From assembly GCA_026418175.1 (NCBI GenBank), contig JAOABX010000021.1:1-47578 (forward strand): a DNA stretch of 47,578 bases, in the 5' to 3' direction. Each line of letters opens with the position of its first letter. The first letter of the stretch is position 1. A program made the position numbers and the translations under genes. This DNA comes from Flavobacteriales bacterium (GTDB taxonomy: Bacteria > Bacteroidota > Bacteroidia > CAIKAF01). Positions 1 to 47,578 of this stretch are shown here, one piece after another. The notes under the pieces are model-generated. The model had not been told where the DNA came from. It searched no databases and saw only the letters and a list, made by a program, of their open reading frames with translations.

Positions 1-3
1 TGG

Positions 4-24
4 AAAACCCCTATGGAGGTTTTT
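4..24 (+). terminator. Probable rho-independent terminator at the left edge
   Basis: AAAACC pairs with GGTTTT, with an inner CC/GG pair and a bulged A, followed by T residues. It probably ends a gene lying left of the window. It could also act on the minus strand behind the OmpA-family gene, but that stop codon is about 275 bases away. Confidence 0.5.
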
Positions 25-299
25 CTAAAACATCTCTTAAAAAAAGAAATGTGTCGCACTTACTAGTTGAATCCGCAACATTATACAATATATTTACATC
101 TTAAAAAATCTCATCGAACTTTTTTATTTTTTATTCTTTTTGTATGCATCGAAGAACTTATGCTTATCTTACTATTCTTCTTTGGTTCGAAGCATTCCTT
201 ACAGGGTAAATACCCATATTGAAGAACAAACCTTAAAAAGGGTTAATATATTTTTTATAATAATTAAAATTAGTTTTTTACATACGGTTGTTTCATACA
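25..299. other. AT-rich intergenic stretch without a recognisable gene
   Basis: About 275 bases between the edge terminator and the stop codon of the OmpA-family gene. An open frame from 140 runs into that gene but has no family-like features, so I do not call it. The only structure seen is a short hairpin, GGGTA-aa-TACCC, at 204-215. Confidence 0.5.
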
Positions 300-2453
300 T
301 TATTTCACTTCTAAAATTTTTATTTCAGTACGGCGATTTTGCTGGTGTTCATCTTCAGAGCACAATACTCCATCTGAACATCCATTCACCAACCGTGTTT
401 CTCCATATCCTTTAGCAATAATATTTGATTTTGGTATTCCATTTTTAACAAGATAATCTACTACACTTTGTGCCCTTCGTTGTGAAAGGTTTTGATTAAA
501 TGAACTATTGCTGCGGCTATCTGTATGTGCCCCCAACTCTACTTTCGCTTTTGGATTGTTCTTTAAAAATTCCACCAGTTTGTTCAATTCTGCAATACTT
601 TCTGCACGTAAATCAGCTTTTCCGTAATCATAAAAAATGTTTTTAAATACATATACATCTCCTTTCTTCACTTTTGTGATAGTAAGTGGCAGATCCAATA
701 CATTATCACAATTGGCATCGTTTGAATTAAAGGTCATGGTGTATTCTAAATACCCTTCAGCAATGACTGATACAGTATATACCTGATTCTTTTCTAAATC
801 AGTGGAAGCTTTACCACTGGCATCTGTTGTTAAATTTACGGTATTAGAACCTTTGATAGTTACTTTAGCATTTGGAACACTAGCCCCAGATACGGCATCT
901 TTGATATGTGCATTCACTTTTACATAAGGTAGAGATAAAAACAAAGTAGTTTCAAAATTTTCACTTTGAATTTTACCCAGAGTTGAAACAGAAAGTTTTT
1001 CAATCAGTATATAGCCTTCTTTCGATGCTTCCAGCTCATACACTGCATTTCTATTTAGCTTTTTCGTATAATTGCCCTGTGCATCAGTAGTTAATTTTTC
1101 GGCAGTTCCGGTAGTCTTATTCAGTAAAATAACTTCAGCATTTGGTACTGGCGTTTTTTTACAATCATCCAATACTAATTTACCATTCACAATAAACTCT
1201 GGTATTTTTATTTTCACTTCATATATTCGGTCAATCCATCCATCACGGTTTGACGTAATGTACCCAATGCTTCCTTCTTCATTAGTAATTAATCCAAAAT
1301 CATCTGCATGTGAATTCAGTTTTGAACCCAAATTCTCAACCGAAGAAAAATTCATATCGGTTTTGAAAATATCTAATCCTCCTAACCCTACATGGCCATT
1401 AGATGCAAAATAAACATTCCCATCACGAGCAATTACTGGAAACATTTCGTCACCGGGTGTATTTACCTTAGGACCACAGTTTACAGGCTTACTCCAGCTT
1501 CCATTTTGAAAAGTGCACATCCAAATATCAATTCCCCCTTGTCCACCTGGCATATCAGATGCAAACAAAAGCGTAGTTCCATCATCACTAAGTGATGGAT
1601 GCCCCACCGAATAAGATTTACTATTGAACGGAAATGGTTCTAGTTTACTCCATTTTCCACTTTCATTTTTTCGGGCTGAATAAAGAAAAAGCTTAATAAT
1701 ATCTTTTTTTCCTGACTTTGTTAGATCATTACGTGTCATCACCATAAAGTTTCCGGCTTTGTTAAAGGTAGCAGGCCCATCGTGTGGCTTGGAACGAAAT
1801 CCTTTGCCCATCAACGTTGATAGCTTTTTAAATTTATCACCCTTTTTACCAACAAAATAAAGGTCAGTAAAGTAGGTATTATCCCAGGTAAACTTACGAT
1901 TTACAAATCCTGTAAATTTCTTGTAAGATGAAAAAACAATACCATCTTCATAAAATGCTGGAGAAAAATCGCCCCAACCACTGGAAAATGGCGTAACATT
2001 GAGCACATAGGCCGATTCATCTTTTTTCAAATCAGAAAGAAAATTTGGTGTATTCTTATATGCTATAGCCAAATAATTGGATGGATATTTATTACTTAAA
2101 CTTTCGATTATCTGCTGAGCCTCGGCATATTTTTGGTTGAGACATTGTACTTGAAAATAGTTCATGTAATCTTCTTCGTTCATAGCTCCTTTGGCATCCA
2201 ATACCTTGTACCATTCTTCCGCTTTGGCATACTGTACGGATTTCATAAAACTTTCAGCAGCCCGACGTATTTCCTGATTATCACTGCGTTTCCCTTTTAA
2301 ATTCATTTTAGCCAATTCATCATAAATGGGTGCGGCTTTTGAAAATTCCAGCTGATCAAAATATTCATCAGCCATTTTACGTCTCATGCCCTGAGCCTGA
2401 ATGAGAGATATGGATAAAATTAAAAATACTGCAAAAACAATAATTCTTATCAT
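300..2453 (-). CDS. OmpA-family protein with TPR, beta-propeller and carboxypeptidase-regulatory-like domains (PorE-like)
   Basis: Predicted periplasmic/outer-membrane protein of 717 residues. It has a signal peptide (hydrophobic residues 3-20, ending QAQ). A TPR-like helical region spans about 25-140, and PD40-type propeller blades about 150-420, with motifs such as PSLSDDG and SSDMPGGQGG. Two carboxypeptidase-regulatory-like beta domains follow at about 425-595, then an OmpA-like peptidoglycan-binding domain at about 600-717 (NQNLSQRRAQSV and NRRTEI are visible). This TPR/propeller/CRD/OmpA order is that of PorE, which anchors the T9SS to peptidoglycan. Unlike PorE as I know it, there is no lipobox cysteine. 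Its start lies 21 bases behind the PorP/SprF gene, so the two are probably co-transcribed. Bacteroidota carry several such pairs, so a paralogue with another duty is equally possible. Confidence 0.9.
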   Translation of the reverse strand: MIRIIVFAVFLILSISLIQAQGMRRKMADEYFDQLEFSKAAPIYDELAKMNLKGKRSDNQEIRRAAESFMKSVQYAKAEEWYKVLDAKGAMNEEDYMNYFQVQCLNQKYAEAQQIIESLSNKYPSNYLAIAYKNTPNFLSDLKKDESAYVLNVTPFSSGWGDFSPAFYEDGIVFSSYKKFTGFVNRKFTWDNTYFTDLYFVGKKGDKFKKLSTLMGKGFRSKPHDGPATFNKAGNFMVMTRNDLTKSGKKDIIKLFLYSARKNESGKWSKLEPFPFNSKSYSVGHPSLSDDGTTLLFASDMPGGQGGIDIWMCTFQNGSWSKPVNCGPKVNTPGDEMFPVIARDGNVYFASNGHVGLGGLDIFKTDMNFSSVENLGSKLNSHADDFGLITNEEGSIGYITSNRDGWIDRIYEVKIKIPEFIVNGKLVLDDCKKTPVPNAEVILLNKTTGTAEKLTTDAQGNYTKKLNRNAVYELEASKEGYILIEKLSVSTLGKIQSENFETTLFLSLPYVKVNAHIKDAVSGASVPNAKVTIKGSNTVNLTTDASGKASTDLEKNQVYTVSVIAEGYLEYTMTFNSNDANCDNVLDLPLTITKVKKGDVYVFKNIFYDYGKADLRAESIAELNKLVEFLKNNPKAKVELGAHTDSRSNSSFNQNLSQRRAQSVVDYLVKNGIPKSNIIAKGYGETRLVNGCSDGVLCSEDEHQQNRRTEIKILEVK

Positions 2454-2474
2454 ACTTTTTACTTATGATTGGAA

Positions 2475-3392
2475 TTAGAAATATCTAGGGGAAAGATACG
2501 CCCGCTTCTTGGTACGAAAATCGAAAGCAAGCATTATCTCGTGGCTGCCAAAGTTATTGAACCGCATATCGTTAAAAGGATAATCAAAGGCGTAGCCAAT
2601 AGAGAAGATATCTTTATGTTGATAACAGAAGTTTACGCCGGCTGATTCGTGGAAACGATACATACCACCAATCCAAAATCGTTGAAAAAGATAAAGAGAA
2701 AGATTGGCATCAATGGTCATCGGTGCATTTTCAACCACTTTTACAAATACAGATGGCTTCAAATCAATTACACTATTGATTTTAAATGCATAACCCGCCA
2801 TAAAGAAATAATGACGCTTCAACAAGGCTGTACTAGCAGCAAGTGAGTTTATTCCTGGCTCTAACAACCGGGGAACAGATAGTCCAATATAATACCTTTT
2901 GCCAAAAAAGTATGCTCCTAACCCAAAGTTTGGCAAAGCCTGACTAAATGAAGTATAGTAATTGGGATCGGTTGGATCAGTGACATTCAGGTCTGAAAAA
3001 TCATATTGATATAAATCAATTCCTCCTTTAATGCCCAATGCAATTTTATCTTCTTTCTTATTCAATCGAATGTGATATGCATAGTTGGCATAAATTGCTG
3101 TATTTACTCTGGAGCCGATACGATCATGGCTTACATTCAGTCCGACACCCATGTTCTGCCGCTGAAAAGGCATGTGGAACGAAAGGAACTGCGTCATTGG
3201 CGCTCCTTCAATTCCGACCCATTGCGACCGGTGAATAGCTGTAAGATTTACAGAACCTCTAGATCCCGCATAGCCAGGATTATAAAACATCGGATTAAAA
3301 AAATACATGGAGGATTGCGGATCTTGCTGGGCAAACATCCACCCGTTAAAAACAAAAAAAATATGAATAAAAAGAAGTAAATATTTTTTCAT
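2475..3392 (-). CDS. Type IX secretion system membrane protein, PorP/SprF family
   Basis: Outer-membrane protein of 305 residues, the usual size for the family. The signal peptide ends near FAQQ. It is followed by the hallmark N-terminal stretch with FFNP and NPGYAG, then alternating beta strands rich in aromatic residues and glycine (for example GLGAYFFGKRYYIGLS), as expected of a barrel. SprF homologues help secrete particular T9SS substrates such as the adhesin SprB, while PorP itself is part of the core machine. The gene lies directly upstream of the OmpA-domain gene in the same orientation, a common arrangement in the phylum. No large adhesin gene is adjacent, so the substrate cannot be named. 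I cannot tell PorP from an SprF paralogue on sequence alone. Confidence 0.92.
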   Translation of the reverse strand: MKKYLLLFIHIFFVFNGWMFAQQDPQSSMYFFNPMFYNPGYAGSRGSVNLTAIHRSQWVGIEGAPMTQFLSFHMPFQRQNMGVGLNVSHDRIGSRVNTAIYANYAYHIRLNKKEDKIALGIKGGIDLYQYDFSDLNVTDPTDPNYYTSFSQALPNFGLGAYFFGKRYYIGLSVPRLLEPGINSLAASTALLKRHYFFMAGYAFKINSVIDLKPSVFVKVVENAPMTIDANLSLYLFQRFWIGGMYRFHESAGVNFCYQHKDIFSIGYAFDYPFNDMRFNNFGSHEIMLAFDFRTKKRAYLSPRYF

Positions 3393-3513
3393 GCGATTGG
3401 TGGATTATAAGAATAGTATGAAACTTGGTTATATATTACAAATATTAAAAAAATTAACAACCTTACAATTTAATGCTTTTAAAAAATGATACTAAAAGGC
3501 GAATGATTTACTC

Positions 3514-4389
3514 TCATTGCTTTTTACCCGAACTATAATAAAACTCACGAGGAGGGGCATCAGTCTTTTCATCCCAAACATACCATTTGCCTTCCTGCCA
3601 ACCATCCTTATAATGGCCTTCCATAAGTTTTTTACCGTATATTGTATGATAAACATATTTGCCGTTTCCGTTTGTTACCAATGGCTTTCCCCTGCGGTCC
3701 CAAGCATTATATACTTTTTCCAGCCCGTTAATATATTCCACTTCTTTATGTTTTTGGCCGTTTTCGTACCAGTATGTCCATTTCCCCACTTTATTATTAT
3801 ATACACCCAATTGAGGGCCTTCCATCATTTTTACACCATGTTCGTACCAATAATAGGTCATTCCATCCAAGTTGTTATTTTTATACAAGCGTTCCTCTTT
3901 TAAATTACCATTGGGCCACCAGTGATATAGCTTTCCTTCTTGCGAATCATCTTTAGCAAAACCCTGAGCTGATTTTTTTCCATCTTTGTAATAAATAAAC
4001 CAATCACCATTTAAAAAACCCTGGTTATAGTGATATAGTTTATATAGTTCTCCGGTAGGATAATATTCTTTAAAAACTCCGTCAATAAAATTATCATAAA
4101 AAGTAAATTCATAACGTAGCTTTCCATCAGGATAATAGCCTTTGGCGGGGCCATTCATCAAATGATTTTTCAAAGTATATTCCAAAGCAATCTTCCCATC
4201 CGCATATAATTGAACCCAACGGCCATTAGGCAGGCTGTCCCAAGCACTAAATTTTGGCAAATCCTTTAGGGTTGAAAACCGTTTATTAAACACATACCGC
4301 CCATCGGCTCCCACTGTAAAGCCTGGCTGCTGAGCCATCAATGTATTCGACAATAAGATTCCGTAAAAAAACAAATTCAACGTTTTCAT
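3514..4389 (-). CDS. Secreted MORN-variant repeat protein (YwqK-like)
   Basis: 291 residues from the ATG at 4389; an earlier in-frame TTG at 4398 is less likely, because the ATG directly opens a signal peptide (ending LMAQQ). The mature part is a run of about nine repeats of roughly 22-24 residues with the pattern Y-x-(D/N)-G-K/Q, for example YWYENGQKHKEVEY and YYPTGELYKLYH. This is the MORN-variant pattern found in proteins often labelled YwqK antitoxin-like. In Bacteroidota such proteins are usually exported and of unknown function, and no toxin gene is next door, so the antitoxin label should not be taken literally. A near-consensus -7 box (CAGTTTTG) ends seven bases before the ATG. Confidence 0.82.
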   Translation of the reverse strand: MKTLNLFFYGILLSNTLMAQQPGFTVGADGRYVFNKRFSTLKDLPKFSAWDSLPNGRWVQLYADGKIALEYTLKNHLMNGPAKGYYPDGKLRYEFTFYDNFIDGVFKEYYPTGELYKLYHYNQGFLNGDWFIYYKDGKKSAQGFAKDDSQEGKLYHWWPNGNLKEERLYKNNNLDGMTYYWYEHGVKMMEGPQLGVYNNKVGKWTYWYENGQKHKEVEYINGLEKVYNAWDRRGKPLVTNGNGKYVYHTIYGKKLMEGHYKDGWQEGKWYVWDEKTDAPPREFYYSSGKKQ

Positions 4390-4464
4390 GCATAGCAAAA
4401 CTGCAAGGATTATTCCGAATTCTTAACACATATTAAAGAATTTTTTAAACCACTTTTGTGTAAA

Positions 4465-4800
4465 TCACAAATGGGACTTAAGTTCCAAGAGGAACTCACG
4501 AATGGTAGTAAGTGATTTTACAATCTCTACCTGATTGAGGGTATCCGGTTTATTTTCTTTAAGTTTTTTCTTGGCTCCTTCCAGTGTATATCCCCGTTCT
4601 TTTACCAAATGATATATAATATAAAAATTATCCAAATCTTCTTTTGTAAACAAGCGATTGCCCTTTTTGTTTTTCTTGGGCTTTATAATGTCAAATTCTT
4701 TTTCCCAAAAACGAATAAGCGAAGTGTTCACGCCAAACTTTTCGGCCACTTCACCTATACTATAATAAAGCTTTAAATCATCTTTTTCTTTATACGGCAT
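4465..4800 (-). CDS. Small MerR-family transcriptional regulator
   Basis: 111 residues from the ATG at 4800. An upstream TTG in frame would place the -7 promoter box inside the gene, so the ATG is preferred. The N-terminal MerR winged helix-turn-helix is clear: YYSIGEVAEKFGVN, then RFWEKEFDIIKP and the wing GNRLFTKEDL. A helical part follows (VKERGYTLEGAKKKL) and the protein ends after a short dimerisation helix. There is no effector-binding domain and no metal-binding cysteine cluster, so the inducer cannot be guessed. This short type is common in Bacteroidota. The perfect inverted repeat at 4863-4895 upstream could be its own operator, but that is inference. Confidence 0.88.
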   Translation of the reverse strand: MPYKEKDDLKLYYSIGEVAEKFGVNTSLIRFWEKEFDIIKPKKNKKGNRLFTKEDLDNFYIIYHLVKERGYTLEGAKKKLKENKPDTLNQVEIVKSLTTIREFLLELKSHL

Positions 4801-4814
4801 ACATACTATTCGTT

Positions 4815-4822
4815 CAAATATA
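4815..4822 (-). promoter_or_regulatory. -7 promoter box for the MerR gene
   Basis: Minus-strand TATATTTG matches the Bacteroidota -7 consensus TAnnTTTG exactly and ends 14 bases before the ATG at 4800. No clear -33 TTG is seen at the usual spacing. Confidence 0.6.
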
Positions 4823-4862
4823 CAAAATAACAATTTTTTAAAAAAATCTTTTTGTTATACAG

Positions 4863-4895
4863 TAACTGCATATATGATGCAATACTATGCAGTTA
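4863..4895. repeat. Perfect 10-bp inverted repeat in the MerR/tcdA divergent region
   Basis: TAACTGCATA (4863-4872) and TATGCAGTTA (4886-4895) are exact reverse complements separated by 13 bases, 40 bases or more upstream of the MerR -7 box. The half-site centres are 23 bp apart, about two helical turns. The remaining bases of the 4801-5107 intergenic region hold no gene that I can see. Confidence 0.6.
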
Positions 4896-5107
4896 GCTTA
4901 CGCTACCACCCTTTGTAGTATGAGTTATCCGGTTTCTTTACAAATGTGTTAAAATCTACAAATCACTATATTTTTTATTTAAAAAAATGGCTTATAAAAT
5001 AGTAGAATTCTCAAAAAATGTCACAAATGAGTAGATGACCTATAATTTAGAACTTTTAAATCAATGCTGATATTTGTAAAAAATTTATTTGAAAAAAATT
5101 GCAGGGC

Positions 5108-5833
5108 ATGAACACACAGTGGATGGAACGTACCCGCCTGTTGGTAGGAGAAGACGGATTAAAAAAACTAAACCAGGCACATGTATTAATTGCCGGGATG
5201 GGAGGCGTAGGCTCATTCGCAGCAGAATTTATAGCCCGTGCTGGTGTGGGTAAAATGACCATAATTGATGGGGATATAGTAGATCCGACCAACCGAAATC
5301 GGCAGCTTCCGGCTTTAGCCACTACCCATGGACTTCCCAAAGCTCAATTAATGAAAGAGCGAATTTTACAAATCAATCCAGAAATCCAGTTGGTAGTATA
5401 TGAAGAGTTTATGACTCCGGAAAGAGCCCATAAAATCATAAATACAGATTATTACAGCTATATAATTGATGCAATTGACAGCGTTACTCCTAAACTGTAT
5501 TTTTTGGAAGCAGCCTATTATCGCAAATTACCTCTTATATCATCAATGGGGGCAGGCGGAAAATTAGATCCCACAGCATTGCAAGTTGTTGACATATCGC
5601 AAACACATACCTGCCCATTTGCACAATACGTGCGTAAACGGTTAAGAAAAATAGGTATAAGAAATGGTATTCAAACTGTTTTTTCAACTGAACATGTAAT
5701 AAAAAAATCGCTGATGTTGACTGACGGGCGTAACTTTAAAAAATCGGCCTATGGCACAATTTCATACTTGCCTGCCACCTTTGGCAGCGTGTGTGCATCG
5801 GTGGCCATCCGAGGAATTATTCAACAAAACTAA
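5108..5833 (+). CDS. tcdA: tRNA threonylcarbamoyladenosine dehydratase
   Basis: E1-like (ThiF/HesA/MoeB superfamily) enzyme that cyclises t6A37 to ct6A in ANN-decoding tRNAs using ATP. It is 241 residues from the ATG at 5108; a TTG nine bases earlier is possible. The nucleotide-binding glycine motif GMGGVG is at residues 30-35, followed by DGD.VDPTNRNRQ, the ATP-binding signature of TcdA. The family-typical CPFAQYVRKRLRK segment and a C-terminal TFGSVCAS also fit. Length matches the usual 240-270 residues. It converges with the RsmB-like gene, with only ten bases between the stops, and starts a small group of RNA-modification genes. Confidence 0.93.
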   Translation: MNTQWMERTRLLVGEDGLKKLNQAHVLIAGMGGVGSFAAEFIARAGVGKMTIIDGDIVDPTNRNRQLPALATTHGLPKAQLMKERILQINPEIQLVVYEEFMTPERAHKIINTDYYSYIIDAIDSVTPKLYFLEAAYYRKLPLISSMGAGGKLDPTALQVVDISQTHTCPFAQYVRKRLRKIGIRNGIQTVFSTEHVIKKSLMLTDGRNFKKSAYGTISYLPATFGSVCASVAIRGIIQQN

Positions 5834-5843
5834 TTTATTATGA

Positions 5844-7040
5844 TTAAAAAGGCTTGCGAATCACCGCCACATAAAAACCGTCCCCTCCCTGACTTGTTGC
5901 ATCTAAACGCTGTTCAAATTCAACCTCACTATAAGGATGTTGTTGCAGGAACATTTCAATTTGTTTTTCATTTTCACTTGGCAATATGCTGCAGGTACTA
6001 TATACAACTTTTCCACCAGGCTTCACACAATGGACATAATCATTGAGTAATTCCTGCTGAATCTGCACCAGTCGGTTAAGTTCCATTTCATCCAATAACC
6101 ATCGTATGTCCGGATTTCTTCGCAATACCCCGGTACCGCTACAAGGAGCATCGATCAACACTACATCTGCTGAATTTTCTAATCTTTTTATTACTTTTTT
6201 TGAATCTATTCTTCTTGATTCAACCATGGATACTCCTGCTTTATTTAACCTTCGCTGCAATTCCTGTAATTTTTTTTCTGATACATCCAAGGCAATAATT
6301 TTTCCTTTGTTTCGCATTAAAGCTGCCAAATGCAAGGTCTTTCCACCAGCCCCAGCACATGCATCAATTATACGTTGGCCAGGTTGGGGGGCTACAATCA
6401 AACTTATTTGCTGTGAATGAAGATCCTGTACTTCATACTTGCCTTCATAAAAGGCTTTTGTTTTAAAAAGTCGGGCTGCATTATTAATCTTTAAGGCATT
6501 GGAAATTCCGGTTCGTTCGGGAGCTAATCCTTCTGAAATTAAAATTTGAAATAATTCTTCTTCCGTTGTTTTTAACGTATTTACCCGAATAAAAACCGGT
6601 GGTTCTTCGTTTTGTATTTTCATAAGCCGCTCGGTAGCCTCACTTCCTAATTCTTGTGAAAACCGTTCAAATAACCAATTAGGCAATAAACTACGAACGG
6701 CAGGGTCCTGAAGAACTAATTGTGCTTTTCGATGAATGTTTTCATGATGTAATTTTTCAAAAGCAGGTTGCTTTGGTAGCTTTTGATGATTTAGTAACAT
6801 ATAAATACCTAACAAGCGATACAAATTAGCTTCTTCCATCCGATCATTGTTAGAATTGATGGCCGTAATCAAACGCCATTTTCTGATTAAGTCATAAAAC
6901 GTAGTGGAAATTTCTTTTTTCTCAAGAGCTGGAATTTCATACCGATTAAATGTTTCAAACAATACCCGGTCAGCATGTTGGCCACGAACAAAAACCCGAG
7001 GTATCATTTCAAGAAATAACGACAGGTGAGCATACTTCAT
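5844..7040 (-). CDS. RsmB/NOP-family rRNA cytosine-C5 methyltransferase (RsmB-like)
   Basis: SAM-dependent RNA m5C methyltransferase of 398 residues. The N-terminal 1-145 is all-helical and looks like a reduced NusB-like RNA-binding domain. The Rossmann methyltransferase domain carries the SAM motif DACAGAGGKT (226-235), the motif IV cysteine in DAPCSGTG (Cys300) and the catalytic motif VI cysteine in YSTCS (Cys350). Both cysteines required for the m5C mechanism are present. The nearest named family is RsmB (16S m5C967), but many Bacteroidota carry several paralogues, so the target base is inferred. It is divergent from rlmB and convergent with tcdA. Only a weak -7 match (TGTTTTTG) precedes it. 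Confidence 0.88.
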   Translation of the reverse strand: MKYAHLSLFLEMIPRVFVRGQHADRVLFETFNRYEIPALEKKEISTTFYDLIRKWRLITAINSNNDRMEEANLYRLLGIYMLLNHQKLPKQPAFEKLHHENIHRKAQLVLQDPAVRSLLPNWLFERFSQELGSEATERLMKIQNEEPPVFIRVNTLKTTEEELFQILISEGLAPERTGISNALKINNAARLFKTKAFYEGKYEVQDLHSQQISLIVAPQPGQRIIDACAGAGGKTLHLAALMRNKGKIIALDVSEKKLQELQRRLNKAGVSMVESRRIDSKKVIKRLENSADVVLIDAPCSGTGVLRRNPDIRWLLDEMELNRLVQIQQELLNDYVHCVKPGGKVVYSTCSILPSENEKQIEMFLQQHPYSEVEFEQRLDATSQGGDGFYVAVIRKPF

Positions 7041-7119
7041 ACTACGAAAGTAGGCAAAAACAGCAATTCACATACATCGAATAATTGCAAGGGAAGCGAG
7101 ATCTTTGTACCTTTACTTC

Positions 7120-7896
7120 ATGTTGCATGATAAAAAAAAATTCATATCACGAAAAAAAACTGAAGGGATAGTGTATGGAATACACCCTGTAATAGAAGCT
7201 ATTCGTTCCGGTAAATTACCAGATAAAGTTTTAATAAAAAAAGGGTATACATCTCCACAGATTGATGAGTTGCACCAACTTATCAAAAAACATCAAATTG
7301 TACGTCAAGATGTGCCGGTAGAAAAATTAAACCGAATTACCAATGCTCCTCATCAGGGAGTCGTTGCTTTCATGCCGGCTATTGAATATCATGATCTTGA
7401 AAAGCTTGTTCCAGAATTATTTGAACGTGTGAACAATCCAATGTTAGTTGTATTAGATAGAATTACCGATGTTCGTAACCTGGGGGCAATTGCACGAACT
7501 GCTTTCTGTGCTGGTGCCAATGCAATTATAATTCCATCCCGTGAATCAGCCATGGTAAATGAAGACGCCATTAAAACTTCAGCCGGTGCCTTACATCACA
7601 TTCCGGTTTGCAGGGTAAATAATCTATACCAAAGCTTGGCCTTTATCAAAGATGCCGGGTATCGCTTGGTAAGTATAACTGAAAAAGGGAAATCCCTGTA
7701 TTTTAAAGCCAATTATACAGGCCCCACTGCTCTGGTAGTTGGGTCTGAGGAAGACGGTATTTCAAAAGACATCCTCAGACTTAGTGATGAACGAGTAAAA
7801 ATACCGATGCTTGCAAACCTTGATTCTCTAAATGTATCAGTGGCAGCAGGTGTGGTACTATATGAAGCGGTTCGTCAGCGCATGAATCAAGATTAA
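7120..7896 (+). CDS. rlmB: 23S rRNA (guanosine-2'-O-)-methyltransferase RlmB (TrmH family)
   Basis: SPOUT/TrmH methyltransferase of 258 residues from the ATG at 7120; the earlier TTG at 7105 overlaps a likely -7 box. The N-terminal L30e-like substrate-binding domain (about 15-95) begins with GIHPVIEAI. The trefoil-knot domain carries the three SpoU motifs: DRITDVRNLGAIARTA, LVVGSEEDGIS and IPMLANLDSLNVSVAAGV. RlmB methylates G2251 in the peptidyl-transferase centre of 23S rRNA in E. coli. The gene is followed after one base by the RsmF-like gene, so the two are surely co-transcribed, which suggests a ribosome-maturation operon. Confidence 0.93.
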   Translation: MLHDKKKFISRKKTEGIVYGIHPVIEAIRSGKLPDKVLIKKGYTSPQIDELHQLIKKHQIVRQDVPVEKLNRITNAPHQGVVAFMPAIEYHDLEKLVPELFERVNNPMLVVLDRITDVRNLGAIARTAFCAGANAIIIPSRESAMVNEDAIKTSAGALHHIPVCRVNNLYQSLAFIKDAGYRLVSITEKGKSLYFKANYTGPTALVVGSEEDGISKDILRLSDERVKIPMLANLDSLNVSVAAGVVLYEAVRQRMNQD

Positions 7897-7897
7897 C

Positions 7898-9247
7898 ATG
7901 AATTTACCACCCGAATTTATAGAAAGAATTAAGAAGCAATTAGGGCATGAAGCAGATCATTTTTTTGCTGCGCTTCATCATTCACCCCCAGTAAGTATTC
8001 GTATCCATCCAAGAAAATTTCCAAAAGCACACGTTTGGAATAATTTACCTCAGGTTCCTTGGTGTAAAGAAGGTATTTATTTAACAGAACGTCCGGTATT
8101 CACCCTCGATCCCTTGTTTCATGCTGGAGCATATTATGTACAAGAAGCCAGTTCCATGGTTATTTCTTATATTTTGAACCAACTTCAAACTCCTGAAAAA
8201 GCCTCATTGAGGGTATTAGATTTATGTGCAGCACCCGGTGGTAAATCAACATTACTAAGTTCATGGTTAAATGGAGATGGGCTACTCATCTCAAATGAAG
8301 TGATTCGAAGCCGAATTCCTGCACTTAAAGAAAACACTATCCGATGGGGATATGACAATGTAATTATTACTAACAATGACCCGGCAGATTTTATAAATAG
8401 TGAGTTACTTTTTGATATTGTAGTTGTAGATGCACCATGCTCAGGAGAAGGATTATTTCGAAAAGATACGGAAAGTATTTTCCATTGGAGTGTAGAAAAT
8501 ACACAACTCTGTACGTTACGGCAAAAACGCATTTTGGAAGCTGCAACTGAAATTGTAGAAGAAGGGGGCTATTTACTTTACAGTACCTGCACTTATAATC
8601 CAAATGAAAACGAATTGCACCGACAACAAATTATAGATAGTGGTTTTGAACCGGTTGTAATAAATATTCCATCAGCATGGAATATTACGCAACTTTCTGA
8701 CAATAGTATGCAGTTTTATCCACATAAAAATAAGGGCGAGGGGTTTTATATAGCTGTTTTTAAAAAAATAAAACCAAATAGCTCAAAGGCTACGTTTGGT
8801 AAAAAAAATAAACTTGAGATTATTAATACAATGCCATATCAATCATGGATCAATTTGCCGGATAATCGCAAATTGATTCGAACTGAAAAAATATCGGCAA
8901 TCATATTTCCAGATGCATGGTTAGACTGGCTAGCTTTTGCAACAAATAAATTGCGTATTGTTCATGCAGGAATAGAGGTAGGAGAAATTAAAGGAAAAGA
9001 TTACATTCTATCACATGCATTGGCAATGAGTTTATTTATTAATAAGGAAGTTAAAACTTTGGAGGTGGATGAATTTCAGGCAAGATTGTTCCTTTCGAAA
9101 GAGTCCCTTGTTTTGCCTGAATCAATACCCCATGGATATATCTTAATTAGTTTTCAGCAAATCCCACTAGGGTGGTTGAAAAATTTAGGGAATCGTAGTA
9201 ATAATCTTTATCCGCAAGAATTTAGAATCAGGATGCGATGGAAATAA
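7898..9247 (+). CDS. RsmF-like rRNA cytosine-C5 methyltransferase (NOL1/NOP2/sun family)
   Basis: SAM-dependent m5C methyltransferase of 449 residues. The SAM-binding motif LDLCAAPGGKS is at 107-117. DAPCSGEGLFRKD supplies motif IV (Cys181) and YSTCTYNPNENE supplies the catalytic motif VI cysteine (Cys231). The C-terminal third (about 290-449) is a PUA-like/RsmF-type RNA-binding extension ending with the family-typical GWLKNLGNRSNNLYP and RIR segments. In E. coli RsmF modifies C1407 of 16S rRNA; target identity here is inferred from the architecture. It follows rlmB after one base, and a perfect terminator follows its stop. Confidence 0.9.
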   Translation: MNLPPEFIERIKKQLGHEADHFFAALHHSPPVSIRIHPRKFPKAHVWNNLPQVPWCKEGIYLTERPVFTLDPLFHAGAYYVQEASSMVISYILNQLQTPEKASLRVLDLCAAPGGKSTLLSSWLNGDGLLISNEVIRSRIPALKENTIRWGYDNVIITNNDPADFINSELLFDIVVVDAPCSGEGLFRKDTESIFHWSVENTQLCTLRQKRILEAATEIVEEGGYLLYSTCTYNPNENELHRQQIIDSGFEPVVINIPSAWNITQLSDNSMQFYPHKNKGEGFYIAVFKKIKPNSSKATFGKKNKLEIINTMPYQSWINLPDNRKLIRTEKISAIIFPDAWLDWLAFATNKLRIVHAGIEVGEIKGKDYILSHALAMSLFINKEVKTLEVDEFQARLFLSKESLVLPESIPHGYILISFQQIPLGWLKNLGNRSNNLYPQEFRIRMRWK

Positions 9248-9274
9248 AAAACCACCCCAATGGGGTGGTTTTTT
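9246..9274. terminator. Bidirectional rho-independent terminator
   Basis: A nearly perfect hairpin (A-run, CCACCCC / GGGGTGG, T-run) begins right at the end of the RsmF-like gene. It lies 22 bases from the stop of the convergent DUF4412 gene, so it can serve both. Confidence 0.93.
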
Positions 9275-9295
9275 AAAAAATTTTATAGCAATAAT

Positions 9296-10000
9296 TTATT
9301 TACTGCCTCCCATCATTTCAGCCATTTTTAGTAATCCGGGCAAACCTTCTTCTTTAGTATAGCTGGCTGGAATTTCAAATTCTTTTTCATCCGGAGGTGT
9401 GGTAGAAAGATTAACGGCCGTCATAGTCATGGTCAGGTTGGATCCTTGTGCTTTTGTTACAACCTGAATCTTTAAGGGGAATCCTTCCACATCTTCGTAT
9501 TGAAATTGTCCGGCACCATATTTTTTACTTCCACCTTTTGTGGTAACTTTTATATCTTTAGAAACCCATAAATATGTAGTTACAACATCTTCTCCTTTGT
9601 CGTTTTTTGTTACCACTTTATATTTCTGACACTGGTAACCAAGAATTTTTACTGTTTCGTTTTCCTTGGTAACAATGGGTTTAATTTCAGATTTGTTTTC
9701 AGATTCTTTGGGTGTGAATTCGTTCACCATCTTCATAGAGTGGTTTACAAAATATGTTTTCCCTTCTTTCGCTTTAGTAATAACATCTCCCATGATAGAT
9801 GCCATCATTCCACCTTCCTGAATAAACTTTGAATCCCCATTTCTGAATAACATCCGGTAATGAGTAGGCATCATAGCTTTCTGCTGCTCGATTTCTTTAT
9901 CGCCAGAAATGCTGATGCTGTATTTAACCTCACCTTCAAACTGGGCAAATGATAATAAACTTATACAAAGAGCGCTGAAACAAAGAATTATCTTTTTCAT
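9296..10000 (-). CDS. Exported DUF4412-type protein
   Basis: 234 residues with a signal peptide (residues 1-19, ending LSFA) and a mature start FEGEVKYSISISG. The fold looks like the beta-rich DUF4412 family (MLFRNGDSKFIQEGG, VKILGYQCQKYKV, TYLWVSKDI), related to the GLPGLI-type exported proteins of Bacteroidota, in which an ILGY.c.KY motif recurs. The function of the family is not known; it probably sits in the periplasm or outer membrane. It is separated from gldD by 100 bases that hold a hairpin and a promoter box, so it is likely its own transcription unit. Confidence 0.82.
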   Translation of the reverse strand: MKKIILCFSALCISLLSFAQFEGEVKYSISISGDKEIEQQKAMMPTHYRMLFRNGDSKFIQEGGMMASIMGDVITKAKEGKTYFVNHSMKMVNEFTPKESENKSEIKPIVTKENETVKILGYQCQKYKVVTKNDKGEDVVTTYLWVSKDIKVTTKGGSKKYGAGQFQYEDVEGFPLKIQVVTKAQGSNLTMTMTAVNLSTTPPDEKEFEIPASYTKEEGLPGLLKMAEMMGGSK

Positions 10001-10018
10001 GTTTTAATGTGTTTAGTT

Positions 10019-10026
10019 CAAAAATA
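10019..10026 (-). promoter_or_regulatory. -7 promoter box for the DUF4412 gene
   Basis: Minus-strand TATTTTTG is an exact TAnnTTTG match 18 bases before the ATG at 10000. No -33 TTG is visible. Confidence 0.6.
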
Positions 10027-10027
10027 G

Positions 10028-10046
10028 AAAACTAATCTCGGATTAG
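10028..10046 (-). terminator. Possible weak terminator behind gldD
   Basis: On the minus strand CTAATC-cga-GATTAG is followed by TTTTC. The stem is only six base pairs and AT-rich. It directly precedes the promoter box of the next gene. Confidence 0.4.
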
Positions 10047-10100
10047 CTGAAAAAATATTTTAAAAAAACTGAATTTAGAAAGTAAAACTCAATGCTACAC

Positions 10101-10679
10101 TTATTTCCATTGAAAGGTTTCAATCATATGATCCACATCTTGCTTAAGAAAATCAAGTATGGGGCGAAGGGAATCATAATTGGGTTTATAATCAAAATAT
10201 AAGGCTGCACGAAAGAAATGCCGGGTACTGTCTGTTAAATAAAATTGATAGGGAGTGGCAGGGTCACCTTGTAATTGATACACGGTGCCGAATACTTTAT
10301 ATTCCGGATCCATGATAATTGCTTCTTCAATGCCTGATGCTTTAATTACATGTTTAAAAACCAGCGTTTGAGCATCGTCAATAAATTTTTTCAAATCGTT
10401 ATTTACCGCCTCATAGCTACAATGCAAAGTTGCCCTGAACTTAGGATAATAAATATCAAACCAGCATGGTTGCTCATTTCCTTGTCCACTATAAGGTTTT
10501 ATTTGTGCCAAATCAGCATATTCAAAATAAAATGGGCAAGTGGTATCATATTTCTGATAAGCATGTTTCGGAACTTCAATACGAAAATACCCTCTGGGTT
10601 TCGGTGTATAATTTTTGCCACCGCCACAAGCGGAAATACACATTAATATTGCAGTTGATATAAAAATAGCTTGTTTCAT
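10101..10679 (-). CDS. gldD: Gliding motility lipoprotein GldD
   Basis: Lipoprotein of 192 residues. The signal peptide ends in the lipobox ISAC with Cys18, followed by GGGKNYTPKPRGYFRIE; the KPRGYFRI segment is a GldD hallmark. Conserved features downstream include PCWFDIYYP and the C-terminal SLRPILDFLKQDVDHMIETF. GldD is needed for gliding and T9SS function in Flavobacterium, probably as an envelope lipoprotein of the machinery, but its biochemical role is unknown. Its start overlaps the stop of gldE by four bases (ATGA type), so translation is probably coupled. The order ssb-gldE-gldD is conserved in the phylum. Confidence 0.94.
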   Translation of the reverse strand: MKQAIFISTAILMCISACGGGKNYTPKPRGYFRIEVPKHAYQKYDTTCPFYFEYADLAQIKPYSGQGNEQPCWFDIYYPKFRATLHCSYEAVNNDLKKFIDDAQTLVFKHVIKASGIEEAIIMDPEYKVFGTVYQLQGDPATPYQFYLTDSTRHFFRAALYFDYKPNYDSLRPILDFLKQDVDHMIETFQWK

Positions 10680-12013
10680 TTGCCAGAAGAATCATTAAGA
10701 ATAGTTACTTTTACCCGCTTGATGCGTCGTTTATCTACCGACTCAATCGTAAAACGTAGATTAGTAACAGTTAAAACCTTGCCTCGCTCCGGAAGTCGTT
10801 CATTTATGTTTAATATCAAACCGGCCAATGTATCGGCATCGCCAGCATATGGTTCAATTTGTTCGTAAGGAATCTGAATAATTCGACATAGATTGACTAA
10901 AGTAGTTTTGCCTTCAAAAACATAATTATGATCATCTAACTTGGAGTAAATTACATCTTCATCATCAAACTCATCATTAATTTCTCCAACAATTTCCTCG
11001 ATAATATCTTCCAATGTTACAATACCCGAAGTTCCCCCAAACTCATCAACCACAATGGCCATGTGCATTTTCTTTTCTTGAAATTCTTTCAACAAATCAT
11101 CAATCATTTTATTTTCAGGAACATAAAACGGCGGGCGTATTAATTGCTGCCAGGAATAATTTCCCTCTTCATGAATATGGGGCAACACATCTTTAATATA
11201 AAGCACCCCTGCTATATCGTCAAAGTTTTCACGATAAACCGGAATACGAGAATATCCTGCTTGTAATATAAATCCAAGCAATTCCTGAAAGGAAGTATCA
11301 TATTCAACCGCCATCACATCGGTACGCGGTTTCATGGTTTCTTTAACAGTTATCGTTCCAAATTCAACGACCCCTTTCCAAATTTTCTTTTCCTCTTCGG
11401 TAACAGAATCATCATTTGTCATTTCAATCACCCTATTCAATTCGTTAGCTGAAAGTGATATTTCATGCCTTTTAAGTCGTTTATCCAAAAAATTACCCGA
11501 TACAATCAACGGGGCACTCACCCATGAAAGAGCAATATTTAGAATTCCAAGTGGTGTTGCCATTATTCTGATGATAGATAATGGCTGGTAAGTGGCATAA
11601 ATCTTTGGTACAATTTCGCCAAATAGTAAAATAATAAATGTAACAACCCCTACCTGAATGGTAAATAGCAACCATTCAGGCCATTGCACCTCACTCAGTA
11701 AATCAGTCATTAAAAAACCTGATAAAATCACAATAGCAATATTCACTGAATTGTTGGCGATAAGAATAGTTGCTAATAGCTTTTTAGGATAGCCAATCAG
11801 CTGCTGAACGCTTTTTCTAAGCGTATCTTGTTTTATTTCATCAAGTTCCTTTTGTGAAAGCGAAAAAAACGCTACTTCAGATGCTGAAATCATGGCAGAA
11901 CAAACGAGCAGTAAAAACACCGCTAAGACATATCCTGCATGATGCCACCCAAGGCTGGCAGCCATGGGTTCAACCTGTTGGTAATAACTAAGAGGGTCGT
12001 CCAAGGGATGCAA
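10676..12013 (-). CDS. gldE: Gliding motility-associated protein GldE (CNNM/CorC-HlyC family)
   Basis: Inner-membrane protein of 445 residues. The N-terminal CNNM/DUF21 domain (about 25-205) has several hydrophobic helices, with the signature SASEVAFFSLS near residue 44. It is followed by a CBS pair (about 215-345, with MKPRTDVMAVE, SRIPVYRE, MAIVVDEFGGTSGIVTLEDIIEEIVGEI) and a CorC-type C-terminal domain (about 360-440). This is the complete architecture of the magnesium/cobalt efflux-like family to which GldE belongs. In Flavobacterium GldE interacts functionally with GldD and supports gliding. It sits 12 bases after ssb and overlaps gldD by four bases. Identification as GldE rather than a generic hemolysin-like transporter rests on the gldD neighbour. 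Confidence 0.92.
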   Translation of the reverse strand: MHPLDDPLSYYQQVEPMAASLGWHHAGYVLAVFLLLVCSAMISASEVAFFSLSQKELDEIKQDTLRKSVQQLIGYPKKLLATILIANNSVNIAIVILSGFLMTDLLSEVQWPEWLLFTIQVGVVTFIILLFGEIVPKIYATYQPLSIIRIMATPLGILNIALSWVSAPLIVSGNFLDKRLKRHEISLSANELNRVIEMTNDDSVTEEEKKIWKGVVEFGTITVKETMKPRTDVMAVEYDTSFQELLGFILQAGYSRIPVYRENFDDIAGVLYIKDVLPHIHEEGNYSWQQLIRPPFYVPENKMIDDLLKEFQEKKMHMAIVVDEFGGTSGIVTLEDIIEEIVGEINDEFDDEDVIYSKLDDHNYVFEGKTTLVNLCRIIQIPYEQIEPYAGDADTLAGLILNINERLPERGKVLTVTNLRFTIESVDKRRIKRVKVTILNDSSGK

Positions 12014-12025
12014 ATTAGTTAAACC

Positions 12026-12469
12026 TTAAAAAGGCAGGTCATCAGGTTCAAGCGAATCAGGCAATGGTGCTGATGGTGTGGTAGGTGATGAAACCGATGG
12101 CTCATAGGTAGGCATTGCACCAGCATCCGATCGGTCGCTACGTCCATCTAACATGAGCATATTATCCGCCTCAATTTCAGTAATGTATTTTTTATTTCCG
12201 TCTTTATCATCATAACTACGGGTACGAATTTTACCTTCTATATATATTTTACTTCCTTTTCGAAGATATTTTTCGGCAATTTCAGCTAATCCTCTCCACA
12301 TCACTATATTATGCCATTCGGTAGTTTCTACCTTTTCCCCGTTTCGGTTTTTATATGTTTCACTGGTTGCCAATGGAAATTTGGCCACCATGGTACCATT
12401 TTCCAAACTTCTGATTTCAGGGTCTTTGCCTAAATTTCCTAACAGTATTACTTTATTGATTCCAGCCAT
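12026..12469 (-). CDS. ssb: Single-stranded DNA-binding protein
   Basis: 147 residues. An N-terminal OB fold spans about 1-105 ([20 protein letters not shown], then TEWHNIVMW and [13 protein letters not shown]). A flexible Pro/Ser-rich linker follows, and the acidic tip DDLPF at 143-147 is the protein-interaction tail for replication and repair partners. Length and architecture are those of the essential bacterial SSB. It leads the ssb-gldE-gldD transcription unit, with a good promoter at 12503-12533. A separate ssb paralogue elsewhere in the genome cannot be excluded. Confidence 0.95.
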
Positions 12470-12502
12470 AAAATTATGTTTATTTCAATTAATCTTTTAC
12501 AA

Positions 12503-12533
12503 CAAATGTAAATATAAAACAACGGGTTCACAA
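12503..12533 (-). promoter_or_regulatory. Promoter of the ssb-gldE-gldD unit
   Basis: On the minus strand, TTG (12533-12531), 20 bases, then TACATTTG (12510-12503). Both elements fit the Bacteroidota pattern TTG-N19-ish-TAnnTTTG. The predicted leader to the ATG at 12469 is about 30 bases. Confidence 0.7.
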
Positions 12534-12580
12534 TAACAACTCTTCAGCAATGAGTAAAAAGAAATTCACAATGATGTATT

Positions 12581-12608
12581 TTTGAAAATTGATTTTTTAT
12601 TATTTTTG
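12581..12608 (+). promoter_or_regulatory. Promoter of tRNA-Gln
   Basis: TTTG at 12581-12584 and TATTTTTG at 12601-12608 (exact TAnnTTTG), 16 bases apart, ending 14 bases before the mature tRNA 5' end. Confidence 0.65.
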
Positions 12609-12622
12609 CATTCCAGAATGAT

Positions 12623-12693
12623 TGCCCGATCGTCTAATGGCAGGACTTCAGATTTTGGTTCTGACTGTGTTGGTTCGAATCCAGCTCGGGCAA
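12623..12693 (+). tRNA. tRNA-Gln (anticodon TTG)
   Basis: 71-base cloverleaf. The acceptor arms TGCCCGA (12623-12629) and TCGGGCA (12686-12692) pair perfectly and the discriminator base is A at 12693. The anticodon stem TCAGA/TCTGA encloses a seven-base loop with TTG at positions 34-36. The T loop contains the usual GGTTCGAATCC. The CCA end is not encoded (CTT follows). Confidence 0.96.
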
Positions 12694-12696
12694 CTT

Positions 12697-12724
12697 AAAA
12701 GCACCTCAATCAGGGGTGCTTTTA
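12697..12724. terminator. Bidirectional terminator after tRNA-Gln
   Basis: AAAAGCACC and GGTGCTTTT form a strong hairpin four bases after the tRNA. It abuts the stop of the convergent DMT-family gene and probably ends both transcripts. Confidence 0.9.
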
Positions 12725-12729
12725 TATTT

Positions 12730-13113
12730 TTAGTGTAATTGGTCTTTATTCCAAAAAACAAATACCACTGCAAGTACAAGGAATATAAAAGCTACCAGGT
12801 GATTCCAACGAAAACTCTCATTCTTAAAAAGCAATATAGCAAATACGGTAAAAACTATCAGAGTTATAACTTCTTGTAAAATTTTGAGTTGAAAAAGCGT
12901 AAAAGGGCCACCGTTTCCTCTAAAACCTATTTTGTTTGCTGGAACTTGAAAAATATACTCAAAAAATGCTAACCCCCAACTGATGAGAATAATGGCCAGC
13001 AGCCCTAATTTGGCAAACCATGGATATTCTTTAAATTTTAAATGTCCGTACCAAGCCAAGGTCATAAATACATTAGATATTACCAGTAACAAAATAGTAA
13101 GTAATGACTTCAT
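12730..13113 (-). CDS. DMT-superfamily membrane protein (DUF486)
   Basis: 127 residues with four hydrophobic helices (about 3-20, 35-52, 76-95, 105-122). It carries the DUF486 hallmarks TLAWYGHLK, SWGLAFFEYIFQVPANKIG and FTLFQLKILQEVITL. DUF486 proteins resemble half-size drug/metabolite transporters (EmrE-like) and probably dimerise in the inner membrane, but no substrate is established. Both flanks are strong terminators, so it is a one-gene unit between tRNA-Gln and the atp operon. The gene is intact and of normal length. Confidence 0.88.
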   Translation of the reverse strand: MKSLLTILLLVISNVFMTLAWYGHLKFKEYPWFAKLGLLAIILISWGLAFFEYIFQVPANKIGFRGNGGPFTLFQLKILQEVITLIVFTVFAILLFKNESFRWNHLVAFIFLVLAVVFVFWNKDQLH

Positions 13114-13150
13114 GGAAATAAGATGTAATTACATTGTATAAAGTAAATAA

Positions 13151-13174
13151 AAAAAGCGGCTGTTGCCGCTTTTT
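13151..13174. terminator. Terminator of the atp operon
   Basis: AAAAAGCGGC-tgtt-GCCGCTTTTT, a perfect 10-bp stem with a tetraloop and T-run, three bases after the atpG stop on the minus strand. Confidence 0.94.
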
Positions 13175-13176
13175 GA

Positions 13177-14061
13177 TTATCCTTTGAGAGCCTCTGCCCC
13201 TGCAACAATCTCGAGAATTTCGTTTGTAATGGCAGCCTGTCGGGCTTTGTTATAGCTTAGCTTAAGATTTCTTAGAAGTTCAGAGGCGTTATCAGTAGCT
13301 TTGTGCATTGCTGTCATCCGGGCACCATGTTCGGCGGCATGAGAATCTAAAAGCACTTTAAAAAACTGGGTTTTTAAAGATAAAGGAATAAGGTTCTCTA
13401 CAATTTCTGCTTTAGAAGGTTCGAAAATATATTCCTGACTGGAAGTACTTGTTTTCTCGCCAGTAGTCGGAGGTAATACAGGCAAAAACTGTTCGTGTGT
13501 TACCAATTGTGTGCCGGCAGATTTAAATTGGTTATAAATAAATTCTACTTTATCTACTTTGCCTTCAACAAAAAGATTCATCGCTTTTTCAGCCACCGGA
13601 ATCACTGATTCGAAAGTAAGTGAACCAAAAAGTTCATCATGAGAAGAAAGCAATTCAACTCGTTGTTTTTTCGAAAAGTAAGAAGTAGCCTTTTTCCCTA
13701 TGGTGATAACTTGCACTTTTCCCTCGGCCAACTGCTTGGCATAATTAGTTTCAATTACCTGGTTCGCCTTTTTTATCACATTAGCATTAAAAGCTCCACA
13801 AAGCCCACGGTTGGAAGTTACAACAACCAACAATACATTTTTTACCTCCCGATGACGCGAATAAATCCCTTCAGAGGCATCCATACTTTGACTCAGATTG
13901 GATAAAATTTCTTTGAGTTTATTTGCATACGGGCGCATCCGTGTAATTGCATCCTGCGCCTTTTTCAACTTAGCAGCACTTACCAGTTTCATGGCACTGG
14001 TAATTTGTTTTGTTGAATTTACGGATGAAATCCGGTTGCGAACTTCTTTCAGATTTGGCAT
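13177..14061 (-). CDS. atpG: F-type ATP synthase subunit gamma
   Basis: Central rotor-shaft subunit of F1, 294 residues, normal for the family. The N-terminal helix MPNLKEVRNRISSVNSTKQI and the C-terminal helix with the family signature ITNEILEIVAGAEAL form the coiled-coil shaft. A Rossmann-like middle domain begins at about 73 with VLLVVVTSNRGLCGAFNAN. It is the last gene of the six-gene atp run, 14 bases after atpA. The usual partners beta and epsilon (atpD, atpC) are not in this window; in Bacteroidota they form a separate unit. Confidence 0.97.
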   Translation of the reverse strand: MPNLKEVRNRISSVNSTKQITSAMKLVSAAKLKKAQDAITRMRPYANKLKEILSNLSQSMDASEGIYSRHREVKNVLLVVVTSNRGLCGAFNANVIKKANQVIETNYAKQLAEGKVQVITIGKKATSYFSKKQRVELLSSHDELFGSLTFESVIPVAEKAMNLFVEGKVDKVEFIYNQFKSAGTQLVTHEQFLPVLPPTTGEKTSTSSQEYIFEPSKAEIVENLIPLSLKTQFFKVLLDSHAAEHGARMTAMHKATDNASELLRNLKLSYNKARQAAITNEILEIVAGAEALKG

Positions 14062-14075
14062 AGTATTCCGTCAAA

Positions 14076-15656
14076 TTAAGCTTGAAACCTTCTAGATACA
14101 TCAGCGGCAACTTTTTCAAGTACAGCGGTAATTTCATCATTGAATTCACCTTTCTTCAAGCGGTCAAGAACATCCCGGTGATTCAGTTCGAGCACGGTGA
14201 GATATTCGTTTTCAAAATCTTTTACCTTATTTACAGGTACTGTACGCAAGAGATTTTTAGTTCCTGCATAGATGATGGCAATTTGTTTTTCTACGGGAAG
14301 TGGAGAATATTGGCCTTGCTTTAAAATTTCAACATTTCGCGCCCCTTTATCTAAAATCGACTTTGTTGCAGCATCCAAGTCGGAACCAAATTTTGCGAAG
14401 GCTTCCAATTCTCGATACTGGGCCTGATCCAATTTTAAGGTACCAGCAACTTTTTTCATCGATTTAATTTGTGCATTACCCCCTACACGGGATACTGAAA
14501 TACCTACGTTAATGGCCGGACGCACTCCGGAGTTAAACAAGTTTGATTCCAAGAAGATCTGGCCATCGGTAATCGAAATTACATTGGTTGGAATATAGGC
14601 AGATACGTCGCCAGCTTGCGTTTCAATAATTGGAAGCGCAGTAAGAGAACCTCCACCTTTTACTTTTCCTTTTAATGATTCGGGTAAATCATTCATCTGA
14701 GCGGCAATGGCATCATTGGCAATAATTTTTGCAGCTCGCTCTAACAAACGGCTATGAAGATAAAACACATCGCCTGGATAAGCTTCGCGGCCAGGTGGAC
14801 GACGCAATAACAAGGATACTTCACGGTAGGCTACCGCTTGTTTTGACAAATCATCATATACAATCAATGCCGGACGGCCAGTATCTCTGAAATATTCTCC
14901 AATAGCAGCCCCTGCAAAAGGAGCATAAAACTGCATAGGAGCTGGATCAGATGCCGATGCAGAAACAATTATTGTATAAGGCATCGCTCCGGCTTTTTCT
15001 AAAGTGCTGGCAATGGCAGCTACTGTAGAACTCTTTTGGCCAATGGCTACATAAATGCAATATACTGGATTCCCTTGTTCGTAAAATTCTTTTTGATTAA
15101 TAATGGTATCTATTGCAACAGCAGTTTTTCCGGTTTGACGATCGCCAATAATTAATTCACGCTGTCCGCGGCCAATAGGAATCATGGCATCAATAGCTTT
15201 GATACCGGTTTGCAGCGGCTCATTAACCGGTTGCCGGAAAATTACACCAGGAGCTTTGCGCTCAAGAGGCATTTCAAGCAATTCGCCTTGAATAGGGCCT
15301 TTTCCATCAATGGGTTCTCCCAGTGTATTAATTACACGACCCACCAATCCTTCGCCTACACGAATGGAAGCAATGCGGCGAGTGCGTTTTACTGTGTCGC
15401 CTTCTTTTATACCTTGCGATTCACCTAACAATACCACCCCAACGTTATCTTCTTCTAAGTTTAATACAATACCTTTCAGGCCATTATGGAATTCAACCAA
15501 TTCTCCTGATTCTACATTATTCAAACCATAGATGCGGGCTACTCCATCTCCGATTTGCAATACAGAACCTACTTCTTCCAGTTCTGATACATTTTTCAGT
15601 CCAGACAACTGTTCTCTAAGAATGGCTGTTACTTCTGCTGCTTTAATTTCTGCCAT
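14076..15656 (-). CDS. atpA: F-type ATP synthase subunit alpha
   Basis: Non-catalytic nucleotide-binding subunit of F1, 526 residues. The N-terminal beta-barrel is at about 25-95, and the Walker A motif GDRQTGKT at 171-178. Walker B lies near [10 protein letters not shown], and [14 protein letters not shown] is the alpha/beta signature. The C-terminal helical domain is complete. It lies between atpH and atpG with short gaps (23 and 14 bases), consistent with a single polycistronic message. Nothing unusual is seen. Confidence 0.98.
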
Positions 15657-15679
15657 GATTCACGAATTTATTCTGATGA

Positions 15680-16252
15680 TTAATATTCTACTACATATGG
15701 ATTATCTTCAAAAGCTCTGCGATACTCTTTAATACGCGTAGCAAAGCTAGCATCAATCTGCTTATCGCCAATACGTATAATAAGACCGCCTATAATATTT
15801 TTATCAACCTTTTCATCCAGTTCTATACTAGAAGCTTTGGAATATTCCGGGTTAGATTTAACCACCGAAATAATTTTTGCACGCAGGACATCATCTAACT
15901 GTACGGCCGATGTTACATGAACTGTTAGAATACCTTTTAATTGTTTATAATGACGGATAAATGCATCAGCTATATCGCCTAAAAATTTTTCACGACGGGC
16001 ATCAGCCAACTTCTTAATAAAGGCAATAGTTATTTCTGAAACTTTTCCGGCAAAAACCTTTTCCAATAAGGCTTGCTTAGTTAATGCATTAATTACAGGA
16101 CTGCGTAAAAATGCACGAAATTCTGCCTCTGAAGCAAAAACACTGGAAATCTTCTGCATGTCTTCATACAGCGCATCCAACGTGCCTCTTTCCTGGGCCA
16201 GTGATGCTAACGATTGTGCGTAACGAACGGCTAAAACAGTATTTCCCTGCAT
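15680..16252 (-). CDS. atpH: F-type ATP synthase subunit delta
   Basis: Peripheral-stalk (OSCP-like) subunit of 190 residues linking b2 to F1. It has an N-terminal six-helix domain (VRYAQSLASLAQERGTLDALYEDM) and a C-terminal domain with the delta/OSCP signature near IELDEKVDKNIIGGLIIRIGDKQIDAS. Length is normal. It lies two bases after atpF and 23 bases before atpA. Sequence divergence is high in this family; operon position makes the assignment secure. Confidence 0.95.
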   Translation of the reverse strand: MQGNTVLAVRYAQSLASLAQERGTLDALYEDMQKISSVFASEAEFRAFLRSPVINALTKQALLEKVFAGKVSEITIAFIKKLADARREKFLGDIADAFIRHYKQLKGILTVHVTSAVQLDDVLRAKIISVVKSNPEYSKASSIELDEKVDKNIIGGLIIRIGDKQIDASFATRIKEYRRAFEDNPYVVEY

Positions 16253-16254
16253 GA

Positions 16255-16749
16255 TTAATTCAGCGTTACTTCTTTCAATATGTTTTCAACTACCTCTTTT
16301 TGTTTGGCATCATCTGCCAGCTTTTCATTTAAAATTTTTTCTGCTATTTCTAATGAAAGCTGAGCCACTTGGTTGCGAAGCTCTGTCATAGCTTTCATCT
16401 TTTCATTATAAATGTTTTCACGGGCTGTAGCCACTAAGCGATCCGCCTCTTCCTGAGCCTTATTTTTTGCATCAGCAATCATGCGTTCACGAACTTCACG
16501 AGCTTCTTTTAAAATTTCATCACGCTCTTTTCGGGCCTGCGCCAAGAGATTTTCATTTTCGCTTTTTAATAATTGCAAACGCTTTTCAGCATCAGCTGCG
16601 GCATTCAACGCATTGTTAATAGACTCTTCACGCTTTTTAATAGCATTTACAATTGGTTTCCATGCAAACTTTGTAAGCGCAAACAAGAGGATGAGGAATG
16701 AAATCATCATCCAAAAAACAAGGCCAACATTAGGATTTAACAATTCCAT
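16255..16749 (-). CDS. atpF: F-type ATP synthase subunit b
   Basis: Membrane-anchored peripheral stalk subunit of 164 residues. One N-terminal transmembrane helix (about 9-28, GLVFWMMISFLILLFALTKF) is followed by the conserved WKPI and then a long charged coiled coil rich in Ala, Glu, Lys and Arg, which forms the b2 stator. The gap to atpE upstream is 85 bases, much longer than other gaps in the operon, and contains a strong stem-loop. The stop is separated from the atpH start by two bases. Confidence 0.96.
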   Translation of the reverse strand: MELLNPNVGLVFWMMISFLILLFALTKFAWKPIVNAIKKREESINNALNAAADAEKRLQLLKSENENLLAQARKERDEILKEAREVRERMIADAKNKAQEEADRLVATARENIYNEKMKAMTELRNQVAQLSLEIAEKILNEKLADDAKQKEVVENILKEVTLN

Positions 16750-16791
16750 ATTACTATAATCTAATCTTAATCATTTTTGAGTTTAAATTAA

Positions 16792-16827
16792 ACGGAATCG
16801 TGATAGCCAACCGCTTCACGATTCCGT
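16792..16827 (-). promoter_or_regulatory. Perfect 12-bp stem-loop between atpE and atpF
   Basis: ACGGAATCGTGA (16792-16803) and TCACGATTCCGT (16816-16827) pair over 12 bp around a 12-base loop. In the mRNA it starts eight bases after the atpE stop codon. Only TTTAATTT follows, a poor U-tract, so it is more likely a partial attenuator or a 3'-end protector of the atpE message than a full terminator. Confidence 0.75.
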
Positions 16828-16834
16828 CGATTTT

Positions 16835-17089
<255 letters not shown>

Positions 17090-17113
17090 TTATAATTGAT
17101 TAATAATTCCAAA

Positions 17114-18343
17114 TTAATGATGAGTTCCGTCGTGTTCATGATGATCTCCATGCCCATGCCCTTCTTCAACTGCTCCTCCAATCATCTGAGCTGTAAGCAG
17201 CGTAAATATATATGCCTGAATGGCTGCTACCAGCAACTCCAGCGTAAACATCGCTACTGAAAACACTGACGTAACTACTCCAACAACATAACTTTGCACA
17301 ATAAATGTAATACCTATAATACTCATGATAATGATATGTCCTGCAGTAATGTTTGCAAAAAGACGTATCATCAATGAAAATGGCTTCGTAAAAATTCCAA
17401 TAATTTCAATTGGCACTAAAATAATTTTTACCGGAAACGGTACTCCCGGAGGATTAAGCAGGTGTCCCCAAAAATGCTTATTTCCATTAATAAGCACCAT
17501 AATTAGTGAAAATAAAGCCAAGGTCATGGTTACTGCTATATTCCCAGTTACATTGGCACTTCCGGGGAAGATGGGTATCAGGCCAAGTAAATTGTTAATC
17601 CAAATAAAGAAAAACAAGGTAAGCAGGTAAGGCAGAAACTTTGTATATTTCTTTTCGCCAATGAAAGGAATAGCTATTTCATTTTGAACAAACAAAATAA
17701 GAGGTTCCATAGCGCCCTGCAACCCTCGCGGAGCTCTATTCGGATTTTGCTTATAAGCCTTAGCTACTGAAATGAAAATGATGAGCAAGAGCACAACTGC
17801 CAACAACAATCCAAATACATTTTTTGTAATGGAGAAATTATAAAAAATGTGTTTATTTCCACTAATTAAATCACCCAATGTAGCCTCATGCTTACCAATG
17901 GGATGCCCGTGTTCATCCATTTTAATTTGACCGTTTTCATCCAATTCAGGAATGTATAGCTTGCCATGGTGGTAATAATATTTATCACGAGTTAGGTGAT
18001 TCTCATCAGCATGATGGAATGCGCTTGACATAAACACATCAAATCCTTTTCCCGGCTCATATATTATTACTGGTAAAGGAAAAGAAATATTACCTATGAT
18101 TTGGAATACGTAGTCATCTGCAATATGATGTTTTATAAAAGCTCCAAAATCTAACTTTTCTTCTTCGTGAGCTTCTGCTTCATGGTTTGCAGCATGATCT
18201 TCTGTATGCTGAACTTCGGTAGCCGGTTGATCCGCATGTTCTTGATTTTCGTGATGCCCCTGTGCTGTTAACGGCAGCATGTATAACGCAAACACTAACA
18301 GTGTAACTAGATTTCGAATAGCGGAATTTAATGGCTTCATCAT
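17114..18343 (-). CDS. atpB: F-type ATP synthase subunit a with a His-rich exported N-terminal extension
   Basis: Stator half-channel subunit, 409 residues from the ATG at 18343. The ATG at 18370 would sit about ten bases after a -7 box and adds residues that do not fit a signal peptide; 18340 is equally possible. A signal peptide (through PLTAQG) leads into about 130 hydrophilic residues rich in His and acidic side chains. The usual a-subunit membrane helices follow, with the essential Arg in SLMIRLFANITAGH, and then a His-rich tail (GHGHGDHHEHDGTHH). E. coli AtpB has 271 residues. An N-terminal extension is usual in Bacteroidota, but the strong His content stands out. It heads atpBEFHAG. 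Confidence 0.95.
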   Translation of the reverse strand: MMKPLNSAIRNLVTLLVFALYMLPLTAQGHHENQEHADQPATEVQHTEDHAANHEAEAHEEEKLDFGAFIKHHIADDYVFQIIGNISFPLPVIIYEPGKGFDVFMSSAFHHADENHLTRDKYYYHHGKLYIPELDENGQIKMDEHGHPIGKHEATLGDLISGNKHIFYNFSITKNVFGLLLAVVLLLIIFISVAKAYKQNPNRAPRGLQGAMEPLILFVQNEIAIPFIGEKKYTKFLPYLLTLFFFIWINNLLGLIPIFPGSANVTGNIAVTMTLALFSLIMVLINGNKHFWGHLLNPPGVPFPVKIILVPIEIIGIFTKPFSLMIRLFANITAGHIIIMSIIGITFIVQSYVVGVVTSVFSVAMFTLELLVAAIQAYIFTLLTAQMIGGAVEEGHGHGDHHEHDGTHH

Positions 18344-18370
18344 ACAGTCTAAAAAATAACTAACCCCCAT

Positions 18371-18405
18371 TTTGAGACCGCAAAAGTAGCAAATTCGGTT
18401 TCAAA
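18371..18405. repeat. Inverted repeat flanking the atpB -7 box
   Basis: TTTGAGACCG (18371-18380) and CGGTTTCAAA (18396-18405) match as reverse complements at nine of ten positions, with a 15-base spacer that contains the whole -7 box. A protein bound here would compete with or position RNA polymerase; this is inference. Confidence 0.5.
18381..18388 (-). promoter_or_regulatory. -7 promoter box before atpB
   Basis: Minus-strand TACTTTTG, an exact TAnnTTTG match. A TTTG occurs 13 bases further up, shorter than the usual spacing. It would drive atpBEFHAG separately from the upstream bactofilin unit. It lies inside the inverted repeat at 18371-18405. Confidence 0.55.
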
Positions 18406-18487
18406 TAAAAATTTAGTGGAATGAATTTTCCGTAACTGATAAATCTACAGCTAAACAATGATTTTTGGGAGTTAAGAAAAATGGAAA

Positions 18488-18877
18488 CTATCCTTTCTTC
18501 ATCAGTGGACGTAACATGAGTATTTCAAAGGTGGTGTAAATCAGGTAACAACTAAAAAAAACGGCTACAAACTCCATTGTAATCCCACGAAATCCAAGAA
18601 ACATTATGGCCAAGAACAACAAATAGGCCAGCATTTTAAATGCCATAGCTGCCAAAAAGTAATTATAGAACTTTTTGGGGTCGCGGGTTAGAGCACGCTG
18701 TAGCAAGAAATGAGATCCGCTGGTAATAACATAAAAAGCTGGAATAATAAAATCAGCATTAGCGGGTAATTGATTTTTAAAGAAATAATAAACCGCCATC
18801 AACATTACTGTAATGAGCGATAAATACAAAAAATAGTTTTTTAGCGTTGCAGAAGTTGAGCTGTTGGGTTGTGACAT
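18488..18877 (-). CDS. Four-helix membrane protein, AtpI-like position
   Basis: 129 residues with four hydrophobic helices (about 13-31, 42-58, 75-96, 100-118), a short polar N-terminus and a basic C-terminal tail (LRPLMKKG). The fold and location between atpZ and atpB resemble ATP synthase protein I, which helps assemble the c ring, but sequence similarity that I can see is weak. The start is four bases after the atpZ stop, so it belongs to the same transcription unit. The family is usually annotated as hypothetical in Bacteroidota. Confidence 0.7.
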   Translation of the reverse strand: MSQPNSSTSATLKNYFLYLSLITVMLMAVYYFFKNQLPANADFIIPAFYVITSGSHFLLQRALTRDPKKFYNYFLAAMAFKMLAYLLFLAIMFLGFRGITMEFVAVFFSCYLIYTTFEILMLRPLMKKG

Positions 18878-18881
18878 GAAG

Positions 18882-19085
18882 CTATTTTTTTCGAATGAAT
18901 TCTTTAATAACTAATCCAAGGGCCAAAAGTACAGATATTAAAGCAAACACAAGCGTAAAAACCGGAGAAGCCATGTTATAATTCTTGTCAAGCCTCGCCC
19001 CTAACCAAACCCCGGCTGCAATAATGGCCAGCATTTGAAATGCCAACCCGGAATATTTTAAATAATCTATAGAGTTTTTTTTCAA
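18882..19085 (-). CDS. atpZ: AtpZ/AtpI-family protein
   Basis: 67 residues with two transmembrane helices (about 13-30 and 40-61) and the AtpZ-type pattern of a GVWLGARLDKNY segment between them, ending in a basic tail (KEFIRKK). Members sit next to F-ATPase operons and are thought to help assembly or Mg2+ supply; the exact role is unsettled. It lies four bases after the bactofilin gene and four bases before the AtpI-like gene, an arrangement common to many Bacteroidota. Confidence 0.85.
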   Translation of the reverse strand: MKKNSIDYLKYSGLAFQMLAIIAAGVWLGARLDKNYNMASPVFTLVFALISVLLALGLVIKEFIRKK

Positions 19086-19089
19086 TGCT

Positions 19090-19509
19090 TTAGGCGGGGA
19101 CAGTCACCCTGATATTTTGTTGCATTAATAATTGAATATCAGCCGTAGCAGTCATAGTACATTTACCATTAAATTCAGCACCGGGTTCTATAGATAAACT
19201 GCCGGTCTGCAAATCACCAGTCAAACGGCAGGAGGCTTTGAGTGCAGTTTTTTCAGCCACCAATACATTCCCTTTAACTTGACCTAAAATATCCACATTT
19301 GCACATACAATATCACCTTCAACCTGACCAGAAGTTCCAATTACCACTTTGCCGGAACATTCTATTTTACCTTGAAGTGTTCCATCAATGCGTATGTTCC
19401 CGTTGCATATAATATCACCATGAATCACCGTACCGGCATTGATTTGATTGGGTGAAACAGCCTCGACTACAGGAATATTCTTTGCCATAGCAGTTTTATT
19501 TTTAATCAT
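19090..19509 (-). CDS. Bactofilin (polymer-forming cytoskeletal protein)
   Basis: 139 residues from the ATG at 19509; the ATG at 19488 is also possible. The core is a right-handed beta helix of short repeated strands with alternating small residues (TVIHGDIICNGNIRIDGTLQGKIECSG, shown here in parts: GDIICNGNIRIDG and GQVEGDIVCANVDILG). This is the bactofilin (DUF583) fold. Bactofilins form nucleotide-free filaments at the membrane and localise cell-wall or motility proteins. It is the first gene of the atpZ/atp unit and lies 92 bases after porW. Confidence 0.93.
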   Translation of the reverse strand: MIKNKTAMAKNIPVVEAVSPNQINAGTVIHGDIICNGNIRIDGTLQGKIECSGKVVIGTSGQVEGDIVCANVDILGQVKGNVLVAEKTALKASCRLTGDLQTGSLSIEPGAEFNGKCTMTATADIQLLMQQNIRVTVPA

Positions 19510-19547
19510 AGGATGCTTGGATTGGCCTTACTAAAATAAGAAATACT

Positions 19548-19555
19548 CAAATATA
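19548..19555 (-). promoter_or_regulatory. -7 promoter box for the bactofilin-atpZ unit
   Basis: Minus-strand TATATTTG, exact TAnnTTTG, 38 bases before the ATG at 19509. No -33 TTG at the standard distance. Confidence 0.55.
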
Positions 19556-19601
19556 AACTACCACTAGGCGGTAACTTAACTGAAATAAGCTAAAAAAGTA
19601 T

Positions 19602-22202
19602 TTACTTGGGGTAATTCGCATGATAAAAAGCTTCATACCCACTAACATCTTGCGATTTAAAAAGAAGGGCATAATTTCCCATGGTGATGGGGAAAGCTTT
19701 TACACCCTGCCCTAACTGCAATTGCGATAAAATATCTTTTTTGTTGAATAGTGAAAAATAATTGATGGCTTCATTGCCGTTTTTAAACTTACGAATCAAC
19801 ATAACCTGCGATGTGTTGCCAAGCAGTGAAGTATTTACACTTAACCCCGCATTGGAAAAATTCTCATCATTAAATTGATTGAGCTTTTGTGTGGCAACAT
19901 TAATATTACCTTTTAGCGAAGGAATAATAATAATGACAATGTGTTCTGCATTCAAGTCTTTTGTGAAAGGTGTACTAGGTTTTGGAATTGAGTCTTTTTT
20001 ATTTTCTGATACATTTTCCTTAGTATCTTTAGATTGATCGCTTTTCATCACATTGTTATCCACCGGTTCTTCGCCAATTAATAATTTCAATAGGCGTGCT
20101 GCGGTTTGGGCAGATTCTGTTCCTGGAAATTGATCTTTAACGTCTTTCAGATCTTTTTTAAATTCTTCCAAGGATACTAATTCTTTTCTGGCTAGTGTTC
20201 GTAACAAAGCAAACCGATGAAGCATTTTACTTTCTGGAAATTTTGATTTTGCCTCATCACATAAACTTATTGCTGCATTATAATTTTTTGATTTATATGC
20301 AAAATATGCCGATTCATAGATAGGAGATGCCTTGTCGTCGTCTTTTTCTTTTTGCAGCATGTAATCCGGATTTCCTAGAATACGGGCATATTCACTGGTG
20401 GGATAATCTCGAAGAATAAGATTTTTATAATACTCTGATTTATCAGTATTTTTCAATTCCTTGTACACCAAATAAAGCTGATAATAGGTAACCGGGAAGT
20501 GAATATTGTTTGTATTTCTTTTAACTAAATCTTCAAAAGATTCGGCAGATAACTCATAATCAAAGATTTTTTCTTTATACAACAAACCCAAATTGTACAA
20601 GGCTTGCCATAGCATTTCGCGGGAAGCCTGGAGTGCAGAATCGGTACGCGGAATTTCTGCTAAATACGTTTGTGGGTCGTATCGTGGATTGTAGGCTGGC
20701 TGTGAATTGCCTCCGTCATTAAATGAAATGGTGTTTTTATTACTTCTTCGCCAATCATCTTCCAGTGGACGATTGCCCCAAACTTTTTTAAACTCATTTA
20801 AGCCAAAAGCGAGCGCCTGATTGTTATAAAAATACCACTTCCCTTCTCCTCCCCCGATGGCATTATTACCTATTCCTGCATTATTACTCACATTATTTTT
20901 GGCTTCTTCATCTTTTGCTTTCAAATCTTCTACATAATTTTCAAGAAAAAGCATCAAATCTTTTTCGTTTAATGCAGCTAACCGTTGCAGGCTGTCTTGT
21001 AACTGTATAATTCGGATATTTAACACCACTTCCGTAAGGTTTTCTTTCAATCGCATCACTGATTCATATTCCGGATGGTCTTTATCCAGCGAGGTAGAAG
21101 TGGAATCGTAATATGCTTGGGCTGGTTCATATTTTCGGTCAGCAAAATAAATACGAGCCAGTTCTAAATACGATAAACCTTTTTGATTTTTATTATTTAC
21201 ACTGGCTGCTACTGATTTTTTAAAGTTTTTGATTGCTTCTTCTTTGTTCTTTTCCTTGAGGAATATAGTTCCCAGTGCGTAATATATTTGATCTTGGTAT
21301 TCAATGTTTTTATCATCTTTCAGCATTTTTTTGAGCAACTTCTTTAAATCTTCGTTGCTATCGTTCCCCGCAGTTCGAGCCATGTTAATTTTTGACTGAA
21401 ATTCCAGTTCATATTCCGGTTTTAGTTTTAAAACAGCTGCGAATGATTCATATGCTTTTTGATTTTCTTTTAATTGCTGATACAATTGGCCACGAATAAA
21501 CTGATAGCGGGCTTTACGTTTCTTTTTCTTTTCAAATTCAATGGCTTTATTTAAATCTTCCAGAGCTTCGTTGTACTCTTTCATTCGGATGTGATAATCA
21601 GCAATGCTGGCCCAGTAATCAGCATTTTGCTTTTTATCCAATGCTCCTTTATCTACCTGACGAATAGCGGTGGCAGCTTCTGCTAACTCGCCCTGTTCAA
21701 GATAACTTCTTACAATCCATATTCGGGCATCCTGGCGGGTTTTATTTTTTTCGCTGTTTTCAGCTACATATCGTAACTGGCCGATGCCCATATCAAAATC
21801 CAATTTAAAGTAATGAGCAATCCCCATCATTAAGTAGCAATCATCAATATAGCGGTTGTATTGTTTCCCATTAATAAGCATGGAGTGTTTTTTAATCATT
21901 ACCACTCCTTTTTTAATTGCTCTGTCCCATTGTGCATTCTGCGATGAAAAATTTGACTTATCACCGTATTCATACACTGGAATAATTTTGGTAAAGTTAT
22001 CTTTTCGAGCTTTTACCAATTCCTGAATGCCCAATTTAATAGCCTCACTCCCGTTAAAGTATCCGTTATATTTGGTATTCATGCTATGCCAAAAACGGTT
22101 CAAAAACTTGTTCTTTTTCGTTGAACAACTTGTACCTGCCAGCAAAAATGCAGTTACCAACAGCAATACATATTTTAATTTAAATACGGACACCGGGTTC
22201 AT
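19602..22202 (-). CDS. porW: T9SS periplasmic TPR lipoprotein PorW/SprE
   Basis: 866 residues from the ATG at 22202; the TTG nine bases earlier lies inside the promoter box, so the ATG is required. A signal peptide leads to a lipoprotein-type cysteine (AGTSCSTKK). The next segment, KFLNRFWHSMNTKYNGYFNGSEA, is the family hallmark (parts: NTKYNGYFNG). At least eight TPR-like repeats follow from about 90 to 640 (for example ADYHIRMKEYNEALEDLNKA), then a Lys/Asp-rich linker and a C-terminal domain. PorW/SprE connects the inner-membrane motor and outer-membrane parts of the T9SS and is needed for secretion and gliding. Length matches the usual 850-1000 residues. Position next to bactofilin and atp genes is typical of the phylum. 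Confidence 0.9.
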   Translation of the reverse strand: MNPVSVFKLKYVLLLVTAFLLAGTSCSTKKNKFLNRFWHSMNTKYNGYFNGSEAIKLGIQELVKARKDNFTKIIPVYEYGDKSNFSSQNAQWDRAIKKGVVMIKKHSMLINGKQYNRYIDDCYLMMGIAHYFKLDFDMGIGQLRYVAENSEKNKTRQDARIWIVRSYLEQGELAEAATAIRQVDKGALDKKQNADYWASIADYHIRMKEYNEALEDLNKAIEFEKKKKRKARYQFIRGQLYQQLKENQKAYESFAAVLKLKPEYELEFQSKINMARTAGNDSNEDLKKLLKKMLKDDKNIEYQDQIYYALGTIFLKEKNKEEAIKNFKKSVAASVNNKNQKGLSYLELARIYFADRKYEPAQAYYDSTSTSLDKDHPEYESVMRLKENLTEVVLNIRIIQLQDSLQRLAALNEKDLMLFLENYVEDLKAKDEEAKNNVSNNAGIGNNAIGGGEGKWYFYNNQALAFGLNEFKKVWGNRPLEDDWRRSNKNTISFNDGGNSQPAYNPRYDPQTYLAEIPRTDSALQASREMLWQALYNLGLLYKEKIFDYELSAESFEDLVKRNTNNIHFPVTYYQLYLVYKELKNTDKSEYYKNLILRDYPTSEYARILGNPDYMLQKEKDDDKASPIYESAYFAYKSKNYNAAISLCDEAKSKFPESKMLHRFALLRTLARKELVSLEEFKKDLKDVKDQFPGTESAQTAARLLKLLIGEEPVDNNVMKSDQSKDTKENVSENKKDSIPKPSTPFTKDLNAEHIVIIIIPSLKGNINVATQKLNQFNDENFSNAGLSVNTSLLGNTSQVMLIRKFKNGNEAINYFSLFNKKDILSQLQLGQGVKAFPITMGNYALLFKSQDVSGYEAFYHANYPK

Positions 22203-22208
22203 TTGGCG

Positions 22209-22239
22209 CAAAAATACGATAATAACTTACGGTTCACAA
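22209..22239 (-). promoter_or_regulatory. Promoter of porW
   Basis: On the minus strand, TTG (22239-22237), 20 bases, TATTTTTG (22216-22209). The box ends only six bases before the ATG at 22202, so the predicted transcript starts at or within a few bases of the start codon. Confidence 0.7.
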
Positions 22240-22253
22240 TTTTATTGCACAAC

Positions 22254-22478
22254 CTAATCTGCAACAACACAACCTTTGCTAATTGCTTTATCTGCATATT
22301 CCTTCCAGGAAGGAGTTTCATCCGTCAAGGCTGTTTCATAAGCATCCCGGCAAATAGTGGTATTGGGATATCCTGATACATTTTTACATTGAATACAAGC
22401 AGGCGATGAACATCCGGTTAATAGTAATGCATTGATGAAACTACCTAATAAAAACAAAGAAAAAATAATCTGCTTCAT
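22254..22478 (-). CDS. Small cysteine-rich lipoprotein
   Basis: 74 residues. The lipobox LTGC places the lipidated cysteine at position 23. The mature 52 residues contain four more cysteines (ACIQCKN, TICRDAY, KGCVVAD), suggesting disulfides or a small metal site. I do not recognise a named family, although short Bacteroidota lipoproteins with a similar CxxC...C...C spacing exist. It lies 50 bases upstream of porW on the same strand; porW has its own promoter, so co-transcription is uncertain. Confidence 0.7.
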   Translation of the reverse strand: MKQIIFSLFLLGSFINALLLTGCSSPACIQCKNVSGYPNTTICRDAYETALTDETPSWKEYADKAISKGCVVAD

Positions 22479-22767
22479 AAAGAATTATCTGGTTATATTA
22501 AATATTCTTTTGAAAACAATCGGTGCTATGATTATCTACAATACCGGCAGCATGGGAAAACGCATAACATATGGTGGTTCTAATCAACATAAATCCTCTT
22601 TTTTTCAGAACGATTGTACAGCATAATCCTGCATGAAAAATATGTAATGCACCAACCTTAAAAAACCTCGGCTACCCAAAAGCGGAACGTCCCATTCGGC
22701 ATCATGATAAGAAATTTCTTTCGGTGAGTGAGGGCTCCGGCTGCAACGAACAGGCTCATTCATCCCG
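22479..22767. other. Intergenic stretch between ilvE and the small lipoprotein
   Basis: 289 bases of mixed composition. Short open frames exist on both strands, but none has a recognisable motif or good start. No terminator hairpin with a T-run was found behind ilvE. Confidence 0.4.
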
Positions 22768-23847
22768 TTATACCGGTATTCGTAAAGTCCAGTTGAAAAT
22801 ATCTTCTTCTCTTCCGGTGCGGATATCTGAAAGATAGCGAGCTACCTTATTGGAAAATTCACGTTTTTCTATAGATGGAAGCATCCTATCCACTCCATTT
22901 ATATTTACCAATTCCACATGGGCAATGGTAGCAGCAGTTCCAGCCCCAAACATTTCGGTACAAGCTCCGGAAGCAATAACCTCGTCCATTTCTTCTACAG
23001 AAATCAAACGTTCTTCTACCGGAACTCCCCAGTGTCGAGCCACACGTATCACACTATCACGCGTTATTCCAGGCAGAATGGTATCCGTAGATGTTGGAGG
23101 GGTAACCAACACACCATTGATTAAGAAAAAAATATTCATGGTTCCAGACTCTTCAATGTATTTATGCTCGGAAGAGTCTGTCCACAACTGCTGATTGTAT
23201 CCCTTAAGTTGTCCCAACTTTGCTGGATACAAGGCGGCCGCATAATTACCGGCTGCTTTTGCATTTCCGGTACCTCCTTTAGCTGCCCGTGAATAACGGG
23301 TTTCAAGCATTAACTTTATCGGGCCGTTGTAATAATTGCCTACCGGCGAAGAAAAAATCATGAAGGTATATTCATTGGCAGGCCGTACTCCAAGCACCGG
23401 TTCAGAAGCGAACATAAATGGCCTGATATACAATGAATTTCCTTCTTTACCTGACACCCATTGTTGATCAATTTCTAAAAGCGTAGTAAGTGCTTCCATG
23501 AAATATTCTTCTGGAAGATTAGGCATGCACATACGTTGAGCCGACCGGTTTAAACGACGAGCATTCTCCCAAGGGCGAAATAGCATGATATCACCATTGG
23601 GGGCTCGATATGCCTTCATTCCTTCAAAAATGCTTTGTCCATAATGCAAAGCCGACATGGATGGATGAATAGAAATAGGTCCAAATGGAGTAATTTGAAA
23701 TTCGCCCCATTCGCCATTAACAGCTTTGGCTGAAAACATGTGATCACTGAAGTATTTTCCAAAGGGCAAGTCATTGAAATTTACTTCATTTATTTTAGAA
23801 CGGGTGGTTTTTTCTACATGAATGTTCATCACATCAGTTAGTGACAT
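22768..23847 (-). CDS. ilvE: Branched-chain amino acid aminotransferase
   Basis: PLP enzyme of fold class IV, 359 residues from the ATG at 23847 (alternatives 23829 ATG, 23853 TTG). It catalyses the last step of Leu, Ile and Val synthesis and the first step of their breakdown. Family features are LHYGQSIFEGMKAYR, the PLP lysine in GNAKAAGNYAA, and WTDSSEHKYIEESGTMN, with the cofactor phosphate loop near TDTILPGITRDSV. Length fits the eukaryote-like BCAT type II group. It is preceded by the promoter at 23881-23914, which overlaps the purD terminator. Confidence 0.95.
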   Translation of the reverse strand: MSLTDVMNIHVEKTTRSKINEVNFNDLPFGKYFSDHMFSAKAVNGEWGEFQITPFGPISIHPSMSALHYGQSIFEGMKAYRAPNGDIMLFRPWENARRLNRSAQRMCMPNLPEEYFMEALTTLLEIDQQWVSGKEGNSLYIRPFMFASEPVLGVRPANEYTFMIFSSPVGNYYNGPIKLMLETRYSRAAKGGTGNAKAAGNYAAALYPAKLGQLKGYNQQLWTDSSEHKYIEESGTMNIFFLINGVLVTPPTSTDTILPGITRDSVIRVARHWGVPVEERLISVEEMDEVIASGACTEMFGAGTAATIAHVELVNINGVDRMLPSIEKREFSNKVARYLSDIRTGREEDIFNWTLRIPV

Positions 23848-23880
23848 GAGCAATACAATTAAGTTTTAAAATTGTTTTAT

Positions 23881-23914
23881 CAAAGATAACAAAAAAAGCT
23901 GAGGGAGGCCTCAA
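23881..23914 (-). promoter_or_regulatory. Promoter of ilvE
   Basis: On the minus strand, TTG (23914-23912), 23 bases, TATCTTTG (23888-23881). The exact -7 box ends 33 bases before the ATG at 23847. Spacing is at the long end of the accepted range. Confidence 0.55.
23891..23913 (-). terminator. Terminator of purD
   Basis: On the minus strand TGAGG-cctc-CCTCA is followed by GC and seven T residues. It sits between purD and ilvE, inside the ilvE promoter spacer. Confidence 0.75.
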
Positions 23915-23946
23915 TTTTCCTTTTATTGCTCGGCATGCAGAGCATA

Positions 23947-25221
23947 TTATCGTAAATCAAAACCAATATCCCGACGATAATAGAAATCATCAAAATAAAT
24001 ATGCTGTATATTTTGATATGATTTTTTTAAAGCTTCATGCATATCATCGCCCAGCGAAGTAATGCAACAAACCCTACCACCTGCAGTAAGCAACCGATTA
24101 TCTTCGCGACGAGTGCCGGCATGAAATACAATACTTTCTTTAACTTCATCCAGCCCATGAATCACTTTGTTTTTTTGGTAATTCCCGGGATAGCCCCCTG
24201 ATACCATCACTACGGTAACACAGGCGTGGGGATCTATTTCGATCGATTTGGTATCTAGAGTTTGCGTTTCAAGTGTTTCGAACAATTCAATTAGATCTGA
24301 CTTAATGCGTGGTAATACCACTTGCGTTTCAGGATCTCCCATGCGGCAATTATACTCCACTACTTTGGGGTCTCCATTAACATTCATCAATCCAACATAA
24401 ATAAACCCTTTGTAAACAATTTGTTCTTTTTCTAGACCGGATATGGTAGGCTTAATGATGCGTTCTTCTACTTTCTTCAAAAAAACATCATCTGCAAAAG
24501 GGACCGGTGAAACCGCCCCCATGCCACCGGTGTTAAGCCCCGTATCCCCTTCACCTACTCGTTTGTAATCTTTGGCTGTTGGAAGAATCTTGTAATTTTT
24601 GCCATCAGTTAAAACAAATACGGAACACTCGACACCCTTCATAAATTCTTCAATTACCACCTTGTTTCCGGCATCCCCAAATTTTGCTTCGCTAAGCATT
24701 ACGGCCAATTCTCGCTTTGCTTCATCTACATTATTTAAAATTAACACTCCTTTGCCAGCTGCTAATCCATCTGCCTTTAATACATAAGGCGGTTTTAGGG
24801 TATCAAGAAATTGAAATCCTTTGTATAAAGTATCTTTTGTAAAGGTTTGATAGGTTGCTGTTGGAATTTGATGACGCATCATGAATTGTTTTGCAAAATC
24901 TTTACTACCTTCCAGCTGCGCTCCAGCTTTAGACGGGCCTATCACTTTTACAAATTTCAGTTCAGAATGATTTTTAAAATAATCATATATACCCCGAACC
25001 AACGGCTCTTCGGGCCCCACAACAATCATTGAAACCTGATGCTCTTTAACAAATGTTGCAACCTCATCAAAATTGAGAATATTCAATTTCACATTGGTAC
25101 CATGCTGTTCTGTGCCAGGATTACCAGGTGCTATGTAAAACTTATCTACTAATTTACTTTGGCTAATCTTCCAGGCAAATGCATGTTCCCTTCCTCCAGA
25201 ACCAATTAAAAGTACATTCAT
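23947..25221 (-). CDS. purD: Phosphoribosylamine-glycine ligase
   Basis: ATP-grasp enzyme of purine synthesis (PRA + glycine + ATP to GAR), 424 residues, the normal size. The N-terminal Rossmann-like domain starts MNVLLIGSGGREHAFAWK. The central ATP-grasp carries KADGLAAGKGV and GFIYVGLM, and the PurD signature RMGDPETQ lies near residue 290. It is flanked by its own terminator. The purF-like gene of the same pathway lies 14 kb away on the same strand. Confidence 0.97.
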   Translation of the reverse strand: MNVLLIGSGGREHAFAWKISQSKLVDKFYIAPGNPGTEQHGTNVKLNILNFDEVATFVKEHQVSMIVVGPEEPLVRGIYDYFKNHSELKFVKVIGPSKAGAQLEGSKDFAKQFMMRHQIPTATYQTFTKDTLYKGFQFLDTLKPPYVLKADGLAAGKGVLILNNVDEAKRELAVMLSEAKFGDAGNKVVIEEFMKGVECSVFVLTDGKNYKILPTAKDYKRVGEGDTGLNTGGMGAVSPVPFADDVFLKKVEERIIKPTISGLEKEQIVYKGFIYVGLMNVNGDPKVVEYNCRMGDPETQVVLPRIKSDLIELFETLETQTLDTKSIEIDPHACVTVVMVSGGYPGNYQKNKVIHGLDEVKESIVFHAGTRREDNRLLTAGGRVCCITSLGDDMHEALKKSYQNIQHIYFDDFYYRRDIGFDLR

Positions 25222-25294
25222 TGTTTATTATTATTATTATCCTATTGAATATTAATTTTCAAAATTTCCTATTAATACTAATATAACCCTCCCT

Positions 25295-26836
25295 CTACAA
25301 AGGAATGTTTCCATGTTTTTTTCTGGGGAGTTTTTCTGCTTTATTTTGAAGCATTTCAAAAGCACGAATAAGTTTGATTCGGGTTTGCTCAGGTATAATT
25401 ACCTCATCTATAAACCCTCGGGCAGCAGCCTCGTATGGATTGGCAAACATATCGGCATATTCTTTTTCTTTTTCTTTCCATTTAGCCTCTTTGTCGGTGG
25501 CAGCAGCAATTTCATTCTTAAAGATAATTTCAGCAGCACCTTTTGCTCCCATCACGGCAATTTCGGCCGTAGGCCAGGCATAATTCATATCTGCCCCAAT
25601 ATGTTTGGAATTCATTACATCATATGCTCCACCATAAGCTTTTCTTGTAATTACTGTAATACGAGGAACAGTAGCTTCGCTGAAAGCATATAATAATTTA
25701 GCTCCATTGGTAATTATACCATTCCATTCTTGGTCAGTACCCGGTAAAAATCCTGGTACGTCTTCGAGTACTAACAATGGGATATTGAAGCAATCACAAA
25801 AACGAACAAAACGGGCTGCTTTAAGTGAAGATTTAATATCAAGCACTCCAGCCAGGTATGCCGGCTGATTAGCTACAATCCCTATACTTCGCCCCGCCAA
25901 ACGTGCAAACCCAACTACCATATTTTCTGCATAATCTTTATGTACCTCAAAAAAACTTCCCTCATCTACAATTTGATGAATGACTTCTTTCATGTCATAG
26001 GGCTGATTAGGGTTTTCTGGTACGATGGTGTTTAGTGCAGGACGTATTTCATCACCGGGTTGATATGGTAATGAAATAGGTTGTTCTTCGCAGTTTTGAG
26101 GTATATAACTTAGCAGGGTTTTTATTCCCTGAATACATTCTATTTCGTTAGCAAAGGTAAAATGCGTCACCCCAGATTTAGAGGCATGGGTTAGAGCTCC
26201 CCCCAATTCTTCAGAAGTAACATTTTCATGCGTTACGGTTTTTACCACATTAGGCCCGGTTACAAACATGTAAGAAGTATTTTCTACCATCATAATAAAA
26301 TCAGTAATGGCGGGCGAATACACTGCCCCTCCGGCACAAGGACCTAAGATGGCTGAAATTTGGGGGATGACTCCAGACGCTAAAGTATTACGATAAAAAA
26401 TATCAGCATAACCGGCCAACGAAACTACACCTTCTTGAATACGGGCCCCGCCAGAGTCATTTAACCCTATTACCGGAGCACCGTTTTTCATGGCCAAATC
26501 CATGATTCGACATATTTTTTCGGCATGTGCTTCTGCCAAGGAACCTCCTAATACCGTAAAATCCTGAGAAAAAACATATACTAATCGCCCGTTAATGGTA
26601 CCATAACCGGTTACTACCCCATCGCCTAGAAAAGTTTGCTTATCTAAGCCAAAATTACGGGAACGATGTTGCACCAACATGCCTATTTCTTCAAAGCTAC
26701 CTTCATCCAACAAAAAGTGAATTCGCTCTCGGGCAGTAAGTTTTCCTTTTTTATGCTGGGCATCAATTTTTTCTTGACCTCCACCCAACTTAGCTTCCTG
26801 TATTTTTTGCTCAAGCAGCTTTATTTTTTCATTCAT
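25295..26836 (-). CDS. Acyl-CoA carboxylase beta subunit (carboxyltransferase, propionyl-CoA type)
   Basis: 513-residue biotin-dependent carboxyltransferase. Crotonase-like N and C halves are complete. Visible family features include [78 protein letters not shown] and [10 protein letters not shown]. These match the propionyl-CoA carboxylase beta / methylmalonyl-CoA decarboxylase alpha group. No biotin carboxylase or biotin carrier gene is adjacent, so the partner is encoded elsewhere and substrate preference (propionyl versus methylcrotonyl or other) is inferred. The 250-base region upstream is divergent with cyoE. Confidence 0.92.
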
Positions 26837-26968
26837 AAGTAATTAGTGTAAATAATAAATTGTTTTGAAGAACCCATCAGGTTTATTCAATACCCACTGT
26901 TTTAATTCCAAAATTTAATTGAACAAAAAAACAAAAGATTTATGAGATTGCATTAACTTACATGAATA

Positions 26969-27024
26969 GTATGAATTTATTGGAAATATAAATTCATACA
27001 TATACAAATAAGAATATTATTTGT
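26969..27024. repeat. Two adjacent perfect inverted repeats upstream of cyoE
   Basis: First: GTATGAATTTAT (26969-26980) and ATAAATTCATAC (26988-26999), a 12-bp perfect pair with a 7-base spacer. Second: ACAAATAA (27004-27011) and TTATTTGT (27017-27024), 8 bp with a 5-base spacer. They lie 45-100 bases upstream of the cyoE -7 box and have no flanking gene ends, so they are not terminators of a known gene. Confidence 0.65.
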
Positions 27025-27068
27025 GCTTAACGTTAGCAAAGAAAGCAAGGAAGAGATGTGAAAAATAT

Positions 27069-27076
27069 TACCTTTG
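27069..27076 (+). promoter_or_regulatory. -7 promoter box of the cyoE-cox cluster
   Basis: TACCTTTG, exact TAnnTTTG. It places transcription start near 27082 and so argues for a translation start at GTG 27096 or ATG 27147. No -33 TTG is visible, which hints at activator dependence. Confidence 0.6.
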
Positions 27077-27095
27077 CGGCTGAATTTTGTGGGTA

Positions 27096-27986
27096 GTGGT
27101 AGCAGAAAACACGGTACATATTGAATCTTCCTCCCGATCCATCAGAATGGCTGATATTTTGGCATTTGCCAAACTTCGACTATCCCTGTTGGTGATTATA
27201 TCCGCTGTATTAGGGTATTTAATCGAAGCAAAAGAATTTTCGTGGTTTGCCCTGATGGGAGTATTTGTAGGTGGGCTATTAATTACATCGGCCTCCAATG
27301 GTATCAACCAAATTTTGGAAAGAGACCTTGATAAACTCATGAAACGAACCATGAGCCGGCCGCTTCCCATGGAAAAAATGACAGTAAAACAAGCAACTAT
27401 TCTTGTTATTATTTTGGGAATTACAGGTACCTTCATTTTGCTTGTATGGACAAATATTTTATGTACAATACTTAGTTTGAGCTCCCTTTTAATATACTCA
27501 TTTATATATACTCCCATGAAACGCTATACTCCCATTGCAGTTTTTGTGGGAGCCATTCCTGGAGCACTCCCCCCATTATTAGGTTGTGTAGCTGCATCCA
27601 GCAAAATTTCATTTATGGCTATGTTGCTATTTGCCATCCAATTTATGTGGCAGTTTCCGCACTTTTGGGCCATAGCATGGAAACTGGATGATGATTATAA
27701 AAAAGCTGGCTTTAATTTGCTTCCTTATCCTAGCGGCCATTCTAAACAAAATGCATTTCAAATTTTAGTATATAACTTGATGTTAATACCCGTAAGTGCT
27801 CTGCCATGGATTTTTGAAGTAGTATCACCATTAGCAGGAGTCTTGGTGGTATGTTGCTCGGTTTTATTTTCTATTCCGGCTTTTTTACTTTACATCCGTT
27901 GCGATATGAAGTCGGCCACTCAACTAATGTTTGCATCCTTTGTTTATTTACCAATTACTCAACTCATCATTTTATTTAATCCATGA
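27096..27986 (+). CDS. cyoE: Haem O synthase (protoheme IX farnesyltransferase)
   Basis: UbiA-family polytopic inner-membrane enzyme that adds a farnesyl group to haem B for the terminal oxidase. It is 296 residues from the GTG at 27096; a TTG at 27087 and the ATG at 27147 are alternatives, the ATG leaving a short cytoplasmic tail. About nine hydrophobic helices are visible. The first Asp-rich prenyl-diphosphate motif is SNGINQILERDLDKLM with MSRPLP following, and the second region is WKLDDDYKKAGFNLLP. MWQFPHFWAIAW is a CyoE/COX10 hallmark. The stop overlaps the start of the first subunit III gene by four bases, so it leads the oxidase-assembly operon. Confidence 0.93.
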   Translation: MVAENTVHIESSSRSIRMADILAFAKLRLSLLVIISAVLGYLIEAKEFSWFALMGVFVGGLLITSASNGINQILERDLDKLMKRTMSRPLPMEKMTVKQATILVIILGITGTFILLVWTNILCTILSLSSLLIYSFIYTPMKRYTPIAVFVGAIPGALPPLLGCVAASSKISFMAMLLFAIQFMWQFPHFWAIAWKLDDDYKKAGFNLLPYPSGHSKQNAFQILVYNLMLIPVSALPWIFEVVSPLAGVLVVCCSVLFSIPAFLLYIRCDMKSATQLMFASFVYLPITQLIILFNP

Positions 27987-28594
27987 CAAAGGGGAATACT
28001 ACATCAGCCAATACAGGCAATATAAATGCTGAAGACCGTGAACGTGCCAGCAAGTTTTTACTTTGGCTGGGTATCATTTCTATGATCATGATTTTTGCGG
28101 CATTAACAAGTGCCATAATTGTAAGAAAATCAGACAGCAATTGGTATACATTTGAAATTCCTGTAGAATTTACCATTAGTACTTTAGTGCTACTTGTAAG
28201 CAGCATATCTATGATATTGGCAGTTTTTTTTACAAGAAAATCCCAAAAAGGGGCTGCCACTTTATTTCTTTTTATTACACTTGCACTCGGAAGTAGTTTT
28301 GCCTGGTTACAATTTGAGGGGTGGAAGCAGTTGGTTAAAAACAATATCTATTTTGTAGACAACCTTACCGGCAACATTTCCGGATCGTTCTTTTATGTGA
28401 TAACAGCGCTGCATTTGCTGCACCTGTTTGGGGGCTTGCTGGCAGTTTTTGTTACCACACTTCGTTCGGCAGCGGGCAAATACTCACCCTCCAACTATTT
28501 AGGTTTAAAATTGTGTGCCATTTTTTGGCATTTTTTAGATGGATTGTGGTTATATTTGTTCCTGTTCTTGCAATTTTCGGATCAAATTATTTAA
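27983..28594 (+). CDS. Cytochrome c oxidase subunit III-type protein (first copy)
   Basis: 203 residues with five hydrophobic helices and the subunit III signatures SFFYVITALHLLHLFGG and FWHFLDGLWLYLFLFL. It resembles the short five-helix subunit III of bacterial haem-copper oxidases. Its start codon overlaps the end of cyoE. A second, distinct subunit III follows after 36 bases; paired subunit III genes are common in Bacteroidota oxidase clusters. Which one is stoichiometric in the complex cannot be told from sequence. Confidence 0.9.
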   Translation: MTKGNTTSANTGNINAEDRERASKFLLWLGIISMIMIFAALTSAIIVRKSDSNWYTFEIPVEFTISTLVLLVSSISMILAVFFTRKSQKGAATLFLFITLALGSSFAWLQFEGWKQLVKNNIYFVDNLTGNISGSFFYVITALHLLHLFGGLLAVFVTTLRSAAGKYSPSNYLGLKLCAIFWHFLDGLWLYLFLFLQFSDQII

Positions 28595-28630
28595 AATTTT
28601 TAACTAATAGATTAACCTATATTAAGAACT

Positions 28631-29341
28631 ATGGCGCATTCAACAGCAGAACCGGTATCAGCCAAAGCAGCGTGGGGCGGCGGGGTTGCCCCATACAACA
28701 TTAGCTGGGGAAAAATGATGATGTGGTTTTTCCTGGTATCTGATGCTTTAACATTCTCCAGTTTATTAATTTATTACGGTGCATCACGTAATACGTATCG
28801 TGTAGCAGGTAACTGGCCTGATCCGGATACCGTTTTTAATCACTTTCCATTTATTGAAGCCCATGTGCCACTGGCTTTCGTATCTTTAATGACGTTTATT
28901 TTGATTATGAGTTCGGTAACTATGGTATTAGCTGTAGAAGCTGGACATCGCTTCGATAAAAAGAAAGTAATCTTTTGGTTGGTTCTTACTATCATAGGAG
29001 GATTGATGTTCTTAGGCTCTCAAGCATATGAATGGACAGCCTTTATTACTGGTACGCATGATGGCAGACCATTGCCAGATGGATCAGTACTTCGTGGCGC
29101 TGGTTTAACTCAAAATGAATACGGTCATCCTTTATTTGCTCAGCTTTTCTTTTTTATAACCGGATTCCATGGATCGCACGTATTTAGTGGTGTAGTGCTG
29201 AATGTTATCACGTTAATTATGACTATTCGTGGAGTTTTTGAACGCAGAGGGCATTATGAATTTGTTGAAAAAGTAGGATTGTACTGGCACTTTGTAGATT
29301 TAGTTTGGGTATTTGTGTTTACTTTCTTCTATTTGATTTAA
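28631..29341 (+). CDS. Cytochrome c oxidase subunit III (second copy)
   Basis: 236 residues with helices at about 30-48, 77-102, 115-135, 165-190 and 215-235. Subunit III features are GSQAYEWTAFI, FFFITGFHGSHVFSG and YWHFVDLVWVFVFTFFYLI. It has a longer loop (about 140-160) than the first copy and little direct identity with it, so the pair is ancient rather than a recent duplication. It lies between the first subunit III and the subunit IV gene. Subunits I and II and cytochrome c are not in this window. Confidence 0.93.
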   Translation: MAHSTAEPVSAKAAWGGGVAPYNISWGKMMMWFFLVSDALTFSSLLIYYGASRNTYRVAGNWPDPDTVFNHFPFIEAHVPLAFVSLMTFILIMSSVTMVLAVEAGHRFDKKKVIFWLVLTIIGGLMFLGSQAYEWTAFITGTHDGRPLPDGSVLRGAGLTQNEYGHPLFAQLFFFITGFHGSHVFSGVVLNVITLIMTIRGVFERRGHYEFVEKVGLYWHFVDLVWVFVFTFFYLI

Positions 29342-29373
29342 TTTATTATTAAACTAAATAATATTAATATACT

Positions 29374-29769
29374 ATGGAACTTTACGATTCATATCATCAG
29401 CATTTACACAAAGTTGGGGACCCCATTGCTCCACCTAAAACCCGCTGGATTTGGGTAGTATTTTGGTATCTTCTTGCAGTAACTATTGTTGAGGTGGGAT
29501 TAGCCAGTGTAAATTATTATGGAAAAATGGGTTGGGATCTGTGGTTGAAACCCACATTCATTTTGCTCACATTACTTAAGGCATACTATATCATCTTTTC
29601 ATACATGCACCTAAAAGATGAGCGTAAAAACTTCAAACTAACACTTGGATTCCTTATCATTATTTTAGGGTATTTCATTATGTTAATGATGATTGAAGGA
29701 TATTATCAAACACAAGTTCGCATGATATTTCCGGATTTCTTAAAACAAACCATTGTAACTCATCATTAA
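29374..29769 (+). CDS. Cytochrome c oxidase subunit IV-type protein
   Basis: 131 residues with three hydrophobic helices (about 27-47, 60-78, 90-110). The prokaryotic COX4/CyoD-like pattern is seen in FILLTLLKAYYIIFSYMHLKDERKNFKL. Such small subunits stabilise the haem-copper oxidase. It is 32 bases after subunit III and is followed by a strong terminator, so it ends the first transcription unit of the cluster. Confidence 0.88.
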   Translation: MELYDSYHQHLHKVGDPIAPPKTRWIWVVFWYLLAVTIVEVGLASVNYYGKMGWDLWLKPTFILLTLLKAYYIIFSYMHLKDERKNFKLTLGFLIIILGYFIMLMMIEGYYQTQVRMIFPDFLKQTIVTHH

Positions 29770-29790
29770 TGATAAAAATCTTAATCAAAT

Positions 29791-29818
29791 AAAAAAGCCC
29801 CGGTATACGGGGTTTTTT
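29791..29818 (+). terminator. Terminator after the subunit IV gene
   Basis: A6-G-CCCCG, a five-base loop, CGGGG and T6 form a strong hairpin with T-run 21 bases behind the stop. Confidence 0.93.
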
Positions 29819-29852
29819 GTTTTAAATAATTTTTTAGATGAATTGTTTAAAG

Positions 29853-29897
29853 CATCTAACTAAAATTACTGAAATTTGTTAAATATTTAGTTAGATG
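29853..29897 (+). promoter_or_regulatory. Perfect 12-bp inverted repeat containing the start codon of the Sco-like gene
   Basis: CATCTAACTAAA (29853-29864) and TTTAGTTAGATG (29886-29897) are exact reverse complements with a 21-base loop. The last three bases of the right arm are the ATG at 29895. If transcribed, the hairpin would sequester the start codon; if not, it is a candidate operator. Confidence 0.65.
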
Positions 29898-30608
29898 AAA
29901 AACACATCTCCCATATTAAAATTTTCGGTCATTATTGGGCTACTTGCATTACCCACCTTGATTTTTTATTTGTTTGTTTTTACTGGTGTTCATCATGTTT
30001 CTCGCTTACCTTTTTTCGGACCCCGTAAGGTTATAGAAAAAACAGAACGGGGAAAACTAGTAAAAGATACCGTATATCATGAAGTAGCACCCTATGAAGC
30101 AATCTTACCCGATTCATCATTGTTTCAAATTTCATCCACAAACGGGATTATTTATCTCACCCATTTTTTAGACTTTTCTGTACTGGATCAAATCCCCAAA
30201 GAGATTACTTACATGATTTCAGAAGCATTGGTTGAACATCCGGACATACAAGCTATTACACATATTTATAATTATCAGGGAGAGCCTTTGCCCAAGCCTT
30301 CAGAAATAACATCCAAACTAACAGGCAAAGACAATGTGTGGCATTATATTTTAATTCATGATTCAATAATTTCTTTCATTCAACAACAATATTTTTTTAC
30401 TGAAGAATACGAAAACCCACAGGACCCATTCAGCTTAGTAATGGTTGATAAAGAAAAACGAATTCGAGGATATTACAATCCGATATTGGCAGCGGATGTA
30501 AAACGCCTAAAACAAGAAATAAGTTACTTAAAAAGAGAATACGAACTAAATTTTAAAACACATCGGTATTTTAAATACAATGAAAAAATTGAGCAGAAAC
30601 GGAAATAA
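29895..30608 (+). CDS. Degenerate Sco-like paralogue without cysteines
   Basis: 237 residues, one N-terminal transmembrane helix (about 8-30), then a thioredoxin-like part. It parallels the following Sco gene: RLPFFGPRKVIEK with KDTVYHEVAPY against the neighbour's TLPYMGPHIIQER with IDTIYHTIPPF, and a shared ending PFSLVMVDKEKRIRGYY with ADVKRL. The whole protein has no cysteine, and the copper-site CxxxC and His are missing (FLDFSVLDQIP replaces the FTTCPSICP region). It cannot do Sco copper chemistry as known. It could be a structural partner of Sco or an assembly factor. The end overlaps the Sco start by 29 bases. The call as a Sco relative is my inference from this parallel. Confidence 0.75.
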   Translation: MKNTSPILKFSVIIGLLALPTLIFYLFVFTGVHHVSRLPFFGPRKVIEKTERGKLVKDTVYHEVAPYEAILPDSSLFQISSTNGIIYLTHFLDFSVLDQIPKEITYMISEALVEHPDIQAITHIYNYQGEPLPKPSEITSKLTGKDNVWHYILIHDSIISFIQQQYFFTEEYENPQDPFSLVMVDKEKRIRGYYNPILAADVKRLKQEISYLKREYELNFKTHRYFKYNEKIEQKRK

Positions 30609-31254
30609 TTGGCTAATTCTGCTGATGTTGTTCATGGCTGCTTGTGGTAAAAAAAATGCTGTTCAACAACAACTCACCGTAAATCAGCCTACCCTACCTT
30701 ACATGGGGCCGCATATTATTCAAGAACGAGAAGAAAACGGAGTACTTATAATTGATACAATTTATCATACAATTCCCCCTTTTTCTTTTATTGATCAGGA
30801 TGGAAATATTGTAACTGAAAAAACGGTAGAAGGTAAAGTTTACATTGCAGACTTTTTTTTCACAACTTGCCCAAGTATTTGTCCTAAAATGGGAGTAACG
30901 CTTCAATTAGTTCAGGAAAAATTAAAAAACGAACCTCAATTTATGATTCTGTCACACTCCATTGATCCAGAACATGACAATCCTGCGGTGCTTAAAGAAT
31001 ATGCAAAGAAGTTGGGGGCCAATGAACACCAATGGAAATTTCTTACAGGAAACCGTGATTCTATTTATACTATTTGTGAAGAATCATACATGGCTTTTGC
31101 TTATGAAGATGCCAATGCCGAAGGCGGATACCTACACAGCGGATTTTTGGTGCTTGTTGACCAAAACCGTCACATTCGTGGTGCATACGATGGTACCCGG
31201 CCTGAGATTACCGACTCGATAGTTGCTGATGTAAAACGTTTATTAAAAAAATAA
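30580..31254 (+). CDS. SCO1/SenC-family copper chaperone lipoprotein
   Basis: 224 residues. A lipoprotein signal ends MAAC (Cys22). The thioredoxin-like domain has the copper-binding Cys97 and Cys101 in FTTCPSICPKMG and the third ligand His186 in GGYLHSGFLVLVD, with ILSHSIDPEHD typical of the family. Sco delivers copper to, or reduces, the CuA site of oxidase subunit II. It starts inside the end of its cysteine-free paralogue, so translation may be coupled, and is followed two bases on by the DUF420 gene. Confidence 0.95.
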   Translation: MKKLSRNGNNWLILLMLFMAACGKKNAVQQQLTVNQPTLPYMGPHIIQEREENGVLIIDTIYHTIPPFSFIDQDGNIVTEKTVEGKVYIADFFFTTCPSICPKMGVTLQLVQEKLKNEPQFMILSHSIDPEHDNPAVLKEYAKKLGANEHQWKFLTGNRDSIYTICEESYMAFAYEDANAEGGYLHSGFLVLVDQNRHIRGAYDGTRPEITDSIVADVKRLLKK

Positions 31255-31255
31255 C

Positions 31256-31795
31256 ATGAAGCCGATAGCTAAAAATGACAAAGCCGCACAGTACTTTATT
31301 ATTGCTATTTCAGCCGTAGTATTCATTGCTGTTGTTATTCTCTCCAGGGTAAAACTAGAAATAAAACTTGGATTTAATCCGCATATATTTGCCATGGTTA
31401 ATGCCATGATTAATTCAATAGTATCAGTATTATTAATAGGTGCACTAATTGCTATTAAACAGAAAAAAATAAGTCTGCACCGAAACCTGATGTTTGGTTC
31501 AATTATTCTTTCAGTTCTATTTTTAATTTCTTATATACTTCATCACTTATTTACCCACGAAACTCCTTTCGGAGGCGAAGGGGCTATCCGAATTGTTTAT
31601 TATATAATACTCATTTCGCATATCATTTTAGCCGGTGTTATTCTTCCATTTATTTTATATACAGCATACCGAGCACTAACTGCAGAATATGACCGTCACA
31701 AGAAACTGGCAAAAATTACTTGGCCAATTTGGTTTTATGTATCGGTAACTGGTGTTATTGTTTATCTTTTAATTTCACCATATTACGGCGCATGA
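31256..31795 (+). CDS. DUF420-family membrane protein
   Basis: 179 residues with five hydrophobic helices (about 13-31, 42-64, 78-94, 108-130, 148-168) and the DUF420 pattern of conserved polar residues inside helices (FAMVNAMINS, HRNLM, LHHLFTHE, ISHIILA). DUF420 proteins, including CtaM in Firmicutes, are needed for haem-copper oxidase maturation. The place behind sco fits this. It follows sco after one base and overlaps the next gene by four bases. Confidence 0.9.
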   Translation: MKPIAKNDKAAQYFIIAISAVVFIAVVILSRVKLEIKLGFNPHIFAMVNAMINSIVSVLLIGALIAIKQKKISLHRNLMFGSIILSVLFLISYILHHLFTHETPFGGEGAIRIVYYIILISHIILAGVILPFILYTAYRALTAEYDRHKKLAKITWPIWFYVSVTGVIVYLLISPYYGA

Positions 31796-32049
31796 AAACA
31801 AAAAAAATTCTTTTAAATGCGTTATTACTTCTTGCAGCATTTGCAATTTTTGAAGATGCAATGGCACAATGTGCCATGTGTAATGAAACAGCCAGAACAG
31901 CTACAGAAGGGAAAAATGAAAATGCTATTGCATTGAATAACGGCATTTTATACCTGATGGTTCTTCCATATATCATGCTGGCTATTATTGGATTTTTATG
32001 GTGGAAATATGGTAGAAAAAAGAAAAATCAAAATATAGCATCTCAATAA
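31792..32049 (+). CDS. Small membrane protein with a CAMC motif
   Basis: 85 residues from the ATG at 31792, overlapping the DUF420 stop (ATGA); the longer upstream frame has no good start. Residues 1-26 look like a signal peptide ending MAQ, followed immediately by CAMCNETA. A second hydrophobic helix (about 53-70) ends in a basic tail. So the CxxC would face the periplasm at the start of the mature chain. Small proteins with this AQCAMC pattern recur in Bacteroidota oxidase clusters; function is not known to me. A copper- or thiol-handling role in oxidase assembly is inferred from context only. Confidence 0.8.
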   Translation: MKTKKILLNALLLLAAFAIFEDAMAQCAMCNETARTATEGKNENAIALNNGILYLMVLPYIMLAIIGFLWWKYGRKKKNQNIASQ

Positions 32050-32050
32050 C

Positions 32051-32076
32051 AAAGCCCGGGGCTACCGGGCTTTTGT
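32051..32076. terminator. Bidirectional terminator between the oxidase cluster and icd
   Basis: AAAGCCCGG-ggcta-CCGGGCTTT followed by TGTTT; strong hairpin one base after the stop of the CAMC gene and 19 bases from the stop of icd. Confidence 0.93.
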
Positions 32077-32094
32077 TTATTCTTAAAACAGAAA

Positions 32095-33324
32095 TTATTT
32101 ACCAAGTGCTTTCTTAAGATTCTGATCCAACACTTCTAAAAATTCTTCAGTATAAAGATAATGTTCGCCGTGGATAACATTGTTTCCATGGATACAAACA
32201 GCCAAGTCTTTGGTCATTTTACCACTTTCTACTGTTTCTATGCACACTTTTTCCAATGTTTGGCAGAAATTAATCAAATCTGCATTGCCATCTAATTTAC
32301 CACGAAACTCTAAACCACGTGTCCAAGCAAATATGGAAGCAATGGGATTGGTAGATGTAGGTTTTCCGGCCTGATAATCGCGGTAATGACGGGTTACAGT
32401 ACCGTGAGCTGCTTCTGCCTCCATAACTTTTCCATCGGGTGTAATTAAGGTAGATGTCATTAATCCCAACGATCCAAATCCCTGTGCAACGGTATCGGAT
32501 TGTACATCCCCATCATAATTTTTACAAGCCCACACAAAATTACCGTTCCATTTCAACGCAGAAGCTACCATGTCATCAATCAGGCGATGTTCATATGTAA
32601 TACCCAATTCATCAAATCTAGATTTAAATTCATTGTTATAAATCTCTTGGAAAATGTCCTTGAATCGCCCATCATATTTTTTCAAAATAGTATTCTTAGT
32701 TGATAAATACAACGGCCATCTTTTCTGCAAGGCCAAATTAAAACATGAATATGCAAACCCTCTTATGGATTCATCAGTATTATACATAGCCAATGCTACG
32801 CCATCTCCTTTGAAATTATAAACCTCATGTTCAATGACCTCTCCATTTTCGCCTTCAAACTTAATGGTAAGCTTACCTTTCCCTTTCGTAACAAAATCAG
32901 TAGCACGATATTGATCACCAAAAGCATGACGGCCAATACATATTGGGGCTGTCCAGTTAGGAACCAAACGAGGGACATTATTACATACGATGGGTTCACG
33001 AAAAACAGTTCCGTCTAAAATATTTCGAATGGTTCCATTTGGTGATTTCCACATTTGCTTCAGATTAAACTCCTTCACCCGGGCTTCATCCGGTGTAATG
33101 GTAGCACATTTAATGCCTACTCCATATTCCTTAATCGCATAAGCCGCATCAATGGTAACCTGATCATTGGTTGCATCACGATGTTCAATACCCAAATCAT
33201 AGTACTTTATATCTACATCCAAATAAGGTAAAATCAATTTTTCTTTAATAAATTTCCAAATGATACGTGTCATTTCATCGCCGTCAAGCTCAACAACAGG
33301 ATTAGTCACTTTAATTTTGCTCAT
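32095..33324 (-). CDS. icd: NADP-dependent isocitrate dehydrogenase (eukaryote-like dimeric type)
   Basis: 409 residues, TCA-cycle enzyme oxidising isocitrate to 2-oxoglutarate. It is the type found in eukaryotic cytosol and mitochondria rather than the E. coli type: [14 protein letters not shown] at the start, [19 protein letters not shown] (substrate Ser and Arg), [23 protein letters not shown], and [12 protein letters not shown] with metal-binding Asp residues. The NADP-binding region GTVTRHYR is present. This type is common in Bacteroidota. A near-consensus -7 box (CAATTTTG, 33356-33349) with TTTG 22 bases upstream lies before it. Confidence 0.95.
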
Positions 33325-33543
33325 TGCATATATCTTTTAAAGGTTAAGGCAGCAAAATTGAAAAAAATGCAGAAAATATTACCAAACACTAAAAATCGAA
33401 TTACAATAAGTTACAATTTTTTTTCTATATCCATTAAAGAAAAAATACCGTTTATTGCATGCTAACTAATAAAGCTTCTAGTATAAGCCAAGAAAAATAA
33501 TTATTCAAATAAGTACAAATTACAAGCCTTTAGCATAAACCTT

Positions 33544-33551
33544 TAACTTTG
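33544..33551 (+). promoter_or_regulatory. -7 promoter box of gldB-gldC
   Basis: TAACTTTG, exact TAnnTTTG, four bases before an ATG at 33556 and 25 bases before the ATG at 33577. The position makes 33577 the likely gldB start, since transcription should begin near 33557. Confidence 0.6.
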
Positions 33552-33576
33552 CTGCATGATATTGCAACATATAAAA

Positions 33577-34593
33577 ATGAAAAAATTTTACCTAATCGGT
33601 TTAGTAACGCTTTTTTTATTTATTTTAGAATATTCCTGCAGTAATAAACCTCAAGCTCCTGATGTAAAACACATCAGTGATGAAGTTATTATCAAACGAT
33701 TTGATGTTGATTTATTTTCTATATCTTCTGACAATATCCTGTGGAATGAACTTGTAGAACTACGAAAAAAATATGGTGAGTTTTACGATTTATATATGGA
33801 AAAAATTGCAAATCTCACCCGGGCCGATGATAGTACTGGAATGAACTATATCCATGATTTTTTAAATGATCCGGATATGAAAGCCATTTATTCAGAAACA
33901 CAAAAAGTTTTTGGCAACTTTTCACCACATGAAAAAAAACTTCGCAAAGCAGTACAATTTTACCGATATTATTTTCCAGAAAGATACATACCACAAATTA
34001 TCACTTATTTTTTTGGTTTTAATTATGCAGTGGTAGCTACAGATAGTGCAGCTTGTATTGCATTAGATCAATACCTTGGAAAAGATTTTAAATATTACAA
34101 TCATTTGCCAGATTATATCCGAAATCGAAAAGAACCCGCTTATTTAGTAACTGATTTAATGAAAGGATGGGCAATGACTGAGTTTGAGCGTAATGAGCCA
34201 CGGGTAGATTTGCTTGATGAAATGATATTTCAGGGAAAAGTGATGTACTTTTTAGAACACATACTACCCTTTGAACCCGATACTATATTGATGGGATATT
34301 CTAAAAAACAACTCAATTTCTGTAAAGAAAATGAATGGAACATTTGGAGTTATTTCATAGAAAACAAATTACTTTACTCTAAAAATTATACCGACATTAG
34401 TAAATACACCGGCGAAGCACCTTTTAGTGCTGGCATGCCTAGAGAAACGCCAGGAAGAACAGGAATTTGGACAGGATGGCAAATTGTAAAAGCGTATGCT
34501 AAAAACAATAAAAATGCTACAATTCAAGATATCATGAATGAACATGATTACAAAAAAATTCTTAATAAATCTAACTATAAACCCAAGCGATAA
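33577..34593 (+). CDS. gldB: Gliding motility lipoprotein GldB
   Basis: 338 residues from the ATG at 33577; the ATG at 33556 is too near the promoter box. The signal peptide ends at Cys21 (LEYSCSNK), fitting a lipoprotein. GldB features include IIKRFDVDLFS, AVQFYRYYFPERYIPQIITYFFGFNYAV, IALDQYLGKDFKYY and the C-terminal PRETPGRTGIWTGWQIVKAY. GldB is required for gliding and T9SS function; its fold suggests a zincin-like, peptidase-related domain, but no activity is proven as far as I know. gldC follows after three bases, the same pairing as in Flavobacterium. Confidence 0.93.
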   Translation: MKKFYLIGLVTLFLFILEYSCSNKPQAPDVKHISDEVIIKRFDVDLFSISSDNILWNELVELRKKYGEFYDLYMEKIANLTRADDSTGMNYIHDFLNDPDMKAIYSETQKVFGNFSPHEKKLRKAVQFYRYYFPERYIPQIITYFFGFNYAVVATDSAACIALDQYLGKDFKYYNHLPDYIRNRKEPAYLVTDLMKGWAMTEFERNEPRVDLLDEMIFQGKVMYFLEHILPFEPDTILMGYSKKQLNFCKENEWNIWSYFIENKLLYSKNYTDISKYTGEAPFSAGMPRETPGRTGIWTGWQIVKAYAKNNKNATIQDIMNEHDYKKILNKSNYKPKR

Positions 34594-34596
34594 AAC

Positions 34597-34941
34597 ATGA
34601 ATGACGAGATTGTAAAACATTCAAAAATAGATATACAGGTAGGCCTGGATGCAAACAAAAATCCTGTACACATCTCATGGATAGCCTCCGATAGCGGTAT
34701 GGATAAACCACGGGAAGTAAAAGCCTTTATGCTAAGCTTATGGGATAAAAAAGAAAATAATTCGATGCGATTGGATCTTTGGAACAAAGAAATGATGGTG
34801 GATGAAATGCATACCTTTATGTATCAATCCTTAGTATCCATGGCAGAACTTTTACTACGCAGTACCGGTGATGAAGAGCTAAGCGAAGACATGAAAGACT
34901 TTGCAGCATATTTTGCTCGAAAAGCAGGACTTGTTTCTTAG
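34597..34941 (+). CDS. gldC: Gliding motility protein GldC
   Basis: 114 residues, no signal peptide, so probably cytoplasmic. Family features are KIDIQVGLDANKNPVHISW, MWDKKE-like LWDKKENNSMRLDLW and MVDEMHTFMYQSL. In Flavobacterium GldC is not strictly essential but improves gliding. It follows gldB by three bases. Its stop overlaps the stop of the convergent sorting-domain gene by four bases, with no room for a terminator between them. Confidence 0.93.
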   Translation: MNDEIVKHSKIDIQVGLDANKNPVHISWIASDSGMDKPREVKAFMLSLWDKKENNSMRLDLWNKEMMVDEMHTFMYQSLVSMAELLLRSTGDEELSEDMKDFAAYFARKAGLVS

Positions 34942-36665
34942 TAAAATACGGTAACGGTGCCTCCGTATTCAATTTCTTCTCCGTTGAGTAATTTTATTTT
35001 GAGAACTACAAAATATGTTCCTTCTACAGCCATGGAACCTGTAGTGGTAACTCCATCCCAACTTACCTGTGGTTTGTTGGTTTCAAATACTTTATGGCCC
35101 CAACGATTAAAAATAGCACAATTATAAATATCGAAATTTGTTCCTGAAATTTCAAATAAATCGTTTTGCCCATCACCATTGGGTGAAAACACATTTGGAA
35201 TATGAATTCCATTAATAATAGTTATAGTGGTATATGCCGTATCATTACATCCTTCGGCAGTTTGAATAACCAACATTACATCATATGAGCCTTCCGCATT
35301 GTAAATATGTTGTGGATTACTTAATGTTGAATTGAATCCATCTCCAAAATTCCAAAGCCAGGTATTTGCATTGGTACTAGAATCTGTAAAAACGATAGGA
35401 ATACTCCCCAATGCTGTAGTTGGAGTAGCAGAAAATGCTGCAATAGGCTGTGGATTTACTGTAACAGATAACACACCCGGCCAGGAAGAACAACCAATCG
35501 CAGAGGTTTGAACCACTGAAATTGTATCCTGCGTTCCTCCAGCTCCCCACTGAATGGTTTCTTGTGTACCATTGGCTCCGGTAGTAATTGTACCGCCTGA
35601 AGTAACACCCCAGGCATAGGTTCCACCCGGATGTGGATTGGTAAGCTGGTAGGTTTCTGTGCTACCACCACATACCGGATTTAGCCCGGCTATAATGGGC
35701 TTTGCAGGACGTACTTTGCTAAGAATATAAGGCTCAGCAGACCAGCCAGCCCAACTGTTTTTTATGTTATAGTTTAATGGATTAGCACTAGTATTGGCAG
35801 TTACCGGACTCATATCTCGCCAAAGTGGAACAAGTTGATCCCAGTAAGAAATTCCATCCCATGCACCATCGGCAGCAGGATCATAAAAAATCGCCACATC
35901 GGCATTGGTTGAACCATTAACACGATTCATCAAATGATAAAACAATGGATTTAATTCACACACATTCGAATCAGTAAAACTGCGGTTGTAGCCGTCTATG
36001 CCAGCTTCATTATTCGCTAATCGAACAGCAATTTGAAGCGGGTTGGGCGCATCTGGAGTTATTTCTACCGGGCGATAACGTAATGTCCCTACACTTGATC
36101 CGGTTGGAAACAAATAGGTTCCGCTACTCATCATAAAGCGGCTTAAACGTCCCTGGCCTAAACTGCTAACAAAGCCAGTAGTTCGAGTTATTGCCCCCAA
36201 ACTGGGATTATCTACATACATATACCAGAAATCCGTAGCAAGCTCTCGGTCATTAAGGTTCAAAAAACGTGCACACCGAGCATCCAGCGTCTGTCGCTTA
36301 ATACCCGTGTTTGTTAAGGTTAGGTCATAAAAATTAGAGATTGAATCTCCCGTTATTAATTGATTATCACCTTCCAAAATTACTTCACTGGTATCTGATA
36401 CAAATACGCCATTATTTATCCAGTGTAATCCTACCCGATAGGTGCCGTTTCCATTTGTAAATGCATTATTAATATATGAGGAATCAATGGTGGTTGTACC
36501 ATGATTAGTAAATATACCATTATTGGCCGTTTCCTTAGACCCTTTTACTCTAATAATCGAATTATAATCAGCAAATACTACAGCTCCATTCGTGTACCAC
36601 AACGGCTGCTGGGCTGAAATTAACGTTGAAACAAAACAAGCGATTATTACAAACCAACGTAGCAT
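34938..36665 (-). CDS. Secreted PKD-domain protein with gliding-motility-type C-terminal sorting domain
   Basis: 575 residues. Signal peptide 1-19 (ending ISAQQ). The N-terminal half (about 20-315) is beta-rich with short repeated units such as NGIFTNHGTTTIDSSYI and is not a family that I recognise. An Ig-like region follows at about 318-405, then a PKD domain at about 407-485 (WLWNFGDGFNSTLSNPQHIY). The type B T9SS sorting domain (CHU_C type) occupies about 486-575: IPNVFSPNGDGQNDLF, IFNRWGHKVFET, WDG. It is therefore a predicted T9SS substrate, exported or surface-held. Function is unknown; the gldBC neighbour may be coincidental. Confidence 0.88.
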   Translation of the reverse strand: MLRWFVIIACFVSTLISAQQPLWYTNGAVVFADYNSIIRVKGSKETANNGIFTNHGTTTIDSSYINNAFTNGNGTYRVGLHWINNGVFVSDTSEVILEGDNQLITGDSISNFYDLTLTNTGIKRQTLDARCARFLNLNDRELATDFWYMYVDNPSLGAITRTTGFVSSLGQGRLSRFMMSSGTYLFPTGSSVGTLRYRPVEITPDAPNPLQIAVRLANNEAGIDGYNRSFTDSNVCELNPLFYHLMNRVNGSTNADVAIFYDPAADGAWDGISYWDQLVPLWRDMSPVTANTSANPLNYNIKNSWAGWSAEPYILSKVRPAKPIIAGLNPVCGGSTETYQLTNPHPGGTYAWGVTSGGTITTGANGTQETIQWGAGGTQDTISVVQTSAIGCSSWPGVLSVTVNPQPIAAFSATPTTALGSIPIVFTDSSTNANTWLWNFGDGFNSTLSNPQHIYNAEGSYDVMLVIQTAEGCNDTAYTTITIINGIHIPNVFSPNGDGQNDLFEISGTNFDIYNCAIFNRWGHKVFETNKPQVSWDGVTTTGSMAVEGTYFVVLKIKLLNGEEIEYGGTVTVFY

Positions 36666-36858
36666 AATTCAAAATAAACGAAAAAAATTGAAGCATGAAA
36701 TACCTTGTATTGATATTCATAAAAACATAAAGGCAAAACAACTACAATCTTTCTTTTTTATTTTAATTAATTAGAAATTACTGCTAATAAACATTTTACA
36801 TTCCGTTTAAAAATTTATTATAAAATTTAATAAGCATACAACATAATGAGTCTTCTGC

Positions 36859-37908
36859 CTATGATCTTTTTAATGCAAATTTCGCTTTTACAGGCTGGTG
36901 GTCAGAATGCGTAAAACCCAAATCGATTACTTCAACAGAAATAGGGATAATATTGGGCGAAACCAAAAAGTAATCAATCACTACAGTTTCAGTTTTACCA
37001 GGAATGTAAGGGATATTTAATTTTCGATTAGTAGGATTCGATATATCATAAACCCAGGTCCATCCCGCTTCGGGAAAATCTTTTTCAACATTTATACTCA
37101 CAACGCCATCAGCGCCAGTTAGATCAGGATGATAATCCGGAGGAAATTGATTCCAGTCTCCTCCCACAACTACATAGTTCCCTCTAGCATATTCGTTCAG
37201 CAAAAATTTTCGAAGCGTATCCATTTGTTGTTTTTTCACTGTTCCATCATCGTAAGCACTTAGGTGTTGATTCACAACTACCAGTTCTTTTCCATCACCG
37301 GCAGGATAACGAAACACCATAAAACAGCGCTTCAACATAAATAACCCCATTGGCCATGAAGCATCAGGAGCTAATGCATATCGCACGGCGGAAGACGGTT
37401 GAAATAAAGACAAGGTCATTAATCCAGCTTCGGCTTTACCATATGGGTTAGATAAGGGTTGGGGAATAAATTTCGATTTGTAATTATATGCGAAAGCATA
37501 TGCATAACCAGGTAATTGAGAAGCAATCATGTAATATTGATCTTGAAAATAGCTACGCTTTGAATTTCTGTCAACTTCCTGAAGTAAAATAAAATCAAAC
37601 CCATTAAATCCGCTCAGTGTATTTAATACACCATCTAAATATTTTTGATATTCTATTTTAGATGGCCTTACTCCTTTTCCTCCATCAAAGAAAAAATCTT
37701 GTTCTTTGCCCAAACCGCAATATCCAATGTTCCAGGTTACAAACTGAAGTGTATCCGGAATAGGCAATAAAAGCCCATTTTCCTGCATACGTATAGCCTC
37801 CACCAATGCCGGTCGATAATCAGTTAATGTTAAATATGCCAGTAAAACAACAATTCCCAATATAGGAACAAATACAATTATCAATACCCATTTTACTATC
37901 TTTTTCAT
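36859..37908 (-). CDS. Endonuclease/exonuclease/phosphatase (EEP) family protein
   Basis: 349 residues with an N-terminal membrane anchor (about 5-27). The EEP fold is marked by QFVTWNIGYCGLG, LLQEVDRNS (catalytic metal-binding Glu), VVNQHLSAY, VVGGDWNQFPPD (Asp/Asn pair) and the C-terminal HSDHQPVKAKF with the catalytic His. All expected active-site residues seem present. The family covers DNases, sphingomyelinases and phosphatases; the anchored form here suggests a periplasmic phosphodiesterase or phosphatase, but the substrate cannot be inferred. Confidence 0.88.
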   Translation of the reverse strand: MKKIVKWVLIIVFVPILGIVVLLAYLTLTDYRPALVEAIRMQENGLLLPIPDTLQFVTWNIGYCGLGKEQDFFFDGGKGVRPSKIEYQKYLDGVLNTLSGFNGFDFILLQEVDRNSKRSYFQDQYYMIASQLPGYAYAFAYNYKSKFIPQPLSNPYGKAEAGLMTLSLFQPSSAVRYALAPDASWPMGLFMLKRCFMVFRYPAGDGKELVVVNQHLSAYDDGTVKKQQMDTLRKFLLNEYARGNYVVVGGDWNQFPPDYHPDLTGADGVVSINVEKDFPEAGWTWVYDISNPTNRKLNIPYIPGKTETVVIDYFLVSPNIIPISVEVIDLGFTHSDHQPVKAKFALKRS

Positions 37909-37923
37909 ACATCAGGGTTTAAA

Positions 37924-37931
37924 CAAAGATA
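37924..37931 (-). promoter_or_regulatory. -7 promoter box of the EEP-family gene
   Basis: Minus-strand TATCTTTG, exact TAnnTTTG, 15 bases before the ATG at 37908. Confidence 0.6.
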
Positions 37932-37993
37932 TAAAAAGTGGCAAGCTGTAAATATTATTTTAATTTTAAGATCAGAAATTAATGTAATCAATT

Positions 37994-38827
37994 ATGAAAG
38001 AAACTTTTCAATTAAATACACCCGATGGAATAACATTACAGGGGTATACTAGCAACACAGCCTCCAACCCCAACGCTGTAATTACTCTTATTCATGGAAT
38101 GGGAGAACATGCTTTGCGGTACGAACATGTAGCTAATTTTTTTAATCAACATAACATTGCCTTAGTAAGCATGGATCATCGCGGCCACGGACGCTCTACC
38201 GGCAAACGCGGACATACCCCCAACTACGATGCACTAATGCACGATGTAGAAATGCTACTTCAAAAAACCAATGAAATGTATGCTAACATTCCAATTATTT
38301 TATATGGACATAGCATGGGTGGTAACCTTGTTTTAAACTTTTTAATTCGAAAAAAACCCGCAGTAAAGGGAGCTATTGTAACAGCCCCTTATTTACGCCT
38401 GGCTTTTGAACCTCCTGCCTGGAAAGTAAAACTAGGTAAATTATCAGCAGGTATAATTCCATCACTGAGCCAACCTACCGGATTAGACACCAAAGCCATT
38501 TCAAGGGATCCGGAGGTAGTAAGCAAGTACGAAAAAGATCCACTGGTGCATGATAAAATTACCTCTGCATTTTTTGTTAATGTTCATTTTGCTGGACCTT
38601 ATGCCATTGAACATGCAAAAGAAATTGAGATCCCTTTATTGCTAATGCATGGAACTGCCGACCGATTAACCTCGGTAGAAGGCACAAAAGAATTTGCTGC
38701 CCATGCAGGTAAAAATGTAGAATTAAAAATCTGGGAAGGTTTTTACCATGAATTGCATAATGAACCGGAAAAAATCGAAGTATTGGAGTATGAAATCAAT
38801 TGGTTGAAGAAGCTGGGAATACTTTAA
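37994..38827 (+). CDS. Alpha/beta hydrolase, monoacylglycerol lipase-like
   Basis: 277 residues without signal peptide. The oxyanion-region HGMGEH, DHRGHGRSTG, the nucleophile elbow GHSMGG, the acid in LLMHGTADRLTS and the catalytic His in YHELHNEPE give a full Ser-Asp-His triad in the order of the serine aminopeptidase S33 / lysophospholipase group. Probable substrates are monoacylglycerols or lysophospholipids, inferred from family only. It is a single-gene unit; two hairpins follow it. Confidence 0.92.
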   Translation: MKETFQLNTPDGITLQGYTSNTASNPNAVITLIHGMGEHALRYEHVANFFNQHNIALVSMDHRGHGRSTGKRGHTPNYDALMHDVEMLLQKTNEMYANIPIILYGHSMGGNLVLNFLIRKKPAVKGAIVTAPYLRLAFEPPAWKVKLGKLSAGIIPSLSQPTGLDTKAISRDPEVVSKYEKDPLVHDKITSAFFVNVHFAGPYAIEHAKEIEIPLLLMHGTADRLTSVEGTKEFAAHAGKNVELKIWEGFYHELHNEPEKIEVLEYEINWLKKLGIL

Positions 38828-38834
38828 AAATAAA

Positions 38835-38872
38835 AATGCGGAATAACCGGGGGATGTGGTTGATTCCGCATT
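38835..38872 (+). terminator. Hairpin behind the lipase-like gene
   Basis: AATGCGGAAT (38835-38844) pairs with ATTCCGCATT (38863-38872), extended by AACC/GGTT with one bulged G. A-run precedes; the T-run is weak. Likely terminator, seven bases after the stop. Confidence 0.7.
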
Positions 38873-38901
38873 CTCAGAACCCAAGTTTGAAAAGGAAGTA
38901 C

Positions 38902-38942
38902 TAACAATGTAACGCAAATAATCAGCATTTGTTACATTGTTA
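38902..38942 (-). terminator. Long hairpin behind the amidophosphoribosyltransferase gene
   Basis: Arms 38902-38919 and 38927-38942 pair over about 16 bp (TAACAATGTAAC with GTTACATTGTTA, then CAAAT with ATTTG), with two unpaired bases in the left arm. It is 24 bases after the stop of the minus-strand gene. No clear T-run, so it may act on mRNA stability instead. Confidence 0.6.
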
Positions 38943-38966
38943 TTGAATTTTTCTAAAAACTAATAT

Positions 38967-40868
38967 TTAATATGCTCGTTCATCCCTTCCTTCCATATAA
39001 TTTATGAACGATTTGTTAACTACACGATTGCCTCCCGGGGTTGGATAATTGCCGGTAAAATACCAATCGCCCCGATGATTCGGACAAGCCGCATGTAAAT
39101 TTTCAACGGATTGATAGATAATTTTTACTTCGGCCTTGATGTCGTTAGGCTTTAATAACTCTCCTATTTTATCTGATATTTCTTGATAGGTAAACGGCTC
39201 ATAAATTTTTTTCACCACATTTACACATTGTTCCAATGGCAAGGCAAGTTGTGCCTTGGCTTCAGCCAACACTTCCTGAGTTAAGTACCAGTTTCCACGC
39301 TCTATTAGCAATTCAATAGCCGCTCTAAAAGCTACAAAATCTTTAAGCTTGGCCATGTCTATTCCATAGCAATCCGGATAACGAATTTGAGGTGCAGATG
39401 AAACTATAATAATTTTTTTAGGCCCTAATCGGTCTAAAATTCTCAAGATACTTTTCTTTAGAGTAGTACCTCGAACGATGGAATCATCAATAAGCACAAT
39501 GGTATCTACTCCCTTTCTAACAGTTTCGTATGTAATATCATAAACATGTTGTACCAAATCGTCGCGATGGTTATCATCTGTAATAAAAGTTCGCAGCTTG
39601 GCATCTTTTATGGCTAATTTTTCAACCCTTGGACGAAATGATAGAATCGTTTCAAGTTTTTCTGCAGTAATATCGTTTCCTAAAGCAAGTATTTTTTCTT
39701 TTTTTGTTTTAGTTAAATAATCTTCCATTCCTTTCACCATGCCATAAAAAGCTACTTCGGCTGTATTAGGAATGAATGAAAATACCGTATTTTCAAGGTC
39801 ATAATTAATTTCTTTCAGTACATCATCACATATCAAACGGCCAAGCTCTTTGCGTTCGCGGTATATTTCAGCATCACTGCCTCGTGAAAAATAGATTCTT
39901 TCAAAGGAACATGGTTTATGTTCCTGGGGTGGAAGTATTTCTTCCTCGTTAACTTGTCCATTTTTTTTAATTATCACTGCATAACCGGGCTTAACTTCTT
40001 GAATTTGAGAAAAATCAACATTAAAAGCAGTTTGAATAATCGGACGTTCAGAACAAACCACCACAATTTCATCGTCATGATACCAGTATGCCGGGCGAAT
40101 ACCTGAAGGATCTCGAACAACAAAACTATCGCCATGCCCAATCAGCCCTCCAATTACATATCCTCCATCAAACTTTTTAAAGGCTCGCTGGAGTATTTTT
40201 TTTACATCTAGATTTTGAGCAATCAAAGGAGATATTTCTTTTTTAGTGTATCCTGCTTCTTTGAATTTCCAATACAACTCCTCGTTTTCTTCGTCCAAAA
40301 AATGGCCTATACGCTCCATGATGGTAACTGTATCTGCCTTTTCTTTGGGATGTTGCCCCAGGTCAATTAAATTTTGGAACAATTCATCTACATTTGTAAG
40401 ATTAAAATTTCCGGCTACAATCAGGTTACGGCTTTGCCAATTATTCTGTCGTAAAAACGGATGACAGCTTTCAATGCCATATTTACCATAGGTACCATAA
40501 CGCAAATGGCCAATAAAAACCTCTCCGGTATAGGGCATATTCCGTTGAAGCCACTCTATATTTTCAAATTTCTCCTTGTCTTTTTCAATTAATTCCTGAA
40601 ATCGTTTATTTATTTTCTTAAATACATGCTGTATAGGCTGGCTTTTAATGGAACGCCTGCGGCTGATGTATCGGTTTCCAGGTTCTACGTTTAATTTAAT
40701 ATTTGCCAAACCGGCACCATCCTGCCCCCGGTTGTGCATTTTTTCCATTAAAAGGTACATTTTATTGATACCGTAAAGTGGCGTACCATATTTTTCTTTG
40801 TAGTAGGATAGCGGTTTGAGTAATCGGAGAACGGCAATGCCGCATTCGTGTTTAATAATTTCGCTCAT
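38967..40868 (-). CDS. purF: Amidophosphoribosyltransferase, long Bacteroidota type
   Basis: 633 residues, larger than classic PurF (about 470-510). It combines an N-terminal glutamine amidotransferase domain (Cys9 in HECGIAV, HNRGQDGAGLA, GHLRYGTYG) with a C-terminal phosphoribosyltransferase domain whose PRPP site VLIDDSIVRGTT lies near residue 456-468. It makes 5-phosphoribosylamine, the first purine intermediate and the substrate of PurD. The extra length is in inserts around 65-105 and 160-230 and at the C-terminus. Many Bacteroidota have both this long form and a short one, so this may be the second copy. Cys9 implies removal of an eight-residue leader to expose the nucleophile. Confidence 0.9.
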   Translation of the reverse strand: MSEIIKHECGIAVLRLLKPLSYYKEKYGTPLYGINKMYLLMEKMHNRGQDGAGLANIKLNVEPGNRYISRRRSIKSQPIQHVFKKINKRFQELIEKDKEKFENIEWLQRNMPYTGEVFIGHLRYGTYGKYGIESCHPFLRQNNWQSRNLIVAGNFNLTNVDELFQNLIDLGQHPKEKADTVTIMERIGHFLDEENEELYWKFKEAGYTKKEISPLIAQNLDVKKILQRAFKKFDGGYVIGGLIGHGDSFVVRDPSGIRPAYWYHDDEIVVVCSERPIIQTAFNVDFSQIQEVKPGYAVIIKKNGQVNEEEILPPQEHKPCSFERIYFSRGSDAEIYRERKELGRLICDDVLKEINYDLENTVFSFIPNTAEVAFYGMVKGMEDYLTKTKKEKILALGNDITAEKLETILSFRPRVEKLAIKDAKLRTFITDDNHRDDLVQHVYDITYETVRKGVDTIVLIDDSIVRGTTLKKSILRILDRLGPKKIIIVSSAPQIRYPDCYGIDMAKLKDFVAFRAAIELLIERGNWYLTQEVLAEAKAQLALPLEQCVNVVKKIYEPFTYQEISDKIGELLKPNDIKAEVKIIYQSVENLHAACPNHRGDWYFTGNYPTPGGNRVVNKSFINYMEGRDERAY

Positions 40869-40876
40869 AGCGATGC

Positions 40877-40884
40877 CAAAGATA
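40877..40884 (-). promoter_or_regulatory. -7 promoter box of the amidophosphoribosyltransferase gene
   Basis: Minus-strand TATCTTTG, exact TAnnTTTG, only eight bases before the ATG at 40868; TTG elements lie 16 and 22 bases upstream. The start codon itself is the loop of a 5-bp hairpin (TCGCT-ATG-AGCGA). Confidence 0.6.
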
Positions 40885-40989
40885 GCGAAAACTTACTGGC
40901 CAAATGCAACAAAAAACACACGAATACAGTCTTTAGAATAGCACTCTATCAAATGGAGATTTTTTATTAATTTTATGAGTTAAATCATC

Positions 40990-43900
40990 TTGGACTCTCT
41001 TGTGTTAAATCGAATATATATTTTGGTGATGCTCATCTTATTGCCTTTTGCTTTAAAAGCAGAAGGAGAAGAAAAGCATTTTCAATTTATTGAAAATAAG
41101 GGGCAATGGGAAAATGCATTTTTATACCGAGCATATATTCCGGGAGGGGAATTGTTTGTTGAAAAAAATGGGATTACCTATCATTTTTGGGACCAAGCAA
41201 AAATGAATTTGCTCACTTCTGCCATGCATGACCGGAAAGGTAATGAGCTTACCGATTTTCAAATCAAGCATCATGTAATTCGCGTAAAATTTTTGGGAGC
41301 CAATCCTGAAGTAATAAATATTTCTGAAAATCCCTTTTCGCATTACTATAATTTTTATTTAGGCAATGATGCCAGTCGTTGGAAAAGCCATGTGCAAGCA
41401 TATCGGAAAATTATCTTGCAAGAAATTTATCCTAACATTGATTTGGTAATTTATACTGCCAACAATCAATTAAAATATGACTGGAACGTTAGGCCCGGCG
41501 GAGACCCGAAAAAAATACAGATTGAATATGAGGGCGCTGATAATTTGTTATTAAAAAATGGAAGCCTGGAAGTAAAAACTTCTTTAGGATCTATCATTGA
41601 AGAACCACCGGTGGTTTATCAAAAAAAAGCATCAGGAATAAATTCTATTAAAACTAAATTTTTACTTAAAAAAAACAGGTTATGTTTTCAGCTTCAAGAA
41701 CCAATTGATCCCACCATTCCGTTGATTATTGACCCAGCTCTTATTTTCTCTACTTTTTCTGGATCGCTAACTGATAATTGGGGGTTTACAGCTACATATG
41801 ATAGTCAAGGAAACATGTATGGAGGAGGAATTGTACTAGCTGCTAACGCTTACCCAAACACCACAGGTTCTTATCAAGCAGCTTATGGAGGAGGACTTTA
41901 TGATGTTTTAATTGGTAAATACAGTGATAATGGTTCTACTTTACTATACTATACATATCTGGGAGGTTCACGTGCCGAAGCCCCATTCAGTTTAGTTTGT
42001 AATAATTCGGATGATTTGTATGTACTTGGTATTACTGGCAGTTCGAATTTTGCTATTTCATCTGGTGCTTATCAGTCAACTTTTCAGGGCGGGCCTTCTG
42101 CTGGTATTTTTGCATTGAACGGGAATGATTATCCGAATGGTTCAGATCTATTTGTAACTAAATTCAATGCTGCCGGCACCACACTTATCGGATCTACTTT
42201 TATTGGTGGAACTGACAATGACGGGATGAATACTAATTCAAGCCTTCGACATAACTATGCTGATGAATTTCGTGGAGAAATTATTGTAGATGCCAATGAC
42301 CGTTGTTATGTTGCTTCATCTACAAAATCTATTGATTTTCCTACCGTTAATGCTGCCCAAACCACCATGGCTGGTTCGCAGGATGCAGTAGTGTTCCGGT
42401 TATCATCCACTCTTACTAGCTTGCAATGGAGTACATTTTTAGGAGGTATGGGATACGAAGCCGGATATTCTTTAAAAGTAAACAATGCTGGAGAAGTATT
42501 TGTTACAGGCGGGACGAATAGCCCAAATTTTCCAACTACTCCTGGTGTAATCAGGCCCACATTTGGTGGAAATGTAGATGGATTTATTACTCGATATTCA
42601 TCCACAGGAACATTGCTTAGTTCCACCTATTTAGGTACCAGCGCCTATGATCAAAGTTATATATTGCAATTAGATGCAGCTCAAGATGTTTATGTAGTAG
42701 GGCAAACACGAGGAGCATACCCGATAGTTAGTAGCCCCTTAGGAACGGTTTATTCTAATCCCAATAGTGGTCAATTTATTCATAAACTAAATCCTTCACT
42801 TACTACAACAGTTTTCTCCACCGTATTTGGACGTGGTGTAGCTGGACAGATTGATATTGTACCCACTGCATTTTTAGTTGACGTATGCGATCATATTTAT
42901 GTTTCTGGATGGGGAGGCGCGGTAAATAATGGGGCTTCTGGCGGAAATACCACAGGTATGCCAATTACATCCAATGCATATCAAAGCTCTACTGATGGAA
43001 GCGACTTCTATTTTATTGTACTAAATAAAAATGCTACCGGATTGATTTATGCTTCATATTTTGGAGGCCCAATTTCAGCAGAGCATGTAGACGGTGGTAC
43101 CAGTAGATTTAACCCCGATGGAATTGTGTATCAAGCTGTATGTGCTGGCTGTGGAAGCAATGACGATTTTCCCACAACACCAGGCGCTTGGTCAAATACC
43201 AATAATTCGAATAACTGTAATATGGGTGTTTTTAAATTTGATGTATCAGAATTTACAGCCATCATAGATTTGATTACACCCAGCATAACGTGTGTAAATA
43301 ACACTGTGATTTTACAAAATGCAAGTACTGGTGGTTCAAGTTATTATTGGGATTTTGGAGATGGTTCAACGAGCACTTCTCCTACTGTAAATCATGTATA
43401 TACCAATCCAGGCACTTATCATGTTATGTTAATTGTTAGTGATCCCAATGCATGCTTGGTGAGTGATACCGCATTTATTACTGTTATTGTTCAGTCCCCG
43501 CCCACTGTTCAAATAGCACCGGTTAACCCATTGTGCCCTGGTCAAAGTGTTCAGTTATCCGCCATGGGAGGTTCAAGTTATACGTGGGCTGCCAACCCCT
43601 CATTAAGTGCAACGAACATACCTAATCCTATAGCAAGTCCAACCAGTACCACCACGTATACAGTTACCGTATCAAATAACTGCGGCACTTCAACAGGGTC
43701 TGTTACTGTTAATGTGATAAATTTTATTCCCACAATTTCTCCGAGTGATACTATTTGTATAGGTAATAGTATACAATTAAATGCTGGTGGTGGTATGAGT
43801 TATAGCTGGCAACCTATAACCGGCTTAAATAATCCCAATATTCCTAATCCAATCGCTTCACCCACTCAAACAACAACTTATACAGTATCAATCACCGATG

Positions 43901-44895
43901 CGAATGGATGCAGTGCAACTCGTAGTACTACAATAACGGTAGAAAACCAGCCACAAGCCAATGCCGGTCCCGATCAAAACATATGTATAGGCACATCAAC
44001 CATACTATTCGGTAGTGGTGGTACTATTTACAACTGGACGCCTCCAACCTTTTTATCAAATCCGAATATTTCCAATCCAGTTTGTACACCCGATCAAAGT
44101 ATTACGTATGTTCTAACTACCACCAATACCTGTGGGCAAGATTATGATACTGTTCAGGTAAATGTAATTCGTGTTAATCCGGTGGCAAGCCCAGATACTA
44201 TTATTTGTCCAAATACTTCTGTATTGCTTTGGGCTTCTGGCGGAGTTTCATACAGTTGGCAACCTGCATCATTTATCAATAATCCAAACAATGATACCAT
44301 CATTGTATCGCCTATGAGCAACATTACGTATACAGTTACAGTAACCGATCAATTCGGATGTACTGAAACAGAACAAGTAACTGTCAGTGTATTTCCTACA
44401 CAATTCATCAATCTTGGACCCAATGTAGTAATTCCTTTTGGTGGCTCTGTACAACTTTTTGCCAATGGTAACGGAAATTTTAGTTGGGAACCGGATACTT
44501 TTTTAACTTGCAATAATTGTCCAAACCCAACGGCTTCTCCATTTAGTAGTACCCATTACTTTGTAACCCTAACAGATGCCAACGGCTGTAATTTCTATGA
44601 CTCTATTTGGGTATTTGTAGAAGGCTCATTATATGTCCCCAATACATTTACACCTAACCGAGATGGCTTGAATGATTTCTTTTTAGCATTTGGTACTGAA
44701 ATTAAAGAATTTGAAATGCTTATTTTTAATCGTTGGGGAGAACAAATCTTTAGAAGTACCAGTTTACAAGAAGGGTGGGACGGTACACACAGAAATCAGA
44801 AATGTCCAATCGGAGTATATGCCTGGAGAATTTTATACACCGAAAATTCGGGGAAAGAAGGTGTGTTGATTGGACATGTTAACTTACTACGATAA
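40990..44895 (+). CDS. Large secreted SBBP/PKD/Ig-like protein with gliding-motility-type sorting domain
   Basis: 1301 residues. No ATG gives a credible start: TTG 40990 or GTG 41002 precede a signal peptide (LVMLILLPFALKA), whereas ATG 41029 would truncate it. Residues about 30-250 form the DUF7948-type N-terminal domain (FIENKGQWENAFLY, YPNIDLVIY). Next come SBBP-like propeller repeats (about 258-745, for example STYLGTSAYDQ), a PKD domain (about 754-836, WDFGDGSTSTSPTVNHVY), five tandem Ig-like modules of about 75 residues (836-1212) and the type B sorting domain (1213-1301, NTFTPNRDGLNDFF, IFNRWGEQIF, WDG). It is a predicted T9SS substrate and probable adhesin or surface protein. Confidence 0.88.
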   Translation: MDSLVLNRIYILVMLILLPFALKAEGEEKHFQFIENKGQWENAFLYRAYIPGGELFVEKNGITYHFWDQAKMNLLTSAMHDRKGNELTDFQIKHHVIRVKFLGANPEVINISENPFSHYYNFYLGNDASRWKSHVQAYRKIILQEIYPNIDLVIYTANNQLKYDWNVRPGGDPKKIQIEYEGADNLLLKNGSLEVKTSLGSIIEEPPVVYQKKASGINSIKTKFLLKKNRLCFQLQEPIDPTIPLIIDPALIFSTFSGSLTDNWGFTATYDSQGNMYGGGIVLAANAYPNTTGSYQAAYGGGLYDVLIGKYSDNGSTLLYYTYLGGSRAEAPFSLVCNNSDDLYVLGITGSSNFAISSGAYQSTFQGGPSAGIFALNGNDYPNGSDLFVTKFNAAGTTLIGSTFIGGTDNDGMNTNSSLRHNYADEFRGEIIVDANDRCYVASSTKSIDFPTVNAAQTTMAGSQDAVVFRLSSTLTSLQWSTFLGGMGYEAGYSLKVNNAGEVFVTGGTNSPNFPTTPGVIRPTFGGNVDGFITRYSSTGTLLSSTYLGTSAYDQSYILQLDAAQDVYVVGQTRGAYPIVSSPLGTVYSNPNSGQFIHKLNPSLTTTVFSTVFGRGVAGQIDIVPTAFLVDVCDHIYVSGWGGAVNNGASGGNTTGMPITSNAYQSSTDGSDFYFIVLNKNATGLIYASYFGGPISAEHVDGGTSRFNPDGIVYQAVCAGCGSNDDFPTTPGAWSNTNNSNNCNMGVFKFDVSEFTAIIDLITPSITCVNNTVILQNASTGGSSYYWDFGDGSTSTSPTVNHVYTNPGTYHVMLIVSDPNACLVSDTAFITVIVQSPPTVQIAPVNPLCPGQSVQLSAMGGSSYTWAANPSLSATNIPNPIASPTSTTTYTVTVSNNCGTSTGSVTVNVINFIPTISPSDTICIGNSIQLNAGGGMSYSWQPITGLNNPNIPNPIASPTQTTTYTVSITDANGCSATRSTTITVENQPQANAGPDQNICIGTSTILFGSGGTIYNWTPPTFLSNPNISNPVCTPDQSITYVLTTTNTCGQDYDTVQVNVIRVNPVASPDTIICPNTSVLLWASGGVSYSWQPASFINNPNNDTIIVSPMSNITYTVTVTDQFGCTETEQVTVSVFPTQFINLGPNVVIPFGGSVQLFANGNGNFSWEPDTFLTCNNCPNPTASPFSSTHYFVTLTDANGCNFYDSIWVFVEGSLYVPNTFTPNRDGLNDFFLAFGTEIKEFEMLIFNRWGEQIFRSTSLQEGWDGTHRNQKCPIGVYAWRILYTENSGKEGVLIGHVNLLR
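43498..44625 (+). repeat. Five tandem Ig-like module repeats within the secreted protein
   Basis: Modules of about 75 codons at roughly 43498-43725, 43726-43950, 43951-44175, 44176-44400 and 44401-44625. Each has the pattern C-x-G/N-S-V-x-L-x-A-x-G-G-x-Y-x-W followed by NPxxSPxxTTxYTVxVT. The first four are regular. The fifth lacks the leading Cys and carries a CNNC pair instead. They are diverged at DNA level, so slipped duplication is not recent. Confidence 0.75.
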
Positions 44896-44901
44896 AAAAT
44901 T

Positions 44902-45688
44902 CTAATTTTTCAGTTCATTATTTTCAGTAACCCATGTAAAAATGGCGTATGCCAATGCAAATGCATAAGAAGCATCTACATGCATTGATGCCCTACTAAT
45001 TTATCATCAAAAATAAGCAGGTCTCCTCCCCAATGTTGATGAATATCTATGGAACATCGATAATCTGCCAACCGATCCTGTTTAGATGCAATAACAAGAA
45101 TACGAGAATACAGTTTTTGAGGGGGTTAATAAAACGCTGCAGCAATAATTTGCCGAATTATATTGCGCTTTTTTACGTGGCGAATCTTTGATATTTCTAC
45201 CCATTTGGGCAATCGTTCCGTAACTACAGCCGGATTGTTGGAGCATAATTACAGGATTCGTTCTTCGCGGTGTACAGGATTTTGGTAAGAAAAATCTTCA
45301 CAAATGCAATCATTGCTTCAGGCTGTAATCGTTGGCGCAACGGGCTTACCTTGCGGAAGCTGGAATTAATGATCACCACTTCGTAAAAATCATCTGCATA
45401 CTGCCTACACCATTCTGCTACCAGCATTCCTCCCAATGAAATTGAAATTAATATCCGCTTCTTTTCTGGGAGAATTTTAGACGTATAATTCTGTTTAGTT
45501 TTATGTACAATTTGCGATATATGAAGTGGTGATTTTTGATTAACAAATATACCTGTGCCGAGTAAATCCAATAATACCAAATCATTTGTTTGAAAAAGTG
45601 GTTGCAATGATTGAATAAAATTTCTATCCCAATGACCACTTTCTTTGGTAAGCCCGGTCAATAAAAAAAGCTGAACCAGTTGTTGCAT
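44902..45688 (-). pseudogene. Decayed alpha/beta hydrolase
   Basis: An intact frame from ATG 45688 (LLTGLTKESGHWDR, LVLLDLLGTGIF, nucleophile elbow SLGGM, VIINSSFRKVSPLRQRLQP) runs to a stop near 45224. The family-like sequence then continues in other frames: NNPAVVTERLPKWVEI...RNIIRQIIAAA at about 45120-45245, ILVIASKQDRLADYRCSIDIHQHWGG at about 45010-45110, and a final VDASYAFAFAYAIFTWVTENN to a stop at 44902. At least three frame changes and one internal stop are needed, so it is inactivated. The order of segments matches one hydrolase of about 260 residues. Neighbouring genes are intact, which argues against general sequencing error. Confidence 0.82.
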
Positions 45689-45764
45689 ATAAACAAAAAT
45701 ACCAAATGCAGCACGGGAAGAAATCAGCCTTTGAAAACTATTTATAGAAATAATGTTAATGATA

Positions 45765-46292
45765 TTATTTCTGATACTTCATAGGAGCATCCATTACTGT
45801 TCCGCATTGCTTACAGGTACGAAGATCTTCGGAAGTATAAAACCGTTCAAATACGGCATGAAAATCTTTTTCAATGTTTGTAAGCGGAAAATACTCTTCG
45901 TATAATTTGTTATTACATTGTTCGCAAAACCACAACAGTCCATCTTTTTCGTTTTCTCTACGCTTTCTTTCAATAACTAAACCAATAGAACCTTCTGTAC
46001 GAACCGGCGAATGAGGAATACGAGGCGGAAGCAGAAAAATTTCTCCTTCGTTGATAGGCACTTCCACTCGTTTCCCATTTTCTTGTATAATCACTTTGAT
46101 ATTCCCTTCCAACTGATAGAAAAACTCTTCCCCCTCATTGTAATGATAATCTTTTCGGGCATTAGGGCCACCTACTACCATCACAATAAACTCTGCATCC
46201 TGCCATATCTGCTTATTGCTTACTGGAGGCTTCAGTAGATGACGATTCTCATCAATCCACTTTTTGAAATTAAAAGGACGCTGGATTTGCAT
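45765..46292 (-). CDS. nbaC: 3-hydroxyanthranilate 3,4-dioxygenase
   Basis: Cupin dioxygenase of 175 residues that opens the ring of 3-hydroxyanthranilate in the kynurenine pathway (toward quinolinate/NAD or 2-aminomuconate). The catalytic iron ligands are visible as His50, Glu56 and His94 ([19 protein letters not shown]). The bacterial-type second, rubredoxin-like iron site is complete with Cys123, Cys126, Cys160 and Cys163 (FCEQC, CKQCG). Length equals the bacterial enzymes. The gene is divergent from an SDR gene, a neighbour often seen in kynurenine clusters, but the other pathway genes are not in the window. A near-consensus -7 box (TACCTTTA) precedes it. Confidence 0.95.
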
Positions 46293-46358
46293 AAATCTAA
46301 TTTTATGATAAAGGTATGCGTTTAACGGAATTTAAAGTTTTAACTTAAAGATAAAAAC

Positions 46359-46366
46359 TAACTTTG
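46359..46366 (+). promoter_or_regulatory. -7 promoter box of the SDR gene
   Basis: TAACTTTG, exact TAnnTTTG, 18 bases before the ATG at 46385. No -33 TTG is visible. Confidence 0.6.
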
Positions 46367-46384
46367 AATTGAAAAATTTTGAAT

Positions 46385-47173
46385 ATGAATCTTGATTTGA
46401 GTGGAAAAAGAGCATTAGTTTGTGGCAGCACGCAAGGAATTGGAAAAGCTGTTGCAAACGAATTGGCAATTATGGGGGCTCATGTTACACTGTTGGCACG
46501 TAATGTTGATGAACTTGAAAAAACCAGAGAGGGGTTGATCAATTTTAAAAATCAACGTCATCATATACTGGTAGCAGATTTCACTAAACCTGATGAATTA
46601 AAGCAAATAGTAAACCAATATATTCTGAAAGGAAATGAAATTCAAATTTTAGTAAATAATACCGGAGGACCTGCTGCCGGTAAAATTATCGAAGAAGCAC
46701 CACAAAAATTTATAGAAGTTTTCAATCAACATTTGATTAATAATCACATCCTTGCTCAATTGGTAATTGATAGCATGATAGCAGCTGGCTATGGCCGTAT
46801 CATTAATATTGTATCAACTTCTGTTAAAACACCATTACCGAATTTGGGAGTAAGTAATACTATACGAGGGGCTGTTGCCAACTGGGCTAAAACATTAGCC
46901 AATGAAGTTGCAGAGTTTGGCATTACAGTAAATAATGTTTTACCAGGAGCTACAAAAACTCAACGTTTGCAATCCATTCTTCAAAACAAAGCGTTAAAAA
47001 CCGGCAAAAGTGTGGAGGTCATTGAGCAAGAAATGCTACAGGAAATACCCATGAAACGTTTTGGTGAAGCTAACGAAATAGCCAATGCAGTTTGTTTTTT
47101 AGCTTCACCGGCTGCTAGTTACATTACCGGCATTAATTTACCGGTAGATGGTGGAAGAACAGCTTGCTTGTAA
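46385..47173 (+). CDS. SDR-family protein, FabG-like, with an atypical active site
   Basis: 262 residues from the ATG at 46385 (a TTG six bases earlier is less likely). The Rossmann nucleotide motif CGSTQGIGKAVA, the LVNNTGGPAAG segment (NNAG-like) and NVLPGATKT are typical of short-chain dehydrogenases. The conserved Ser region INIVSTSVK is present, but the catalytic Tyr-x3-Lys is replaced: the aligned stretch reads LGVSNTIRGAV, with no Tyr and Arg in place of Lys. A known FabG-like subgroup shares this SNTxR pattern, so it is probably a conserved variant, not a broken gene. Position next to the 3-hydroxyanthranilate dioxygenase suggests a role in tryptophan catabolism, which is inference. 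Confidence 0.88.
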   Translation: MNLDLSGKRALVCGSTQGIGKAVANELAIMGAHVTLLARNVDELEKTREGLINFKNQRHHILVADFTKPDELKQIVNQYILKGNEIQILVNNTGGPAAGKIIEEAPQKFIEVFNQHLINNHILAQLVIDSMIAAGYGRIINIVSTSVKTPLPNLGVSNTIRGAVANWAKTLANEVAEFGITVNNVLPGATKTQRLQSILQNKALKTGKSVEVIEQEMLQEIPMKRFGEANEIANAVCFLASPAASYITGINLPVDGGRTACL

Positions 47174-47325
47174 TTAAATTCTTTATGTTTCTGCTTGTTA
47201 ATTCTAAGACTTTACATTGTAGTTTGTAACTTATTAATGTAGTTCATCACAATTTTATATGGCAAATTTTTATTATGAATGATAATATTTCATTTTTGAA
47301 ATGTTAATTATAAAAATTAAGCCAT

Positions 47326-47578
47326 ATGCTACTAGAAAAAACTACACAACGAATTATTACAACACTAATTATGTGTTGCATTATCATGCAATCTATCCAA
47401 CTTTGGTCACAAAATTTTTTTTGGGCTAAAGCAATATCTGGAACAAATAGACAAAATATTATGGATATTCAAACCGATGTTGCAGGAAATGTAATTATAG
47501 TTGGGATTTATGATGGCACATTTGATATTGATCCGGACGCAGGAGTTTATAACCTTACATTTTCTGGTGGTGTATTAT
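47326..47578 (+). CDS. Start of a secreted repeat protein, cut by the window edge
   Basis: An open frame of at least 84 codons from the ATG at 47326, with no stop before the end of the window. Residues about 10-29 are a signal peptide (IITTLIMCCIIMQSIQLWSQ). The mature part begins NFFWAKAISGTNRQNIMDIQ, then VAGNVIIVGIYDGTFDIDPDAGVYNLTFSGG. The pattern G-x-F-D-x-DP-x-AG-x-x-NLT-x-x-GG is typical of repeat-rich secreted Bacteroidota proteins that often end in a T9SS sorting domain. The C-terminus is outside the window. Confidence 0.75.
   Translation, partial: MLLEKTTQRIITTLIMCCIIMQSIQLWSQNFFWAKAISGTNRQNIMDIQTDVAGNVIIVGIYDGTFDIDPDAGVYNLTFSGGVL

Follow-up and report, generated by a model that had tools for sequence, protein, structure and literature searches.

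A Sco-family protein without copper ligands in a cytochrome oxidase gene cluster, and the apparently repeated loss of these ligands at one operon position in Bacteroidia

The cytochrome oxidase gene cluster in the window, by which we mean the whole 47,578-nucleotide stretch of DNA analysed here, encodes a Sco-family protein (P1) that lacks the CxxxC motif and distal His by which Sco copper chaperones are judged, and the same ligands are missing again and again from the proteins that other members of the class Bacteroidia encode at this operon slot, the position between COX4 and DUF420/CtaM. We give a probability of about 0.5 to the reading that P1 is the ancestral membrane-anchored Sco of the operon, which would have lost its ligand site and would now work only as a docking or assembly factor with putative partners and role.

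The cluster runs on the plus strand in the order heme o synthase, COX3, COX3, COX4, P1, sco and DUF420 (Table 1). DUF420 corresponds to CtaM, which the aa3 and caa3 oxidases of Bacillus and Staphylococcus need for their biogenesis (PMC9145763). The P1 frame overlaps that of the intact Sco (P2) by 29 bp, as the earlier note had read it. The terminator stem in the gap between COX4 and P1 shows compensatory changes in the sister species, and P1, sco and DUF420 may therefore form a transcription unit of their own.

Table 1. Features of the oxidase gene cluster around P1 (positions in the window).
Feature	Position	Strand	Basis
Heme o synthase (CtaB/CyoE)	27087..27986	+	TIGR01473
First COX3, oxidase subunit III	27983..28594	+	Pfam/NCBIfam scan of window
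Second COX3, oxidase subunit III	28631..29341	+	Pfam/NCBIfam scan of window
COX4_pro, oxidase subunit IV	29374..29769	+	Pfam/NCBIfam scan of window
Intrinsic terminator between COX4 and P1	29792..29818	+	Compensatory changes in sister species
12-bp perfect inverted repeat, 21 nt between arms	29853..29897	+	Second arm includes P1 start codon
P1, Sco-family protein, cysteine-free, predicted N-terminal membrane anchor, 237 aa (237 codons)	29895..30608	+	BLASTP, hhalign, PDB profile search; 14 orthologues
P1 predicted TM anchor and start of juxtamembrane segment (approximate)	29919..30000	+	Hydrophobicity read from sequence
P1 site of lost CxxxC (approximate), SVLDQIPKE vs CPSICPKM in neighbour P2	30180..30206	+	Alignment
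P1 conserved C-terminal module DPxSLVxVDKExRIRGYYNP...EYxxxxxTHRY, including tail absent from P2	30423..30575	+	Alignments
P2, intact Sco, 224 aa, lipobox, CPSIC, His (HSGF)	30580..31254	+	PF02630 1.2e-27
DUF420 membrane protein, CtaM-like oxidase biogenesis factor	31256..31795	+	PF04238 5e-43

The homology of P1 to the Sco family over the Sco thioredoxin-like domain is judged secure from sequence, because pairwise, profile-profile and profile-to-PDB comparisons agree. P1 and P2 were 27% identical across 183 aa in BLASTP (E=2e-18), the profiles of their two families aligned in hhalign with a probability of 99.5% (E=1e-22), and a profile of 14 P1 orthologues searched against PDB sequences returned four chains at E<=10, of which the top three were Sco proteins (4hde 4e-6, 1xzo 3e-4 and 1on4 9e-4) and the fourth had E=0.26. 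The profile search proposed in the earlier note thus found Sco similarity, although single-sequence scans of Pfam and NCBIfam with P1 gave no match at E<=1 and the Pfam family PF02630 SCO1-SenC was matched neither by P1 nor by any of its 14 orthologues. The motifs that P1 had been said to share with P2 (LPxxGP, DTxYH, LVxVDxxxxIRGxY and ADVKRL) are all present in the alignment. A thioredoxin fold of P1 is implied by the homology; an AlphaFold model from a 4-row alignment reached a pLDDT of 40 and a pTM of 0.21. The N-terminus carries a hydrophobic segment at about residues 9-31, a helix at 6-31 in this low-confidence model, and reads as a membrane anchor of a single TM segment, in line with the earlier note; P20, F24 and Y25 are invariant in the 14 orthologues. 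P2, with its MAACG lipobox, reads as a lipoprotein.

As for the copper ligands, the absence of cysteine noted earlier is complete (0 in the 237 codons), and the positions of P1 aligned to the ligands C, C and H are occupied by V, I and D, so that the description as a Sco paralogue without copper ligands holds on both counts. Intact Scos coexist with it in the genome: the adjacent P2 and a further Sco at C11:32103-32672. Of the 20 CoxII loci retrieved, 19, including that of the source genome, carry the CuA Cys/Cys/His/Met motif, and the remaining one (G003) matches it in part; the need for CuA maturation therefore persists, and loss of CuA from the oxidase is ruled out as the cause of the ligand loss.

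Comparison with the sister species (86% identical) gave a dN/dS of 0.092 (bootstrap 0.055-0.146), while in the same species pair sco, COX4 and DUF420 gave 0.063, 0.054 and 0.070, respectively. Values of 0.04-0.17 came from additional pairs of degenerate slot proteins (families f1, f54 and f40), and the sister slot proteins of G181 (intact) and G071 (degenerate) gave 0.25. Taken over all ten slot-protein pairs, dN/dS lay at 0.04-0.25 in nine, the tenth, from f50, being saturated at synonymous sites. This showed that P1 is under purifying selection and ruled out its decay as a pseudogene. Within the GTDB-style family f1, of which 16 members were checked, an orthologue with intact frame is present in all 14 members that bear the cox operon, which agrees with the earlier view of a maintained, not decaying, gene. 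That note had also treated absence from close relatives as telling against its reading. The gene is indeed missing from two congeners in f1 (G002 and G003), but COX3 and DUF420 are missing there too, the whole operon being gone, and P1 is thus tied to the cox operon. In G006 and G010 sco and DUF420 are found on a different contig from P1, which remains beside COX3-COX3-COX4.

Shared ends and position together argue that P1 is the original Sco of the operon and P2 a later addition. Within f1 the ends of P1 are the better conserved: identity is 44% for the TM segment, 50% for the juxtamembrane segment, 60% for the C-terminal strand/helix and 49% for the tail, against 35% and 25% for the two parts of the core. 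P2 shows the reverse emphasis, its core being 54-56% identical and its N-terminal segment 26%. Between families the core of P1-type proteins is only 10-14% identical. The N-terminal and C-terminal consensus of P1 matches the intact membrane-anchored slot Scos (TM-Sco) of other Bacteroidia, the C-terminal tail is absent from P2, and P2 groups with the other lipoprotein-type Sco of the genome. We argue for the original status of P1 because its ends match those of the intact slot Scos and it holds the same position; for the orthology of the slot, synteny and the shared ends carry more weight than the tree. The earlier picture of P1 beside the "real" sco is correct as to paralogy, but P1 is apparently not a side copy, as it occupies the slot of the membrane-anchored cox-operon Sco.

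DUF420 served as the anchor across 316 Bacteroidia genomes. From these, 120 regions upstream of it were retrieved, and among the 101 slot proteins of this sample 55 had the full set of two Cys and His (CCH), 32 were without both aligned Cys and 14 were partial, the no-Cys proteins falling in 11 of 34 families. When relatives retrieved with P1 as query were included, a set biased toward P1-like proteins, 67 of 133 were CCH and 51 lacked both Cys. Scos in the second slot, on the other hand, were CCH in 29 of 29. Partial slot proteins kept CxxxC without His in f40, f5, f17, f20, f23 and f61 and a single Cys in f5 and f35; individual Scos with CxxxC but without the distal His are L030 (G031), L103, L104 and L140 (f5) and L128 and L144 (f40). 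Slot Scos of this kind apparently represent an intermediate stage of loss, and in f40 the slot proteins range from CCH, through loss of His with CxxxC kept, to loss of all ligands. A degenerate and an intact Sco stand in tandem in families f1, f2, f12, f20, f37 and f54, while in many genomes the slot Sco is degenerate and the intact Sco lies elsewhere, with none adjacent. Because of these genomes, and because the genes are unlinked in G006 and G010, translational overlap with the partner is not essential for a slot Sco.

The ligands of the slot Sco were apparently lost several times. In a tree of 191 rows, built with the ligand columns excluded, starred branches force at least 6 changes for the degenerate slot group, and a more careful tree of 63 rows needs 10 ligand-state changes, of which its starred branches force only 3 for the no-Cys group. 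Placing all 22 no-Cys slot proteins in one clade was rejected by the AU test (p=2e-4), while holding f1 and f40 alone together was not (p=0.10). The plainest instance is G071 (no Cys) next to G181 (CCH), the two being sister species of one genus joined with full support. We claim several losses and give no exact number, which is uncertain, because the deep branches are long and weak and make deep placement unsafe.

A census of intact Scos elsewhere in the genome, with a strong Pfam match serving as the sign of an intact Sco site, found another strong Sco in 66 of 67 degenerate-slot genomes against 28 of 41 intact-slot genomes (Fisher 9e-6, not corrected for relatedness, with intact-slot genomes partly hand-chosen and tandem genomes counting by definition); independent genome pairs were too few for a test of this association. 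The lone degenerate-slot exception, G317, is a draft of 1,670 contigs. The 30 Sco loci sampled from the census combine non-slot Scos, drawn from either group of genomes, and some intact slot copies; all 30 had CxxxC, and 29 had His by a simple pattern.

In the reading that we prefer, the membrane Sco of the operon would lose its copper and redox site and retain its membrane tether. Its TM/juxtamembrane and C-terminal parts would let P1 dock on the oxidase, with apo-CoxII in the neighbourhood of CoxIII/IV and CtaM as the probable partner; copper and thiol chemistry for CuA would come from P2, the lipoprotein Sco, or from another intact Sco. The chaperone would thus be divided into a holding subunit, P1, and a catalytic subunit, the intact Sco. 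At the level of the class, the CuA chaperone would have been split repeatedly, the cox-operon Sco becoming a ligand-free docking factor each time and a separate Sco doing the copper chemistry; this extension of the proposal is tentative and stands a little short of an even chance. P1 might instead have become a lasting accessory subunit, of the oxidase or of the ACIII-oxidase supercomplex, and not act as a transient assembly factor, which we think unlikely. Its conserved TM and C-terminal ends would fit such a subunit, as would its staying with COX3-COX3-COX4 in the two genomes where sco and DUF420 have moved off, but in the window a terminator parts it from COX4 and its frame runs into sco; a PDB search for the COX3/COX4 type of this oxidase, in which P1 might be seen as a subunit, gave no matches.

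The overlap with sco, together with the tandem arrangement in six families, might suggest a regulatory partner or decoy, P1 forming a pseudo-heterodimer with the intact Sco and controlling copper release. We regard this as decidedly improbable, as many degenerate slot proteins have no intact Sco adjacent and the two genes are unlinked in G006 and G010. P1 might, outside oxidase assembly, sense or signal redox or copper stress, as has been proposed for plant HCC2, which is without ligands, is dispensable for COX activity and gives yeast tolerance to oxidative stress (PMC3971200, PMC6307045), and the inverted repeat at the start of P1 hints at regulation; such a role is very improbable here, since P1, unlike HCC2, has no Cys and within its family occurs only in genomes bearing the operon. 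It is scarcely credible that P1 is slowly decaying, as the relic of a Sco that was replaced: its core does evolve fast and differs widely between families, but the low dN/dS in nine of ten pairs, the intact frame in all operon-bearing relatives and the invariant ends speak against it.

The closest known case to P1 is Arabidopsis HCC2, likewise a Sco-family protein with one TM segment which lacks CxxxC and His and coexists with an intact Sco, HCC1. HCC2, however, is a plant mitochondrial protein with five other Cys, unlinked to oxidase genes and tied to UV-B and oxidative stress, while P1 is bacterial, has no Cys and sits in an oxidase operon. A genomic survey of Sco was reportedly made by Banci et al. 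in 2007. The bacterial Sco/SenC proteins 4hde and Bacillus YpmQ (1xzo/1on4) are homologous to P1 over the Sco domain and membrane-tethered, but bind copper through CxxxC and His, the residues that P1 lacks. Paracoccus denitrificans also has two Sco paralogues in its genome, ScoA and ScoB, with overlapping roles (PMC9145763); these overlap in CuA maturation, whereas of P1 and P2 only the latter keeps the ligands. A 2019 review called the function of ligand-less Sco "very surprising" and its nature a question for further research (PMC6696091). In the open-access literature searched we found no report of a ligand-less Sco in Bacteroidia or of any bacterial case, and the novelty of a bacterial ligand-less Sco is not certain. 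If the class-wide split is real, Sco has a second, copper-independent function that is selectable on its own. The recurrence of the loss in one operon slot, with the sister pair G071/G181 and the graded states of f40, offers a bacterial system in which a copper-independent role can be tested by gene removal. Genes for a "hypothetical protein" between COX4 and sco, unrecognised by Pfam, can moreover be flagged as possible ligand-less Scos.

The arms of the inverted repeat at the start of P1 read CATCTAACTAAA and TTTAGTTAGATG. The repeat is mostly retained in the sister species and its RNA fold has a z of -4; no second copy was found genome-wide, hence no regulon, and it is an unexplained candidate for an operator or a start-codon hairpin. 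Elsewhere in the window we noticed a gene for the gliding motility lipoprotein GldB at 33556-34593 (PF25594, 5e-105) and a tRNA gene on the plus strand at 12623-12693, which is the sole Rfam match in the window.
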